Source: Oxalobacteraceae bacterium (GTDB lineage: Bacteria > Pseudomonadota > Gammaproteobacteria > Burkholderiales > Burkholderiaceae_D). Taken from it: a DNA stretch of 64,000 nt. A program made the position numbers and the translations under genes. Location: NCBI GenBank assembly GCA_021298975.1, contig JAJTGC010000001.1, forward strand, positions 19,446 through 83,445. Direction: 5' to 3'. Below the pieces are notes generated by a model. The model did no database searches. It worked only from the letters and a program-made list of their open reading frames with translations, and was not told the DNA's origin. This document shows positions 1 through 64,000 of this stretch, piece by piece (positions within the stretch are counted from its first letter, which is position 1; each line of letters begins with the position of its first letter).

Positions 1-619
1 CGGTTGCCAGCCGCCGATTACGGTCGGCCAGCGTTTTGATCAGGCCGTCAAAACCGCTCTTGCCGATCTCGGTGGCAAAGCTGCCTTTATACGTCTCCAC
101 CAGCCAGGCACCGAGGATATTGACGTCATAAATTTTCCAGCCATTTGCCGTTTTCTCGAGCCGGTAGTTAAGCTGCATCGCCTCACCGCGCGCCTGCACG
201 ACGCTGGTACGTACCTCGACTTCGGTGTCATCCGGATCTGCGCGGAAAGGTTTGAAATCCAGCTTCTGGTTGCGAATTTGGGTAATCGCACCGGAATAGG
301 TGTGGATCAGCAGGAGCCGAAATTCGGTCGTGAGTGCTGCCTGCTGCTCGGGCGTGGCTTCGCGCCAGAAGCGGCCGGAGGCCATGGCCGTCATGCGCTG
401 AAAATTAACGTGGGGAATAATTTTGGATTGCACCACTTCCATAATGCGCTGCTGGTTACCGGCCTGTATCTGCTGATCGGTTTTGGCCAGCTCGAGCAAT
501 TCCTGGCTGATACGCTTGACCAAGGCGTCTGGCGCTTCCTGCTGCGCGCTGGCGCCCCCGGCCATGAAAAGAAAAAGCAGCGCAAAACAGGCAGGCAGTG
601 TTTTCAAGAATTTCATCAT
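1..619 (-). CDS. mlaC: MlaC-like phospholipid-binding ABC transporter auxiliary protein (3' end outside window)
   Basis: Minus-strand reading from ATG at 616/619 gives MKFLKTLPACFALLFLFMAGGASAQQEAPDALVKRISQELLELAK...FRADPDDTEVEVRTSVV...GWKIYDVNILGAWLVETYKGSF; Ttg2D/MlaC family pattern, in an mla cluster; open at the window edge. Confidence 0.9.
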   Translation of the reverse strand, partial: MMKFLKTLPACFALLFLFMAGGASAQQEAPDALVKRISQELLELAKTDQQIQAGNQQRIMEVVQSKIIPHVNFQRMTAMASGRFWREATPEQQAALTTEFRLLLIHTYSGAITQIRNQKLDFKPFRADPDDTEVEVRTSVVQARGEAMQLNYRLEKTANGWKIYDVNILGAWLVETYKGSFATEIGKSGFDGLIKTLADRNRRLAT

Positions 620-736
620 TTATTCACAAGGTCGGGGTTGAAAGCTCACCGTGGTCACGAGCCCTGAGCACATGATAACCAATGCCATCACGAATCGGTA
701 AAAACCGTGGCAAACGCACCAGCAAGGGCATCTGCG

Positions 737-1444
737 CTAGTCGGTCTTGCCATCGTTGATGCGGCTCTCGCGCCGCTGCAAATGGATATCGCGAACAAAC
801 AAATAAGGATCCAAGGCTGCATCCTCCACCATGCGCGTGGAACCCAACAGGGCGGCACGCTGATCCACAAGGCGAAGGGCTCTTGCGCTGTTAGACCAGC
901 GAGCGCTATCAACCTGGTTGATCGGATCTGCGTAGAGATCTACGGCCCATGCCAAGCCATCGCGAACCGTGCTGGCACCAAAAATCGGCAAAACCAGATA
1001 GGGACCTGAACCCACACCCCACGTGCCCAGCGTCTGACCAAAATCTTCCTCGTGCTTGACCAAACCTGCGGGCGTTGCCACATCAATCAGTCCGACAAGG
1101 CCAAATGTCGAATTCAGCACAACACGGGCGACATCGTTGGTGCCCTTGCCGGGCTTTCCTTGCAGATAATTGTTCACTGCCGTCCACACATCACCAATAT
1201 TGCCGAAGAAATTCCCAATCGCGGTACGTACCATCGACGGAATCACGTTCAAGTACCCTGTGGCCACTGGCTTGAGCACCCGATCATCAACGGTCTTGTT
1301 GAAGCTGAACATCGCCCGGTTGTAGCGCTCGAACGGGTCGCGCGGATCCGCAACGGCGCCTGAGGGCAGGCTTGCGCACGCCGTGAGCCATAGTGTCATC
1401 GCCACGATGGCCATCCATCTTGCCAGGGTCTTCGCATTGCTCAT
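737..1444 (-). CDS. mlaA: MlaA/VacJ outer-membrane lipoprotein
   Basis: Lipobox LTACASL; DPFERYNRAMFSFNKTVDDRVLKPVA...FGQTLGTWGVGSGPYLVLPIFGASTVRD is the VacJ signature. Confidence 0.95.
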   Translation of the reverse strand: MSNAKTLARWMAIVAMTLWLTACASLPSGAVADPRDPFERYNRAMFSFNKTVDDRVLKPVATGYLNVIPSMVRTAIGNFFGNIGDVWTAVNNYLQGKPGKGTNDVARVVLNSTFGLVGLIDVATPAGLVKHEEDFGQTLGTWGVGSGPYLVLPIFGASTVRDGLAWAVDLYADPINQVDSARWSNSARALRLVDQRAALLGSTRMVEDAALDPYLFVRDIHLQRRESRINDGKTD

Positions 1445-1920
1445 TTGTCCTTCCTTTCGGCGCTGCTGTCAGCCGCCTTGCTGAACAGGAACTGGCTGAT
1501 GAGATTCTCGAGCACGATGGCAGACTGAGTGCTCTTGATGCGATCGCCCTCTGCAAAATTTTTCTCGTCACCGCCCGGCTCGATACCAATGTACTGCTCA
1601 CCCAGCAAACCCGCGGTCAGAATTTTCGCCGAGCTGTCTTTGGGGAATTTGTATTCAGCCTGCATACGCATCGTTACCTGGGCCTGAAAAGTCTTGTCGT
1701 TGAAGCCTATGGATTCCACACGACCGACCACCACGCCGGCGCTCTTGACCGGCGCACGGGGTTTAAGACCACCAATATTGTCAAAACGCGCAATGACAGT
1801 GTAGCTCGGCCCGAAACTCAGCGCGCTCATATTACCCACCTTCAGCGCCAGGAACATCACGGCGAGCGCGCCCAGCAGCACGAACAGCCCCACCCAGATA
1901 TCGAGAGATTTACGTTGCAT
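1441..1920 (-). CDS. mlaD: MlaD, MCE-domain phospholipid transport protein
   Basis: Single TM plus MCE domain (SYTVIARFDNIGGLKPRAPVKSAGVVVGRV); overlaps mlaA. Confidence 0.95.
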   Translation of the reverse strand: MQRKSLDIWVGLFVLLGALAVMFLALKVGNMSALSFGPSYTVIARFDNIGGLKPRAPVKSAGVVVGRVESIGFNDKTFQAQVTMRMQAEYKFPKDSSAKILTAGLLGEQYIGIEPGGDEKNFAEGDRIKSTQSAIVLENLISQFLFSKAADSSAERKDK

Positions 1921-1927
1921 CTTTACC

Positions 1928-2707
1928 TCAGGAAAACATCAGCGCCGTGAGCAGGAAATCCAGCCACAGCACCATCAATGAACCAATCACCACCGTGCGT
2001 GTGGTGGCTCGCGCCACACCCTCCGGCGTGGGCGCCGCGCAGTAGCCTTCGTAGAGCGCGATATAGGTGACCGCCACACCGAACACGGCGCTCTTGATCA
2101 CGCCGTTAGCCACATCTGCCCAGACATCCACACCCGATTGCATCTGTGACCAAAAGGCGCCCTCATCCACACCAATCAGGCGCACCCCCACAATATAACC
2201 GCCCAGCACACCCACAGCACTGAAAATGGCCGCCAGCACCGGCATCGCAATCACGCCGGCCAGAAAGCGTGGCGCCAGCACCCGCCGCATCGGATCGACC
2301 GCCATCATCTCCATGGCGCTCAGTTGCTCGGTGGCTTTCATCAGACCAATCTCAGCCGTCAGCGACGTGCCGGCACGGCCGGCAAACAACAAGGCAGTCA
2401 CCACCGGGCCCAGTTCACGAATCAGGGACAGGGCAACCAACAAACCCAGCGCCTGCTCGGAGCCGTATTTGTTGAGGGTGTAGTACCCCTGCAAGCCAAG
2501 CACGAAACCGACAAACAAACCCGAGACGGCGATGATCACCAGTGAATAATTACCGATGAAATGGACCTGATCACTCACCAGCCGCGGCCTGCGCCACAGC
2601 GAACCCGTCGCGACCACGAGCGTAAAAAATGTGCGCGCTGAAATACCCAGCGCCGTCAGACCGAGTCGCACGCTGCTGCCGATGCGCGCCAGACCATCCA
2701 GCATCAT
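1928..2707 (-). CDS. mlaE: MlaE ABC transporter permease
   Basis: MlaE family: ELGPVVTALLFAGRAGTSLTAEIGLMKATEQLSAMEMMAVDP. Confidence 0.95.
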   Translation of the reverse strand: MMLDGLARIGSSVRLGLTALGISARTFFTLVVATGSLWRRPRLVSDQVHFIGNYSLVIIAVSGLFVGFVLGLQGYYTLNKYGSEQALGLLVALSLIRELGPVVTALLFAGRAGTSLTAEIGLMKATEQLSAMEMMAVDPMRRVLAPRFLAGVIAMPVLAAIFSAVGVLGGYIVGVRLIGVDEGAFWSQMQSGVDVWADVANGVIKSAVFGVAVTYIALYEGYCAAPTPEGVARATTRTVVIGSLMVLWLDFLLTALMFS

Positions 2708-3507
2708 GACCGCTCCTGCATGCCCAGCTGCTCGGTGATTGAGCGCCCGGGATAATGAAACGGCACCGGACCATCGGCCTCTGCATGAACGAATTGCTTG
2801 ACGTAAGGATCATCCGAGGCCGTCATCTGCGCCGGCGTACCATGCGCGACGATGCGGCCCTGCGAAAGGAAGTACACATAATCCGCAATCAAGAAAGATT
2901 CATGCACATCATGCGACACCAGAATGCTTGTCGATCCCAAAGCATCATTGAGCTTGCGTATCAGGTTGGCGATGACACCCATGGAAATCGGATCGAGGCC
3001 GGCAAAGGGTTCGTCGTACATGATCAGCTGCGGATCCAGTGCGACCGCTCTGGCGAGCGCCACACGTCTGGCCATGCCGCCGGAGATCTCGGCGGGCTTG
3101 AGTGACGCAGCATTCGACAGGCCCACTGCATGGAGCTTGAGCAGGACCAGGTCACGAATCATCATCTCCGGCAGCGCCGTATTTTCGCGCAAGGGAAAAG
3201 CCACGTTGTCGAAGACCGACAGATCGGTGAACAGTGCGCCATGCTGGAACAACATGCCCATACGCCGGCGCATCTGGTACAGACCATTCAGGCTCAGCGC
3301 CGAGACCTCCTGTCCTTCCACGGTGACGCTGCCGGATTGTGCTCGTAACTGGCCGCCAATCAGGCGCAGCACCGTGGTCTTGCCCGACCCGGACCCCCCC
3401 ATGATTGCAATGACCTTCCCGCGCGGGAACTGCATGGACAAGCCAGACAGGATCAGCCGGTCGCCGTAGCCGAAGTGCAGATCTTGAATGTCGACGAGGT
3501 TGGGCAC
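2704..3507 (-). CDS. mlaF: MlaF ABC transporter ATP-binding protein
   Basis: Walker A GGSGSGKTT, signature ISGGMARRVALARA, Walker B LIMYDEPFAGLDP. Confidence 0.95.
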   Translation of the reverse strand: MPNLVDIQDLHFGYGDRLILSGLSMQFPRGKVIAIMGGSGSGKTTVLRLIGGQLRAQSGSVTVEGQEVSALSLNGLYQMRRRMGMLFQHGALFTDLSVFDNVAFPLRENTALPEMMIRDLVLLKLHAVGLSNAASLKPAEISGGMARRVALARAVALDPQLIMYDEPFAGLDPISMGVIANLIRKLNDALGSTSILVSHDVHESFLIADYVYFLSQGRIVAHGTPAQMTASDDPYVKQFVHAEADGPVPFHYPGRSITEQLGMQERS

Positions 3508-3605
3508 AAATGAATAAAAAAAGAACGGGACGGGAATTGTAGTGCAAGCCGGACAATGTCCGGTCGCAATTTAGCAATACAGAAGAATAACATTGCAAAA
3601 AGAAA

Positions 3606-3627
3606 AAATGCCCGCGAGCGGGCATTT
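3606..3627 (-). terminator. Intrinsic terminator downstream of gltD
   Basis: AAATGCCCGC-GA-GCGGGCATTT; on the minus strand followed by TTTTTTC. Confidence 0.75.
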
Positions 3628-3651
3628 AGCGGGATCCATCGTCAGTGTCAC

Positions 3652-5115
3652 TCAACGCGGCAGCACCGAAACGCCCATCAGGAATTCATCAACAGCGCGT
3701 GCGCACTGTCGACCTTCGCGTATCGCCCACACCACCAGCGACTGACCGCGACGCATATCGCCGGCCGCAAAGACCTGGGGATCGGAAGTCTGATAGCAGC
3801 CCTCGCCATCAGTCGTCGCTTTGGCATTGCCACGGGCATCCTTGTCGATACCGAAGGCACTGATGATCGAGTTCACGGGCGATACAAATCCCATCGCCAA
3901 CAGCACCAGATCAGCCTTGAGCTCGAACTCCGAGCCTGGCACTTCCTGCATCTTGCCGTCTTTCCACTCGACCCGAGCAGCGATCAATTTTTCAACCTTG
4001 CCGTTCTTGCCTTCAAGGCGCTTGGTAGCCACAGCCCAATCGCGATCACAGCCTTCTTCATGCGACGATGAGGTGCGCAACTTGGTGGGCCAGTAAGGCC
4101 AGACCAACGGTTTGTTTTCGACTTCGGGCGGCTGGGGCAGTAGCTCGAATTGAATGACCGAGGTGGCGCCATGACGATTGGACGTGCCCACACAATCGGA
4201 ACCCGTATCACCACCGCCGATCACGACCACATGCTTGCCGGTCGCCATGATCTGTTCCTTGAGCTTGTCGCCGGCATTCACACGATTTTGCTGAGGCAGA
4301 AATTCCATCGCGTAGTGAACGCCCTGCAGCTCGCGCCCGGGCACAGGCAAATCACGAGGTACCTCAGACCCACCCGCAATGATGACGGCATCGAATTCTT
4401 GTTTCAGCTGCTCTGGCGATATGGTTTCTTTGGCGAGATTCATGATCTCGGCCGGGAAGTCCTTGCCAACCAACACGCCCGTGCGGAAAGTCACACCCTC
4501 TGCCTGCATTTGCGTCACACGCCGATCAATATGCAACTTTTCCATCTTGAAGTCGGGAATGCCGTAACGCAGCAAGCCACCAACACGATCATTTTTTTCG
4601 AACACGGTGACCTCATGACCCACGCGCGCGAGCTGCTGCGCCGCAGCCATACCCGCTGGCCCTGAGCCAACAACGGCAACCCTCCTGCCCGTTTTGGCTG
4701 CAGCCGGTTGCGGCACGACCCACCCATTTTCCCAGCCCTTGTCGATGATGAAGTGCTCAATCGACTTGATACCTACCGGGTCATCATTGATGCCCAGCGT
4801 GCAGGCAGCTTCACACGGCGCAGGACAGATCCGACCGGTGAATTCGGGGAAGTTATTGGTCGAGTGCAGCGTATCGAGCGCTTCACGGTAATTGCCGTGG
4901 TAAACCAGATCATTCCAGTCGGGAATGATGTTGTTGACCGGGCACCCGCTATTGCAGAATGGGATACCGCAATCCATGCAACGCGCGCCTTGCACCTTGG
5001 CGTCAGCATCCGACAAATGGAGCATGAACTCCTTGTAGTGCTTGGTACGGGACTGCGGCGCTTCGCTGGCCTCTTGCAGGCGCTGATATTCCAGAAAACC
5101 GGTAATTTTTCCCAT
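3652..5115 (-). CDS. gltD: Glutamate synthase [NADPH] small subunit
   Basis: [12 protein letters not shown] start; [25 protein letters not shown] Fe-S motif; two Rossmann motifs. Confidence 0.97.
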
Positions 5116-5184
5116 AACGTTCTCGCAATTCCTTGGTTCAGTTGCCGGCGATGCAGGCAAGCACCGCCGGTTTTCTCATTACTT

Positions 5185-8100
5185 TCAGACCGTCGCTTTT
5201 TCTTTGAGCTTGGCCGATTTCGCTGCAAACATTTCACCTAGTGCGCGCTTGTACTCGGTCGGGAAGACCTTCACAAATTTTGCACGGGCGGTGCTCCATT
5301 CATCCAACAGGGTGCGCGCACGTGTACTACCCGTATGCTTGAAATGACGCTCGATCAGGGCTTTGAGCATCACTTCGTCGGTCTGGCGTTCGCCATTGCG
5401 CGTCAGGCTATGCCAGGCAGACTGCGCAATCGTGGATTCCTGCTCGGATGCTGACAGCACAGCTTCGAGCGTCACCATCGCGGGATTGCACTTCTGCGCA
5501 AAGCTACCGTCTTCGTCATACACATAGGCGATGCCACCGGACATGCCCGCAGCAAAATTTCGTCCGGTGGTGCCGAGGACGGCCACGGTGCCGCCAGTCA
5601 TGTATTCGCATCCGTGGTCACCGGTACCTTCGACGACGGTAACGGCACCTGAGTTACGCACGGCAAAACGCTCGCCTGCAACGCCATTGAAGAAAGCCTC
5701 ACCCGAAATCGCGCCGTACAAGACGGTATTGCCGATGATGATGTTGTCGACCGCGCGACCGCGGAATTCGGTATTGGGTCGCACGATGATGCGACCGCCC
5801 GAGAGACCTTTGCCGACGTAGTCATTGCCCTCGCCGACCAAGTCCAGCGTGATGCCATGCGCAAGGAACGCACCGCACGACTGACCCGCGGTGCCTTGCA
5901 GCTGAATATGGACGGTGTCATCCGGCAGACCTTCATGACCATATTGCTTCGCCACGACCCCAGAGAGCATGGCGCCAACCGTGCGGTTGAGGTTTTTGAC
6001 CGGCGAGATGAACGACACGCTCTCGCCCCGCTCGATCGCCGGCTTTGCCTGTGCAATCAGCTTGTGATCCAGCGCTTTTTCCAGACCATGGTCTTGAGTC
6101 AGCACCTGATAACGCGGCTCGTTGTCGGCCATCTTGGGCATGTAAAAAATCTTGCTGAAATCGAGGCCTCTGGCCTTCCAGTGGCTGACTGCACGTGATT
6201 TGTCGAGCAGGTCAGCACGCCCGATCAACTCGTTGAAGTTGCGAATGCCGAGCTGCGCCATGATCTGACGCGCTTCCTCAGCGACAAAGAAGAAATAATT
6301 GACGACGTACTCGGGCTTGCCCTGAAACTTTGCGCGCAGGACAGGGTCCTGGGTTGCCACACCCACCGGGCAGGTATTCAGGTGGCATTTACGCATCATG
6401 ATGCAGCCTTCCACCACCAGCGGTGCCGTCGCAAAACCGAACTCATCTGCGCCGAGCAGCGCGCCAATCACGACATCACGACCGGTCTTGACCTGTCCAT
6501 CGGTCTGGACGCGAATGCGGGTGCGCAATCCGTTAAGCACCAGCGTCTGCTGCGTCTCCGCCAAACCCAGTTCCCAGGGCGTGCCAGCATGCTTGATCGA
6601 CGACAGTGGCGACGCTCCGGTACCACCATCATGACCGGCGATCACCACATGATCTGCTTTGGCCTTGGCCACGCCAGCCGCGACCGTGCCGACACCGACT
6701 TCGGAGACCAGCTTGACGGAAATGGCCGCCGACGGGTTGACGTTCTTGAGGTCGTGAATCAGCTGTGCAAGATCCTCGATGGAGTAGATGTCGTGATGCG
6801 GCGGCGGAGAAATCAGTCCGACGCCGGGCACCGAGAATCGCAACTTGGCGATGTACTCCGACACCTTGTGGCCCGGTAGCTGACCACCCTCACCGGGCTT
6901 GGCGCCCTGCGCCATCTTGATCTGGATTTGTTCGGCCGAGGTCAGGTATTCGGTAGTGACGCCAAAGCGACCTGAAGCGACCTGCTTGATCTTCGAGCGC
7001 AGTGAATCGCCGTCGAGCAGGGGCAGGTCCACCTCAACTCGATCTTCGCCAATGATGGACGCCAGCGTGTCGCCTTTTTTGATGGGTATGCCGCGCAGTT
7101 CGTTGCGATAGCGGTTTTCATCTTCGCCGCCTTCGCCCGTGTTGGATTTCCCGCCGATGCGGTTCATCGCGATGGCCAGCGTGGCGTGTGCCTCGGTCGA
7201 AATGGAGCCCAGCGACATGGCGCCCGTTGCGAAACGCTTCACGATCTCGCTTGCGGGCTCGACTTCATCGAGGGGTATCGCGTTGGCCGGATCAATACGG
7301 AATTCAAACAGACCACGTAACGTCATGTGGCGCTTGGACTGATCATTGATGATCTGCGCGTATTCCTTGTAGGTGCTGAAATTGTTGGCGCGCGTCGAGT
7401 GCTGTAACTTGGCAATCGCATCGGGCGTCCACATGTGCTCTTCGCCACGCACACGGAAAGCGTATTCGCCACCGGCATCCAGCGCAGTCGCCAGCACGGG
7501 GTCATTGCCGAAAGCGAGCTGGTGCAGTCGCAGTGCCTCTTCGGCGACTTCGAAGACGCCAATGCCCTCGACATTGGAGGCCGTACCTCTGAAATATTTT
7601 TCGACGAGTGATTTGTTGAGACCGATGGCTTCAAAAATCTGGGCACCGCAGTAAGACATGTAGGTCGAAATGCCCATTTTCGAGAACACCTTCAGCAGAC
7701 CTTTGCCGACGGCTTTCTGGAAGTTGTAGATGGCTTTTTCGGGTGACAGGTCACCGGGCAGGCCTTTGGCCATGGCGACCAGCGTATCCATCGCGAGGTA
7801 AGGATGAATGGCCTCGGCGCCGTAGCCGGCCAGCAGCGCGAAATGGTGCGTCTCGCGTGCCGAACCTGTCTCCACCACCAATCCGGCGGAAGTACGCAAA
7901 CCTTTGCTCACCAGATGCTGGTGAATGGCTGAGGTTGCCAACAGCGCCGGGATGGCGACATGATCCACGTCGACCTTGCGATCGGAAACGATCAGTATGT
8001 TTTGGCCCGAGCGCACCGCATCAACCGCCTGCGCGCACAATGATGCAAGGCGGGCCTCAACGCCTTCCTTGCCCCAGGCGGCGGGATAGCAGATATCCAG

Positions 8101-9906
8101 CTCGCAGGATCGGAACTTGCCGCCCGTATGGTCGCTGATATTCCGCAAGCGCGTGATGTCCTTGTAATCAAGGATAGGCTGTGCAACTTCGAGACGCATC
8201 GGCGGGTTGATGTTATTCGTGTCCAGCAGATTCGGCTTGGGTCCGATGAAGGACACGAGGGACATCACCATCGCTTCGCGAATTGGATCAATCGGCGGGT
8301 TGGTCACCTGTGCAAACAACTGCTTGAAGTAGTTGTAAAGCGGCTTGTTCTTGTTTGACATGACTGCCAGCGGCGAGTCGTTACCCATCGAGCCCGTGGC
8401 CTCCTCGGCCGTAATCGCCATGGGCGACATCAGAAATTTCAGATCTTCCTGCGTGTAACCGAAGACCTGCTGACGGTCGAGCAGACTGGTTGTGGTTTCA
8501 CGCGCTTCGGCTTCAACTTTCAGATCGTCGAGCTTGATGCGAACCGAGTCAATCCACTGCTTGTAGGGTTTCGCATTGGCGAAGGTGTCTTTGAGTTCTT
8601 TGTCATCAATGATGCGCCCTGCGTCCAGATCGATCAGGAACATTTTCCCTGGCTGCAGACGCCACTTCTTGATGATCTTGGATTCCGGAATAGGCAGCAC
8701 ACCGCTCTCTGACGCCATCACCACCAGATCGTCATCCGTCACGATGTAGCGCGCAGGGCGCAGGCCGTTACGGTCCAGCGTACCGCCGATATGACGGCCA
8801 TCAGTAAAGGCCATCGCTGCCGGGCCGTCCCACGGCTCCATCATCGCCGCATGGTATTCATAAAATGCGCGGCGATTGTCATCCATGAGCGTGTGGTTTT
8901 CCCACGCTTCGGGGATCATCATCATCATCGCCTGCGCAATCGGGTAGCCGGCCATCACCAGCAACTCCAGCGCATTGTCGAAACAGGCGGTGTCAGACTG
9001 ACCTTCATAGATGAGGGGAAACAGCTTTTGCAGGTCGTCATTGAGGACCGCAGACTTCATCACACCCTCACGTGCACGCATCCAGTTGAAATTGCCTTTG
9101 ACGGTGTTAATTTCCCCGTTGTGCGCGAGCAAACGATACGGGTGCGCCAGCGGCCACTCGGGGAACGTATTGGTGGAGAATCGCTGGTGTACCAGCGCGA
9201 GCGCCGAGATGCAGCGCGGATCCTGCAGATCTTTGAAATAAACACCCACCTGGTCGGCGAGCAGCAGGCCTTTGTAGACCACGGTGCGCGCTGACATCGA
9301 TGGCACGAAGAATTCCTTGCCGTGCAAAAGATCGAGCGCCTGAATCGCATGTCCCGACGATTTGCGGATCACATAGAGTTTGCGCTCCAGTGCATCGGTC
9401 ACCATGATGTCCTGGCCGCGACCAATGAAAATCTGCCGGATGACCGGTTCTTTCTCGGCCACGGTGGGCGACATGGGCATGTCGCGGTTGACCGGCACTT
9501 CGCGCCAGCCGAGCACGACCTGGCCTTCGGCATGAACAGCGCGCTCGATTTCCTGTTCGCAGGCAATTCGCGAAGCATTTTCTTTCGGAAGGAAAACCAT
9601 GCCCACGCCGTACTCACCGGGTGGCGGCAGACCAATGCCCTGCTTCGCCATTTCTTCTCGATAATACTGGTCGGGTATCTGGAGAAGAATACCTGCGCCG
9701 TCTCCCATCAGTGGGTCCGCGCCCACGGCACCACGGTGATCCAGGTTTTTCAGGATCAACAGGCCTTGCTCGACGATCGAATGGCTCTTTTGGCCCTTGA
9801 TGTGGGCTATGAAGCCAACGCCACAGGCGTCGTGTTCGTTTGACGGATCATATAAACCTTGGGCTTGCATCGCAGTACTCCCACAGCCATTGAAAAGGGA
9901 CGACAA
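5185..9906 (-). CDS. gltB: Glutamate synthase large subunit
   Basis: 1573 aa with N-terminal amidotransferase ([11 protein letters not shown]), FMN domain ([28 protein letters not shown]) and C-terminal glxB-like domain. Confidence 0.97.
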
Positions 9907-9944
9907 GGATAGTGCAATGCAAAACGAACAGCAATCGAAAAAAT

Positions 9945-10009
9945 TAGGGTCGGATACCCATTAAATCGCCAATCAAAACCATGCGCAATTAAATAGGGTC
10001 AGATTAATG
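9945..10009. repeat. Pair of short REP-like direct repeats TAGGGTC[G/A]GAT in the gltB upstream region
   Basis: TAGGGTCGGATACCCATTAAAT (9945-9966) and AATTAAATAGGGTCAGATTAATG (9987-10009) share TAGGGTCrGAT and lie between a RAYT-like ORF and gltB. Confidence 0.45.
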
Positions 10010-10041
10010 CTGGTGCGGCATTTGCCCTATCTTGCATCAAA

Positions 10042-10824
10042 TCAATTGGCTTTTTTCGGCATATCCGCTCTCGGACGTGAGGCGGATCGGGTGGATCCGG
10101 CTTTTGCTGGCGGCTTGACGACCACGCCCTGCCCGACAGTCGCCTTGGGCGGGCGACCGCGCTTAGCCGGCGCCAAACGACGGAGCGTAAGTTTGGCAAG
10201 GCGGCGGCAAAACTCGTCGGATCCCAAAGCCCAGGCTTTTCTGGTGGCCTCCAGAATCTTTTCGCTCAGCGCGCCACTGGCGGGAGATTGGCTGATTTGC
10301 TGATAGGCAGCCTCCCGTTCGAACGGCGTATTGCCCAGCGCCCAGTACGCGGGATGATCGGTGAGCCAGGGTTCTTTGCGATGCCCGACATGATGGCCAT
10401 GACTGGACCACGAGTAGGCGCCGATATCCGACACGAGCCCGCTGCTCACTGGCTGATATTCAATCAAATGCGCACAGGGCACGAAGTACGCAGCCGGCTC
10501 CAGCACCGTGGCACGGAAACGACCTTCCCATAAACTGCCGGTTCGGCCGTAGCGCGCATTGAAATAAGGCACATAGAGGCGACCGAGAGACTGCATCATC
10601 CGGCTCAGACCTGACTCATCGGCCGGCGTAGCGAGCAGCTGCAAGCGGCTCGGCAGCAAAACATAAGCATGAATCGCCACCCGAGACTGTTGGGCAGCCT
10701 GGCGCAGCCAGTCCAGAAATACACGACAGTCCGCCTCATCACGAACGACCAGCTGGTCGTTGTGACCCTGTGCGATCAGATGGTGCAGGTGGTTGGGTAT
10801 GACGAGGCGCGGCAAGCGGGCCAT
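10042..10824 (-). CDS. RAYT/REP-associated Y1-type transposase-family protein with substituted HUH and Tyr residues (probably non-catalytic)
   Basis: RAYT scaffold: MARLPRLVIPNHLHHLI...VAIHAYVLLPSRLQLLATP...RYGRTGSLWEGRFRATVLEP...YSWSSHGHHVGHRKEPWLTDHPAYWALGNTPFEREAAY; basic tail KRGRPPK. Confidence 0.85.
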   Translation of the reverse strand: MARLPRLVIPNHLHHLIAQGHNDQLVVRDEADCRVFLDWLRQAAQQSRVAIHAYVLLPSRLQLLATPADESGLSRMMQSLGRLYVPYFNARYGRTGSLWEGRFRATVLEPAAYFVPCAHLIEYQPVSSGLVSDIGAYSWSSHGHHVGHRKEPWLTDHPAYWALGNTPFEREAAYQQISQSPASGALSEKILEATRKAWALGSDEFCRRLAKLTLRRLAPAKRGRPPKATVGQGVVVKPPAKAGSTRSASRPRADMPKKAN

Positions 10825-10904
10825 GGAAGTCTCAGACTTGAGAAGATGATGATCCGGCCACCGCGCCGCCAGAAGCGAGCGCAGCGATTGCGCCGGGTCG
10901 ACTT

Positions 10905-11384
10905 TCAGAAGGGAATATCGTCATCCATATCGGACAGATTGGGCGCCTGCTTTGAAGGCGCACGCGATGCCGGGGCCGATGGACGCGATTCCGGGGCACC
11001 ACCACCAAAGCTGCCTTCGTCCATCGCAGCACTGCCACCACCCATACCCTGACGACTACCCAGCATTTGCATGGAGTCAGCGATGATCTCCGTCGTGTAT
11101 TTTTCGATACCCTCTTTATCAGTCCACTTGCGTGTGCGAAGCTTGCCCTCGACATACACTTGCGACCCTTTTTTAAGGTACTGGCCGGCAATTTCGGCCA
11201 GCTTGCCAAAGAAGGCAATACGGTGCCATTCCGTCGCTTCTTTTTGTTCACCCGTGGTCTTGTCTTTCCATTTGTCCGTCGTGGCTACTGCAATATTGGT
11301 CATCGCATCACCGCTGGGCATGTAACGTGTTTCGGGATCACGCCCCAGATTGCCAACAATAGTAACTTTATTGACCGATGCCAT
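10905..11384 (-). CDS. ssb: Single-stranded DNA-binding protein
   Basis: [25 protein letters not shown]...; acidic C-terminus DMDDDIPF. Confidence 0.97.
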
Positions 11385-11425
11385 AGACTTCTCCTGTCAG
11401 GAAAACGCGTAACAGAGTGGGACAC

Positions 11426-12652
11426 TCAGGTGGGAACAGCCTCGTGTCGCGCACGACGAGGCAGGTTTTTCATGGAAGCCGCAATTATAAGCCAGCCGAC
11501 AATCAGCAGACAGCCCGCCGTAAACACTGCGGGGCCGCCGAAGTACTGCGCAAGCAGACCACCGCCTGCGCCACCAGCAAACAATCCGATTGCCTGCATG
11601 GTGTTGTACACACCCAGCGCCGCACCGCGGGCGCCATCCGGTGCCAGGCGAGACACCAGTGAAGGCTGGCTGGCTTCGAGAATATTGAACGCAACGAAAA
11701 AGGCCAGCAGCAGCATCACCACCATTTCAAACGACAGCGATGCCTGGGTGACGGCCGCTCGCAAGGCTATCTCAACCAGTAACAGCAAGGCTATTGCCGA
11801 GACAAACACATGCTTCATGCGGCCACGCTTTTCGCCCAGAAAAATCGGCGGCAACATCAAAATGAAAGATACCAGCACAACGGGTAAATAAATTTTCCAA
11901 TGCTGATCGATGGGGATGCCAGCTGCGCTGACCAGGATATTCGGCAAAACGACAAACATCGACATTTGTATCGCATGGAGTGCAAAGACACCAAAATTCA
12001 TGCGCATCAATTCAGGATCGCGAACCACGGTGTTGAATGACACCGTTTCAGGAGAACGTGGCGGCGCTTGTGGCGCAACAAAAATCACCAACGCGATCGC
12101 ACAAAGCGCTAACACCGCGACCAGCAAAAACATGCCTCGCATGCCGACCGATGTATACAACAAGGGGGCAAGCACCAGCGATGCGGCATACGTCAGACCG
12201 ATCGATGCCCCGACCAGCGCCATGGCCTTCGTGCGGTGCTCATCACGGGTCGAGTCGGCGATGAGTGCGGTGACGGCGGCAGATACTGCGCCAGCGCCCT
12301 GCACTGCGCGACCCACAATCACCCAATAAATGCTTTCATCGACTGCCGCAATCAGAGACCCGAGAATGAACAGCACCAAGCCAATCAGGATGATGCGCTT
12401 TCTTCCGAAGCGATCTGAGGCGATACCGAACGGAATCTGCCCTATGGCCTGCGTCAGGCCATACATGCCCATTGCCAGACCCACGAGTACAGCACTCTCG
12501 CCACCCGGCAGAGTTTTGGCATGAACAGCGAAGACAGGCAGTATGAGAAACAGCCCGAGCATCCGCAAACCAAACACCGATGCCAGAGATACGCTGGCAC
12601 GCACTTCGAGCGCCGTCATTCGGGAGTCGTCGGGGACCGTCTTTGAAGACAT
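11426..12652 (-). CDS. MFS transporter
   Basis: 12-TM-like protein with MFS motif GIASDRFGRKRIILIGL. Confidence 0.92.
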   Translation of the reverse strand: MSSKTVPDDSRMTALEVRASVSLASVFGLRMLGLFLILPVFAVHAKTLPGGESAVLVGLAMGMYGLTQAIGQIPFGIASDRFGRKRIILIGLVLFILGSLIAAVDESIYWVIVGRAVQGAGAVSAAVTALIADSTRDEHRTKAMALVGASIGLTYAASLVLAPLLYTSVGMRGMFLLVAVLALCAIALVIFVAPQAPPRSPETVSFNTVVRDPELMRMNFGVFALHAIQMSMFVVLPNILVSAAGIPIDQHWKIYLPVVLVSFILMLPPIFLGEKRGRMKHVFVSAIALLLLVEIALRAAVTQASLSFEMVVMLLLAFFVAFNILEASQPSLVSRLAPDGARGAALGVYNTMQAIGLFAGGAGGGLLAQYFGGPAVFTAGCLLIVGWLIIAASMKNLPRRARHEAVPT

Positions 12653-12796
12653 AAGAAAGGCGAGACGGACACGACAATAAGCGGAGCCGTCAGCGGGTTA
12701 CGAAAACCCGTTATAGTAACAGGTTGATCCGCGCTCAATCAGCTGCGGTTTTTGCAAAAAAGCACCAACCCGGTGTACTCAAGGCTAAATCAGCGC

Positions 12797-15667
12797 ATGG
12801 AAGAAATCCGCATTCGGGGTGCACGCACCCACAACCTGAAAAACATCAGTCTCGATCTGCCGCGCAATAAACTGATCGTCATTACCGGACTCTCGGGCTC
12901 GGGAAAATCATCGCTGGCCTTCGACACGCTGTACGCGGAAGGCCAGCGGCGCTATGTCGAATCGCTCTCTGCCTACGCGCGCCAGTTTCTGCAGTTGATG
13001 GAAAAGCCCGATGTGGACATGATCGAAGGCCTGTCCCCGGCGATATCGATAGAACAAAAAGCCACGTCGCATAATCCGCGCTCAACAGTCGGCACGGTGA
13101 CGGAAATCCACGATTATCTGCGCTTGCTGTATGCGCGCGTCGGCACACCGCACTGCCCGGATCATCCGGAAAATCCGCTGGCAGCGCAATCGGTGTCGCA
13201 GATGGTGGACACGGTGCTGGCCATGCCGGAGGACACCAAATTAATGATTCTGGCGCCTGTCATCGCCAATCGCAAAGGCGAGCACGGCGATCTCTTCGAG
13301 CAAATGCAAGCCCAAGGCTTCGTGCGCTTCCGCATACAGAGCGGCACCGGCAAAACCAAAATTTATGAAGCCGACGATTTGCCGAAGCTGAAAAAAACAG
13401 AGAAACACACGATTGATGTCGTGATTGATCGCGTCAAAGTCAAAAGCGATATCAAGCAGCGGCTTGCCGAGAGCTTTGAAACCTCGCTGCGGCTGGCCGA
13501 TGGTCGTGCGATTGCGCTGGATATGGACAGTGGCCGCGAACAAGTTTTTTCGAATAAATTTGCCTGTCCAATTTGTGGCTACTCGCTCCAGGAATTAGAA
13601 CCGCGCCTGTTCTCGTTCAATAATCCCATGGGCGCCTGCCCGGAATGTGATGGCCTCGGGCATATCGAATTTTTTGATCCAAAACGCATCGTCGCTTTTC
13701 CGAATCTATCGCTGGCCTCAGGTGCCGTTAAAGGCTGGGACAGGCGGAACCAGTTTTACTTCCAGATGCTGTCCTCGCTGGCCAAGCATTACCAATTCGA
13801 TGTCGATGTGCCATTCGAGAACTTGCCTGAAAAAGCGCAGCACGTTGTTTTGTATGGCTCGGGCAAGGAAAAAATACCTTTTGCCTATGTGAACGAGCGC
13901 GGCCGCACAGTGATCAAGGAACACAGCTTTGAAGGTGTTGTCATCAACCTGGAGCGTCGTTATCGCGAAACTGATTCACTGGCGGTCAAGGAAGAGCTGT
14001 CCAAATTTATCAATGAACAGCAATGCCCCGAGTGCGACGGTACGCGACTGCGTGTGGAAGCCCGTTTTGTCAAGGTTGGTACCGGCACTCAGCAACGCGC
14101 GATTTATCAGGTCGCTGCCATGCCGCTGCGCGGCACGCTGGAATTTTTCGAAACCTTGAAACTCAAGGGCGCAAAAAAAGAAATCGCCGAGCGCATCATT
14201 CGCGAAATCATCTCGAGACTGAAATTCTTGAACAACGTGGGCCTGGAGTACCTGTCATTGGATCGCAGTGCGGATACCTTGTCAGGTGGCGAAGCGCAGC
14301 GCATCCGGCTCGCCTCGCAAATCGGTTCAGGCCTGACAGGCGTGATGTATGTACTCGATGAACCCTCGATCGGTTTGCATCAGCGGGATAACGACCGGCT
14401 GATCGCGACATTGAAACACTTGCGTGATATCGGCAACACAGTACTGGTGGTCGAACATGATGAAGACGCAATTCGTTGCGCCGATCATGTGGTGGATATG
14501 GGATTGGGTGCAGGCGTGCATGGCGGCGAAGTCATCGCGCACGGAACGCTGGCTGACATCCTCAAAAATCGCGAGTCGCTGACTGCCCAGTACCTCAATG
14601 GCAGTCTCTCCATCGCGGTGCCGGAACAACGCATCAAGCCCGACCTGAAAAAGCAACTGGTCATCAGCGGCGCGCGCGGCAACAACCTCAAAGCGGTGGA
14701 CTTCGAACTGCCCGTTGGCCTGCTGACCTGCGTCACTGGCGTGTCCGGCTCAGGAAAATCATCGCTGGTCAACGACACGCTCTACCGTGTCCTGGCCCGC
14801 CATCTTTACGGCTCTCAGGCCGAACCATCGGAATACGACAAAGTCACGGGACTCGAACATTTCGACAAAGTGATTTCTGTCGATCAGGCGCCCATAGGGC
14901 GTACGCCGCGGTCGAATCCGGCCACCTACACCGGCTTGTTCACGCCGATTCGTGAATTGTTCTCGACCGTACCGCAGGCGAAAGAGCGTGGCTACGCTGC
15001 CGGCCGGTTTTCATTCAACGTCAAAGGTGGTCGCTGCGAATCCTGTCAGGGTGATGGCGTGCTTAGAGTGGAGATGCACTTTCTGCCCGATGTGTATGTG
15101 CCTTGCGATGTGTGCCATGGCAAGCGCTACAACCGCGAAACACTGGAAGTACAGTACAAAGGCAAGAACATCACCGATGTGCTCGAGATGACGGTCGAAG
15201 ATGCCCACACGTTTTTCAAACCCGTACCCCTGATCGCTCGCAAATTGCAGACCTTGCTCGATGTGGGCCTGGGCTACATTCGCCTGGGACAAAGTGCGAC
15301 GACCCTCTCGGGTGGCGAGGCGCAGCGCGTGAAGCTGTCACTGGAACTCTCCAAACGCGACACTGGACGTACACTGTACATCCTCGATGAACCCACCACG
15401 GGACTGCACTTTCATGACATTGCACTCTTGCTGAAAGTGATACATCGCTTGCGCGATCAGGGCAACACGGTCGTCATCATTGAGCACAACCTCGATGTGA
15501 TCAAAACAGCGGACTGGCTGGTGGATCTCGGGCCTGAGGGCGGCGCAGGCGGTGGACAGATCATTGCCAGCGGCACACCGGATCAGGTGGCAAAAAATAC
15601 GGTCAGCTTTACCGGCAAATATCTGGCACCCTTGCTGTTACCCAAAAAAGAAAAGAAGCGCGCCTGA
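12797..15667 (+). CDS. uvrA: Excinuclease ABC subunit A
   Basis: [39 protein letters not shown]; two ABC modules and zinc-finger motifs. The track start at 12752 is an upstream TTG. Confidence 0.97.
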
Positions 15668-15704
15668 TTGCGAACTGCCGGACAAGCGCTTCGATTGGGG
15701 CGAC

Positions 15705-17687
15705 TCAGAGCAACTGCTTTTCTGCGCGCTCGATCGCCTCCGCGGCGCCACGCAGCACAACCACATCACCGGCGTCGAGTTGCATGTCGGCAGAAAACGG
15801 CAAGCGAATCTTGCCCCGCCGTACCGCCGTAATTTCAGCGCCCAGCACGGAGAGATTCAAAGAAGCGAGTGTCTTGCCAATCGCAGCGGCATTGCCGTGC
15901 AAGGGGACGGAATGCAGCCGCACCTGCAGATGCTCCTCATCATCGGCAAGATCGTCGACACCATGGAAATAGCCTCGCAATGACGCATAACGTTCGCTTC
16001 GTGCCGCCTGAACGCGCTGCACAACACGACGCAAAGGCACACCCATGAGCAGTAGTGCATGGGAAGCGAGCATCAAACTACCCTCAATCGCCTCCGGTAC
16101 CACTTCATCTGCGCCGCCCGCCCGCAATTTATCCAGATCATCTTCGCCCACACTACGCACAATGGCCGGCAGCGCTGGCGCAAGCTCATTGGCAAAGTGC
16201 AGTGTTTTGAGCGCCATTTGCGTGTCGGCATAAGTAATCACCAACGCCGCCGCACGATGAATACCTGCCGCCATCAGACTTTCACGACGACTTGCGTCGC
16301 CATAAGACACTTGCCAGCCTGCGTTTTGTGCCTCGAGTACACGCTGGGGATCAAGATCCAGTGCGTGATAGGCGATTTTTTCTTCTTCCAGCAAGCGGGC
16401 CAGACTCTGGCCACTACGACCAAAGCCCGCTATGAGAATATGCTTCTCTTCGCTGATGGTACGGGAGGCGATGCGCGTGAGTGCGAGTGATTGATGCATC
16501 CACTCATTGGCAGAGAGCTTCATCACAATGCGATCAGCATTGGCAAAAATAAACGGGGTAGCAAGCATCGACAAGACCACGGCCGCCAGGATCAACTGCA
16601 CAAGATTCGCGTCGACCAGCCCCAGCGCACCCGCCTGATTGAGCAGCACGAAGCCGAATTCACCGCCTTGCGCCAGACCCAGACCGGTACGCAGCGCAAC
16701 GCCCGGGGAGGCACCAAACAATCTGGCCAGCAGGGCAATCAGACCAAACTTGATCAGTAGTGGCACGATCAGCAGCACCAGTACCAACAGCCAGTTGTCA
16801 ATCACCAGACGCATGTCGAGCAGCATGCCAACGGTGATGAAAAACAGTCCGAGCAACACGTCGCGGAAAGGCTTGATATCTTCTTCCACCTGAAGTCGGT
16901 ACTCGGTCTCGGAGATGAGCATGCCCGCAATGAAGGCGCCCAAGGCAAGCGACAGTCCGGCAATCTCGGTAATCCAGGCCGCACCCAGGGTGATCAGCAG
17001 CAGGTTGAGCATGAAGAGCTCCTGCGAGCGTCGCTGAACGACAATCCTGAACCAACGGCGCAGCAGCACTTGCCCGAAAGTGAGCAGCAGCGTGAGCACG
17101 AAGACGGCCTTGAGTCCGGCCCAGGCAAGATCCTCGACAATGTCCGCTCCGGGATGCGCGAGCGCAGGCACCAGAATCAGCAACGGCACGACCGCCAAAT
17201 CCTGAAACAGCAAAATGCTGGTGATGCGGCGTCCGTGTTCGCTCTCAAGTTCGAGTTTTTCTGTCAGGAGCTTGAGTACGATGGCCGTGGAAGACATGGA
17301 AAGCGCGCCGCCCAGCGCCAGTGACGCACTCCAGCCAATATCAAAAATCTTTGGCAAAAATTTCGCGAGCAAACCGCCGCACAACATCGTCACAAGAATC
17401 GTGACCACCACTTGCGCCATACCCAGACCGAATACGTTTCGCCGCATGGACTTGAGCTTGGGCAAGGAAAACTCAAGGCCGATGGAAAACATCAGGAAAA
17501 CGACGCCGAACTCGGCCAGTGTGTGGGTGGCAGGACTGTTGGATGCCAGGCCCAGCGCATGAGGCCCAATCAGGATGCCCACCGACAAATACCCCAGCAT
17601 GGGCGGCAAATGCATCATGCGAAATGCCACGACCCCAAGCACCGCAGCGACGAGCAGAATCAGAGTGAGTTCAAGGGCTGAATACAT
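15705..17687 (-). CDS. CPA2-type cation:proton antiporter with TrkA-N and TrkA-C domains (KefB/YbaL-like)
   Basis: N-terminal Na/H exchanger membrane domain, GFGRSGQSLARLL NAD-binding motif, C-terminal RCK-like domain. Confidence 0.9.
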   Translation of the reverse strand: MYSALELTLILLVAAVLGVVAFRMMHLPPMLGYLSVGILIGPHALGLASNSPATHTLAEFGVVFLMFSIGLEFSLPKLKSMRRNVFGLGMAQVVVTILVTMLCGGLLAKFLPKIFDIGWSASLALGGALSMSSTAIVLKLLTEKLELESEHGRRITSILLFQDLAVVPLLILVPALAHPGADIVEDLAWAGLKAVFVLTLLLTFGQVLLRRWFRIVVQRRSQELFMLNLLLITLGAAWITEIAGLSLALGAFIAGMLISETEYRLQVEEDIKPFRDVLLGLFFITVGMLLDMRLVIDNWLLVLVLLIVPLLIKFGLIALLARLFGASPGVALRTGLGLAQGGEFGFVLLNQAGALGLVDANLVQLILAAVVLSMLATPFIFANADRIVMKLSANEWMHQSLALTRIASRTISEEKHILIAGFGRSGQSLARLLEEEKIAYHALDLDPQRVLEAQNAGWQVSYGDASRRESLMAAGIHRAAALVITYADTQMALKTLHFANELAPALPAIVRSVGEDDLDKLRAGGADEVVPEAIEGSLMLASHALLLMGVPLRRVVQRVQAARSERYASLRGYFHGVDDLADDEEHLQVRLHSVPLHGNAAAIGKTLASLNLSVLGAEITAVRRGKIRLPFSADMQLDAGDVVVLRGAAEAIERAEKQLL

Positions 17688-17813
17688 GGGTGTCTACCGG
17701 GCCGCAAATGACGAGACGCGTTGCAAGACGGAATTCGCTGCAAGCCACCGCCCGGCAAGGTTTTCTTGCGTCTGGCAGGTTTTTTGCTTTGGATCTTGGG
17801 CTATACTTTGCAC

Positions 17814-18842
17814 ATGAGTTTACCGCATGAGCAAAATTCTTCGCATCAATTTGACAACGTTGCTGCATTACGCGCGTTGAAACTTGCGCGAGAGACCCTG
17901 CAAATCGAGGCCGACGCCGTCCTTGCGATGATGCGTCGGCTGACCGAATCTGCAGATGACCCCTTCGCACAAGCTACCGCGCTGCTGCTTGGCTGCACGG
18001 GTCGGGTCGCCGTTTCCGGGATGGGTAAGTCCGGGCATATCGCGCGCAAGATCGCCGCCACCCTCGCCTCCACGGGTACCCCGGCGCTGTTTGTCCATCC
18101 TGCAGAGGCAGCGCACGGCGATTTGGGCATGGTGACCGAAGCCGATGCCATGATCGCTATCTCCTATTCCGGACAGTCAGATGAGCTCATGGCCATCCTG
18201 CCGGTGGTCAAGCGCATGGGCGCCAAGCTGATTTCAATGACGGGCAATCCGCAGTCGCCTCTGGCGAAGCTTGCCGACGTCCACCTCAATGTCGCCGTGG
18301 CCCGTGAGGCCTGTCCACTCAATCTGGCACCGACCGCAAGCACCACCGCCACCTTGGCGCTGGGCGACGCGCTGGCGGTCGCTTTGCTGGATGCTCGCGG
18401 CTTCCGGGAAGAAGATTTTGCCCGGTCCCATCCCGGCGGCGCGCTCGGCCGGCGCCTGCTCACTCACGTGCGGGATGTGATGCGCACCGGGAATGATATT
18501 CCCGCGGTGCGCCCCGAAATGAGCCTGCCGGAAGCACTGATTGAGGTCACGCGCAAAGGCATGGCGATGACCGCTGTGGTTGATGATGCATTTCGCGTGG
18601 TGGGCATTTTTACGGACGGTGACCTGCGTCGCTTGATTGAGGAAGGCAAGGATTTTTCACGCACAGCCATCGGCGATCTGATGCGCAAGGATCCGCGGCG
18701 GGTACACCCGGAACAGCTCGCCGTAGAAGCGGTAGACCTGATGGAATCCCATCGCATCAATCAGGTGCTGGTCGCGGACACCGATGGTCTGCTGGTAGGC
18801 GCGCTGCACATCCACGACCTGACGCGCGCCAAGGTGATTTGA
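17814..18842 (+). CDS. kdsD: Arabinose-5-phosphate isomerase
   Basis: SIS domain (SGMGKSGHIARKIAATLASTGTPALFVHPAEAAHGDLGM) plus two CBS domains; next to kdsC/lpt genes. Confidence 0.95.
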   Translation: MSLPHEQNSSHQFDNVAALRALKLARETLQIEADAVLAMMRRLTESADDPFAQATALLLGCTGRVAVSGMGKSGHIARKIAATLASTGTPALFVHPAEAAHGDLGMVTEADAMIAISYSGQSDELMAILPVVKRMGAKLISMTGNPQSPLAKLADVHLNVAVAREACPLNLAPTASTTATLALGDALAVALLDARGFREEDFARSHPGGALGRRLLTHVRDVMRTGNDIPAVRPEMSLPEALIEVTRKGMAMTAVVDDAFRVVGIFTDGDLRRLIEEGKDFSRTAIGDLMRKDPRRVHPEQLAVEAVDLMESHRINQVLVADTDGLLVGALHIHDLTRAKVI

Positions 18843-19381
18843 TGCAGCCTACCCAACAACCCACAGCGACTGAGCGCGCGAAACAAGTCAGGCTGATGGT
18901 ATTTGATGTGGATGGCGTGCTGACCGATGGGCGCCTGCGTTACGGCAGTGATGGCGAAATCCTGAAGACATTCAATGTACTCGACGGGCATGGGATCAAG
19001 CTGCTGCAGCAGTCAGGCGTCAAGACTGCCATCATCAGCGCGCGACAGTCCCCTGTCGTGGCCAAGCGAGCGGCCGATCTGGGTATCAGCATCGTGCTGC
19101 AGGGCATCCATGACAAGCGCTCGGCATTCGAAACTCTGCTCGCTGAAACCGGACTCACCGCACAGGACTGCGGCTTCATGGGCGACGATGTCATTGACCT
19201 GCCCGTGATGACCCGGGTCGCTTTTGCCGCCAGTGTGCCTAACGGTCACGACGAAGTCCGTTCACGCGCACACTATGTGGCGCAAGCCAGCGGCGGCCTC
19301 GGCGCAGTACGCGAGGTATGTGATTTCATTTTGCGCGCACAAAATAACTACGAGGCGGCGCTGGCACCGTATCTCGCATGA
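18842..19381 (+). CDS. kdsC: KDO-8-phosphate phosphatase
   Basis: HAD motif MVFDVDGVLTDGRL; GFMGDDVIDLPVM. Confidence 0.95.
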   Translation: MQPTQQPTATERAKQVRLMVFDVDGVLTDGRLRYGSDGEILKTFNVLDGHGIKLLQQSGVKTAIISARQSPVVAKRAADLGISIVLQGIHDKRSAFETLLAETGLTAQDCGFMGDDVIDLPVMTRVAFAASVPNGHDEVRSRAHYVAQASGGLGAVREVCDFILRAQNNYEAALAPYLA

Positions 19382-19971
19382 CGAGCCGTGTCCATCAGCG
19401 TATACCGGCTCTGGTGTTGCTGGGGTTCGCGTCGTTGCTGGCAGCCGGCAGCTTCTGGCTGGTTGAACTCAGCAATCAATCGGCAGGCAGCACGCCATCG
19501 AAAATCAATAGTACGGCGCCAGACTATTTTGTCGAAAACTTCACCTATTCGACACTGGATGCACAAGGCCTCGTGGTATCCAGGGTAGAGGGCGTGAAAA
19601 TGACCCACTACCCTGCAGACAAGCATAGCGTCATTGAGAAGCCGGTCGTTCGCAACTTCTCGCCGACCCGACCGCCCACCACCTTGCGAGCGGAAACCGC
19701 CACGATCAACGGTGACCAGACTGAAGTCCGATTGATCGATAACGTCATGCTCGAGCGAGCACAGACCCGGGGCGATGAACCACTGACAGTGACTTCCGAG
19801 TACATGCTGGTACTGCCAAAAAAAGATATCGTGACAACGGATCGGCATGTCGACATCCGCGTTGGCAGCATGCGTTTGTCGGGAACCGGCATGGTCGCCA
19901 ATAATGCAACACGCCAGCTCACGCTGGAGAGCAGCGTCAGTGGGATTTATCTACCGCCAAAAAGGCAATAA
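19378..19971 (+). CDS. lptC: LPS export ABC transporter periplasmic protein LptC
   Basis: Single TM plus LptC-type jellyroll; between kdsC and lptA. Confidence 0.92.
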   Translation: MTSRVHQRIPALVLLGFASLLAAGSFWLVELSNQSAGSTPSKINSTAPDYFVENFTYSTLDAQGLVVSRVEGVKMTHYPADKHSVIEKPVVRNFSPTRPPTTLRAETATINGDQTEVRLIDNVMLERAQTRGDEPLTVTSEYMLVLPKKDIVTTDRHVDIRVGSMRLSGTGMVANNATRQLTLESSVSGIYLPPKRQ

Positions 19972-20007
19972 GCCAATAGCTTGTGCTCGATTTCAAGGAG
20001 AAACGTG

Positions 20008-20574
20008 ATGAACAATCATTCCCAGCACCACAAGATCCGAGCAATTTTTGCAGCCCTCATCGGTGCGGTCATGGTGCAGGCTGCGCATGCAGAGAAAGCA
20101 GATTTCGACAAACCGACACAGGTCGAAGCCAATCATGGCACCTACGACGAATCCAAGCAAACCAATATCTTTACTGGCAACGTCGTTCTGACGCGCGGCA
20201 CACTGGTGATGTACGCCGAAAAAATGACGGTACGCAAGGATGCGGCAGGCAATCAATTTGCAACACTGTATGCCGCACCAGGGGGTGTCACCAAGTTTCG
20301 CCAACGGCGTGATGGCGGTAAAGATATGTGGATTGATGGCAGTGCTGCTGATCGCATCGAATATGACACCAAAACCGAAATCGCAAAGCTGTTCAAGAAC
20401 GCAAAAGTAAAGATGACAGACGCCGGCAAAGTGACCGATGAGGTCGAAGGCGAATTCGTATCCTACGACAGCAAAACCGAGTTTTATACCGTGACCAACT
20501 CGACCGGTGGCGAAAGCAAGCCCGGCACCGGCAGGGTGCGGGTCATCATCCAGCCACGTAACGCAGAAAAATAA
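20008..20574 (+). CDS. lptA: Lipopolysaccharide transport periplasmic protein LptA
   Basis: Signal peptide (ALIGAVMVQAAHA) and OstA-like repeats (NIFTGNVVLTRGTLVMYAEKMTV). Confidence 0.95.
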   Translation: MNNHSQHHKIRAIFAALIGAVMVQAAHAEKADFDKPTQVEANHGTYDESKQTNIFTGNVVLTRGTLVMYAEKMTVRKDAAGNQFATLYAAPGGVTKFRQRRDGGKDMWIDGSAADRIEYDTKTEIAKLFKNAKVKMTDAGKVTDEVEGEFVSYDSKTEFYTVTNSTGGESKPGTGRVRVIIQPRNAEK

Positions 20575-20577
20575 ACA

Positions 20578-21330
20578 ATGCCCCCAAGCGCCTCCAGCAC
20601 CCTGAGCGTACGCAACCTGCAGAAGAGTTATGGTGTGCGTCGCGTTGTGGAAGACGTATCACTTGATGTCGTCAGCGGCGAAGTCATCGGTCTGCTCGGA
20701 CCCAATGGCGCAGGCAAGACAACCTCGTTCTACATGATTGTGGGGCTGGTGCCATCGGAGGCAGGCGAGATTCTGCTGGATGGTGAGCGCATTTCCAGAC
20801 TACCCATTCATCGCCGTGCTGAACTCGGCCTGTCTTACCTGCCGCAAGAGGCCTCCGTTTTTCGCAAGCTGTCGGTAGAGGACAACATTCGCGCGGTGCT
20901 GGAATTACAAAAATCCGATGGCAAACCACTCACTCAGGCTGAAATCGACCAGAGGCTCGATACCTTGCTGGAAGAATTGCAGATCGCCAGTTTGCGTGAG
21001 AACCCAGCGTTGTCGCTATCGGGAGGCGAACGTCGCCGCGTAGAAATCGCGCGCGCACTCGCAAGCAACCCGCGCTTCATCCTGCTTGATGAGCCCTTCG
21101 CGGGCGTCGATCCGATTGCGGTCATCGAGATTCAGCGTATCGTGCGCTTTCTCAAAGCGCGTGGTATCGGTGTGCTGATCACGGACCACAACGTGCGAGA
21201 AACTCTCGGCATTTGCGATCGTGCTTACATCATCAATCAAGGCTCGGTACTGGCCTCGGGTAGTCCGGAGGACATCATTACCAATGAGTCAGTTCGTCGG
21301 GTGTATCTCGGCGAACATTTCAGGATGTAA
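20578..21330 (+). CDS. lptB: LPS export ABC transporter ATP-binding protein LptB
   Basis: [48 protein letters not shown]. Confidence 0.97.
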
Positions 21331-21342
21331 GGGCCAGCTACG

Positions 21343-22815
21343 ATGAAGCAGACCCTACAGCTCCGCGTTTCACAGCATCTGGCGTTAACGCCACAGCTGC
21401 AACAATCGATACGATTGCTGCAGCTCTCTACGCTGGAACTGCATCAGGAACTGGAGCAAATGCTCACGGATAACCCCTTGCTGGAGCGGCTCGACGATCC
21501 CCTCGACAACTCGATACGCCTGTTAAGCGATGGCGCCATCAGCCAGGCACCGACCGCCTCCTCTACCGAAACAGAACCCGGTAGCGATGCGAGCGCCGCG
21601 CCTGAGGGTGCGCTCGATGCGCCCGCGCAGGGCGAAGAAGGTGGCGGCGCTGAAGCCGAATGGAGCTTTGATGATGTGGCGCGCTCGTCCAAGTCACCCG
21701 AAGATGATGATTCGCGTCCGCAGCTCGAAGCACATGAATCCACGCTGCGCGAGCATCTTCTGGAGCAACTCTCGGTCACGGTCGACAATCGTCGCGACCG
21801 AGCGCTGGTGGAGCTATTGATCGAGGCCTTGGATGACAATGGCTATCTGGAGGAGCCATTGGAAGACATTCACGGCCGCCTTCCGGAAGAGCTCGACATC
21901 GACATGGACGAAATGCAGGTCGCGCTCAAGTTGCTGCAGAGTTTCGATCCGGCCGGGGTCGGCGCACGCAATGCCTCCGAATGCCTGTCACTGCAAATCC
22001 GACGCATGGAAAAGGTGCCCTTCGTAACGCGCCGGATGGCGCTCTTGCTGGTGGAAAATTACCTTGAACTATTCGCCCAGCGTGAGTTCAACAAGCTCAA
22101 GAAGGCACTGGATTGCGACGACGAGGACTTGCGCGAAGCACAGGTGGTAATCAAGTCGTGCAACCCACATCCAGGCGCCCCGTATGCGGGCGATGCGTCG
22201 GATTATGTGGTGCCGGATGTGATTGTCAAACGTGCAAAAAACGGGTGGCAAGTGACGCTGAACCGGGACGTCATGCCCAAGCTGCGAGTCAACGCCATGT
22301 ATGCCAATATCCTCAAGCAAAACAAGGGTGAGGGATCACTGACCTCGCAGCTTCAGGAAGCCAAATGGCTGATCAAAAACATGCGCCAGCGCTTTGACAC
22401 GATACTGCGGGTAGCCCAGGCGATAGTGGAGCGACAACGGAATTTCTTCTCCCACGGAGAAGTCGCCATGAAGCCGCTTGTACTGCGGGAAATTGCTGAT
22501 ACACTGGGCTTGCATGAGAGCACGATTTCCCGTGTTACCACGCAAAAATACATGCTGACGCCCCATGGCATGTTCGAATTGAAATACTTCTTTGGCAGCC
22601 ACGTTGCCACTGAAGCGGGTGGCGAGGCTTCCTCGACCGCCATACGTGCTTTAATCAAACAACTGATAGGAGCTGAGGACACCAAAAACCCGTTTTCCGA
22701 TAGCAAAATTACGGATATGCTGGCTGAACAGGGAATGGTCGTAGCGAGACGCACGGTAGCAAAGTACCGCGAAGCGCTGAAAATTCCTCCGGTCAACCTG
22801 CGCAAGTCTTTGTAG
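21343..22815 (+). CDS. rpoN: RNA polymerase sigma-54 factor
   Basis: N-terminal Q-rich region; C-terminal RpoN box [17 protein letters not shown]. Confidence 0.97.
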
Positions 22816-22909
22816 CTTCCCGAGTTTTTAACCGTTGCTGGCCGCTCCGCGAATCACCCTCCGATGATTTGCAAAAACGACAGCAACGCCATACCAAGGA
22901 GCACTCTGT

Positions 22910-23260
22910 ATGAATCTGAAAATTAGTGGGCATCATCTGGACCTTACCCCCGCCTTGCGAGCTTATGTTGAAAGCAAGCTCGAACGTATCAAGCGTCATT
23001 TTGACAATGTCATTGACGTGACCGTTACACTCTCCATCGACTCCCTGACAGAAAAAGAAAAACGCCAGCGTGCAGAAATCAATTTGCATTTGCGCGGCAA
23101 GGATTTGCATGTCGAGAGCGAAGCCCAAGACATGTACGCCGCCATCGATCTGCTCATGGACAAGCTGGACCGACAGGTTTTGAAACACAAGGACAAGATT
23201 CAAGACCACCAGCATGAAGGCATCAAGCGCTACTCCGGCCCGGAGACGGAAGCGGCCTGA
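22910..23260 (+). CDS. hpf: Ribosome hibernation promoting factor (short form)
   Basis: [37 protein letters not shown]; directly after rpoN. Confidence 0.95.
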
Positions 23261-23261
23261 C

Positions 23262-23387
23262 TCAAACCACAACCTTGTCACGGGGCGCAGTCGCGCCCCT
23301 TTTTTTCGAGCCCGTGACGGTACGCAGAATCATTCCCACGCCAATACAGGCTATCCCTGCGCCAAAGACCACCTTTCCCGCATGCAA
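23262..23387 (-). CDS. Tentative small hydrophobic ORF (41 aa, TTG start)
   Basis: Reading MHAGKVVFGAGIACIGVGMILRTVTGSKKRGATAPRDKVVV*: one predicted TM and a basic tail; overlaps the hpf terminator on the opposite strand. Confidence 0.2.
   Translation of the reverse strand: MHAGKVVFGAGIACIGVGMILRTVTGSKKRGATAPRDKVVV
23282..23306 (+). terminator. Intrinsic terminator of hpf
   Basis: GGGGCGC-AGTC-GCGCCCC followed by TTTTTTT. Confidence 0.9.
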
Positions 23388-23453
23388 AGCGCAAAGTCAC
23401 GCATTCCCGATAAACTCACGTTTTTTGACTTACCACTCGGCTGACAACAACTT

Positions 23454-24545
23454 ATGAGCGACCTTGTATTGGCTGAAGTTAGCGGTCACACCGGCATCAT
23501 CACGCTGAACCGTCCCAGTGCGCTGAATTCACTCACACTCGACATGGTTCGCACCATGACCGGCGCTTTGCTGGACTGGCGAGATCAGTCAGACATTCAT
23601 TGCGTACTCGTTCGCAGCAGCAGCGAAAAAGCCTACTGTGCAGGCGGCGATATCCGTTTTTTCTATCAAAAAGGTAAAGCGACAGCGACCGAGGGCGCGG
23701 CACTGATTGAGGATTTTTTTACCGAAGAATATGCGCTCAACCATCTGATTCACCATTACCCCAAACCCTATATCGCGCTGATGGATGGCGTCGTTATGGG
23801 TGGCGGTATGGGCATTGCGCAGGCCGGACCAGCGGCGCGAATCCGTGTCGTCACCGAGCGCACGAAAATGGCCATGCCCGAAGTTGGAATCGGACTTTTC
23901 CCTGATGTGGGTGGCGGGCACTTTTTGTCGCATGCGAACGGACAACTCGGTACCTATCTGGGGGTGACGGGTGACATGATCGCTGCCTCCGATGCGCTGT
24001 ATGCCGGGCTGGCTGATGTATTTGTACCGGCTGCTGAACTGCCCGCTTTGCAGGCGATTGTCATCGCATCGTCGCCCGGCGGTCTGCGCGAGGCTATCGC
24101 GCGTTTCGCGGCACCTTTCGCCTCACAAGCGGATCCATCAAACAGTCGTCTTGCGGGGGTGGGAGAAGCGATTGAACGACATTTCTCAGGCAATTCGATT
24201 GCCGAGCTGATGGCATCGCTGTCTGAGGACGCCAGCGACTTTGCCGGCAAAACTCTGGAGATGATGCGCAAACGCTCACCCCTGATGATGTGTGTGACCC
24301 TGTCTCAGCTGCGACGTGCAGCAACGATGAGCATGGGTGACTGTCTGCGTATGGAACGCACCATGGTCAGGCGCTGTTTCGAGTACGGCGAGGTGATTGA
24401 AGGCGTACGCGCGCTGGCGATAGACAAAGATCACTCGCCGAAGTGGCATCCGCCAACGCTAGCCGAAGTTACGCCGGTGATGGTAGAGCGTTTCTTTGAA
24501 AGTGCATGGCCGGCTTATGCGCATCCATTGCGCACGCTGAAGTAA
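23454..24545 (+). CDS. Enoyl-CoA hydratase/isomerase family protein (3-hydroxyisobutyryl-CoA hydrolase-like)
   Basis: Crotonase fold (SSEKAYCAGGDIRFFY, MDGVVMGGGMGIA) with the longer HIBCH-like C-terminus. Confidence 0.9.
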   Translation: MSDLVLAEVSGHTGIITLNRPSALNSLTLDMVRTMTGALLDWRDQSDIHCVLVRSSSEKAYCAGGDIRFFYQKGKATATEGAALIEDFFTEEYALNHLIHHYPKPYIALMDGVVMGGGMGIAQAGPAARIRVVTERTKMAMPEVGIGLFPDVGGGHFLSHANGQLGTYLGVTGDMIAASDALYAGLADVFVPAAELPALQAIVIASSPGGLREAIARFAAPFASQADPSNSRLAGVGEAIERHFSGNSIAELMASLSEDASDFAGKTLEMMRKRSPLMMCVTLSQLRRAATMSMGDCLRMERTMVRRCFEYGEVIEGVRALAIDKDHSPKWHPPTLAEVTPVMVERFFESAWPAYAHPLRTLK

Positions 24546-24593
24546 ATAGACGATGAACCCGTGTTGAAACCCGCGTTTCAGATGATTGCCTGA

Positions 24594-25733
24594 TCAGATC
24601 TCATCGACAGCAAATAATCGCCGGTATTCACGCATGGCATAGCGATCGGTCATGCCTGCGATGTAATCGGCCACCTTGCGCGCCTGCTCGTCTATATTCC
24701 CGCCGTTCGCCTGATAATCAGGCGGCATCAGCTGCGGGCCTTCGAGGAAGATATTAAACAAGTCAGTGACAATGCGTCGGGCCTTGCTGGTCATGCGGTT
24801 GACCACATAGTGCTGATAGAGATTCGTCCTGAGGAAGCGCTTGAGTTCTTGCGCTTCCTGTTTCATGTTGTCGGAGAAGGCAATCAGTGCTGATGCATTG
24901 CGCACATCGTCGATCGACTTCACGCCGGCATCGCGGATCTGCGTACGCGAGGTATCGATCAGATCAACAACCAGCGCATTAATCATGCGACGAACCGTTT
25001 CGTTAATGGCGCGCCGACCCTGAATGCCCGGAAACTCCTTCTGTACCAGCAGCCAGTAGCGCCCATACAGAGTGACCTCATCGAGCTGTACCGTGGTCAG
25101 CAAGCCCGAACGAAGACCGTCATCAATATCGTGGTTGTTATACGCAATCTCGTCGGCCAGATTGGCCAGCTGCGCTTCGAGGCTGGGCTGCTTGCGCTCG
25201 ATGAAGCGGCGACCGATTTCCCCCAAAGGTTCTGCATTGGGCAGTGAGCAGTGCTTGAGCACGCCCTCACGCGTTTCAAACATGAGATTGAGACCATCAA
25301 ACGCGCCATACCGCTGCTCCAGCTTGTCGATCACACGCAGACTCTGCAGATTGTGCTCGAAGCCGCCATAGGCTTTCATGCAGGCGTTCAGTGCATCCTG
25401 TCCTGCGTGACCGAAGGGCGTATGCCCCAAATCATGGGCCAGCGAGATCGCTTCGACCAGATCTTCATTGAGTTGCAGATTGCGCGCGAGCGAACGCGCA
25501 ATCTGCGCAACCTCGATACTGTGCGTTAGCCGCGTGCGGAATAAATCACCCTCGTGATTGACGAACACCTGTGTCTTGTACTCAAGACGACGAAAAGCGG
25601 TGCAATGAATGATGCGGTCGCGGTCGCGCTGAAACTCACTGCGGGTATCGGAAGCGCCTTCGACAAAATGGCGACCGCGAGACAGGGCTGAACGGGCCGC
25701 GTACGGCGCAAGATGCCCCTCGAAATCAGCCAT
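24594..25733 (-). CDS. dgt: Deoxyguanosinetriphosphate triphosphohydrolase-like protein
   Basis: HD domain: [38 protein letters not shown]. Confidence 0.92.
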
Positions 25734-26839
25734 CACGATACCTGCCCGACACACGCCGACAGGGTGGCCTGCAACAGATCGTTGTGAGCACTCGTGATCA
25801 CGGCCTGACCCAGCGGCTTGAGCAGAATGAATTTGATTTCTCCACCTTCATTTTTCTTGTCAACCTCCATCAACTCCAGCCAGCGGTCGGCCCCCAGATC
25901 AGGCGCGACTACAGGGAGGCCAGCGGCTTTCACGAGTGCGGTAATACGCGACTTGTCTTGCGCTGACAGATAGCCCAGCCGATGCGACAAATCTGCCGCC
26001 ATCACCATACCGCAACCCACCGCTTCGCCATGCAACCACTCACCGTATCCCATTCCCGCTTCAATCGCATGGCCGAAGGTGTGCCCAAAATTAAGAATGG
26101 CGCGCAAGCCTGATTCACGCTCATCCTGTCGCACGACATCCGCCTTGATTTCACAAGACCGCTGAATCACGTGCGCCAGCGCTGCATCATCGCGCGCCAT
26201 GAGCTTGTCCATGTGCGCTTCCAGCCAGCTAAAAAATGCTGCATCAATGATGGCGCCGTGCTTGATGACTTCAGCGAGCCCGGCAGAGAGTTCGCGCTGG
26301 GGCAGCGTGGACAACGTGGTGGTGTCGGCCAGTACCGATTGCGGCTGGTAAAACGCACCAATCATATTTTTTCCGAGCGGATGATTGATCGCTGTCTTGC
26401 CGCCGACTGAAGAATCTACTTGGGCCAGCAGGGTCGTGGGGATTTGCACGAATGGTACACCGCGCATATACGTAGCCGCAGCAAAACCGGTCATATCGCC
26501 AATCACACCACCACCCAACGCCAACAGCGTCGTCTTGCGGTCACATTTATTTTCAAGCAGTGCATCAAAAATGCGCATCAGATTGTCGACATTTTTTTCT
26601 TCTTCTCCATCAGGCAGCACGATGGAGAGGCACTGCTTGCCAGCAGCCTCAAGCATGGTGGTCAGCCGCTGAAGATAAAGAGGCGCAACCACCGTATTCG
26701 TAACGATAGCCACACGCTTGCCGGGAATATGTTTCGCAAAGTCCGGTTGGTCCAGCAAATGACGTCCGATGATGATGGGATAACTACGCTCTCCCAGTGA
26801 TACCGTGAGATCCGCAAAAACAGAATGAGTTGATGTCAT
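25733..26839 (-). CDS. aroB: 3-dehydroquinate synthase
   Basis: [61 protein letters not shown]. Confidence 0.97.
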
Positions 26840-27432
26840 GGCAGGGAATCGGATTCGGCTTCGCGGTTATCGGCGTTGGTTGATAATTCAATGTCAACCT
26901 GCGGGTTGGGGGTGTTGCTCTCTAGTTGCGAAAGAATGTTATGAACAACGGAATGGACATTTGGCCTGCCGGTTTCGATGATGATGTGTGCGATTTCCTC
27001 ATAGAGCGGCGCCCGCACACGCGAAAGCTCTTCTATTTTCGCTCTCGGATCAGCGGTCTGCAGCAAGGGGCGATTTTTGTCATGGCTGGTGCGCTGAAGA
27101 ATGCTGGCCACGGATGCACGCAGATAAATCACCGTCCCGCGCTCGCGCAGAAGCTGCCGGCTGGTGTCATTCAGCACCGCACCACCGCCGGTCGCCAGCA
27201 CGACCCCTTGCTGTTCGGTGAGATCGCGTATGACATCTGCCTCGCGCTGACGAAAACTGGCTTCGCCTTCGATTTCAAAAATCAGCGGAATGGACGCACC
27301 GGTTCTCGCCTCGATTTCCTGATCTGCGTCGATAAAACGCAAATTCAGTTTCTTTGCCAGCGAGCGCCCTATCGTCGTCTTGCCTGAGCCCATCAAGCCG
27401 ACCAGGAAGATATTGTTCGTTGAATTCTGCAT
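26836..27432 (-). CDS. aroK: Shikimate kinase
   Basis: [21 protein letters not shown]; upstream of aroB. Confidence 0.95.
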
Positions 27433-27523
27433 TATTGCCGCCAGTCGGGCATATTTCCCCGGAAAGACAACAGTTTATCGCATCCGCCGACCAGATACGG
27501 GCGCCAACCCGGACCCGTCCGAT

Positions 27524-29644
27524 TCATCGCGCTATGGGCGAATCCGTAACGATGCGGGGTGTGATGAAGATCAGCAGTTCGGTCTGATCCCGGGTGCGGC
27601 GCGTACTGCGGAACAGACGACCCAGCACCGGGATATCGCCCAACAGCGGCACTTTGAGCTCACTGTCGATCTCGGTCTGCGTGAAAATGCCGCCCAGGAC
27701 CACCGTACCGCCATTCTCGACCTGCACATTCGTTTTGACGTGCTTGGTGTTGATGGCGAAGCTGGAGCCCACGGCCACACCACGAGAATCTTTGGCAACA
27801 TCCACCACCAGAATGACGTTGCCGTCTGGCGTAATCTGAGGCGTGACCTCCAGTTTGAGATTCGCCTTCTTGAATTGAATCGACGTCGCGCCGCTACTGG
27901 TCGCCTGTTGAAAAGGAATTTCCTCGCCCTGCTCGATCAGCGCCGGCTGCTGATCGGCAGTGACCACGCGTGGGCTGGAGATGATTTTCCCTTTACCGTC
28001 AGCTTCCAGCGCGGACAGCTCAAGATTCAGAAAGCGATTGGCATTCGCAGAAAAAAGACTGATTCCCATACTCGCCGGTGATGCGCCATTGATTGACGCG
28101 GCAGGCAAGTTAATAAATTGCGTGTTGGGGATAAAAGATTGTTGGGTCACTGCCGCTTGCAGCGTCTGCTCGCCCACGCCGAGGTAATTTCCGGTGACCG
28201 CCAGCCGACTGGCGCCGGGCAGATTGACACCAGGCGCCGCACCGCGTCCACCGCGCAGATCGGCAAAGCCGAGTTTTACGCCCAGACTTTTGCTGAAGGT
28301 GTCATCTGCCTCGACGATACGGGCTTCGATCATGACCTGACGGGTGGGTATGTCAGTCAGCTGTATCAGCTTGCGTACTTCCTCCAGACGGCTGGGGGTA
28401 TCGGTAACAAACAATTTGTTGGTACGTGGCTCAGCCGATGCACTGCCGCGACGCGACAAAATGCTGCCGCGCCCGGCCTGACCATCGAGACCGAAGACCT
28501 GACGAAAGGCATCCGCTTTTTGATAATTCAGCTGAAAGGTCTCGGTGATCAAAGGCTCAAGCTCGGAAATCTGCGCGCGCTGCTCGAGCTCCAGCCTTTC
28601 CTTGGTTAATAATTCATCCTTGGGTGCGATCCAGAGCACATTACCATTGCGACGCATGTCCAGCCCCCGCGCCTGCATCACGATGTCGAGCGCCTGATCC
28701 CAAGGCACGTCCTTCAACCGCAGCGTGAGGTTACCGTTCACACTGTCGCTGGCAACCACATTGAGGCCGGTGAAGTCTGCAATGACCTGCAGCAATGCAC
28801 GTACCTCGATGTTTTGAAAATTCATCGATAGCTTGTCACCCCGATAGCCACGATTGCTTGTCGTGGTTTTGCCATCATCCGGTTTGACAGATCGCACTTC
28901 AAGTACCAGTCGCCGATCGGTCTGCCAGGCCAGATGCTCCCATTGGCCACGCGGCTCGATCAGCATGCGCACCGTGTCACCGTCGGCGCGGGTAGTAATG
29001 AATTGCACCGGCGTACCAAAATCAGCCACATCCAATTTGCGTCGAAGTACTTCGGGCAAACTGGTTTTCATGAAATCGACGATGAGTGACTGACCCTGAC
29101 GGCGCACATCCATCGATGACTGGGTTTTTGCCAAGTCAATGATGATGCGTCCGGTATCGCCGTCCCCTCGCCGAAAATCCATATCGACAATCGCGTTCTT
29201 TTCCATCGCGAGGTTCGCAGCACGGGCACTTTGGTCTGCACCGACTTTCTCGTCGCCCAGAATCACCATCAGCGTCTGTCCTGTCACGCGCATGCTGAAT
29301 TGCTGCGGACGTTTGAGATTGAGCACAATACGCGTGCGCCCTGATGCCTGCACCAGATCCGCATGACGCAGCTCACCTGCATCGAATACTCGTCGGGTCT
29401 GTCCGGTGGCATTCAGCGTATCCGGAAAATCGAGCACAATTCTTGGCGGGGACACGGTGGAGAAGCTTCCGGGCAGTGTAGCGAGTGCCTGACGCATAGG
29501 GATACGCAGTGTCAGTACCGACCCGTTATGGCTAGCCTCGATACCAGTGATCGCATTGAGCTCCGCCCGTGTGTTTGCGATCATCAACGCAAACAGCATG
29601 CAGCCCATGCACCAGCGCCCTGCTGCCAACCCAACTGCTTTCAT
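27524..29644 (-). CDS. pilQ: Type IV pilus secretin PilQ
   Basis: Two AMIN-like regions, STN/secretin N domains, C-terminal secretin VPLLGDIPVLGRLFRS. Confidence 0.95.
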   Translation of the reverse strand: MKAVGLAAGRWCMGCMLFALMIANTRAELNAITGIEASHNGSVLTLRIPMRQALATLPGSFSTVSPPRIVLDFPDTLNATGQTRRVFDAGELRHADLVQASGRTRIVLNLKRPQQFSMRVTGQTLMVILGDEKVGADQSARAANLAMEKNAIVDMDFRRGDGDTGRIIIDLAKTQSSMDVRRQGQSLIVDFMKTSLPEVLRRKLDVADFGTPVQFITTRADGDTVRMLIEPRGQWEHLAWQTDRRLVLEVRSVKPDDGKTTTSNRGYRGDKLSMNFQNIEVRALLQVIADFTGLNVVASDSVNGNLTLRLKDVPWDQALDIVMQARGLDMRRNGNVLWIAPKDELLTKERLELEQRAQISELEPLITETFQLNYQKADAFRQVFGLDGQAGRGSILSRRGSASAEPRTNKLFVTDTPSRLEEVRKLIQLTDIPTRQVMIEARIVEADDTFSKSLGVKLGFADLRGGRGAAPGVNLPGASRLAVTGNYLGVGEQTLQAAVTQQSFIPNTQFINLPAASINGASPASMGISLFSANANRFLNLELSALEADGKGKIISSPRVVTADQQPALIEQGEEIPFQQATSSGATSIQFKKANLKLEVTPQITPDGNVILVVDVAKDSRGVAVGSSFAINTKHVKTNVQVENGGTVVLGGIFTQTEIDSELKVPLLGDIPVLGRLFRSTRRTRDQTELLIFITPRIVTDSPIAR

Positions 29645-30210
29645 CAGCGTTTCTCCTGCAATACCAGTCGCGCGCGTCGCTTGACCCAGGTCGTGCCCGC
29701 GTCCTGCACCAATTCCTCAATGTCGATGGCGCTTTCGCCAATCGCGATCACTTTGCCCATGTCCGGTCCGAGATGGCTGCCCAGATGTACCTGATGAATG
29801 ACCTTGTCTGCCTCAACCAGTGCCACTGCTTGTCCCTGACGACGCATATGTCCTACTAGCCGCAGGCTGTCCAGCGGAAAGGACTCCAGCGGCTCCCGCG
29901 CGCGGCGCGTATCCGGTTGCAAACCGATTGCGTTGAACTCCGTGCTCAGAGATGCAGAAATTTTGGTGACATCAAAGGGATCCAGGCGGCCAGAGGCTTG
30001 ATAGTGAAATTCCTCGATGGCTCGACGCGGTGGCAACTCAACCGATAACGGATGAGACTGCTGCCTGGTCTGGCTCATCCAGGTACGCAAATCATGTTCA
30101 GGAACATCACTGCAGCCAACCAGAAGTGTGCTCATCAGACCGAGCATTTTTATCAAAATGAATGACGCACAAGGACGCGTACCGTCGCAAGCCGGTCGCA
30201 GACATTTCAT
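29644..30210 (-). CDS. pilP: Type IV pilus lipoprotein PilP
   Basis: Lipobox LLVGC; position between pilO and pilQ. Confidence 0.92.
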   Translation of the reverse strand: MKCLRPACDGTRPCASFILIKMLGLMSTLLVGCSDVPEHDLRTWMSQTRQQSHPLSVELPPRRAIEEFHYQASGRLDPFDVTKISASLSTEFNAIGLQPDTRRAREPLESFPLDSLRLVGHMRRQGQAVALVEADKVIHQVHLGSHLGPDMGKVIAIGESAIDIEELVQDAGTTWVKRRARLVLQEKR

Positions 30211-30878
30211 TTATTTCCCCGCTTCTTGCTGTCCTCGGCAATCTTCTTTTGCGCCGCCAGCTCATCCTTGTCGAGGTAGCGAAAAGTGTGAACCACGCCT
30301 TCGAAGCTTTGCACACCCTCGCGTAATTGTGTGATGGCGATTCTGTCGAGTGTGACTATGCGCTGCAGATTGGCGATATCGCTCGTGAAACCTGCCAGCG
30401 CATGATAGTTACCCGTGAGTTTGATTTCAATCGGCAGCTCTGCATAAAAATCATGCAATCTGACCTGACCCGGCTTGAACAATTCGAATTGCAGGCCGCG
30501 ATTGATGCCCGCCTGATTGATTTCAGACAGCAATGCATCCATCTCGGACTTGCCTGGTAGTTGCTGTTCCAGCTTGTCGACTTGCGACTGCACTTGTATT
30601 TTTTGCTGACGCAAGATATCCAGATGTCCCGACTGCCTTGCTTTTTCAGTAAATGCTTGTTTCTGACGAAGCTCCTCAGCCTGACCCGAGGCCAGCGCTT
30701 CCCATTGCGCTGTCCATACCAGCCACCCCCCTGCCATGACGACCATCAGCGAAACTCCAAACGCGCACAACAGCCGGGGAATGATGCGCCAGGTAGCCGG
30801 ATGCCGACCTTGCAAGCCCTGAAATTGCGCTGCGATTAGCTGCCAGTTGAGGGAGGTGCGACGCTGAATGGATATCAT
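30207..30878 (-). CDS. pilO: Type IV pilus assembly protein PilO
   Basis: Single N-terminal TM, coiled coil, PilO fold; operon position. Confidence 0.92.
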   Translation of the reverse strand: MISIQRRTSLNWQLIAAQFQGLQGRHPATWRIIPRLLCAFGVSLMVVMAGGWLVWTAQWEALASGQAEELRQKQAFTEKARQSGHLDILRQQKIQVQSQVDKLEQQLPGKSEMDALLSEINQAGINRGLQFELFKPGQVRLHDFYAELPIEIKLTGNYHALAGFTSDIANLQRIVTLDRIAITQLREGVQSFEGVVHTFRYLDKDELAAQKKIAEDSKKRGNK

Positions 30879-31441
30879 GGCTGGCTGGCGCCCGGCGAGG
30901 CAGCGATCGTTACATTGAATTCGTAGACTTTCCTCGCTTCTTTTCCCTGGCCAAGGCTGGTGGCCTTGATTTCGACGAGCTCGGCTTTTCCAAGCCAGGG
31001 CGACGACTGCGACAGATGGCGAAGTAATTCGGAAACCCGTGCATTCGATTGCGCCAGCCCTATCAAGACGAGATGATCTGTTTGCTTGAGTGACTTGAGC
31101 GCAACGCCCGGGGGTACGCGTGTGGCCAACTCATCCAGTAAATGCACTGGCCGGGTACGATCGGATTGCAGACTCTCGACCGCATGTTGCCTGGCCTTGA
31201 GGACGTCGATATCCTGGCGCAGTCCTTTGATTTCTCTTAATCGATTATCAAGAAGCCTATTTTCAGACTGAAGCAAGATATTACGGTTTTGCTGTGTTGA
31301 TAGTTGCGCAGCATTCACCGCGCTCACCACCAAAACCACCATCAGCCCACACAACCCCGACAACACCAGCAGACCATGGAACAAGCGCTTTTGCTCACGG
31401 CGCTGCGCATCGCGCCAAGGCAGAAGATTGAATGCGATCAT
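30875..31441 (-). CDS. pilN: Type IV pilus assembly protein PilN
   Basis: MIAFNLLPWRDAQRREQKR is the PilN N-terminus. Confidence 0.95.
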   Translation of the reverse strand: MIAFNLLPWRDAQRREQKRLFHGLLVLSGLCGLMVVLVVSAVNAAQLSTQQNRNILLQSENRLLDNRLREIKGLRQDIDVLKARQHAVESLQSDRTRPVHLLDELATRVPPGVALKSLKQTDHLVLIGLAQSNARVSELLRHLSQSSPWLGKAELVEIKATSLGQGKEARKVYEFNVTIAASPGASQP

Positions 31442-32436
31442 CTTGAAAAGCTCCGGAGCGCAAGACCACAGGCAACCAGGCAGGCCGGTGCGTCTTCGTG
31501 CAGCCGCCTATCGAGCGATGGCAAAGGCATGCCCGCAAACGGGTCTGGTAAAGAACTGGGTATGCCCACTCGGCGCCCGACGAACGTGGCGAGATCAGGG
31601 CCGAGTGCGTGAATACTGCCGGCAATATAAATATGCGCCACACTGATGTGCTGTGTCGACGTCGAGAAAAGTTGCAAAGCACGCGTGAGTTCCTGGCAAA
31701 TTGCTTCCCTGATTGACTCTGTCGCAGCGCGCGATTTTTCCTGATCGGATCGAGGCAAGGGCAGGCCCATTTCACGTTCATAAATCACCAGGCCATTGAG
31801 CATGACGTAGCAATGACTTCCTTCGCTGCACAGCTGCAGTAATGCAATCGGCTGGTTCCAATGCGCCTCCTGCGCCGAACCGAGTAGCGCCAGCGACGCC
31901 GCCATGGCCTGAGATTCAATATCGATCACCAGCGGGCGCAAGCCAGCCGCATCAGCCAGCGCGAGTCTTTCATCAATGCGCTCCTTGCGGGCAGCCACCA
32001 ACATCACATCCACAAAGCCCTCATGCGTCGTCGAAGGGCCTACCGTGACGAAATCAAGGCTGATTTCGTCCAGCGAAAACGGCAGCGTCTGACTTGCTTC
32101 AGTCTCCACCTGCATTTCCATTTCTTCGTCATACATGCTGGCGGGTAAGGTCAGTATTTTTTTGATGACGGCACCGGAAGGCAGGGCCATGGCCGCAGTT
32201 TTCAAGCGCGTGCCGCTACGCTTGAGCGCACCGCGTAGGGATTCTGTGAGAAGCGCCATCTGAGAAAAGCTGCCGTCACGCAAGGCGCCCGATGGCAAGG
32301 GCTCCTGCGCGTAGTGCGTTACCCGAAAATTTTTTCCCTCACGAACGAGTTCCATGACACGTATGCTCGCAGGACTGACGTCAATGCCCAGCACCGGTGT
32401 TTGCTGGCGACGAACCCATGACCTCACAGAAAACAT
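31438..32436 (-). CDS. pilM: Type IV pilus assembly protein PilM
   Basis: MFSVRSWVRRQQTPVLGIDVSPASIRVMEL; actin-like ATPase motifs. Confidence 0.93.
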   Translation of the reverse strand: MFSVRSWVRRQQTPVLGIDVSPASIRVMELVREGKNFRVTHYAQEPLPSGALRDGSFSQMALLTESLRGALKRSGTRLKTAAMALPSGAVIKKILTLPASMYDEEMEMQVETEASQTLPFSLDEISLDFVTVGPSTTHEGFVDVMLVAARKERIDERLALADAAGLRPLVIDIESQAMAASLALLGSAQEAHWNQPIALLQLCSEGSHCYVMLNGLVIYEREMGLPLPRSDQEKSRAATESIREAICQELTRALQLFSTSTQHISVAHIYIAGSIHALGPDLATFVGRRVGIPSSLPDPFAGMPLPSLDRRLHEDAPACLVACGLALRSFSR

Positions 32437-32669
32437 TCGTAAACACTCCGCACAAAAGGCGTTGCCATTTTTAAAATTTGACGCGGATGCTAACAAGTGC
32501 CTTTTCATAATGTAAAGCTGCTTGGGCTTGACGTTGTCAAATGCCGACGCAAATCTGCACGCAGAGCCACTGAACACAGCAAGCTTTGGTCTGAGCAAGC
32601 TCAACACCGCGGGGCAACCGTTATAATGGGTCGCTCCAAGGCCTTCATGCCTGTCTCATCTCTTCCCGA

Positions 32670-35024
32670 ATGAATTCATCCACTCCGAATGGGGATGCAC
32701 CCAAGGGCGAGCGCCCTTACAGCCTGCCCGCACCACTCAAAATGGCGCTGAGCCTGTTGATCGCGTTGGGGTCCCTCGTACTGATCGGCGTGCTTCTGGC
32801 GGGCTTCATCCTGATGATGGCTTACCCCAGCCTACCGGACATTGATGCACTGGCGACCTATCAGCCCAAAATGCCGCTACGCGTTTTTTCTGCCGATAAC
32901 GTACTGATCGGAGAGTTCGGTGAGGAAAGACGCAGCCTGGTACGTTACAAAGACATTCCCCCGGTAATGAAGCAAGCCGTGCTGGCGATCGAAGATGATC
33001 GTTTTTATGAGCACGGCGGTGTTGACTATTGGGGAATTTTGCGCGCGATGATTAACAACACCTTTAGCGGCAGCCGTCAGGGTGCCTCAACTATCACGCA
33101 ACAAGTAGCGCGCAATTTCTTTTTATCCAGCGAACAGACCATCAAGCGCAAGCTGTATGAAGTCCTGCTGGCATGGAAAATAGAAAAGACCTTAACGAAA
33201 GACCAGATTCTCGAGCTGTACATGAACCAGATTTATCTTGGACAGCGGGCCTATGGCTTTGCCTCTGCCGCCCAGATTTATTTTGGCAAAAAGCTCAATG
33301 AAGTGAGCGTTGCCGAGGCTGCGATGCTCGCCGGCCTTCCCAAGGCGCCCTCTGCCAATAATCCTGTCGTCAACCCGAAACGCGCAAAGGCACGTCAGCA
33401 GTACATATTGCAGCGCATGCATGACCTGGGCTATATCAGTACGGCCCAGTATGAACAAGCGCGTGACGAAGTGCTGCGGATCAAAATGGATAGCACGGAC
33501 TTCGGCATTCATGCCGAATACGTATCAGAGATGGCGCGGCAAATGGTCTATGACCAATTCAGGGAAGATGCCTATACGCGCGGCTTCAATGTGTTCACCA
33601 CCATCACCAAAGCCGATCAGGATGCTGCTTATCTGGCACTACGTCGAGGTGTGCTTGAATATGAAAAACGTCAGCCTTATCGCGGGCCGGAGGGCTACAT
33701 GGATATTCCGGCCAACAAATCGGAAGCGGAAGCGGCGATAGAATCCGAGCTCGCCGAGCACCCGGACAGCGACGGCATCATTGCTGCCGTGGTGTTGTCA
33801 GCGACCCCCAAGAGCGTGCGGGCACTGCTGGCATCCGGCGAAGAAATCGGGGTCGCCAATACCGAACTCGGTGCCGCTGCGGCAGCACTTACCGACAAAA
33901 TGCCGGCCAACAAGCGCATACGACGCGGTGCGATCATACGCGTGATGCAGGAAGGCACAGGCTGGTCCATCATTCAGCTGCCTGAAGTAGAGTCGGCTTT
34001 TGTATCCATCAGCTCTGAAGACGGGCGCATCAAGTCACTGGTCGGTGGCTTTGATTTCAGTCGTACAAAATTCAATCATGCAACGCAAGCCTGGCGCCAG
34101 CCGGGCTCGACTTTCAAGCCATTCATTTATTCAGCTTCGCTTGAAAAAGGTCTTTCGCCTGCCACCATGATCAATGACGCACCCATCGTGTTCGATGCCG
34201 GCAAAACCGGTTCGCAAGCATGGGAACCTAAAAATTATGACGGCAAATATGATGGCCCGTTATCCATGCGCAAAGGTCTGACACGTTCCAAAAACATGGT
34301 GTCCATCCGAATCCTGGATCGCATCGGTGTCAATTACGCACAGGAGTACGTGACGCGCTTCGGCTTCGACCGCGAAAAAAATCCACCTTATCTGACAATG
34401 GCCCTCGGCGCCGGTGCCGTGACGCCACTGCAGATGGCTGGCGCCTATGCGGTGTTTGCCAATGGCGGATATAAAATCAATCCTTATCTGATTTCAAAGA
34501 TTACCGACAATAGTGGTCGCACGCTGTTTCAAGTCACGCCTGAGCGTGCTGGCGACGAAAACCTGCGCGTCATTGATGCCCGTAATGCGTATCTGATCGA
34601 CAGCATGCTCAAGGATGTGGTTAAACATGGCACGGCCATGCGCGCGTTGGTATTGAAGCGTCCCGACATCGCGGGCAAGACAGGCACCACCAATGATTCC
34701 ATCGACGCCTGGTTTGCAGGCTATCACCCCAAACTGGTCGGTGTGGCGTGGATCGGTTTCGACAAGCCCAGAAATCTCGGAAGCCGCGAAACGGGCGGTG
34801 GCCTCGCTCTGCCCATCTGGATAAGCTATATGCAAAGGGTCTTGCAAGGATTGCCCGTACAAGAACGAAGCATGCCAGGCGGCGTGACAACCTATGGCGG
34901 CGATTATGTGTACACCGAATTTGGGGATGGCAGCGGCGTGAACGCCATCGGACTTACGCCCTCGGGCGACGCCGACGGCCCTGCCGAGAAAAAAGAGGAT
35001 GAGCCTAAGAGCGAAATTTTTTAG
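32670..35024 (+). CDS. mrcA: Penicillin-binding protein 1A
   Basis: Transglycosylase (EDDRFYEHGGVDYWGILRA) and transpeptidase (RQPGSTFKPFIYSASLE; GKTGTTNDSIDAWF) motifs. Confidence 0.96.
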   Translation: MNSSTPNGDAPKGERPYSLPAPLKMALSLLIALGSLVLIGVLLAGFILMMAYPSLPDIDALATYQPKMPLRVFSADNVLIGEFGEERRSLVRYKDIPPVMKQAVLAIEDDRFYEHGGVDYWGILRAMINNTFSGSRQGASTITQQVARNFFLSSEQTIKRKLYEVLLAWKIEKTLTKDQILELYMNQIYLGQRAYGFASAAQIYFGKKLNEVSVAEAAMLAGLPKAPSANNPVVNPKRAKARQQYILQRMHDLGYISTAQYEQARDEVLRIKMDSTDFGIHAEYVSEMARQMVYDQFREDAYTRGFNVFTTITKADQDAAYLALRRGVLEYEKRQPYRGPEGYMDIPANKSEAEAAIESELAEHPDSDGIIAAVVLSATPKSVRALLASGEEIGVANTELGAAAAALTDKMPANKRIRRGAIIRVMQEGTGWSIIQLPEVESAFVSISSEDGRIKSLVGGFDFSRTKFNHATQAWRQPGSTFKPFIYSASLEKGLSPATMINDAPIVFDAGKTGSQAWEPKNYDGKYDGPLSMRKGLTRSKNMVSIRILDRIGVNYAQEYVTRFGFDREKNPPYLTMALGAGAVTPLQMAGAYAVFANGGYKINPYLISKITDNSGRTLFQVTPERAGDENLRVIDARNAYLIDSMLKDVVKHGTAMRALVLKRPDIAGKTGTTNDSIDAWFAGYHPKLVGVAWIGFDKPRNLGSRETGGGLALPIWISYMQRVLQGLPVQERSMPGGVTTYGGDYVYTEFGDGSGVNAIGLTPSGDADGPAEKKEDEPKSEIF

Positions 35025-35140
35025 GGACGCGCTGATTGAATAAAACCGGAAGTTTTTGTGGCAGAGAAAATGGCGCCAAGCCATTCATTTTCCCTGACGC
35101 CGCTTCGCACTGCCTTGCTGGCTCGCCACAGCGCGTGGAT

Positions 35141-35494
35141 TTACTGGGCGCCTTCCTCGTTTTGCTTCACATGAAGCAGGGCGCCAGCCTGCGCACTGGC
35201 AAGGCGGGACAGCGCGGCAAAGAGTTCTGATCCGTCGCGGGTATCTATCCAGCGCTGGTCGGCTGCCATGCGGTAGTGAAATCCACCAGCGCGCGCGGCA
35301 ACCCAGATTTCCTTCATGGCGGCCTGGGTGTTGACGATGATTTTTGAGCCCTGATCAATGAATTCGATTTCCAGCACGTTACCGCTGCGGCTGCACTCAA
35401 GATCGACATCTGCTGCTTCGCCGGCGCGCTCCATACCAATTTCGATTGCATTTATTGCGGCCTCTGCCATGGCCAGAAACTCAGATTCGCTCAT
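35141..35494 (-). CDS. cyaY: Iron donor protein CyaY (frataxin homologue)
   Basis: CyaY-type fold; divergent from lptM-lysA. Confidence 0.9.
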   Translation of the reverse strand: MSESEFLAMAEAAINAIEIGMERAGEAADVDLECSRSGNVLEIEFIDQGSKIIVNTQAAMKEIWVAARAGGFHYRMAADQRWIDTRDGSELFAALSRLASAQAGALLHVKQNEEGAQ

Positions 35495-35566
35495 GCTAAA
35501 CTCCGATAGGTTTTAATTAGACTACATTGCGAAAGCGAAATGGTCTTCAGGTCAATTTCGAACATC

Positions 35567-35731
35567 ATGCACAGATTAGGCACCATTCTAGCGGCGATCG
35601 CATTATCCGGCCTGAGCGCGTGCGGACAGACCGGCCCGCTCTACCTGCCAGATCGCCCCGCGCCCAGTACCAAGACTGATACCGAGTTTGATGCTCAGCC
35701 GGCCAAACCCGACCCTATTCGCAAGCCCTGA
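35567..35731 (+). CDS. lptM: LptM (YifL)-family small lipoprotein
   Basis: MHRLGTILAAIALSGLSACGQTGPLYLPDRP: lipobox LSAC followed by GQTGPLYLP; directly upstream of lysA. Confidence 0.9.
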   Translation: MHRLGTILAAIALSGLSACGQTGPLYLPDRPAPSTKTDTEFDAQPAKPDPIRKP

Positions 35732-35736
35732 ACACC

Positions 35737-37026
35737 TTGAATACACCGCATTTCCATTATCGTGATGGCGAACTTTTCGCCGAAGACGTCGCGCTGAGCA
35801 CCATAGCGAAAGCCTTTGGCACACCCAGCTATGTATATTCGCGCGCCAGCCTGACTGAAAATTTCCTCGCGTATGACCATGCCTGCCGCGCCCATGGCCG
35901 CGACGAAGCGTCAGCACTGATCTGCTATGCGGTTAAATCCAATGCCAATATTGCGGTCCTCAACTCGCTCTCGAAACTGGGCTCGGGTTTCGATATCGTC
36001 TCGGGCGGCGAACTGCAGCGCGTGATCGCCGCTGGCGGTAATCCGCGCAAGGTCATTTTTTCCGGCGTCGGTAAGACACGCGATGAAATGCAACTGGCGC
36101 TCTCGCATGACATCCTGTGCTTTAACGTTGAATCGATTCCGGAGCTGCACCGGCTTGATGAAGTCGCATCAAGCATGGGTAAACACGCCCGCGTATCGCT
36201 GCGCGTCAACCCGGATGTCGATGCCAAAACGCATCCGTATATCTCCACCGGCCTCAAAGACAACAAGTTCGGCATTGCTTTTGAAGATGCGCTGGCCACC
36301 TACCGGGTGGCAGCCAGCCTGCCCAGCCTGGAAGTCACTGGCATAGACTGCCATATCGGCTCTCAGTTGCTTGATGATGCGCCGTTGCTGGAAGCACTGG
36401 ACAAGATCATCGAACTCGTCGACCAGCTCGCCTCAGAAGGCATCGCGCTGCATCATCTGGATATCGGTGGTGGTATTGGTATCTGCTACGACCAGGAAAA
36501 GCCAGTGGCTATCGGAGATTATCTGGCGAAGTTATTTGCGCGTATTGATCGCTGGCGCGCCGATAAATACGACAGCAAGCCATTGACCATCATGTTCGAG
36601 CCTGGCCGGTCTATCGTCGGTAACGCGGGCGTGCTGCTGACCGAAGTGCACTACCTGAAGCACGGCAGCTCAAAGAACTTCGCAGTGGTCGATGCCGCCA
36701 TGAATGACCTGATGCGTCCAGCGATGTATGAAGCCTGGCATGGGGTGCAGGTTGTCAGACCGCAGTCTCATGAGTCGCTCAACTATGATGTGGTCGGGCC
36801 TGTATGTGAATCCGGTGACTGGCTCGCTCGCGAGCGTGCGCTGGCAATCGCCCCCGGTGATTTGCTGGCCATCATGTCAGCCGGCGCCTATGGCATGACG
36901 ATGGCTTCCAACTACAACACCCGTGGTCGTGCAGCCGAAATACTGGTCGACGGTAATCAGTTCAGCCTGATCCGCCGCCGGGAAACTGCCGCTGAGCTGT
37001 TCGCGCTCGAATCCATTCCGAAGTAA
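35737..37026 (+). CDS. lysA: Diaminopimelate decarboxylase (TTG start)
   Basis: CYAVKSNANIAVLNSL PLP-lysine motif; EPGRSIVGNAG; CESGDWLARER. Confidence 0.96.
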   Translation: MNTPHFHYRDGELFAEDVALSTIAKAFGTPSYVYSRASLTENFLAYDHACRAHGRDEASALICYAVKSNANIAVLNSLSKLGSGFDIVSGGELQRVIAAGGNPRKVIFSGVGKTRDEMQLALSHDILCFNVESIPELHRLDEVASSMGKHARVSLRVNPDVDAKTHPYISTGLKDNKFGIAFEDALATYRVAASLPSLEVTGIDCHIGSQLLDDAPLLEALDKIIELVDQLASEGIALHHLDIGGGIGICYDQEKPVAIGDYLAKLFARIDRWRADKYDSKPLTIMFEPGRSIVGNAGVLLTEVHYLKHGSSKNFAVVDAAMNDLMRPAMYEAWHGVQVVRPQSHESLNYDVVGPVCESGDWLARERALAIAPGDLLAIMSAGAYGMTMASNYNTRGRAAEILVDGNQFSLIRRRETAAELFALESIPK

Positions 37027-37032
37027 TCAGCG

Positions 37033-37644
37033 TCAGCGCCGTTGCAGAACATCACGTCGTAGCCAGACGAGTCGCAGCGCCAGCAAAACAGCGACAACCG
37101 CACCCATCACCAGCGGTTCGGCAAAATTATTTTTGCCTGCCCGCATCCACCAGAAATGCAGCACCGCCACTATCGCCACCACATAAATCAGGCGATGCAG
37201 CACGGACCAGCGCCTGCCCAGTTTCCGCAGCATGCGATCATTACTCGTCAGCGCCAGTGGCACCAACAGCACAAACGCTGAGAAGCCCATCGCAATGAAA
37301 GGGCGCTTGAGGACGTCGCGCATCATCTCGGCAAGATCAAAAAAATGATCGAACCAGATGAAGGTCAGAAAATGCAGGCTGGCATAAAAGAAAGTAAACA
37401 AACCCAGCATGCGACGAAAGCGAATGAGCGCGTTCAGACCAGTGGCGCGGCGCAGCGGTGTAACGGCCAGTGTCAGGCAAAGAAAATACAGGGTCCAGTC
37501 ACCCGTGGCACGGGTAATGAATTCGATCGGGTTGGCGGTGAGCCTGTCCTGCAAACCCAGTACGACAAGACGCAGCAAAGGCAGCAGCGAGAGCCCAAAT
37601 ACCGTCCCCTTGGCCCAGAACAGCTGTCGGGGACCAAAGCGCAT
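37033..37644 (-). CDS. msrQ: MsrQ heme-binding membrane subunit of the methionine sulfoxide reductase system
   Basis: Ferric reductase-like TM protein, adjacent to msrP. Confidence 0.93.
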   Translation of the reverse strand: MRFGPRQLFWAKGTVFGLSLLPLLRLVVLGLQDRLTANPIEFITRATGDWTLYFLCLTLAVTPLRRATGLNALIRFRRMLGLFTFFYASLHFLTFIWFDHFFDLAEMMRDVLKRPFIAMGFSAFVLLVPLALTSNDRMLRKLGRRWSVLHRLIYVVAIVAVLHFWWMRAGKNNFAEPLVMGAVVAVLLALRLVWLRRDVLQRR

Positions 37645-37652
37645 CGCGATGG

Positions 37653-38618
37653 TCAGTAGAATTTTTTGAGATCCATACCCGAGTACAGTGATGCCACTTC
37701 GGGGTAGCCATTGAACATCAGGGTCTTGCGCTTGCGCGTGAGGAAGCCATCTTCACCGATACGGCGCTCGGTGGCCTGCGACCATCGGGGATGACTGACT
37801 TCCGGATTCACATTGGAATAGAAACCATACTCGTCAGGCGCAACACCGTTCCATGCCGTTTTGGGCTGGGTTTCGGTGAAGCGGATACGCACAATGGATT
37901 TCGCCGACTTGAATCCGTATTTCCAGGGCACGATGATGCGAACCGGCGCCCCATTCTGATTCGGCAGCACTTGCCCATACATGCCCAGGCTGAGCAGCGT
38001 GAGCGGATGCATGGCTTCATCCAGACGAAGACCCTCGACATACGGCCAAGGCAACACGCGACTGCCCAGGCCCGGCATTTGCGCCGGATCGGCGAGGGTG
38101 GTGAATTCGACGAATTTCGCATTCCCCGTCGGTTCCACTTTGCGTATCAATTCGGCCAGCGAATAACCGGCCCACGGAATCACCATCGACCAGCCCTCAA
38201 CGCATCGCAAACGATAAAGGCGTTCCTCAATCGGTGCGAGTTTGAGCAAGCTGTCGATATCGAGCGTCACAGGCTTTTTGACTTCACCATCGATGCGCAC
38301 GGTCCATGGTTTCGTCTTCAGTGATCCGGCGCGCACCATGGGATCACCCTTGTCGAGCCCGAATTCATAGAAGTTGTTGTAACTGGTGGCATCTGCAATG
38401 CCGGTCGGTTTGTCCGCTGCCGTGTAGGCTGGATTGATGCGTGCCGGCAGACGTGCGCGCGACTGCGCATCGTTGGCCACCGCAGCGTCGAGCAACGCAC
38501 CGGTTGACAAGCCGCCAGCCACTAGCTGCGCCATGAAGTGGCGGCGTGACTGCAACTGCTCTCGCGGCGTGATTTCGGAAGGTAGCGGGTCGGTAAAACG
38601 GGGAAGTTTGATCAGCAT
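37653..38618 (-). CDS. msrP: MsrP molybdoenzyme, periplasmic methionine sulfoxide reductase catalytic subunit
   Basis: Twin-arginine leader [28 protein letters not shown]. Confidence 0.95.
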
Positions 38619-38657
38619 GCTGACTCCGTGATGCTGTGCGGGTGGGATCTGGATGAA

Positions 38658-38683
38658 TACGGGCTGCCCAAAGACAGCCCGTA
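38658..38683 (-). terminator. Putative terminator hairpin downstream of ccsB
   Basis: TACGGGCTG-CCCAAAGA-CAGCCCGTA perfect 9-bp stem; only a weak T-tract on the minus strand. Confidence 0.45.
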
Positions 38684-38693
38684 CGCAAGCGGT

Positions 38694-39941
38694 TTACAGT
38701 TCGCCGTAGGAATGCAGCCCCGACAGAAACATATTCACACCCAGAAAAGCAAAGCTGGTCACCAGCAGCCCACCGATCGCCCACACGGCGGCGACCTGTC
38801 CACGCAAGCCTTTCATCAGGCGCATGTGCAGCCATGCAGCGTAATTGAGCCAGACAATCAGTGCCCAGGTTTCTTTGGGATCCCATGACCAGTAACCACC
38901 CCAGGCTTCAGCTGCCCAAAGCGCGCCAAGAATCGTGGCAATCGTAAAGAAAGCAAAACCAACGGCAATCGCCTTGTACATGATGTCATCAAGTACCTCG
39001 AGCGAGGGCAAGCGATCTGCCAGTATGGCTTTGGATTTCAGCAGGTAGGCGACACCCACCATGGCTGCCAGCGCGAATGTGCCATAGCCGATGAAGTTGG
39101 CGGGCACATGAATCTTCATCCACCAGCTTTGCAGCGCGGGCACCAGCGGCTGGATTTCGTGGGCATCCCGACTGGTCATGTACCAGAGCAAAAATCCGAC
39201 CGCGGCCGAGATCACCAGAAGGATGAAGGCACTCACCTGACGGGTCTGGTATTTTTCTTCGTAGAAGACGGTAAACAAGGCGGTGATCAGGCAAAACAAT
39301 ACAAACACTTCATAGAGGTTCGATACCGGAATATGGCCAATATCCGCGCCCAGCAGATACGACTCGTACCAGCGCACCATCAAACCGATGAAACCCATCA
39401 GGATGGCTGCCCAGCACAAGCGACTGCCTACGGCGCCACCAAAATCTGAACGGGAAAGCAAGCCGCCCCAGTGAAACACCGTGGACAAGCCGAACAGGAA
39501 GCTCATCCACAGAATGGCGGACTGACTGGAAAAGAGGTACTTGAGGAAAAACCGGGACTGCGCCATCTCCAGATCGCTGGCATACATGGAAATGGCCCAC
39601 AAGGACAAGCCGAAAATCAGCAGCATGAGCACGCGCGAAGATTTCCAGTACCAGCCTAGTCCGACGAACACGGGGGCTGCCGCCAGCAAGATGCCTTTTT
39701 CATAGATATCCATGAAATCGCCGTAGCGGTTGAATGCAAACAGCGCACCGGCAGAAAGTATCAGTGCAAAAATCCAGTCAAACACACTGGCACTTTTGAG
39801 AATGCCGGGGTTGTCGGTGTAGGTTTGGTTTTCAGTGAGTTCCATCTTTTTTCTCCGTGTGCTGCAGCGAGTCCGACCAGTATAGTGCAGCCCTGATGGG
39901 CTTGCCCGCTCCGGTAGGAGCGGGACGTATTGCCAACTCAT
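38694..39941 (-). CDS. ccsB: Cytochrome c biogenesis protein CcsB/ResC (System II)
   Basis: WAAEAWGGYWSWDPKETWALIVWLNYAAWLH tryptophan-rich heme-handling motif. Confidence 0.93.
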   Translation of the reverse strand: MSWQYVPLLPERASPSGLHYTGRTRCSTRRKKMELTENQTYTDNPGILKSASVFDWIFALILSAGALFAFNRYGDFMDIYEKGILLAAAPVFVGLGWYWKSSRVLMLLIFGLSLWAISMYASDLEMAQSRFFLKYLFSSQSAILWMSFLFGLSTVFHWGGLLSRSDFGGAVGSRLCWAAILMGFIGLMVRWYESYLLGADIGHIPVSNLYEVFVLFCLITALFTVFYEEKYQTRQVSAFILLVISAAVGFLLWYMTSRDAHEIQPLVPALQSWWMKIHVPANFIGYGTFALAAMVGVAYLLKSKAILADRLPSLEVLDDIMYKAIAVGFAFFTIATILGALWAAEAWGGYWSWDPKETWALIVWLNYAAWLHMRLMKGLRGQVAAVWAIGGLLVTSFAFLGVNMFLSGLHSYGEL

Positions 39942-42040
39942 TCAGGATTGAGTCGCGCCTTGAGTCGTTCGAATTCCTTGTCAAAATCCAGACTGCGTCG
40001 CTGCGAACTCATGGCCATCAGCGCATGCGTGCTGCCATCCTCCCCAGGCCGAATCCAGATCCAGAGCCGACGCTCGCGCACATAGAGCATCGCAAAAACA
40101 CCCAGGACCAGCAGCAGACAGCCCAGATAGACCACATTTTTTCCCGGTGATTTGGTCACTTGCAGCACGGAGGCCTTCACCTGATCGAACCCCTGGAGCT
40201 GCAGAAACACTGGCGCCCCATAAAAGAACCCATCGGCCAGCGCATTGCTTGCGACTTGCAGAAAGCGACCGTTTTTTTCGTCTGCGGTCGCCGCTGGCAA
40301 TCCGTCTTTTTCACGCGCGACCTGCCACAACTCCCAAAGGCTGCCGTTGAGTATCTTCATGAAGGCATCAGCGGCCTTCTCCTGCTGATCCTCTGGCAAA
40401 GTACCTATAAAGCGCGCTATCGCAATATAGCCAGAAGACTCACGGTCCCCCGCGAAAATACTCATGGCACGCAATGACGACGCCTTGAGTTGATCCCGCA
40501 GGGATTTGTTGTCGGTGGAGGTCAGCGGCATTTTTTGTGCGTAGCTTACCGCCGCCTTTTCGCGCAGCGCGCTGTCACTGATGGCAGCCCGCAGGCGCAT
40601 CCATTCATTGACCGTGCCTTTGTCATCGGCGGGAATGCGCAAATAGCGGAAATCTTCGGAGGGCGACTCGCGCAAGCCGGCGAGGAAGACCTGACTGCCA
40701 TCCAGCATCACCGGCAGCATGTAGTTATTGAACTCGCGCGCCTGCCCTGTCTTGTCACGCAGTTTGTACTGAACGCTGGGGCCGACGTTTTTCAGTTCCT
40801 TGGTTTTTTTGGTGTTGGCTGCAGAACCGAGTCGTTTGTCCAGCGTGGCGCTGACTTTCTCGTTGAAGCTTTTGGCCTGATTGACGGCGCGCACATCCTG
40901 ACCGTTGACACTGGTATTTTCAACATTGAACGGTCTGAACCCGGACCATTCGATAGTGTATTCACTGCCGCTACTGCTGACCAGCGGGGTGGACTTGCCC
41001 ACTTCGCCCTCTACGTTGAAGGCGCTGCTACGGGGCCCGTTCATGGGGTATCCGACCAGCCTCAGACGACTTCCGCCATCCTCAAAACTTGACTGATAAA
41101 CCGACAGACCTTTGTAAATCAACGGCTCGTTCACCTTGATCGTCGCCGGAAAGCTCTTGCCAGTTTCATGGTCTGTCACGATGACATTGCTGGCAAACAG
41201 CTTGGGCATACCCGTCGAATAAAAATCGACGACGAATTTTTCCAGCTGCAGGGTAAAGGGCAATTCCTGAATCATCACCCCCTCACCGACGGGCACGATC
41301 GCTGTCTTGCTGGCGGAGCCTTCGGGGATGAAGGTATTGCCACGGAAGGTCAGATTGCCCAAGCCCAAACGATGTCGCTCCGGAATCTCGGCAATGATGC
41401 CATTGCCGATAAAGGCTTCTTTATCAAACAGCCATTGTTGTGCACGAATAGGCAGACTGGAGTCGAGCAAACCGCCGACACAGATAATCACAATGGCGGA
41501 GTGGGCAAAGATATATCCCAGCTTGTTGGCCGCGCCTTGCTTGGCGGTCAGCAGCGTTGCCTCCCCTTTTTGCACCAGCTTCACTTGATAGCCATCAGAG
41601 GCAACGACGCGAGCGGCTTGCGCGGCGAACTGCTCGCCACCCAGTGGCGCAGACCACTCGGCGCGATGATGAAAATTACGCAGAGATTGTTCGCGCACGG
41701 TCTCGCGCCAGCTTTTCATATCCTTGAGCATTTTCGGTGCATTGCGCGTGATGCACAACGAGGTGGATGTCACCAGAAACGCCATGATCAGCAAGAACCA
41801 CCACGCGGCATAAACCGAGTAGATGGAGAAATGCGCAAAAATCTCGAACCAGAACGGACCGAACTGGTTCACATAATTCGTCATCGGTTCGTTTTGCGTC
41901 ACCACCGTTCCAACAATGGACGCAATCGAAATTACCGTCAGCAGACTGATCGCAAACCGCATGGAAGACAACAGCTCGACGGCGTCAGATAGCCATCGAC
42001 GGCGGGTTTGAAGAACGATTCCCTCGGTGCTGGTAGTCAT
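39938..42040 (-). CDS. resB: Cytochrome c biogenesis protein ResB (System II)
   Basis: ResB-type TM layout with large periplasmic domain; start taken at MTTSTEGIVLQTRRRWLSDAVELLSSMRFAISLLTVISIASIVGTVV. Confidence 0.92.
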   Translation of the reverse strand: MTTSTEGIVLQTRRRWLSDAVELLSSMRFAISLLTVISIASIVGTVVTQNEPMTNYVNQFGPFWFEIFAHFSIYSVYAAWWFLLIMAFLVTSTSLCITRNAPKMLKDMKSWRETVREQSLRNFHHRAEWSAPLGGEQFAAQAARVVASDGYQVKLVQKGEATLLTAKQGAANKLGYIFAHSAIVIICVGGLLDSSLPIRAQQWLFDKEAFIGNGIIAEIPERHRLGLGNLTFRGNTFIPEGSASKTAIVPVGEGVMIQELPFTLQLEKFVVDFYSTGMPKLFASNVIVTDHETGKSFPATIKVNEPLIYKGLSVYQSSFEDGGSRLRLVGYPMNGPRSSAFNVEGEVGKSTPLVSSSGSEYTIEWSGFRPFNVENTSVNGQDVRAVNQAKSFNEKVSATLDKRLGSAANTKKTKELKNVGPSVQYKLRDKTGQAREFNNYMLPVMLDGSQVFLAGLRESPSEDFRYLRIPADDKGTVNEWMRLRAAISDSALREKAAVSYAQKMPLTSTDNKSLRDQLKASSLRAMSIFAGDRESSGYIAIARFIGTLPEDQQEKAADAFMKILNGSLWELWQVAREKDGLPAATADEKNGRFLQVASNALADGFFYGAPVFLQLQGFDQVKASVLQVTKSPGKNVVYLGCLLLVLGVFAMLYVRERRLWIWIRPGEDGSTHALMAMSSQRRSLDFDKEFERLKARLNPE

Positions 42041-42200
42041 GAGTGTGGTGGGCTTTGTCTCGGGTGGTTGCGAATGTTCATGGCGGGTTGGCGCAATGTT
42101 TGGCAATGGCATCATTTTATGCCTGCGGATGCCGCTGGCAGCCCATATCCGGAGCGCTTGTGGGTCTTTATCTCCTGGCGCCGGACAATCGTCCCGCATA

Positions 42201-42229
42201 AAACAAAAAGGGCGGCTTTTCAGCCACCC
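42201..42229 (-). terminator. Intrinsic terminator downstream of cytochrome c
   Basis: Minus strand GGGTGGCT-GAAA-AGCCGCCC-TTTTTGTTTT. Confidence 0.8.
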
Positions 42230-42269
42230 CTTCGCGGCCGCATGTCGGCCTGTTATGCCGCTGCCGTAC

Positions 42270-42929
42270 TTACTTCAGACCCGCGATGTAATCAGCGACC
42301 GCCTGCATTTCTTCGTCGGAAAGCCGCTTGCCTATCGCCGTCATCTGCGCACTGTTCGTACGCGCGCCGGTACGGAAATTGGTGAGCTGGGCGACGGTGT
42401 AGTCCTGGTGCTGGCCGGCGACGCGAGCAAACTGGGCTGGAATTCCGGCGCCATTGGGGCTATGGCACCCTGCACAGGCCGGCACATTCTTTTCGGCGAT
42501 ACCGGCACGGTAGATCTTTTTGCCAAGCTCAACGGTGTTCTTGTTACGCGCCGCGCCGGGTGCGGGTTTCTGCTGATCCAGGTAGGCAGAGAGGTGGCGA
42601 ATGTCATTGTCATCCAGCGCCTTGGCGATCCCGGTCATGATGGCGTTGTTGCGGTTGGGGCCTTGAAAATCATAAAGCTGCTTCTTCAGGTAAGCCTCAT
42701 GCTGACCCGCCAGCTTGGGGTTTTGCGTAATGGTGGAATTGCCCGCAGCCCCGTGGCATGCAACGCAAGCAAGCACACCGCGTGATGCATCGCCATTAGC
42801 GTAGAGGTTGCCGCCCTTGGCAGGATCTGCCTCGGCAGCGGGTTTCACATCATTGGCGTGAGCCAGAGAGGCGCAGACCAGCGCCAAGAGGGAGGCGAAT
42901 TTCACAAACGAAGATAGAGCAGGTTTCAT
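42270..42929 (-). CDS. Di-heme cytochrome c4-like protein
   Basis: Two CXXCH motifs (CVACH, CAGCH) and a signal peptide. Confidence 0.93.
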   Translation of the reverse strand: MKPALSSFVKFASLLALVCASLAHANDVKPAAEADPAKGGNLYANGDASRGVLACVACHGAAGNSTITQNPKLAGQHEAYLKKQLYDFQGPNRNNAIMTGIAKALDDNDIRHLSAYLDQQKPAPGAARNKNTVELGKKIYRAGIAEKNVPACAGCHSPNGAGIPAQFARVAGQHQDYTVAQLTNFRTGARTNSAQMTAIGKRLSDEEMQAVADYIAGLK

Positions 42930-43103
42930 TCAATTATCCGGGGCTTTGGATTGATTTTGTTTGAGCTTGTGGCTTTGGCAGACCGGCGACGGTATTGCAC
43001 GGACCCGACCCGCTTTCAGCACTTTTGAAGTCAAATTTCGAGCCGCTGATTGTACTACAATGGCCGTCTTTTCTTTGCCCGCGCCTCTGCTGCACGCAGC
43101 CCC

Positions 43104-43787
43104 ATGTCCCTTCTCTGGCAAGCCCGCTTTTTCACCACGGTTAATCGATTACCGGATTTGCCAAAATATAAAGTCCCCGAGATTGCTTTTGCCGGTCGCT
43201 CGAACGCAGGCAAATCAACCGCGATTAACGTGCTGTGTAATCAGAAAAAGCTGGCATTCGCGTCCCGCACGCCTGGCCGGACGCAGCACATCAATTTCTT
43301 CTCGCTCGGTGGCGCTCATGTGGGTCAGCACCGCAAGGATGCCACCCGGGTGGACGAGATTCGTGCCTTTATGGTCGATCTTCCCGGCTACGGCTATGCG
43401 GAGGTATCAGGATCCGCCAAAGACCATTGGCAGCTGCTGTTGGGACGTTATGTCCGGGAGCGCGATCAACTCGCCGCGCTGGTACTGATCATGGACGCAC
43501 GACGCCCTTTTACGGAACTCGACACCGAGATGCTGGAATGGTTTGCGGCCACCGGCAAGCCCGTTCATTGCATTTTAAGCAAGGCAGACAAGCTCAATCG
43601 CAGCGAATCGACTGATGCACTGCGTCTCGGGCATTCGGTGCTTTCAAGCTATGTTGACGAACAAGGTCGTCCTCTGCCATTCTCTGTGCAACTGTTTTCT
43701 GCGCTCAAGCGCAGCGGGCTGGAGGAGGCAGATCAAAAAATTATCGACCTGCTGGGAATTAGCAGCGACGACGAACAGCCGGCGTGA
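43104..43787 (+). CDS. engB: Ribosome biogenesis GTPase YihA/EngB
   Basis: [31 protein letters not shown]; start [10 protein letters not shown]. Confidence 0.95.
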
Positions 43788-44999
<1,212 letters not shown>

Positions 45000-45148
45000 G
45001 ACGCGCCGCAGGCTTCCATGGGCTTGTGGGATGAGCGCCCCTTTCGGCTTCAGCCCCTGGGTACCTGACACGCAGCGTCACTTACACGAGACGCGATACC
45101 TTGCCTTGTTGGCTTGCCATCGCAGCAGACTGGCTGCACGGCTTATCT

Positions 45149-46888
45149 TCAGTGTGCGTCAAGTTGCTCAAGAGATTGGAGAAATACGGCGGGAGGTTGA
45201 AAACCTATGACCCGGGGCTTTTGCAGCTCTTCACCGTCTCTGCCAAAAAAAATGATTCCGGGTGGACCAAAGAGCGAAAACCGTTTCAGTAACGCCTTGT
45301 CGTCCAGGTTATTGGCAGTGACATCCACCTGCAGCAGCAAGACGTCCTGCATCTTTGCGCTAACGGCCGGATCGGTGAATGTCAGTTTTTCCATTTCCAC
45401 ACAAGCCACACACCAATCTGCGTAGAAATCCAACATCACGGGTCTGCCGCGTGCAGCTGCAATCGTCTGGTCAAGCTCGGCGATCGAGTGAACCCGTTGG
45501 AAGGCGATCTTGTCATGCGCTTTGCCCGACAGATGCGCAAGCGGCGACCATGCATCACGACCTCCGGTGGCGAGACCCACCAGCTGTACGGCACCCAGCA
45601 AGACGAAGACCACACCGATTGCGCGACCACGCCAACCCAGCTGGCGGGAAAGAAAAAGGAAAACACCATAGCCCACACCGAGCAATCCCCAACCCAGCAT
45701 CAGTACCGAGGCCGGCACCAGTGAAGCAACCATCCACAGCGCCAGCGCCAGCATCAGCACACCGAAGAAGGGCTTGACTGCCTGCATCCAGTGGCCTGCT
45801 CTTGGTACCAGCGTACCCGCAGACAGACCAAGAAGGAGCAACGGTACGCTCATGCCCATGGCCATCGCAAACAAGGCACTGCCGCCAATTACCACATCGC
45901 GGGTCTGACTGATGTACACCAGCACACCAGCCAGCGGTGCTGCCACACAGGGGCCAACAATCAGTGCGGAGAGCATACCCATGACAAACACACCAGCGAG
46001 TTTCCCGGCGCGCTGACGCTCGGACCAGCGAGTGAGTTTCAGCTGCAGCGATGAGGGCACCTGCAACTGGTACACATCGAACATGGAAAGTGACAGCAAG
46101 GCCATGAACACCGCAAAGGCGATCAGCACGGGTGGACTCTGGAGGCTGGCAGACAAGCCTTCACCAATCAGCCCAGCGGCGATGCCCAGGCCGGTATAGA
46201 CCAGCGCCATGCCCATTGCATAAGCAAGAGAAAGGACAAAGCCCCGGCCACGGCTGGTACCCGCGCCCTCACCCACGATAATGAAGGAGAGTATGGGAAC
46301 CATCGGCAAGACACAGGGCGTCAAGGACAGACCCAGGCCGAGCAGTAAAAACAGCGGCAAAATCAGTAACAGGTTGCCACTGGCCAGCGATGCCTCAATG
46401 CGACCCATGTCCGTGTTGGCTGTCACCGTCACTGGCGCCGGGGGCGTATCGCGGGTCGCAGACAGCGCAAGCGCAGCCGGCGTCAATTTGGCTGTGGACT
46501 CCATGGGCGCGTAACACAAGCCACGATCTGAACAGCCCTGGCTACTGACGCTCAAAGTAAATGGCGTATCGGCCTTGACGGGCAATCGTACAAGCACTTG
46601 CTGTCGGTAGGTTTCGACCGTTTTACCGAAGGTCTCATCAAATTTCATTTTTCCGGCCGGGATGATGGGCGTTCCCAGCTGCGCACCATCCGCCTTGAAA
46701 ACAAAGCGCTCGCGGTACAGATAATAATCATCAGCGATATCGAAACGTACTTCGATTGCCGACGCATCAATCATCTTCGCGCTGAAACGAAACGCCTGCT
46801 CGGGCGGCAGAAACTGATCTTCCGCCATAGCCGGACACAAGCACAGCAGGGATAGAAAAATGAGCAGGGAATTGAACGACCGATGCAA
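45149..46888 (-). CDS. dsbD: Thiol:disulfide interchange protein DsbD (start uncertain; candidate TTG start at 46888)
   Basis: Signal peptide LHRSFNSLLIFLSLLCLCPAMA, DsbD-alpha domain (CSDRGLCYAPME), CcdA-like membrane domain, C-terminal thioredoxin DFYADWCVACVEME. Confidence 0.9.
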   Translation of the reverse strand: MHRSFNSLLIFLSLLCLCPAMAEDQFLPPEQAFRFSAKMIDASAIEVRFDIADDYYLYRERFVFKADGAQLGTPIIPAGKMKFDETFGKTVETYRQQVLVRLPVKADTPFTLSVSSQGCSDRGLCYAPMESTAKLTPAALALSATRDTPPAPVTVTANTDMGRIEASLASGNLLLILPLFLLLGLGLSLTPCVLPMVPILSFIIVGEGAGTSRGRGFVLSLAYAMGMALVYTGLGIAAGLIGEGLSASLQSPPVLIAFAVFMALLSLSMFDVYQLQVPSSLQLKLTRWSERQRAGKLAGVFVMGMLSALIVGPCVAAPLAGVLVYISQTRDVVIGGSALFAMAMGMSVPLLLLGLSAGTLVPRAGHWMQAVKPFFGVLMLALALWMVASLVPASVLMLGWGLLGVGYGVFLFLSRQLGWRGRAIGVVFVLLGAVQLVGLATGGRDAWSPLAHLSGKAHDKIAFQRVHSIAELDQTIAAARGRPVMLDFYADWCVACVEMEKLTFTDPAVSAKMQDVLLLQVDVTANNLDDKALLKRFSLFGPPGIIFFGRDGEELQKPRVIGFQPPAVFLQSLEQLDAH

Positions 46889-47015
46889 ATACCGATCAAT
46901 CAATACCGCAAATTTTTGTGGCTGAAAAAATCGGCCCCAGCCGGTAATTTTTCGGAATCCCGCAACGCCATCGAGCACGGGTTGGCCACAACAAAGGCCT
47001 GTGTTGATTGTCCTG

Positions 47016-47348
47016 CTACGCATGGTGGTCAGGCGAGGTTTCAGTGGCGACCCACTGGAGATAGGACGACAGTCCGGCCACAACCGGCAAGGCAATAATC
47101 TCCGGCAGTTCATAGGGGTGCGCGGCACGAATGGCGGCCTCCAGCGCAGCGTAGTGACGCTGTGTAGTTTTGATTGTCAGGGTGACTTCGTTTGCTCTTT
47201 CGATCTTGCCCTGCCATCGGTACACCGATTGCACGTTCGCAGCAACGCTCGCACAGGCAGCCAGCCTGGCCTCCACCAAGGCGCCAGCGAGCGCTTCGGC
47301 AGTCGCCGTGTCCGGCATATGCGTCATGACAATGAAGACTGGCTCCAT
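47016..47348 (-). CDS. cutA: Divalent cation tolerance protein CutA
   Basis: CutA1 fold: AACASVAANVQSVYRWQGKIERANEVTLTIKTT...HPYELPEIIALPV. Confidence 0.95.
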   Translation of the reverse strand: MEPVFIVMTHMPDTATAEALAGALVEARLAACASVAANVQSVYRWQGKIERANEVTLTIKTTQRHYAALEAAIRAAHPYELPEIIALPVVAGLSSYLQWVATETSPDHHA

Positions 47349-47364
47349 GAGATCAACCTCGGGT

Positions 47365-48150
47365 TTATTTCAGTAATCGACGGCGCGTGAGTACGATGGC
47401 AAGGTAGAAACCGGCCACACAATACGCCAGCAGTAGCAATAAAGATGGCAGTACCTGATCGGGTACTTGACCCAGCAGCAATGGTCGCACAAGATGCACG
47501 GCGGCGCTCAGCGGCAGGTAACCCGCAATCACTTGCAACCATCCCGGGAGTTGAGTCACGGGATAGTAGACGCCCGAGAGGAAGATCATCGGCGTAAGTA
47601 CGAGTGTGAAGTAATAAGTAAAAAAATCATAACCTTTGGCAAGCGCGTTGATAGTGAGCGCGATCGACGCAAACGTGACACCCACCAGAAAAAGCAGTGG
47701 CGGTACCAGCAAGGCGCCCGGATGCCACCCGATACCCAAAGCAAGCAGTACCAACAGGATGGCAATCCCGGAGATCAGCGATTTGCTGGCCGCCCAGAGC
47801 ATCTCGGCCAGAACGATGTCATCGAGATCAAGCGGCGTATTGAGCAAGGCATCCCAGGTTTTTTGGACGTGCATCCGAGAGAACGCAGAGTAAAGCGCCT
47901 CAAATGTGGTGGCCATCATCACGGACATGCAAATCGCACCGCTGGCAAGGTAAGCGATATACGGCACGCCATCAATATTCTGCAGCATGCTCCCGAGCCC
48001 ATAGCCAAAGGCAACCAGCGTTATCAATGGCTCGGCGATGTTGCCGACAACGCTGGTGAAGGCCAGCTTGCGCCAGACGAGAAAATTGCGCTGCCAGACG
48101 GGTATGAAGCGCAGACTGAATCGGGGTGCCTGATAGTAAATAGATGTCAT
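47365..48150 (-). CDS. NodJ-like ABC-2 exporter permease
   Basis: ABC-2/NodJ family TM protein: VFGYGLG-type motif and FLSGVYYPVTQLPGWLQ. Confidence 0.88.
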   Translation of the reverse strand: MTSIYYQAPRFSLRFIPVWQRNFLVWRKLAFTSVVGNIAEPLITLVAFGYGLGSMLQNIDGVPYIAYLASGAICMSVMMATTFEALYSAFSRMHVQKTWDALLNTPLDLDDIVLAEMLWAASKSLISGIAILLVLLALGIGWHPGALLVPPLLFLVGVTFASIALTINALAKGYDFFTYYFTLVLTPMIFLSGVYYPVTQLPGWLQVIAGYLPLSAAVHLVRPLLLGQVPDQVLPSLLLLLAYCVAGFYLAIVLTRRRLLK

Positions 48151-48160
48151 GGTCTGATTC

Positions 48161-49081
48161 TCAGTCGCGCATGTCGCGGCCAGTTAGTTTGAGAAACAGG
48201 TCTTCGAGATTCGCAGGTCGATGAAGATAACGCAGACCCTCGGTGCCTGCCAGATTTTGTAAAAGCAAATCAGGATGGTCGGTGTAGCAAAACGCCGTTT
48301 CGCCACTGAATTCGATACGGTCAGCCAGATGCGATGCGCTCCCAGCCCACCGATTCGCATTGTCTCCATAGACCTCGACGACTTGTGATTCGATATGTTC
48401 GGCGATAAGCGCCTGCGGCGTTCCTTCGGCTATCAGCCGGCCCTGATCAATCACGGCCAGCCGATCGCATAAACGCTCGGCCTCATCCATGAAATGCGTC
48501 GTTAGCAGCAGCGACTTGCCTTCGGCGAGCAGGGCCTTCAAGCGCTCCCAGATCAAGTGGCGCGCCTGTGGGTCGAGACCAGTCGTGGGCTCGTCCATGA
48601 AGATCAGATCAGGGTCATTGACCAGCGCGCGCGCCAACGTCAGCCGCCGTTTCATGCCTCCAGACAGCTCGCCTATGCGCGCCTGTCGCTTGGCGGTGAG
48701 GCTGGAAAAATCCAGCAGCCAGTCAATGCGCTCGCGAACTGCAGCGCGACTCATGCCAAAGTAACGGCCATAGACGTAGATATTTTCTTCGACGGTGAAA
48801 TCCGGATCAAGACTGTCCATCTGGGGTACGACGCCAATACGCAAGCGGGCTCGTCGTGCGTCAGCAGGCACCTCATGTCCAACGAGCGTGATGCTGCCCC
48901 GGTCGGGTACCGTCAGACCCAGACAGAGTCGTAATGTGGTTGTTTTGCCCGCACCATTGGGTCCCAGCAGGCCAAAGCACTGTCCCCGCTCGAGTGAAAA
49001 AGAGAGGCCGTCGACCACCGTGTGACGCGCATCGCCATCACCATACGACTTGTAAAGATCTTTGACAGTAAGAATAGTCAT
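48161..49081 (-). CDS. NodI-like ABC exporter ATP-binding protein
   Basis: [57 protein letters not shown]. Confidence 0.9.
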
Positions 49082-49302
49082 TCAGTTGTAAGGACGAATT
49101 TTCGATGGCCAGGGATATGGGTCAAAACCAAATGCGCCACGTTGGCGGCATTGCAGGGCTGGACTGAAAAAACAGGCAAGCAATTTCATGAAACCAAAGC
49201 AAGGCCTGTTGAACATATTCCTCCAGTAGCGATCATGCAGGGTGGCCCACAGCGATATCGCCGCCTTCCGGCTTGTCAGGCAGCCTTTGAGTACACCGGA
49301 AA

Positions 49303-49327
49303 AGCAAAAGCCAGGCTAACCCTGGCT
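49303..49327 (-). terminator. Intrinsic terminator at the end of the alpha operon (after rplQ)
   Basis: Minus strand AGCCAGG-GTTAG-CCTGGCT-TTTGCTTT. Confidence 0.8.
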
Positions 49328-49353
49328 CTTGTCTTGTGAGTCAAGCGACGGGC

Positions 49354-49749
49354 TTACTCGCCACTATTGTCCTCAACGGCTGTTGTGTGATCCGGACGAT
49401 CGACCAACTCAACAAAAGCCATCGGCGCGTTGTCGCCCTGACGGAAACCCATTTTCAAAATACGGAGGTAACCACCGTTGCGCGTTGCGTAGCGCGGGCC
49501 GAGCTCTGCAAACAACTTGACCACGATTTCACGGTCGCGCAAACGGTTGAACGCAAGGCGCTTGTTAGCCAATGTGTCAGTCTTGCCCAGGGTCAGAATC
49601 GGCTCTACGACGCGGCGCAACTCTTTTGCCTTGGGCAAGGTGGTCTTGATGGCTTCATGACGGAGCAAAGAGACCGTCATGTTACGCAACATCGCGAGGC
49701 GATGTGATGACGTGCGGTTGAGCTTACGAAGTCCATGACGATGACGCAT
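49354..49749 (-). CDS. rplQ: 50S ribosomal protein L17
   Basis: [53 protein letters not shown]-like. Confidence 0.97.
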
Positions 49750-49831
49750 GATATTTCCTTTACAGTTTTAACTATCCAGCTCTTCTATCGCTGACCGTGA
49801 GGCCGGCGCGGGCCGGTAAATGTTGAACAAA

Positions 49832-50809
49832 TTATTTATCAAAGCCAACAGGTGGCCAGTTCTCCAGTTTCATGCCCAGCGTCAAACCACGCGAAGCGAG
49901 CACTTCCTTGATTTCATTGAGCGATTTGCGACCCAGATTCGGTGTTTTCAGCAGCTCATTTTCGCTACGCTGGATCAGGTCACCAATGTAGTAAATGTTC
50001 TCTGCCTTGAGGCAGTTGGCAGAGCGTACGGTGAGCTCCAGATCATCGACAGGACGCAACAGGATAGGATCGACGGTCGGCGCACGCGACGGTGCTTCGG
50101 CCGCAGCTTCAGTGCCTTCGAGCGCTGCAAAGACATTGAGCTGATCCACCAGCACGCGAGCTGATTGACGGATCGCTTCTTCCGGCGTAATCACGCCGTT
50201 GGTTTCGATGTTAATCACCAGTTTGTCGAGATCGGTGCGCTGCTCTACGCGCGCAGACTCAACTGCATACGAAACCCGGCGCACCGGCGAAAACGAGGCA
50301 TCAAGGATGATACGGCCGATGGTCTTGTTCGCATCTTCTGCAAGACGGCGAACATTGCCTGGCACATAGCCGCGGCCTTTTTCCACTTTGACCTGCATGT
50401 CCAACTTGCCACCGGGTGTCAGGTGGGCGATCACGTGATTCGGATTGATCAGCTCGACGTCATGCGGCAGATCGATATCGGAAGCGAGAACGGCACCCTC
50501 GCCTTCTTTTTTCAGGGTCAGTGTGACGTCATCGCGGTTGTGCAGTTTGAAAACCACGCCTTTGAGGTTCAGCAGGATGTCGACAACATCTTCTTGCACG
50601 CCATCGAGTGACGAGTACTCATGAACGACACCCGCGATGGTGACTTCGGTAGGCGCGTAGCCAACCATCGAAGACAGAAGCACACGACGCAAAGCATTGC
50701 CCAAGGTATGGCCATAGCCGCGCTCAAAAGGCTCCATGACAACTTTGGCATGGCCAGCGCCCAAGGGCTCAACTTCGATAATGCGGGGTTTCAAGAGATT
50801 GTTTTGCAT
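49832..50809 (-). CDS. rpoA: DNA-directed RNA polymerase subunit alpha
   Basis: [23 protein letters not shown]-terminal alpha-[17 protein letters not shown]. Confidence 0.98.
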
Positions 50810-50901
50810 GAATGTCCTTTCAATACCCTCGGCTCATTACACCGATAAGGCTGATGGCATATCGAAAGACACGGGCCGCAACGCGGCCCATGCCGGGGAA
50901 A

Positions 50902-51525
50902 TTATCGGGAATACAATTCGACGATCAGGGACTCGTTGACTTCCTGATTGAAGTCCGACCGGTCAGGCCAGGACTTGAGCGAGCCTTCCATCTTCTTGGC
51001 ATCAACCGACACCCACATCGGGAAGCCGGACTGCTCGGCCAGCGACAGGGCTTCAGCGATACGAACCTGCTTCTTTGCCTTTTCGCGGATCGCCACCACA
51101 TCACCCACCTTCACTTGATACGAAGCGATGTTGACGACGTTACCGTTGATGGTGATGGCTTTGTGGGAGACAAGCTGGCGGCCTTCGGCGCGAGTCGACG
51201 CAAATCCCATGCGATAGACCACATTGTCCAGACGAGCCTCGAGCAGTTTCAGCAGTGTTTCACCCGTGTTGCCCTTGCGGCGATCCGCTTCTGCGAAATA
51301 GCGACGGAACTGACGCTCGAGTACGCCGTACATGCGCTTGACCTTCTGCTTTTCACGCAGCTGATTGCCATAATCCGAGGTGCGAGCACCGGACGTACGG
51401 CCATGCTGGCCTGGCTTGGAATCGAGTTTGCACTTGGAGTCCAAAGAGCGGCGTGCGCTCTTGAGAAACAAGTCGGTGCCTTCACGGCGGGAGAGTTTTG
51501 CTTTAGGTCCAATATAACGTGCCAC
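50902..51525 (-). CDS. rpsD: 30S ribosomal protein S4
   Basis: [23 protein letters not shown]...; S4 RNA-binding domain. Confidence 0.98.
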
Positions 51526-51579
51526 GATGTTTCCTTATCGTTTAACGCCCCGGGGAGAATAGTTTTCTACCAGGCGCAA

Positions 51580-51639
51580 GTTCGGTCTGCGTGCTACCGA
51601 ACAGTGGTCTTCAGAACAAAACCCGCCAGCGACGGCGGG
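51580..51639 (-). promoter_or_regulatory. Structured rpsK-rpsD intergenic element: terminator-like hairpin plus second hairpin upstream of rpsD
   Basis: Minus strand CCCGCC-GTCGCT-GGCGGG-TTTTGTT (51639-51622 stem), then GTTCGGT-AGCACGCAG-ACCGAAC (51602-51580). Confidence 0.55.
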
Positions 51640-51667
51640 TTACCTTCGGGTACTGCCAAAACAACAA

Positions 51668-52072
51668 TCAAATACGACGACGCTTCGGTGGCCGGCAGCC
51701 GTTGTGCGGTACGGGCGTGACGTCCTGAATCTGGGTGATCTTGATGCCCAGATTGTTCAGTGCACGAACGGCCGATTCACGGCCCGGACCTGGGCCTTTG
51801 ATGCGTACTTCCAGATTCTTGACGCCACATTCCACCGCGACTTTGCCCGCAGCCTCAGCGGCGACCTGTGCCGCGAAAGGCGTGGATTTCCGTGAGCCTT
51901 TGAATCCTGCGCCACCGGAGGTTGCCCAGGACAAGGCATTGCCCTGTCTGTCGGTGATCGTGATGATCGTGTTGTTGAACGATGCGTGAATATGCGCAAT
52001 GCCTTCAGCAACGTTCTTTTTAACTTTCTTGCGAACGCGCGCTGATGCGGCGTTATTTGGAGACTTTGCCAT
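51668..52072 (-). CDS. rpsK: 30S ribosomal protein S11
   Basis: [50 protein letters not shown]. Confidence 0.98.
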
Positions 52073-52099
52073 GGTATTTTCCTTGGATCCGCTACAGGA

Positions 52100-52465
52100 T
52101 TACTTCTTCAGCGATTGCGCGGCTTTGCGCGGACCCTTGCGGGTACGAGCGTTGGTACGGGTGCGCTGGCCACGACATGGCAAACCTTTGCGATGCCGCA
52201 TACCACGGTAACAACCGAGATCCATCAAACGCTTGATGTTCATCGACAATTCACGACGCAGATCACCCTCGACGATGAATTTGCCAATCTCATCGCGCAG
52301 CTTTTCGAGCTCGTTGTCGTCGAGGTCTTTGACCTTTTTATTAGTGGGCACGCCTGTTACGACGCAGATCTGCTCTGCGCGTGGACGTCCGATGCCGTAA
52401 ATCGCCGTCAAGCCGATCACGGTGTGCTGATGGTTGGGGATATTGACCCCTGCAATACGTGCCAT
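52100..52465 (-). CDS. rpsM: 30S ribosomal protein S13
   Basis: [34 protein letters not shown]. Confidence 0.98.
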
Positions 52466-52492
52466 TCGTTATTCCTCAATAAATAACGTTAA

Positions 52493-52606
52493 TTAACCCT
52501 GGCGCTGCTTGTGGCGCGGCTCGGTACAAATGACGCGAACAACGCCTTTGCGCTTGATGATTTTGCAATTGCGGCAAATCCGCTTTACTGATGCGAGCAC
52601 TTTCAT
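52493..52606 (-). CDS. rpmJ: 50S ribosomal protein L36 (absent from supplied ORF track because of length)
   Basis: Minus strand [37 protein letters not shown]. Confidence 0.97.
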
Positions 52607-52643
52607 GGTAGCCCTCTTTCTTTCCGTCTTTTAATTACACTAA

Positions 52644-52862
52644 TTATTTCGTACGGAATACAATCCGCGCCCTGCTCAAGTCATACGGCGTCAGTTCTAC
52701 CGTAACCTTGTCACCCGGAAGAATACGGATATAGTTCATCCGCATTTTTCCCGAAATATGTCCTAGAACCACATGCCCGTTTTCCAGCTTGACCCTGAAG
52801 GTCGCATTTGGCAGATTTTCAAGAATCTCGCCTTGCATCTGAATCACGTCATCTTTGGACAT
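52644..52862 (-). CDS. infA: Translation initiation factor IF-1
   Basis: [70 protein letters not shown]. Confidence 0.97.
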
Positions 52863-54145
52863 ATAAAGTGTTTATTCCTCTCAATCAACGGGGCGCAATG
52901 CCGCCCTTGAAATTTCACCACCACAATAATCAGCAGTGAAGTACCACCAAAATAAAACGGGACATTCCAGCGAGCGATCAAAAATTCAGGCAACAAGCAA
53001 ATCAGCGTGATGTAGACGGCACCAGCCAGCGTCAGACGCGTCAGTATGCGGTCGATATATCGCGCCGTCTGCTCGCCCGGCCGTATCCCCGGGACAAACG
53101 CACCGCTTTTCTTCAGGTTATCCGCCGTTTCCTTGCTGTTGAACACAAGTGCCGTGTAAAAAAAGCAGAAGAAAATAATGGCTGCGGCGTACAACAATGC
53201 ATGAATTGGTTCACCCGGCGCCATCGACGCCGCCAAGTCCTTCAAAAAGCGAACCACCGCGCTATCGGTTTCACCTGAGGTAAACCAACTGGTAATCGTT
53301 GCCGGAAACAGAATGATCGAAGAAGCAAAGATGGGAGGAATCACCCCCGCCATGTTCAGCTTCAACGGCAAATGGCTGCTTTGGCTACCGTAAATCTTGT
53401 TGCCTACCTGTCGCTTCGCATAGTTGACCAAAATCTTGCGCTGGCCGCGCTCAATGAACACGACGAGGTAAGTGACCAGCGCCACCACGATGCAAATCAA
53501 AATCGCGGTCAACGCATTCATTGATCCCGTACGAACGAGTTCGAACAAGCCACCCAGCGCGTTTGGCAATCCAGCAGCGATACCCGCAAAAATAATGATG
53601 GAGATACCGTTACCCAGACCACGCTCGGTGATCTGCTCTCCCAACCACATCAGAAACATGGTACCCGTGACCAGTGTCACCACAGTCGTGAAGCGGAAAG
53701 CCAGACCCGGATCAATCACCAGACCAGCTTGTGATTCGAGCGCAATTGCAATCCCCAACGCCTGGAAAGTCGCAAGCACCAAGGTGCCGTAGCGGGTGTA
53801 CTGCGTGATCTTGCGCCGGCCTGACTCACCTTCTTTTTTCAGTGCTTCCAGCTGAGGCGAAACCACCGACAACAGCTGCATGATGATCGATGCCGATATG
53901 TACGGCATGATGCCCAACGCAAAAATCGTGAAACGCGACAGCGCGCCTCCCGAGAACATGTTAAACATGCCCAGAATGCCGCCTCGGTTCTGGTTAAACA
54001 AAGCCGCAAGCTGCACAGGATCGATGCCGGGCACAGGGATGTGCGCACCCGTCCTGAACACCACCAGCGCGGCAAGTAAAAACCACAAGCGCCCCCAAGG
54101 GAAGCCGCTTGCTGCACTTTTCGCGATTTTTGGTGAAGTTGCCAC
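52844..54145 (-). CDS. secY: Preprotein translocase subunit SecY with disrupted C-terminus (internal deletion and frameshift; runs into infA)
   Basis: Normal SecY from [24 protein letters not shown] to [16 protein letters not shown], then a non-SecY tail [23 protein letters not shown]. The expected terminal NFKGG-type sequence appears in the +1 frame. Confidence 0.9.
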
Positions 54146-54166
54146 GTTGTTTCCGATGTTCCTTGC

Positions 54167-54598
54167 TTACTCGACCGAACCGCCAGCGGCCTCGATCGCT
54201 GCCTTGGCACCTTTGGTCGCAACCACACCCTTGAGCGTGACCTTCTTTGACAGTTCACCTGCCTTGATGACGCGCACAAAACGCGCAAGCTCGGAAATCA
54301 GGCCTGCCTGCTTCAACGCCAACAGGTCTATCTCGGCTACTGGCAATTTTTCCAAATCCGACAACCGCACTTCCGCCTTGAACGGCTTGGATTGCGATTT
54401 GAAACCGCGTTTCGGCAGTCGGCGCTGCAGCGGCATCTGACCACCTTCAAAGCCCACCTTGTGGAAACCGCCCGAACGGGATTTTTGACCCTTGTGACCG
54501 CGACCCGCGGTTTTTCCCAGGCCAGATCCAATGCCGCGCCCAACGCGACGCTTTGCGTGTTTGGCACCAGCCGCTGGTTGAATAGTATTGAGTTCCAT
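54167..54598 (-). CDS. rplO: 50S ribosomal protein L15
   Basis: [44 protein letters not shown]. Confidence 0.98.
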
Positions 54599-54622
54599 AT
54601 TTGCTCCGTTCGCAAGTGATGC

Positions 54623-54802
54623 TTACGACACCACTTTCACGAGATACGATACCTTGTTGATCATGCCGCGGACTGACGGTGTGTCTTCGAGTTCGGAAAC
54701 AGAATTCACACGGCGCAAGCCCAGACCACGAACGGTCGCACGATGTGACTCGCGCGTACCAATGAGGCCTTTGACCAGTTTGACTTTGATTGTATTTGCC
54801 AT
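54623..54802 (-). CDS. rpmD: 50S ribosomal protein L30
   Basis: [59 protein letters not shown]. Confidence 0.97.
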
Positions 54803-54812
54803 ATTGATCACC

Positions 54813-55331
54813 TTAGCCCAGGATTTCCTCAAGCGTCTTGCCACGCTTGGCAGCGATTTCGGAAGGTGTGCTCATTTTTGCGAGCCCATTCAACGTCGCC
54901 CGAACCATGTTGTAGGGATTGGTTGAGCCGTTTGATTTTGCAACCACATTGGTCACGCCCATGACTTCAAAGATCGCGCGCATCGGACCACCGGCGATGA
55001 CACCGGTACCATCTTTTGCGGGAATCATCATCACGGATGACGCACCGTGGCGGCCATGCACTGTGTGATGCAAAGTGCCGTTTTTGAGGGACACTTTGAT
55101 CATTTTGCGACGGGCTTCTTCCATCGCCTTTTGAACAGCGACCGGTACCTCTTTCGATTTGCCCTTGCCCATGCCGATGCGGCCATCGCCATCACCGACG
55201 ACTGCCAGCGCTGCAAAACCCATGATCCGTCCACCCTTCACCACTTTGGTGACGCGATTGACCGCAATCATTTTTTCGCGCATGCCGTCGTCTGGCTTCT
55301 CGCTTTGCATTTTTTGTTGCATTTTTGCCAT
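54813..55331 (-). CDS. rpsE: 30S ribosomal protein S5
   Basis: [51 protein letters not shown]. Confidence 0.98.
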
Positions 55332-55343
55332 GATGACTATCCC

Positions 55344-55706
55344 TTAGAACTTCAGACCGGCTTCGCGAGCTGCTTCCGCAACTGCTTTGACCCGACCGTG
55401 ATAGCGAAAACCGGAGCGATCGAACGCGACTTCAGCGATACCCGCCTTCAACGCTTTCTCTGCGACACGCTTGCCTACCAATGCGGCAGCGGCAGCATTG
55501 CCACCCTTGCCTGTTTGACCTGCGAGTTCCTTGCGCACTTCCGCCTCTGCGGTTGATGCACTCGCAAGAATCTTGGCGTCGGGGCTAATAATGGTCGCGT
55601 AGATATGCATATTCGTACGATGCACGGCAAGGCGATTTACCTTGAGCTCTGCGATCTTGGCACGCGTTTGGCGTGCACGGCGCAGGCGAGATGCTTTCTT
55701 GTCCAT
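55344..55706 (-). CDS. rplR: 50S ribosomal protein L18
   Basis: [37 protein letters not shown]. Confidence 0.97.
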
Positions 55707-55715
55707 GGTCAACCC

Positions 55716-56249
55716 TTACTTCTTCTTGGTTTCTTTGATCACTACAACCTCGTCCACATAGCGGACGCCTTTGCCTTTGTAAGGCTCAGGGCTGCGGTAG
55801 GCGCGCACTTCAGCGGCAACCTGACCCACTCTCTGGCGGTCGATACCCTTGATAATAATTTCGGTCTGCGTTGGTGTTTCGCACTTGACGCCATTGGGCA
55901 TGCTGTGAACGATGGGATGAGAAAAACCCAGCGAAAGATTCAGCTTGTCACCCTGTGCCTGCGCCTTGAAACCCACGCCCACTAGCTGGAGCTTCTTTTC
56001 GAAGCCCTTGGTAACGCCATTCACCATGTTATTCACCAGCGCACGAACCGTACCCGACATCGCATTGGCTTCGCGGCTTTCATCGGCCGGCGTCAGATTC
56101 AGCGTTCCGTTTTCATTCTTGATCACCACCTGGCCGGTCAGAGGCAATGAGAGCGAACCCTGGGGACCCTTCACCACGATCTTTTCTGCCGTGATCGTCA
56201 CTTCGACCTCTTTGGGCAGATCGATTGGCATTTTTCCTACACGAGACAT
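55716..56249 (-). CDS. rplF: 50S ribosomal protein L6
   Basis: [19 protein letters not shown]...; [16 protein letters not shown]. Confidence 0.98.
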
Positions 56250-56261
56250 GTCACTCCCCCC

Positions 56262-56657
56262 TTAGGCCACGTAGCACAGGATCTCGCCACCGGTACCGGT
56301 AGCGCGCGCCTTGCGATCTGTCATTACACCCTGAGGCGTGGACACAATCGCCACACCCAGGCCGTTCATCACGGTCGGAATGTCGCTCTTGCCGCGATAG
56401 ATACGCAGTCCCGGACGAGATACACGCTCTATGCGCTCGATGACCGGGCGACCAGCGTAGTACTTCAGCTCGATGCGCAGCTCTGGCTTACCACCCAGGT
56501 CGGCCACCGCAAAGTCCTCGATGTAGCCTTCTTCCTTGAGCACACGGGCAATGGCAACCTTCAACTTCGATGAAGGCATGGCCACAGTTGTTTTATTGAC
56601 GCTCTGCGCGTTACGGATACGCGTTAGCAGATCGGCGATAGGATCGCTCATACTCAT
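56262..56657 (-). CDS. rpsH: 30S ribosomal protein S8
   Basis: [46 protein letters not shown]. Confidence 0.98.
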
Positions 56658-56671
56658 CGCTTATTCTCCTA

Positions 56672-56977
56672 TTACCAGCTGGCTTTAGTCATACCCGGAA
56701 TTTCGCCACGCATGGCGATTTCACGGAGCTTGGTGCGACCCAGACCGAATTTACGGAATGTGCCGCGCGGACGACCAGTCAACGCGCAACGATTGCGCTG
56801 ACGCGTCGGAGCAGAGTTTCGCGGCAGCGACTGTAACTTCAGACGCGCGTCGTAACGCTCTTCTTCCGATTTCGACTGATCGTCGATGATGGCTTTCAAT
56901 TCGGCGCGCTTGGCAGCGTACTTCTTTACCAGTGCGGCGCGCTTCTGTTCGCGGTTAATCAGTGCCAGTTTTGCCAT
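56672..56977 (-). CDS. rpsN: 30S ribosomal protein S14 (zinc-independent form)
   Basis: [31 protein letters not shown]...[38 protein letters not shown]. Confidence 0.97.
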
Positions 56978-56984
56978 GGCAGCC

Positions 56985-57524
56985 TCAGTTTCTGAACGGG
57001 AATTTGAATGCGGCGAGAAGCGCTTTTGCTTCGTCGTCACTCTTTGCTGTCGTGGTGATGCTGATGTTCATGCCACGCAACGCGTCGATCTTGTCATACT
57101 CAATCTCGGGGAAAATAATCTGCTCTTTCACACCGATGTTGTAGTTACCGCGACCATCGAATGCCTTGCCTGAAACACCACGAAAGTCACGTACACGCGG
57201 AAAAGCGATAGTGACGAGGCGATCCAGGAATTCGTACATGCGTGCACCGCGAAGTGTCACCATGCAGCCGATAGGATAACCTTCGCGGATCTTGAATCCG
57301 GCAATCGCCTTGCGGGCCTTGGTTACCACGGGCTTCTGACCCGCAATCTTGGTCAAGTCACCCACGGCGTGCTCGATAATCTTCTTGTCAGCAACCGCCT
57401 CCGACAGACCCATGTTCAATGTGATCTTGGACAGACGCGGCACTTCCATCACCGACTTGTAGCCAAATTTGGCTATCAGGTCAGCAACGACTTTTTCTTT
57501 GTAATGTTGTTGTAGACGTGCCAT
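56985..57524 (-). CDS. rplE: 50S ribosomal protein L5
   Basis: [43 protein letters not shown]. Confidence 0.98.
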
Positions 57525-57528
57525 TTCG

Positions 57529-57843
57529 TTACACCTTCACGACTTCGCCGGTGGACTTGTAGACACGGACTTTCTTGCCGTCCACCGTCTTTATGCCCAC
57601 ACGATCTGCCTTGCCGGTCGCTGCATTGAACAGCGCGACATTGGAAATATGAATTGGCATCAGCTTGTCAACGATGCCGCCAGTTGCTCCTGTCATTGGA
57701 TTGGGCTTCACTGCCTTTTTAGCGACATTAATCCCATCAACCACAAGATGGTTGGCATCGACACGCTGCGCAACCACCCCGCGCTTGCCTTTGTCTTTGC
57801 CAGTCAAAACGATGACTTCGTCTTTGGTACGAATCTTATCCAT
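57529..57843 (-). CDS. rplX: 50S ribosomal protein L24
   Basis: [27 protein letters not shown] motif. Confidence 0.98.
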
Positions 57844-57852
57844 GGCGGCTCC

Positions 57853-58221
57853 TTACAAAACTTCAGGCGCAAGGGACACGATCTTCATGAAGCGCTCTGT
57901 GCGCAACTCACGGGTAACCGGTCCGAAAATACGGGTGCCAATCGGCTCCAACTTGGCATTCAAGAGCACTGCCGCGTTGCGATCAAAACGCACAAGCGAG
58001 CCATCCTGACGACGCACACCCTTGGCGGTGCGCACAACGACGGCATTGTAGATCTCGCCCTTCTTGACGCGACCACGCGGCTGCGCTTCCTTGATGGTGA
58101 CTTTGATGATGTCGCCAATACCTGCATACCGGCGCTTTGAACCACCCAGCACCTTAATGCAGAGCACTTCGCGTGCACCAGTGTTGTCGGCTACTTCGAG
58201 CCGGCTTTCAGTTTGAATCAT
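57853..58221 (-). CDS. rplN: 50S ribosomal protein L14
   Basis: [46 protein letters not shown]. Confidence 0.98.
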
Positions 58222-58390
58222 GATTTTTCTTTCCCAACTTAATCCGCGCCGGGCGCACGATACGCCCTTCAACGGTCAGTCTTGGTCCCGCCGGCAATGC
58301 CGCTGAGCGGCTCCACCGATTGGGTTGACAAAAAGCTACGGAGTTTTACTGCTTTTACAGCGCCTGCCAACTAAAGCAGGAAAGCCCAAC

Positions 58391-58420
58391 ATTATGCACT
58401 ACCTAAGGCCGGGCTGGCAA
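58391..58420 (-). promoter_or_regulatory. Putative sigma70-type promoter in the rpsQ-rplN gap
   Basis: Minus strand TTGCCA - 18 nt - CATAAT in a 203-nt intergenic gap. Confidence 0.45.
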
Positions 58421-58424
58421 GCAG

Positions 58425-58697
58425 TTAAACAGCCTGTGCAACTTCAACGACGCGCGTTACTGTCCAGGCCTTGGTCTTGGAAATCGGACGGCCTTCCTGA
58501 ATCTCAACCGTATCGCCCGTCTTGGCAGCGTTAGCTTCGTCGTGAGCGTGATACTTGTTCGACCGCACGATGATTTTTCCGTAGAGCGGGTGCCGAACTC
58601 GACGCTCGATGAGGACGGTAACCGTCTTGTCCATTTTGTCCGAAACGACGGTACCGACCAGGGTACGCTTCAACGCTGTCTTTTCTGTTGCGCTCAT
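58425..58697 (-). CDS. rpsQ: 30S ribosomal protein S17
   Basis: [45 protein letters not shown]. Confidence 0.98.
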
Positions 58698-58888
58698 TAT
58701 TGGCCGCCCTTCTGGTTAATCACAGTCTTGACGCGCGCAATGTCGTGACGCACTTTCTTGAGCTGCGACGTGTTCTGCAGCTGTTGCGTTGCGACCTGCA
58801 TGCGCAGGCCAAAATGGGCTTTGAGCAGGTCATTCAGCTCTTTCTTCAGAGCCGGGACGTCTTTGCCTTGGAGTTCAGATGCTTTCAT
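58697..58888 (-). CDS. rpmC: 50S ribosomal protein L29
   Basis: [63 protein letters not shown]. Confidence 0.97.
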
Positions 58889-58898
58889 TCGTATCCCC

Positions 58899-59318
58899 TT
58901 ATTGGCCAACCTGGCGCACAACGAAGGTGGTCGCCAGAGGCAGCTTTGCCGCTGCAAGGCGGAATGCCTCGCGCGCCAGCGCCTCATCAACGCCGTCCAT
59001 CTCATAGAGAACCTTGCCGGGCTGGATCTCGGCAACGTAATACTCCGGGTTACCTTTACCGTTACCCATACGAACTTCGGCCGGCTTGTTCGAAATTGGC
59101 TTGTCCGGGAAAATGCGGATCCAGATACGACCACCCCGTTTAATGTGACGTGTCATGGCGCGACGAGCAGATTCGATCTGCCGAGCCGTGATGCGACCAC
59201 GGGCGACCGCCTTCAGACCAAATTCACCAAACGACACAGCCGTGCCACGCTCATGTGAAATGCCCTTGTTGCGGCCTTTTTGCTCTTTCCGGTATTTTCT
59301 ACGTGCTGGTTGCAGCAT
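58899..59318 (-). CDS. rplP: 50S ribosomal protein L16
   Basis: [38 protein letters not shown]. Confidence 0.98.
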
Positions 59319-59320
59319 GA

Positions 59321-60178
59321 TTATTCTCCTGCCTTCTCAACCGGCGTAGCCGGTGCGTCAGCTTTCTTTGTGCGAACTCGCTTTGCAGCCGCGGGCGCTG
59401 GCACAGCTGCCGCACCCTCGGTTGCCGTTGCAGGCGCGTCCGCGCGCTTGGTACGTGCAGTGCGACCGGCGGGCTTGCCATCATCACGGCGTGGTGCCCG
59501 ACGCTTGCGCTCGTCATCCGACGTCGTTTCGACAGCGGGCGATTCACCACTGGCCAGACGATCGCCCTTGTAAACCCAAACTTTGATACCGATGATGCCG
59601 TAGGTAGTTTCTGCTTCACCGAAACCGTAATCAATATCAGCACGCAGTGTGTGCAGCGGCACACGGCCTTCGCGATACCACTCTGTCCGTGCAATTTCGA
59701 TACCGTTCAAACGACCGGACGACATGATCTTGATGCCTTGCGCGCCGAGACGCATGGCATTTTGCATTGCGCGCTTCATGGCACGACGGAACATGATTCG
59801 CTTTTCAAGTTGCTGGGCAATTGAATCAGCGATCAGTTGGGCATCCGTTTCGGGCTTGCGAATTTCTTCAATGTTGACATGCACTGGCACGCCCATCATT
59901 TTGGCCAGCGCCGACTTCAATACCTCGATATCCTCGCCCTTCTTGCCAATGACAACGCCAGGACGCGAACTGAAGATGGTGATGCGTGCATTCTTTGCAG
60001 GCCGCTCGATAAGTACGCGACCTACGGAGGCATTTTTGAGCTTTTTCTTGAGGAAGGCACGAACCGAAAGGTCTTCCTGGAGCATGTCTGCGAAATTGCT
60101 GTTTCCCGCATACCAGCGTGATCCCCAGTTACGGGTGACGGCAAGTCGAAAGCCGGTTGGATGAATCTTCTGTCCCAT
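59321..60178 (-). CDS. rpsC: 30S ribosomal protein S3 with Ala/Lys/Arg-rich C-terminal extension
   Basis: [35 protein letters not shown] domain; extension after [18 protein letters not shown]. Confidence 0.97.
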
Positions 60179-60188
60179 CGTGACTCCC

Positions 60189-60521
60189 TTAATTACCGAC
60201 CGTCACATAAATGTGACAGGTTTGTTTCGAAATGCGATCACCGCGGCCCTTGGCTCTGGCGGTGAAACGGCGAAGCACTGCACCTTTTTCCACAAAGATC
60301 GTCTTGACAGTGAGTTCGTCAATGTCCGCGCCATCATTGTGCTCGGCATTGGCAATCGCCGACTCAAGAACCTTCTTGATCAACACAGCACCTTTTTTGG
60401 GGCTGAATGTCAGGATATTGAGTGCCTGGTCGACCTTTTTGCCGCGAATAAGGTCTGCAACGAGGCGGCCCTTTTGAGCCGACAGTCGTGCGCTGCGGAG
60501 GGTAGCTTTAGTTTCCATCAT
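60189..60521 (-). CDS. rplV: 50S ribosomal protein L22
   Basis: [36 protein letters not shown]. Confidence 0.97.
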
Positions 60522-60527
60522 CGGACC

Positions 60528-60803
60528 TTATTTCTTCGCCTTTTTGTCAGCCGCATGACCTTTGAAGGTACGAGTCAGTGCGAATTCGCCAAGCTTGTGG
60601 CCAACCATATTTTCGGACACGTATACAGGCACGTGCTGCTTGCCATTGTGCACAGCGATCGTCAGTCCAATGAAGTCAGGCATGATCGTCGACCGACGTG
60701 ACCAAGTCTTGATTGGCTTTTTATCTCGCACTGCCTGAGCAGTTTCGACTTTTTTCAGCAGGTGGGCGTCGCAAAACGGCCCTTTTTTCAATGAACGTCC
60801 CAT
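60528..60803 (-). CDS. rpsS: 30S ribosomal protein S19
   Basis: [20 protein letters not shown]...[32 protein letters not shown]. Confidence 0.98.
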
Positions 60804-60813
60804 GTCTTACCCC

Positions 60814-61641
60814 TTATTTCTTACCGCGACGCGAAACAATCATCGACGTCGTGCGTTTGTTGCGACGCGTCTTCTTGCCTTTTGTCTGCTGACCCCACGG
60901 CGACACCGGATGGCGGCCGGCAGCAGTTTTGCCTTCGCCACCACCGTGTGGGTGATCGACCGGATTCATGGCCACACCGCGCACGGTAGGACGAATGCCG
61001 CGCCAACGCACCGCACCCGCTTTGCCGATCTTGCGCAGGTTGTGCTCACCATTACCAACTTCGCCGATCGTTGCACGACATTCCACATGAATGCGGCGCA
61101 CCTCACCGGAACGCAGACGTACCTGAGCGTAGATGCCTTCGCGAGCCATCAACACCACACCGGCTCCTGCAGTTCGCGCGATTTGCGCACCTTTACCAGG
61201 CAGCATTTCGACGCAATGCATGGTCGTACCCACCGGAATATTGCGGATAGGCAGGCAATTGCCTGGCTTGATCGGCGCTTCCGGACCATTCATCAACTGG
61301 TCACCAACGGCCATACCTTTGCCAGCGATGATGTACTTGCGCTCACCGTCCGCGTAGCACAGCAAAGCAATGTTCGCGCTACGATTTGGATCGTATTCAA
61401 GGCGTTCGACCTTGGCGGGAATCCCATCCTTGTTACGGCGGAAATCCACAATACGGTAGTGATGCTTGTGACCACCACCGATATGGCGCGTCGTAATGTG
61501 GCCGTTGTTATTGCGACCGGCAGTCTTGCTCTTTTTTTCGACAAGCGCCGCGAACGGACGGCCTTTGTGGAGGTCAGGGTTGACCACCTTGACCATGCCA
61601 CGACGGCCGGGCGATGTCGGTTTTAACTTAACGAGTGCCAT
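60814..61641 (-). CDS. rplB: 50S ribosomal protein L2
   Basis: [20 protein letters not shown]...; [14 protein letters not shown]. Confidence 0.98.
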
Positions 61642-61958
61642 TATTTAGCCTCCTCGGTGAAGTTGATTTCCTGACCAGGCTTGAGGCACACAAAAGCACG
61701 GCGAGTGTTATTGCGACGGCCAGTGAAACGTCCGGAGCGCTTGATCTTGCCCGCCCGGTTGGCCACTTGCACGGACTCAACCTGCACCTTGAAAAGCAGT
61801 TCAACTGCGGCCTTGATCTCGAGCTTGGTAGCGTCTTGCATGACCAGAAAAACAACTTGCTCATTTTTTTCTGCAATAAAAGTGGCCTTCTCCGAGATAA
61901 CCGGAGCCAGAAGCACTTTCATCAGACGCTCTTCGCTATGTTTGATGACTGAACTCAT
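61641..61958 (-). CDS. rplW: 50S ribosomal protein L23
   Basis: [34 protein letters not shown]. Confidence 0.97.
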
Positions 61959-62575
61959 GCCAGCATCTCCTCAATCTTTGCCAGCGCGGGCTTGGTGATC
62001 AAGATCTTCTTGAAGAACACCAGCGACATGGGATCTGCCTGCCGCGGCTCAACCACAAGTACATTCGGCAGGTTGCGAGCGGCCAGCATCAGATTTTCAT
62101 CCAGGCTGTCTGTGATAACGAGCACGGAATCCAGACCCATGTTTTTCAGCTTCTGCGCGAGCAGTTTGGTTTTTGGCGCCTCGACCGAAAACTCCTCGAT
62201 CACGGACAAGCGACCATCACGGGCAAGCTGCGACAGAATCGAGCAAATGCCAGCGCGGTACATCTTCTTGTTGACCTTGTGAGAAAAATTCTCGTCGGGA
62301 CTGTTCGGAAACGCACGACCACCTCCACGCCAGATCGGCGAGGACGACATACCTGCACGAGCGCGGCCGGTGCCTTTTTGGCGCCAAGGCTTTTTCGTGG
62401 TGTGACTGACTTCTTCGCGGTCTTTTTGCTTGCGATTACCACTGCGAGCATTCGCTTGGTAAGCAACGACCACTTGATGGATCAAGGCCTCGTTGTAATC
62501 ACGACCGAAAATCGTATCTGGCGCAATGACGTTTGATGATGACTGGCCTTCGGCATTCAGGAGCTTGAGTTCCAT
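61955..62575 (-). CDS. rplD: 50S ribosomal protein L4
   Basis: [33 protein letters not shown]. Confidence 0.98.
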
Positions 62576-62578
62576 GGA

Positions 62579-63259
62579 TTAAGCCCCCTTCTTTGCTTTG
62601 GCTTTGATAGCCGGGGAAACCACGACCTGACCGTTCTTTGCGCCAGGCACCGCACCCTTTACGAGTATCAGCTGGCGCTCCACATCGACGCGGGCTATTT
62701 CAAGGTTTTGGACTGTGCGGGTGACATCACCCATGTGACCGGTCATGCGCTTGCCAGGAAACACGCGACCCGGATCCTGCGCCATACCAATGGATCCCGG
62801 CACATTGTGCGAACGAGAATTACCGTGAGTCTGGCGACCCGAGCGGAAATTGTGGCGCTTGATCGTGCCAGCATACCCTTTACCGATCGACACACCCTGA
62901 ATGTCGACCTTTTGGCCAACTTCGAACAGGCTGACGGCAACGGTATCGCCCGGCTTGAACTCAGCAGCCTTGGCAGCATTGACTCGGAATTCTTTGAGAA
63001 CGGTACCCGCCTCAGCACCAGCCTTCGCCAGATGCCCTGCGGCGGCCTTGGTCACGCGCGAGGCGCGACGCTTGCCAAAAGTGACCTGGACGGCGGTGTA
63101 TCCGTCAGTTTCAGGCGTTTTGATTTGTGTCACACGGTTGTCAGACACATCGAGGACGGTTACAGGAATCGAATCCCCGTCATCCGTAAAGATGCGCATC
63201 ATGCCAACCTTGCGACCAACAAGTCCTAAGCCTAGGCCTTTGTCTTGGTCCTGGGTCAT
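62579..63259 (-). CDS. rplC: 50S ribosomal protein L3
   Basis: [61 protein letters not shown]. Confidence 0.98.
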
Positions 63260-63315
63260 TTTTTCTCCATTCCCGCCTACGATTGGGCAGGGCTGATGTT
63301 TATAAAACTAGAACG

Positions 63316-63383
63316 AAAAAACACGGGTAGTACGTGTTTTTACCGAAGCCGGCGATTATAGCGCGAGAATCCGACCGCCACAA
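63316..63383 (-). promoter_or_regulatory. Promoter plus leader hairpin upstream of rplC
   Basis: Minus strand TTGTGG (63383-63378) - 17 nt - TATAAT (63360-63355), then AAAAACACG-TACTACC-CGTGTTTTTT hairpin/U-run. Confidence 0.6.
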
Positions 63384-63420
63384 GTAGTCACAGCGGCCTG
63401 ATTCAAACAACTTGGCAAAA

Positions 63421-63732
63421 TTATTGCAACTTGATTTCTACGTCGACGCCTGCAGGGAGATCGAGCTTCATCAGCGCGTCCACTGTTTTATCGGTAGGGT
63501 CAACAATATCCATCAAGCGCTGGTGCGTGCGAATCTCGAACTGATCGCGCGATGTTTTGTTTACGTGGGGTGAGCGCAGCACATCCCAACGTTGAATACG
63601 TGTTGGCAGGGGCACTGGGCCTTTGACAACTGCACCGGTGCGCTTGGCAGTTTCAACGATCTCTTGTGCGGACTGGTCGATTAAGCGATAGTCAAACGCC
63701 TTGAGACGAATACGGATTTTTTGCTTTTCCAT
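63421..63732 (-). CDS. rpsJ: 30S ribosomal protein S10
   Basis: [74 protein letters not shown]. Confidence 0.98.
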
Positions 63733-63813
63733 GAGGCTTCCTTAAAAGAGCGCACCGCGAGCGAAACGTCGCTCGCGGCATATCGAACACGAACCCTGTG
63801 GGCTCGTGTGTAT

Positions 63814-64000
63814 TTAGTCCATGATCTTGGCAACAACACCCGCACCGACGGTACGGCCGCCTTCGCGAATCGCAAAGCGCAGACCTTCTTCCATCGCAAT
63901 CGGGTTGATCAGCTTGACCGTGATCGACACGTTGTCACCCGGCATGACCATCTCCTTGCCTTCCGGCAGCTCGATGGCTCCCGTTACATCCGTCGTACGG
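63814..64000 (-). CDS. tuf: Elongation factor Tu, C-terminal part (5' end outside window)
   Basis: Minus strand ...[56 protein letters not shown]. Confidence 0.97.

Follow-up and report, generated by a model that had tools for sequence, protein, structure and literature searches.

The window, a stretch of 64,000 nt from a contig of an Oxalobacteraceae bacterium, carries on its minus strand an open reading frame running from 10824 to 10042, which starts with ATG, encodes 260 aa without internal stop codons, and is flanked by ssb and gltB. The features of the locus are as follows.

5185..9870, minus strand: gltB, glutamate synthase large subunit (from the ORF list, with the start taken from the conserved N-terminus and the upstream alignment)
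9906..9934, minus strand: putative gltB promoter (TTGCTG, 17 bp, TATCCT), directly downstream of box 2, proposed from conservation
9942..9954, minus strand: box 2, TCCGACCCTAATT, TIR-type, 49 bp downstream of box 1 (intergenic alignment, box model)
9991..10003, minus strand: box 1, TCTGACCCTATTT on the RAYT/gltB sense strand, TIR-type (intergenic alignment, box model)
10042..10824, minus strand: RAYT/Y1-transposase-like protein of 260 aa, active site lost (R60, Q62, L120, Q124)
10453..10467, minus strand: former Y-x-x-x-N motif, L120...Q124 (ortholog alignment)
10639..10647, minus strand: former HUH motif, R60-L61-Q62 (ortholog alignment)
10905..11384, minus strand: ssb, 80 bp upstream of the RAYT ORF

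The gltB ORF as listed begins with TTG at 9906, and conservation suggests the ATG at 9870 as the true start.

The 260 aa protein matched the NCBIfam model of REP-associated tyrosine transposases (RAYT, NF047646) with E=1.4e-12 and 47.8 bits, which is below the model cut-off of 80. A Pfam search with the protein (P0001) gave no domain match, Y1_Tnp included, though Y1_Tnp was detected in 29/31 members of the alignment, and a PDB sequence search gave a chance match only. The AlphaFold2 model had a mean pLDDT of 84 (core about 95), and its top Foldseek match was TnpA-REP bound to a REP hairpin (PDB 4ER8, E=2.7e-8). Both the Y1-transposase fold and the RAYT core motifs are thus present according to NCBIfam, AlphaFold2, Foldseek and Pfam on the alignment, and the predicted RAYT/Y1-transposase fold is not in doubt. 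Three C-terminal helices were predicted (167–177, 184–196 and 203–212), and no Pfam HTH domain was matched in either the protein or the alignment. The RAYT homolog search found a single copy in the window's own genome (rated 88.6% complete), in which PF01797 had no match.

The RAYT hallmarks missing from this protein are the HUH metal-binding pair and the catalytic Tyr with its Y-x-x-x-N-P context. In the ortholog alignments the two HUH His positions are occupied by R60 (codon 10647–10645) and Q62 (10641–10639), and the position of the catalytic Tyr by L120 (10467–10465), and this assignment is firm because the alignment is at 53–57% identity to orthologs with PNHLHLL...CSRYIELNPV. The ORF and the alignment thereby bear out the original prediction of an intact RAYT reading frame with these three substitutions. 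That prediction did not include the loss of the third metal ligand, the Asn of Y-x-x-x-N-P, which is Q124 (10455–10453) followed by a retained P125. No intact HUH or Tyr motif was found elsewhere in the protein. H12-L13-H14, at the first strand, was considered as a replacement HUH and discounted because it aligns with the PHQPHH found in active relatives. Y123 was likewise discounted as substitute for the catalytic Tyr, since several sister species carry Q or C at this position.

The gene order ssb - RAYT - gltB and an intact ORF were found in 21/21 genomes of the window's genus, in most species of which all four active-site residues are lost. Position 60 is Arg in all 21, encoded by five different Arg codons, and Arg60 has therefore been retained through synonymous change. 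The second HUH His position is Gln or His, the catalytic Tyr position is Leu, Met, Trp or Val in 20/21 and Tyr in the remaining one, and the Asn ligand position is Gln or Leu; as this pattern was found in syntenic orthologs of all 21 genomes, the substitutions are more than chance. Pairwise dN/dS values (Nei-Gojobori, unsaturated pairs) had a median of 0.09 for RAYT in the genus, versus 0.055 for ssb and 0.016 for gltB; dead pairs ranged from 0.05 to 0.28, and the medians of genera with active copies were 0.04–0.15. The RAYT gene is thus faster-evolving than gltB and ssb, yet clearly under purifying selection, and it is not a pseudogene, for which values near 1 would be expected. Among the most strongly conserved sites compared between dead and active members, conservation dropped only at positions 60, 62, 120, 124 and 127, and partly at 113. 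About 45 other positions stay conserved in dead lineages, including MAR-R, Q78, GR-YV--FN, GNTPF-R and the GRP tail, and such a restriction of the loss to the active site is what characterises pseudoenzymes. The proposal of a protein that is catalytically dead, as judged from its residues, and nevertheless maintained is supported by all 21 species, by the dN/dS of about 0.09 and by the preserved synteny, and catalytic death with maintained function is almost certain.

A RAYT homolog was present in 291/295 family genomes, and the four without one (G013, G007, G087 and G159) were also without gltB; G013 (2.2 Mb) has a completeness rating of 100%, and the other three are incomplete assemblies. 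The HUH motif was lost in 63/187 sequences, 53 of these being gltB-adjacent, and the Asn ligand was lost in 62 of the 63 HUH-lost rows versus 7/124 others. In a tree computed with the motif columns left out, which is a quick tree with weak deep branches, the gltB-linked sequences form one group (SH-aLRT 99), and parsimony gave 19 changes of HUH state, 16 of them among gltB-adjacent rows. Both states occur within each of the genera g14, g18, g23, g32, g37 and g40, and at least six losses are therefore independent of the weak deep branches. Active-site loss thus recurs across Burkholderiaceae and neighbouring families, with the second His or the Tyr still present in several dead lineages, and RAYTs outside the gltB-linked clade have, with a single exception, an intact HUH. 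Dead gltB-adjacent RAYT genes are also retained in the small genomes (about 1.2–2.5 Mb) of genus g6 (L157, L160, L163 and L164).

The conserved neighbour of the RAYT gene is gltB, located downstream on the same strand for 150/187 sequences, and all 150 of these gltB-adjacent ORFs are at least 227 aa long. The gene directly upstream is ssb only in the window's genus and a few other genera, such as g30. The original prediction had put forward ssb as a co-expressed functional partner; this was dropped as the key association, since ssb adjacency is not kept across the family and gltB adjacency is. In eight genomes of g32 the dead RAYT gene lies about 12–39 kb upstream of gltB on the same strand. 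A literature search for a gltB-linked transposase found none.

Alignment of the RAYT-gltB intergenic region from the 21 genus members showed two conserved boxes followed by a promoter-like segment. The boxes form a direct repeat with the consensus ACTCTGtCCCYAaTTAA (box 1) and aCTCYGACCCYAaTTAtT (box 2), and next to box 2 the promoter-like segment reads TTGAAc, 17 bp, TATTCT as consensus in many genera; the segment at gltB was not picked up in a promoter consensus scan with a threshold of 9/12. The first box model was regex-trained and set against mononucleotide shuffles, and the cross-check model was trained across groups on intact lineages only, with dinucleotide shuffles. Among gltB-adjacent genomes, the box pair precedes gltB in 51/53 with a dead protein and in 95/97 with an HH-bearing one. 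The model trained on intact lineages found the pair in 21/21 genus members, in 30/32 other dead lineages, and in 16/17 gltB regions where the RAYT gene is non-adjacent or decayed, while gltB regions of other families, without the RAYT clade, gave 0–1/30. The contrast between families with box pair and RAYT clade and those with neither amounts largely to a single phylogenetic event. Of 143 located pairs, 75 had a spacing of 48 bp and 68 one of 49 bp under a model limited to these two values, and an open count placed 72/74 pairs at 48 or 49 bp. Such a spacing does not correspond to an integral number of helix turns, which counts against reading the boxes as an operator. In the g32 dead subclade, gltB retains both boxes and the promoter despite the distant RAYT gene, as expected of a trans-acting partner. 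Only one genome with a retained gltB has a RAYT gene that is clearly a pseudogene (G102). The cores of both its boxes carry base changes, box 1 having three by eye, including one at a C that is fixed elsewhere, and the -35 and -10 hexamers are unchanged; this genome is reduced, and general decay may therefore account for the box changes. G057 lacks box 1 despite an intact protein, the locus being at a contig edge.

The reverse complement of the gltB boxes fits GGGGWSAS, the terminal inverted repeat (TIR) motif of the TIRYTs (PMC3733652), which are thought by Quentin et al. to correspond to subclass 2.1, RAYT group 1 (PMC6006769). No REP hairpins with GTAG were recognised in the aligned flanks, where the conserved elements are TIR-type boxes, so that the ssDNA/hairpin binding of the original prediction stays hypothetical. 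At least 8 box copies per genome (9–37) were found in 12/36 intact-protein genomes and 0/38 dead ones, related genomes not being independent in this count, and intact-protein genomes of g28, g33, g18 and g30 have as many as 37 copies, frequently arranged in inverted pairs 35–48 bp apart. These dispersed inverted boxes make it plausible that the box is recognised by active members, and that it represents the TIR of the gltB-linked RAYT clade. The sequence CYGWCCCYAATT occurs 14–37 times per genome in G028, G033, G056 and G117, often in inverted pairs at the same 35–48 bp distance which resemble a TIR-derived miniature element family. An inverted box is also located about 50–70 bp upstream of the RAYT start in 56/97 active and 16/32 other dead members, and autoregulation in the latter is thus as possible as gltB control; one such inverted box was also seen upstream of the dead gene of genus g6. 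In the window's genus this upstream box is absent in 21/21, and the downstream pair at gltB is kept in 21/21. Loss of the upstream box as a companion of catalytic death holds for this genus and fails in other dead lineages.

The reading we prefer, with a probability of roughly 0.58, is that a Y1 pseudo-transposase was exapted as a gltB regulator via TIR-derived operators. A putative group-1/TIRYT-type RAYT may have been fixed upstream of gltB in the ancestor of Burkholderiaceae and neighbouring families, where its gltB-side terminal repeats would have turned into a two-box operator, namely the direct repeat with its 48/49-bp spacing that immediately precedes the gltB promoter. The protein would have been exapted as a sequence-specific DNA-binding regulator for which cutting was not needed, so that catalysis would have become dispensable and repeatedly lost. 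We infer binding of the protein to the boxes and an effect of this binding on gltB transcription, in either direction. Catalytic loss, purifying selection, recurrence, synteny, box conservation, the TIR match and clade co-occurrence are the computed observations in favour of this reading. The dead, maintained protein of the original prediction is part of it; the box pair and the recurrent loss were not included in that prediction.

Slow decay of pseudogenes pending removal in many lineages would account for the catalytic-site substitutions and for a RAYT gene that evolves faster than gltB and ssb, but it is already contradicted by the dN/dS values far below 1 and the intactness of the 150 ORFs, and the confinement of the loss to the active site and the retention of the gene in the small g6 genomes make it extremely improbable. 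It is nearly as hard to sustain that an unusual nuclease activity was kept or regained, through a HUQ-like metal site or another nucleophile, with DNA still being processed. HUQ motifs are used by some HUH enzymes, and the second His or Tyr survives in several dead lineages, but the first His is Arg throughout the genus, the Tyr is replaced in 20/21 and the Asn ligand is gone in nearly all HUH-lost rows; furthermore, Tyr-to-Phe mutants of TnpA-REP have no activity (PMC8266576).

The main rival to gltB control is the action of a different host factor on the boxes. The protein could be an autoregulatory or structural pseudo-transposase, which binds TIR-type boxes for its own expression or for TIR occupancy, with the adjacency to gltB being historical and the gltB boxes used by that other factor. 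The inverted boxes upstream of many active and dead members are in line with this, as is the position of box 2, which adjoins the promoter-like segment and could thus be used by any host factor; the boxes could also serve another regulator or persist purely as promoter DNA elements. However, the window's genus has lost the upstream boxes and kept those at gltB throughout, boxes and protein clade co-occur, and to our knowledge the boxes match no known nitrogen-regulator consensus, which leaves this explanation unlikely. A domesticated nucleic-acid-binding protein with another job unrelated to gltB, such as RNA-hairpin binding or a role in replication with ssb, would agree with the match of the fold to a hairpin-binding protein (4ER8) and with ssb lying close upstream on the same strand in the genus and adjoining the gene in genera such as g30. 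We consider it rather improbable, as gltB adjacency is conserved across the family and ssb adjacency is not, and as it leaves the gltB box pair unexplained.

Three known systems come closest to this protein. It shares the fold and family core with RAYT/TnpA-REP proteins such as that of E. coli (PDB 4ER8), which are likewise usually low-copy and vertically inherited, but has all catalytic residues substituted, no REP hairpin recognised in its aligned flanks, and a fixed position beside gltB. The likeness to TIRYTs (RAYT group 1/TnpA-Y1 subclass 2.1) extends from the GGGGWSAS match (PMC3733652, PMC6006769) to a possible C-terminal helical extension, here as predicted helices, the lack of REPs reported nearby, and the dispersed TIR-like pairs of active members of the gltB-linked clade, whereas the window's protein is dead and its boxes lie at a host promoter. 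All TIRYTs aligned in PMC3733652 keep HUH and Tyr, and the tree in PMC6006769 excluded proteins without these motifs; surveys which require them, or Pfam Y1_Tnp alone, would miss proteins such as this one. A parallel in kind is TldR, described in the account cited by PMC13418256 (Wiegand et al. 2024) as homologs of TnpB that have lost nuclease activity and work as RNA-guided transcription factors. Both are IS200/IS605-related proteins with repeated independent loss of catalysis and a tie to a host gene, and recurrent catalytic loss under purifying selection was found here as for exapted dead transposases of the TldR kind. In contrast to the TnpB-derived, RNA-guided TldR of that account, the window's protein comes from the TnpA/Y1 side, has no guide RNA in sight, and would read DNA boxes directly. 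That it belongs to a Y1 pseudo-transposase family of gltB regulators, a TnpA-side counterpart of TldR, in which a transposon protein and its end sequences were co-exapted as regulator and operator of gltB, so that catalysis could disappear some 16 times within a single bacterial order, is a proposal we hold at even odds.

The gltB-linked clade bears on the question of why RAYTs persist with low copy number and vertical inheritance. It offers a natural series that begins with active members having dispersed TIR-like pairs, continues with active members lacking such pairs and ends with many members that died independently, and every stage shares one box pair at a single host promoter. A host function of RAYTs thereby becomes directly testable at a named gene, gltB. 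In the g32 genomes L202–L205 the dead RAYT gene adjoins apparent nasT and nitrate ABC transporter genes (names assigned by eye), which, like gltB, belong to nitrogen assimilation.
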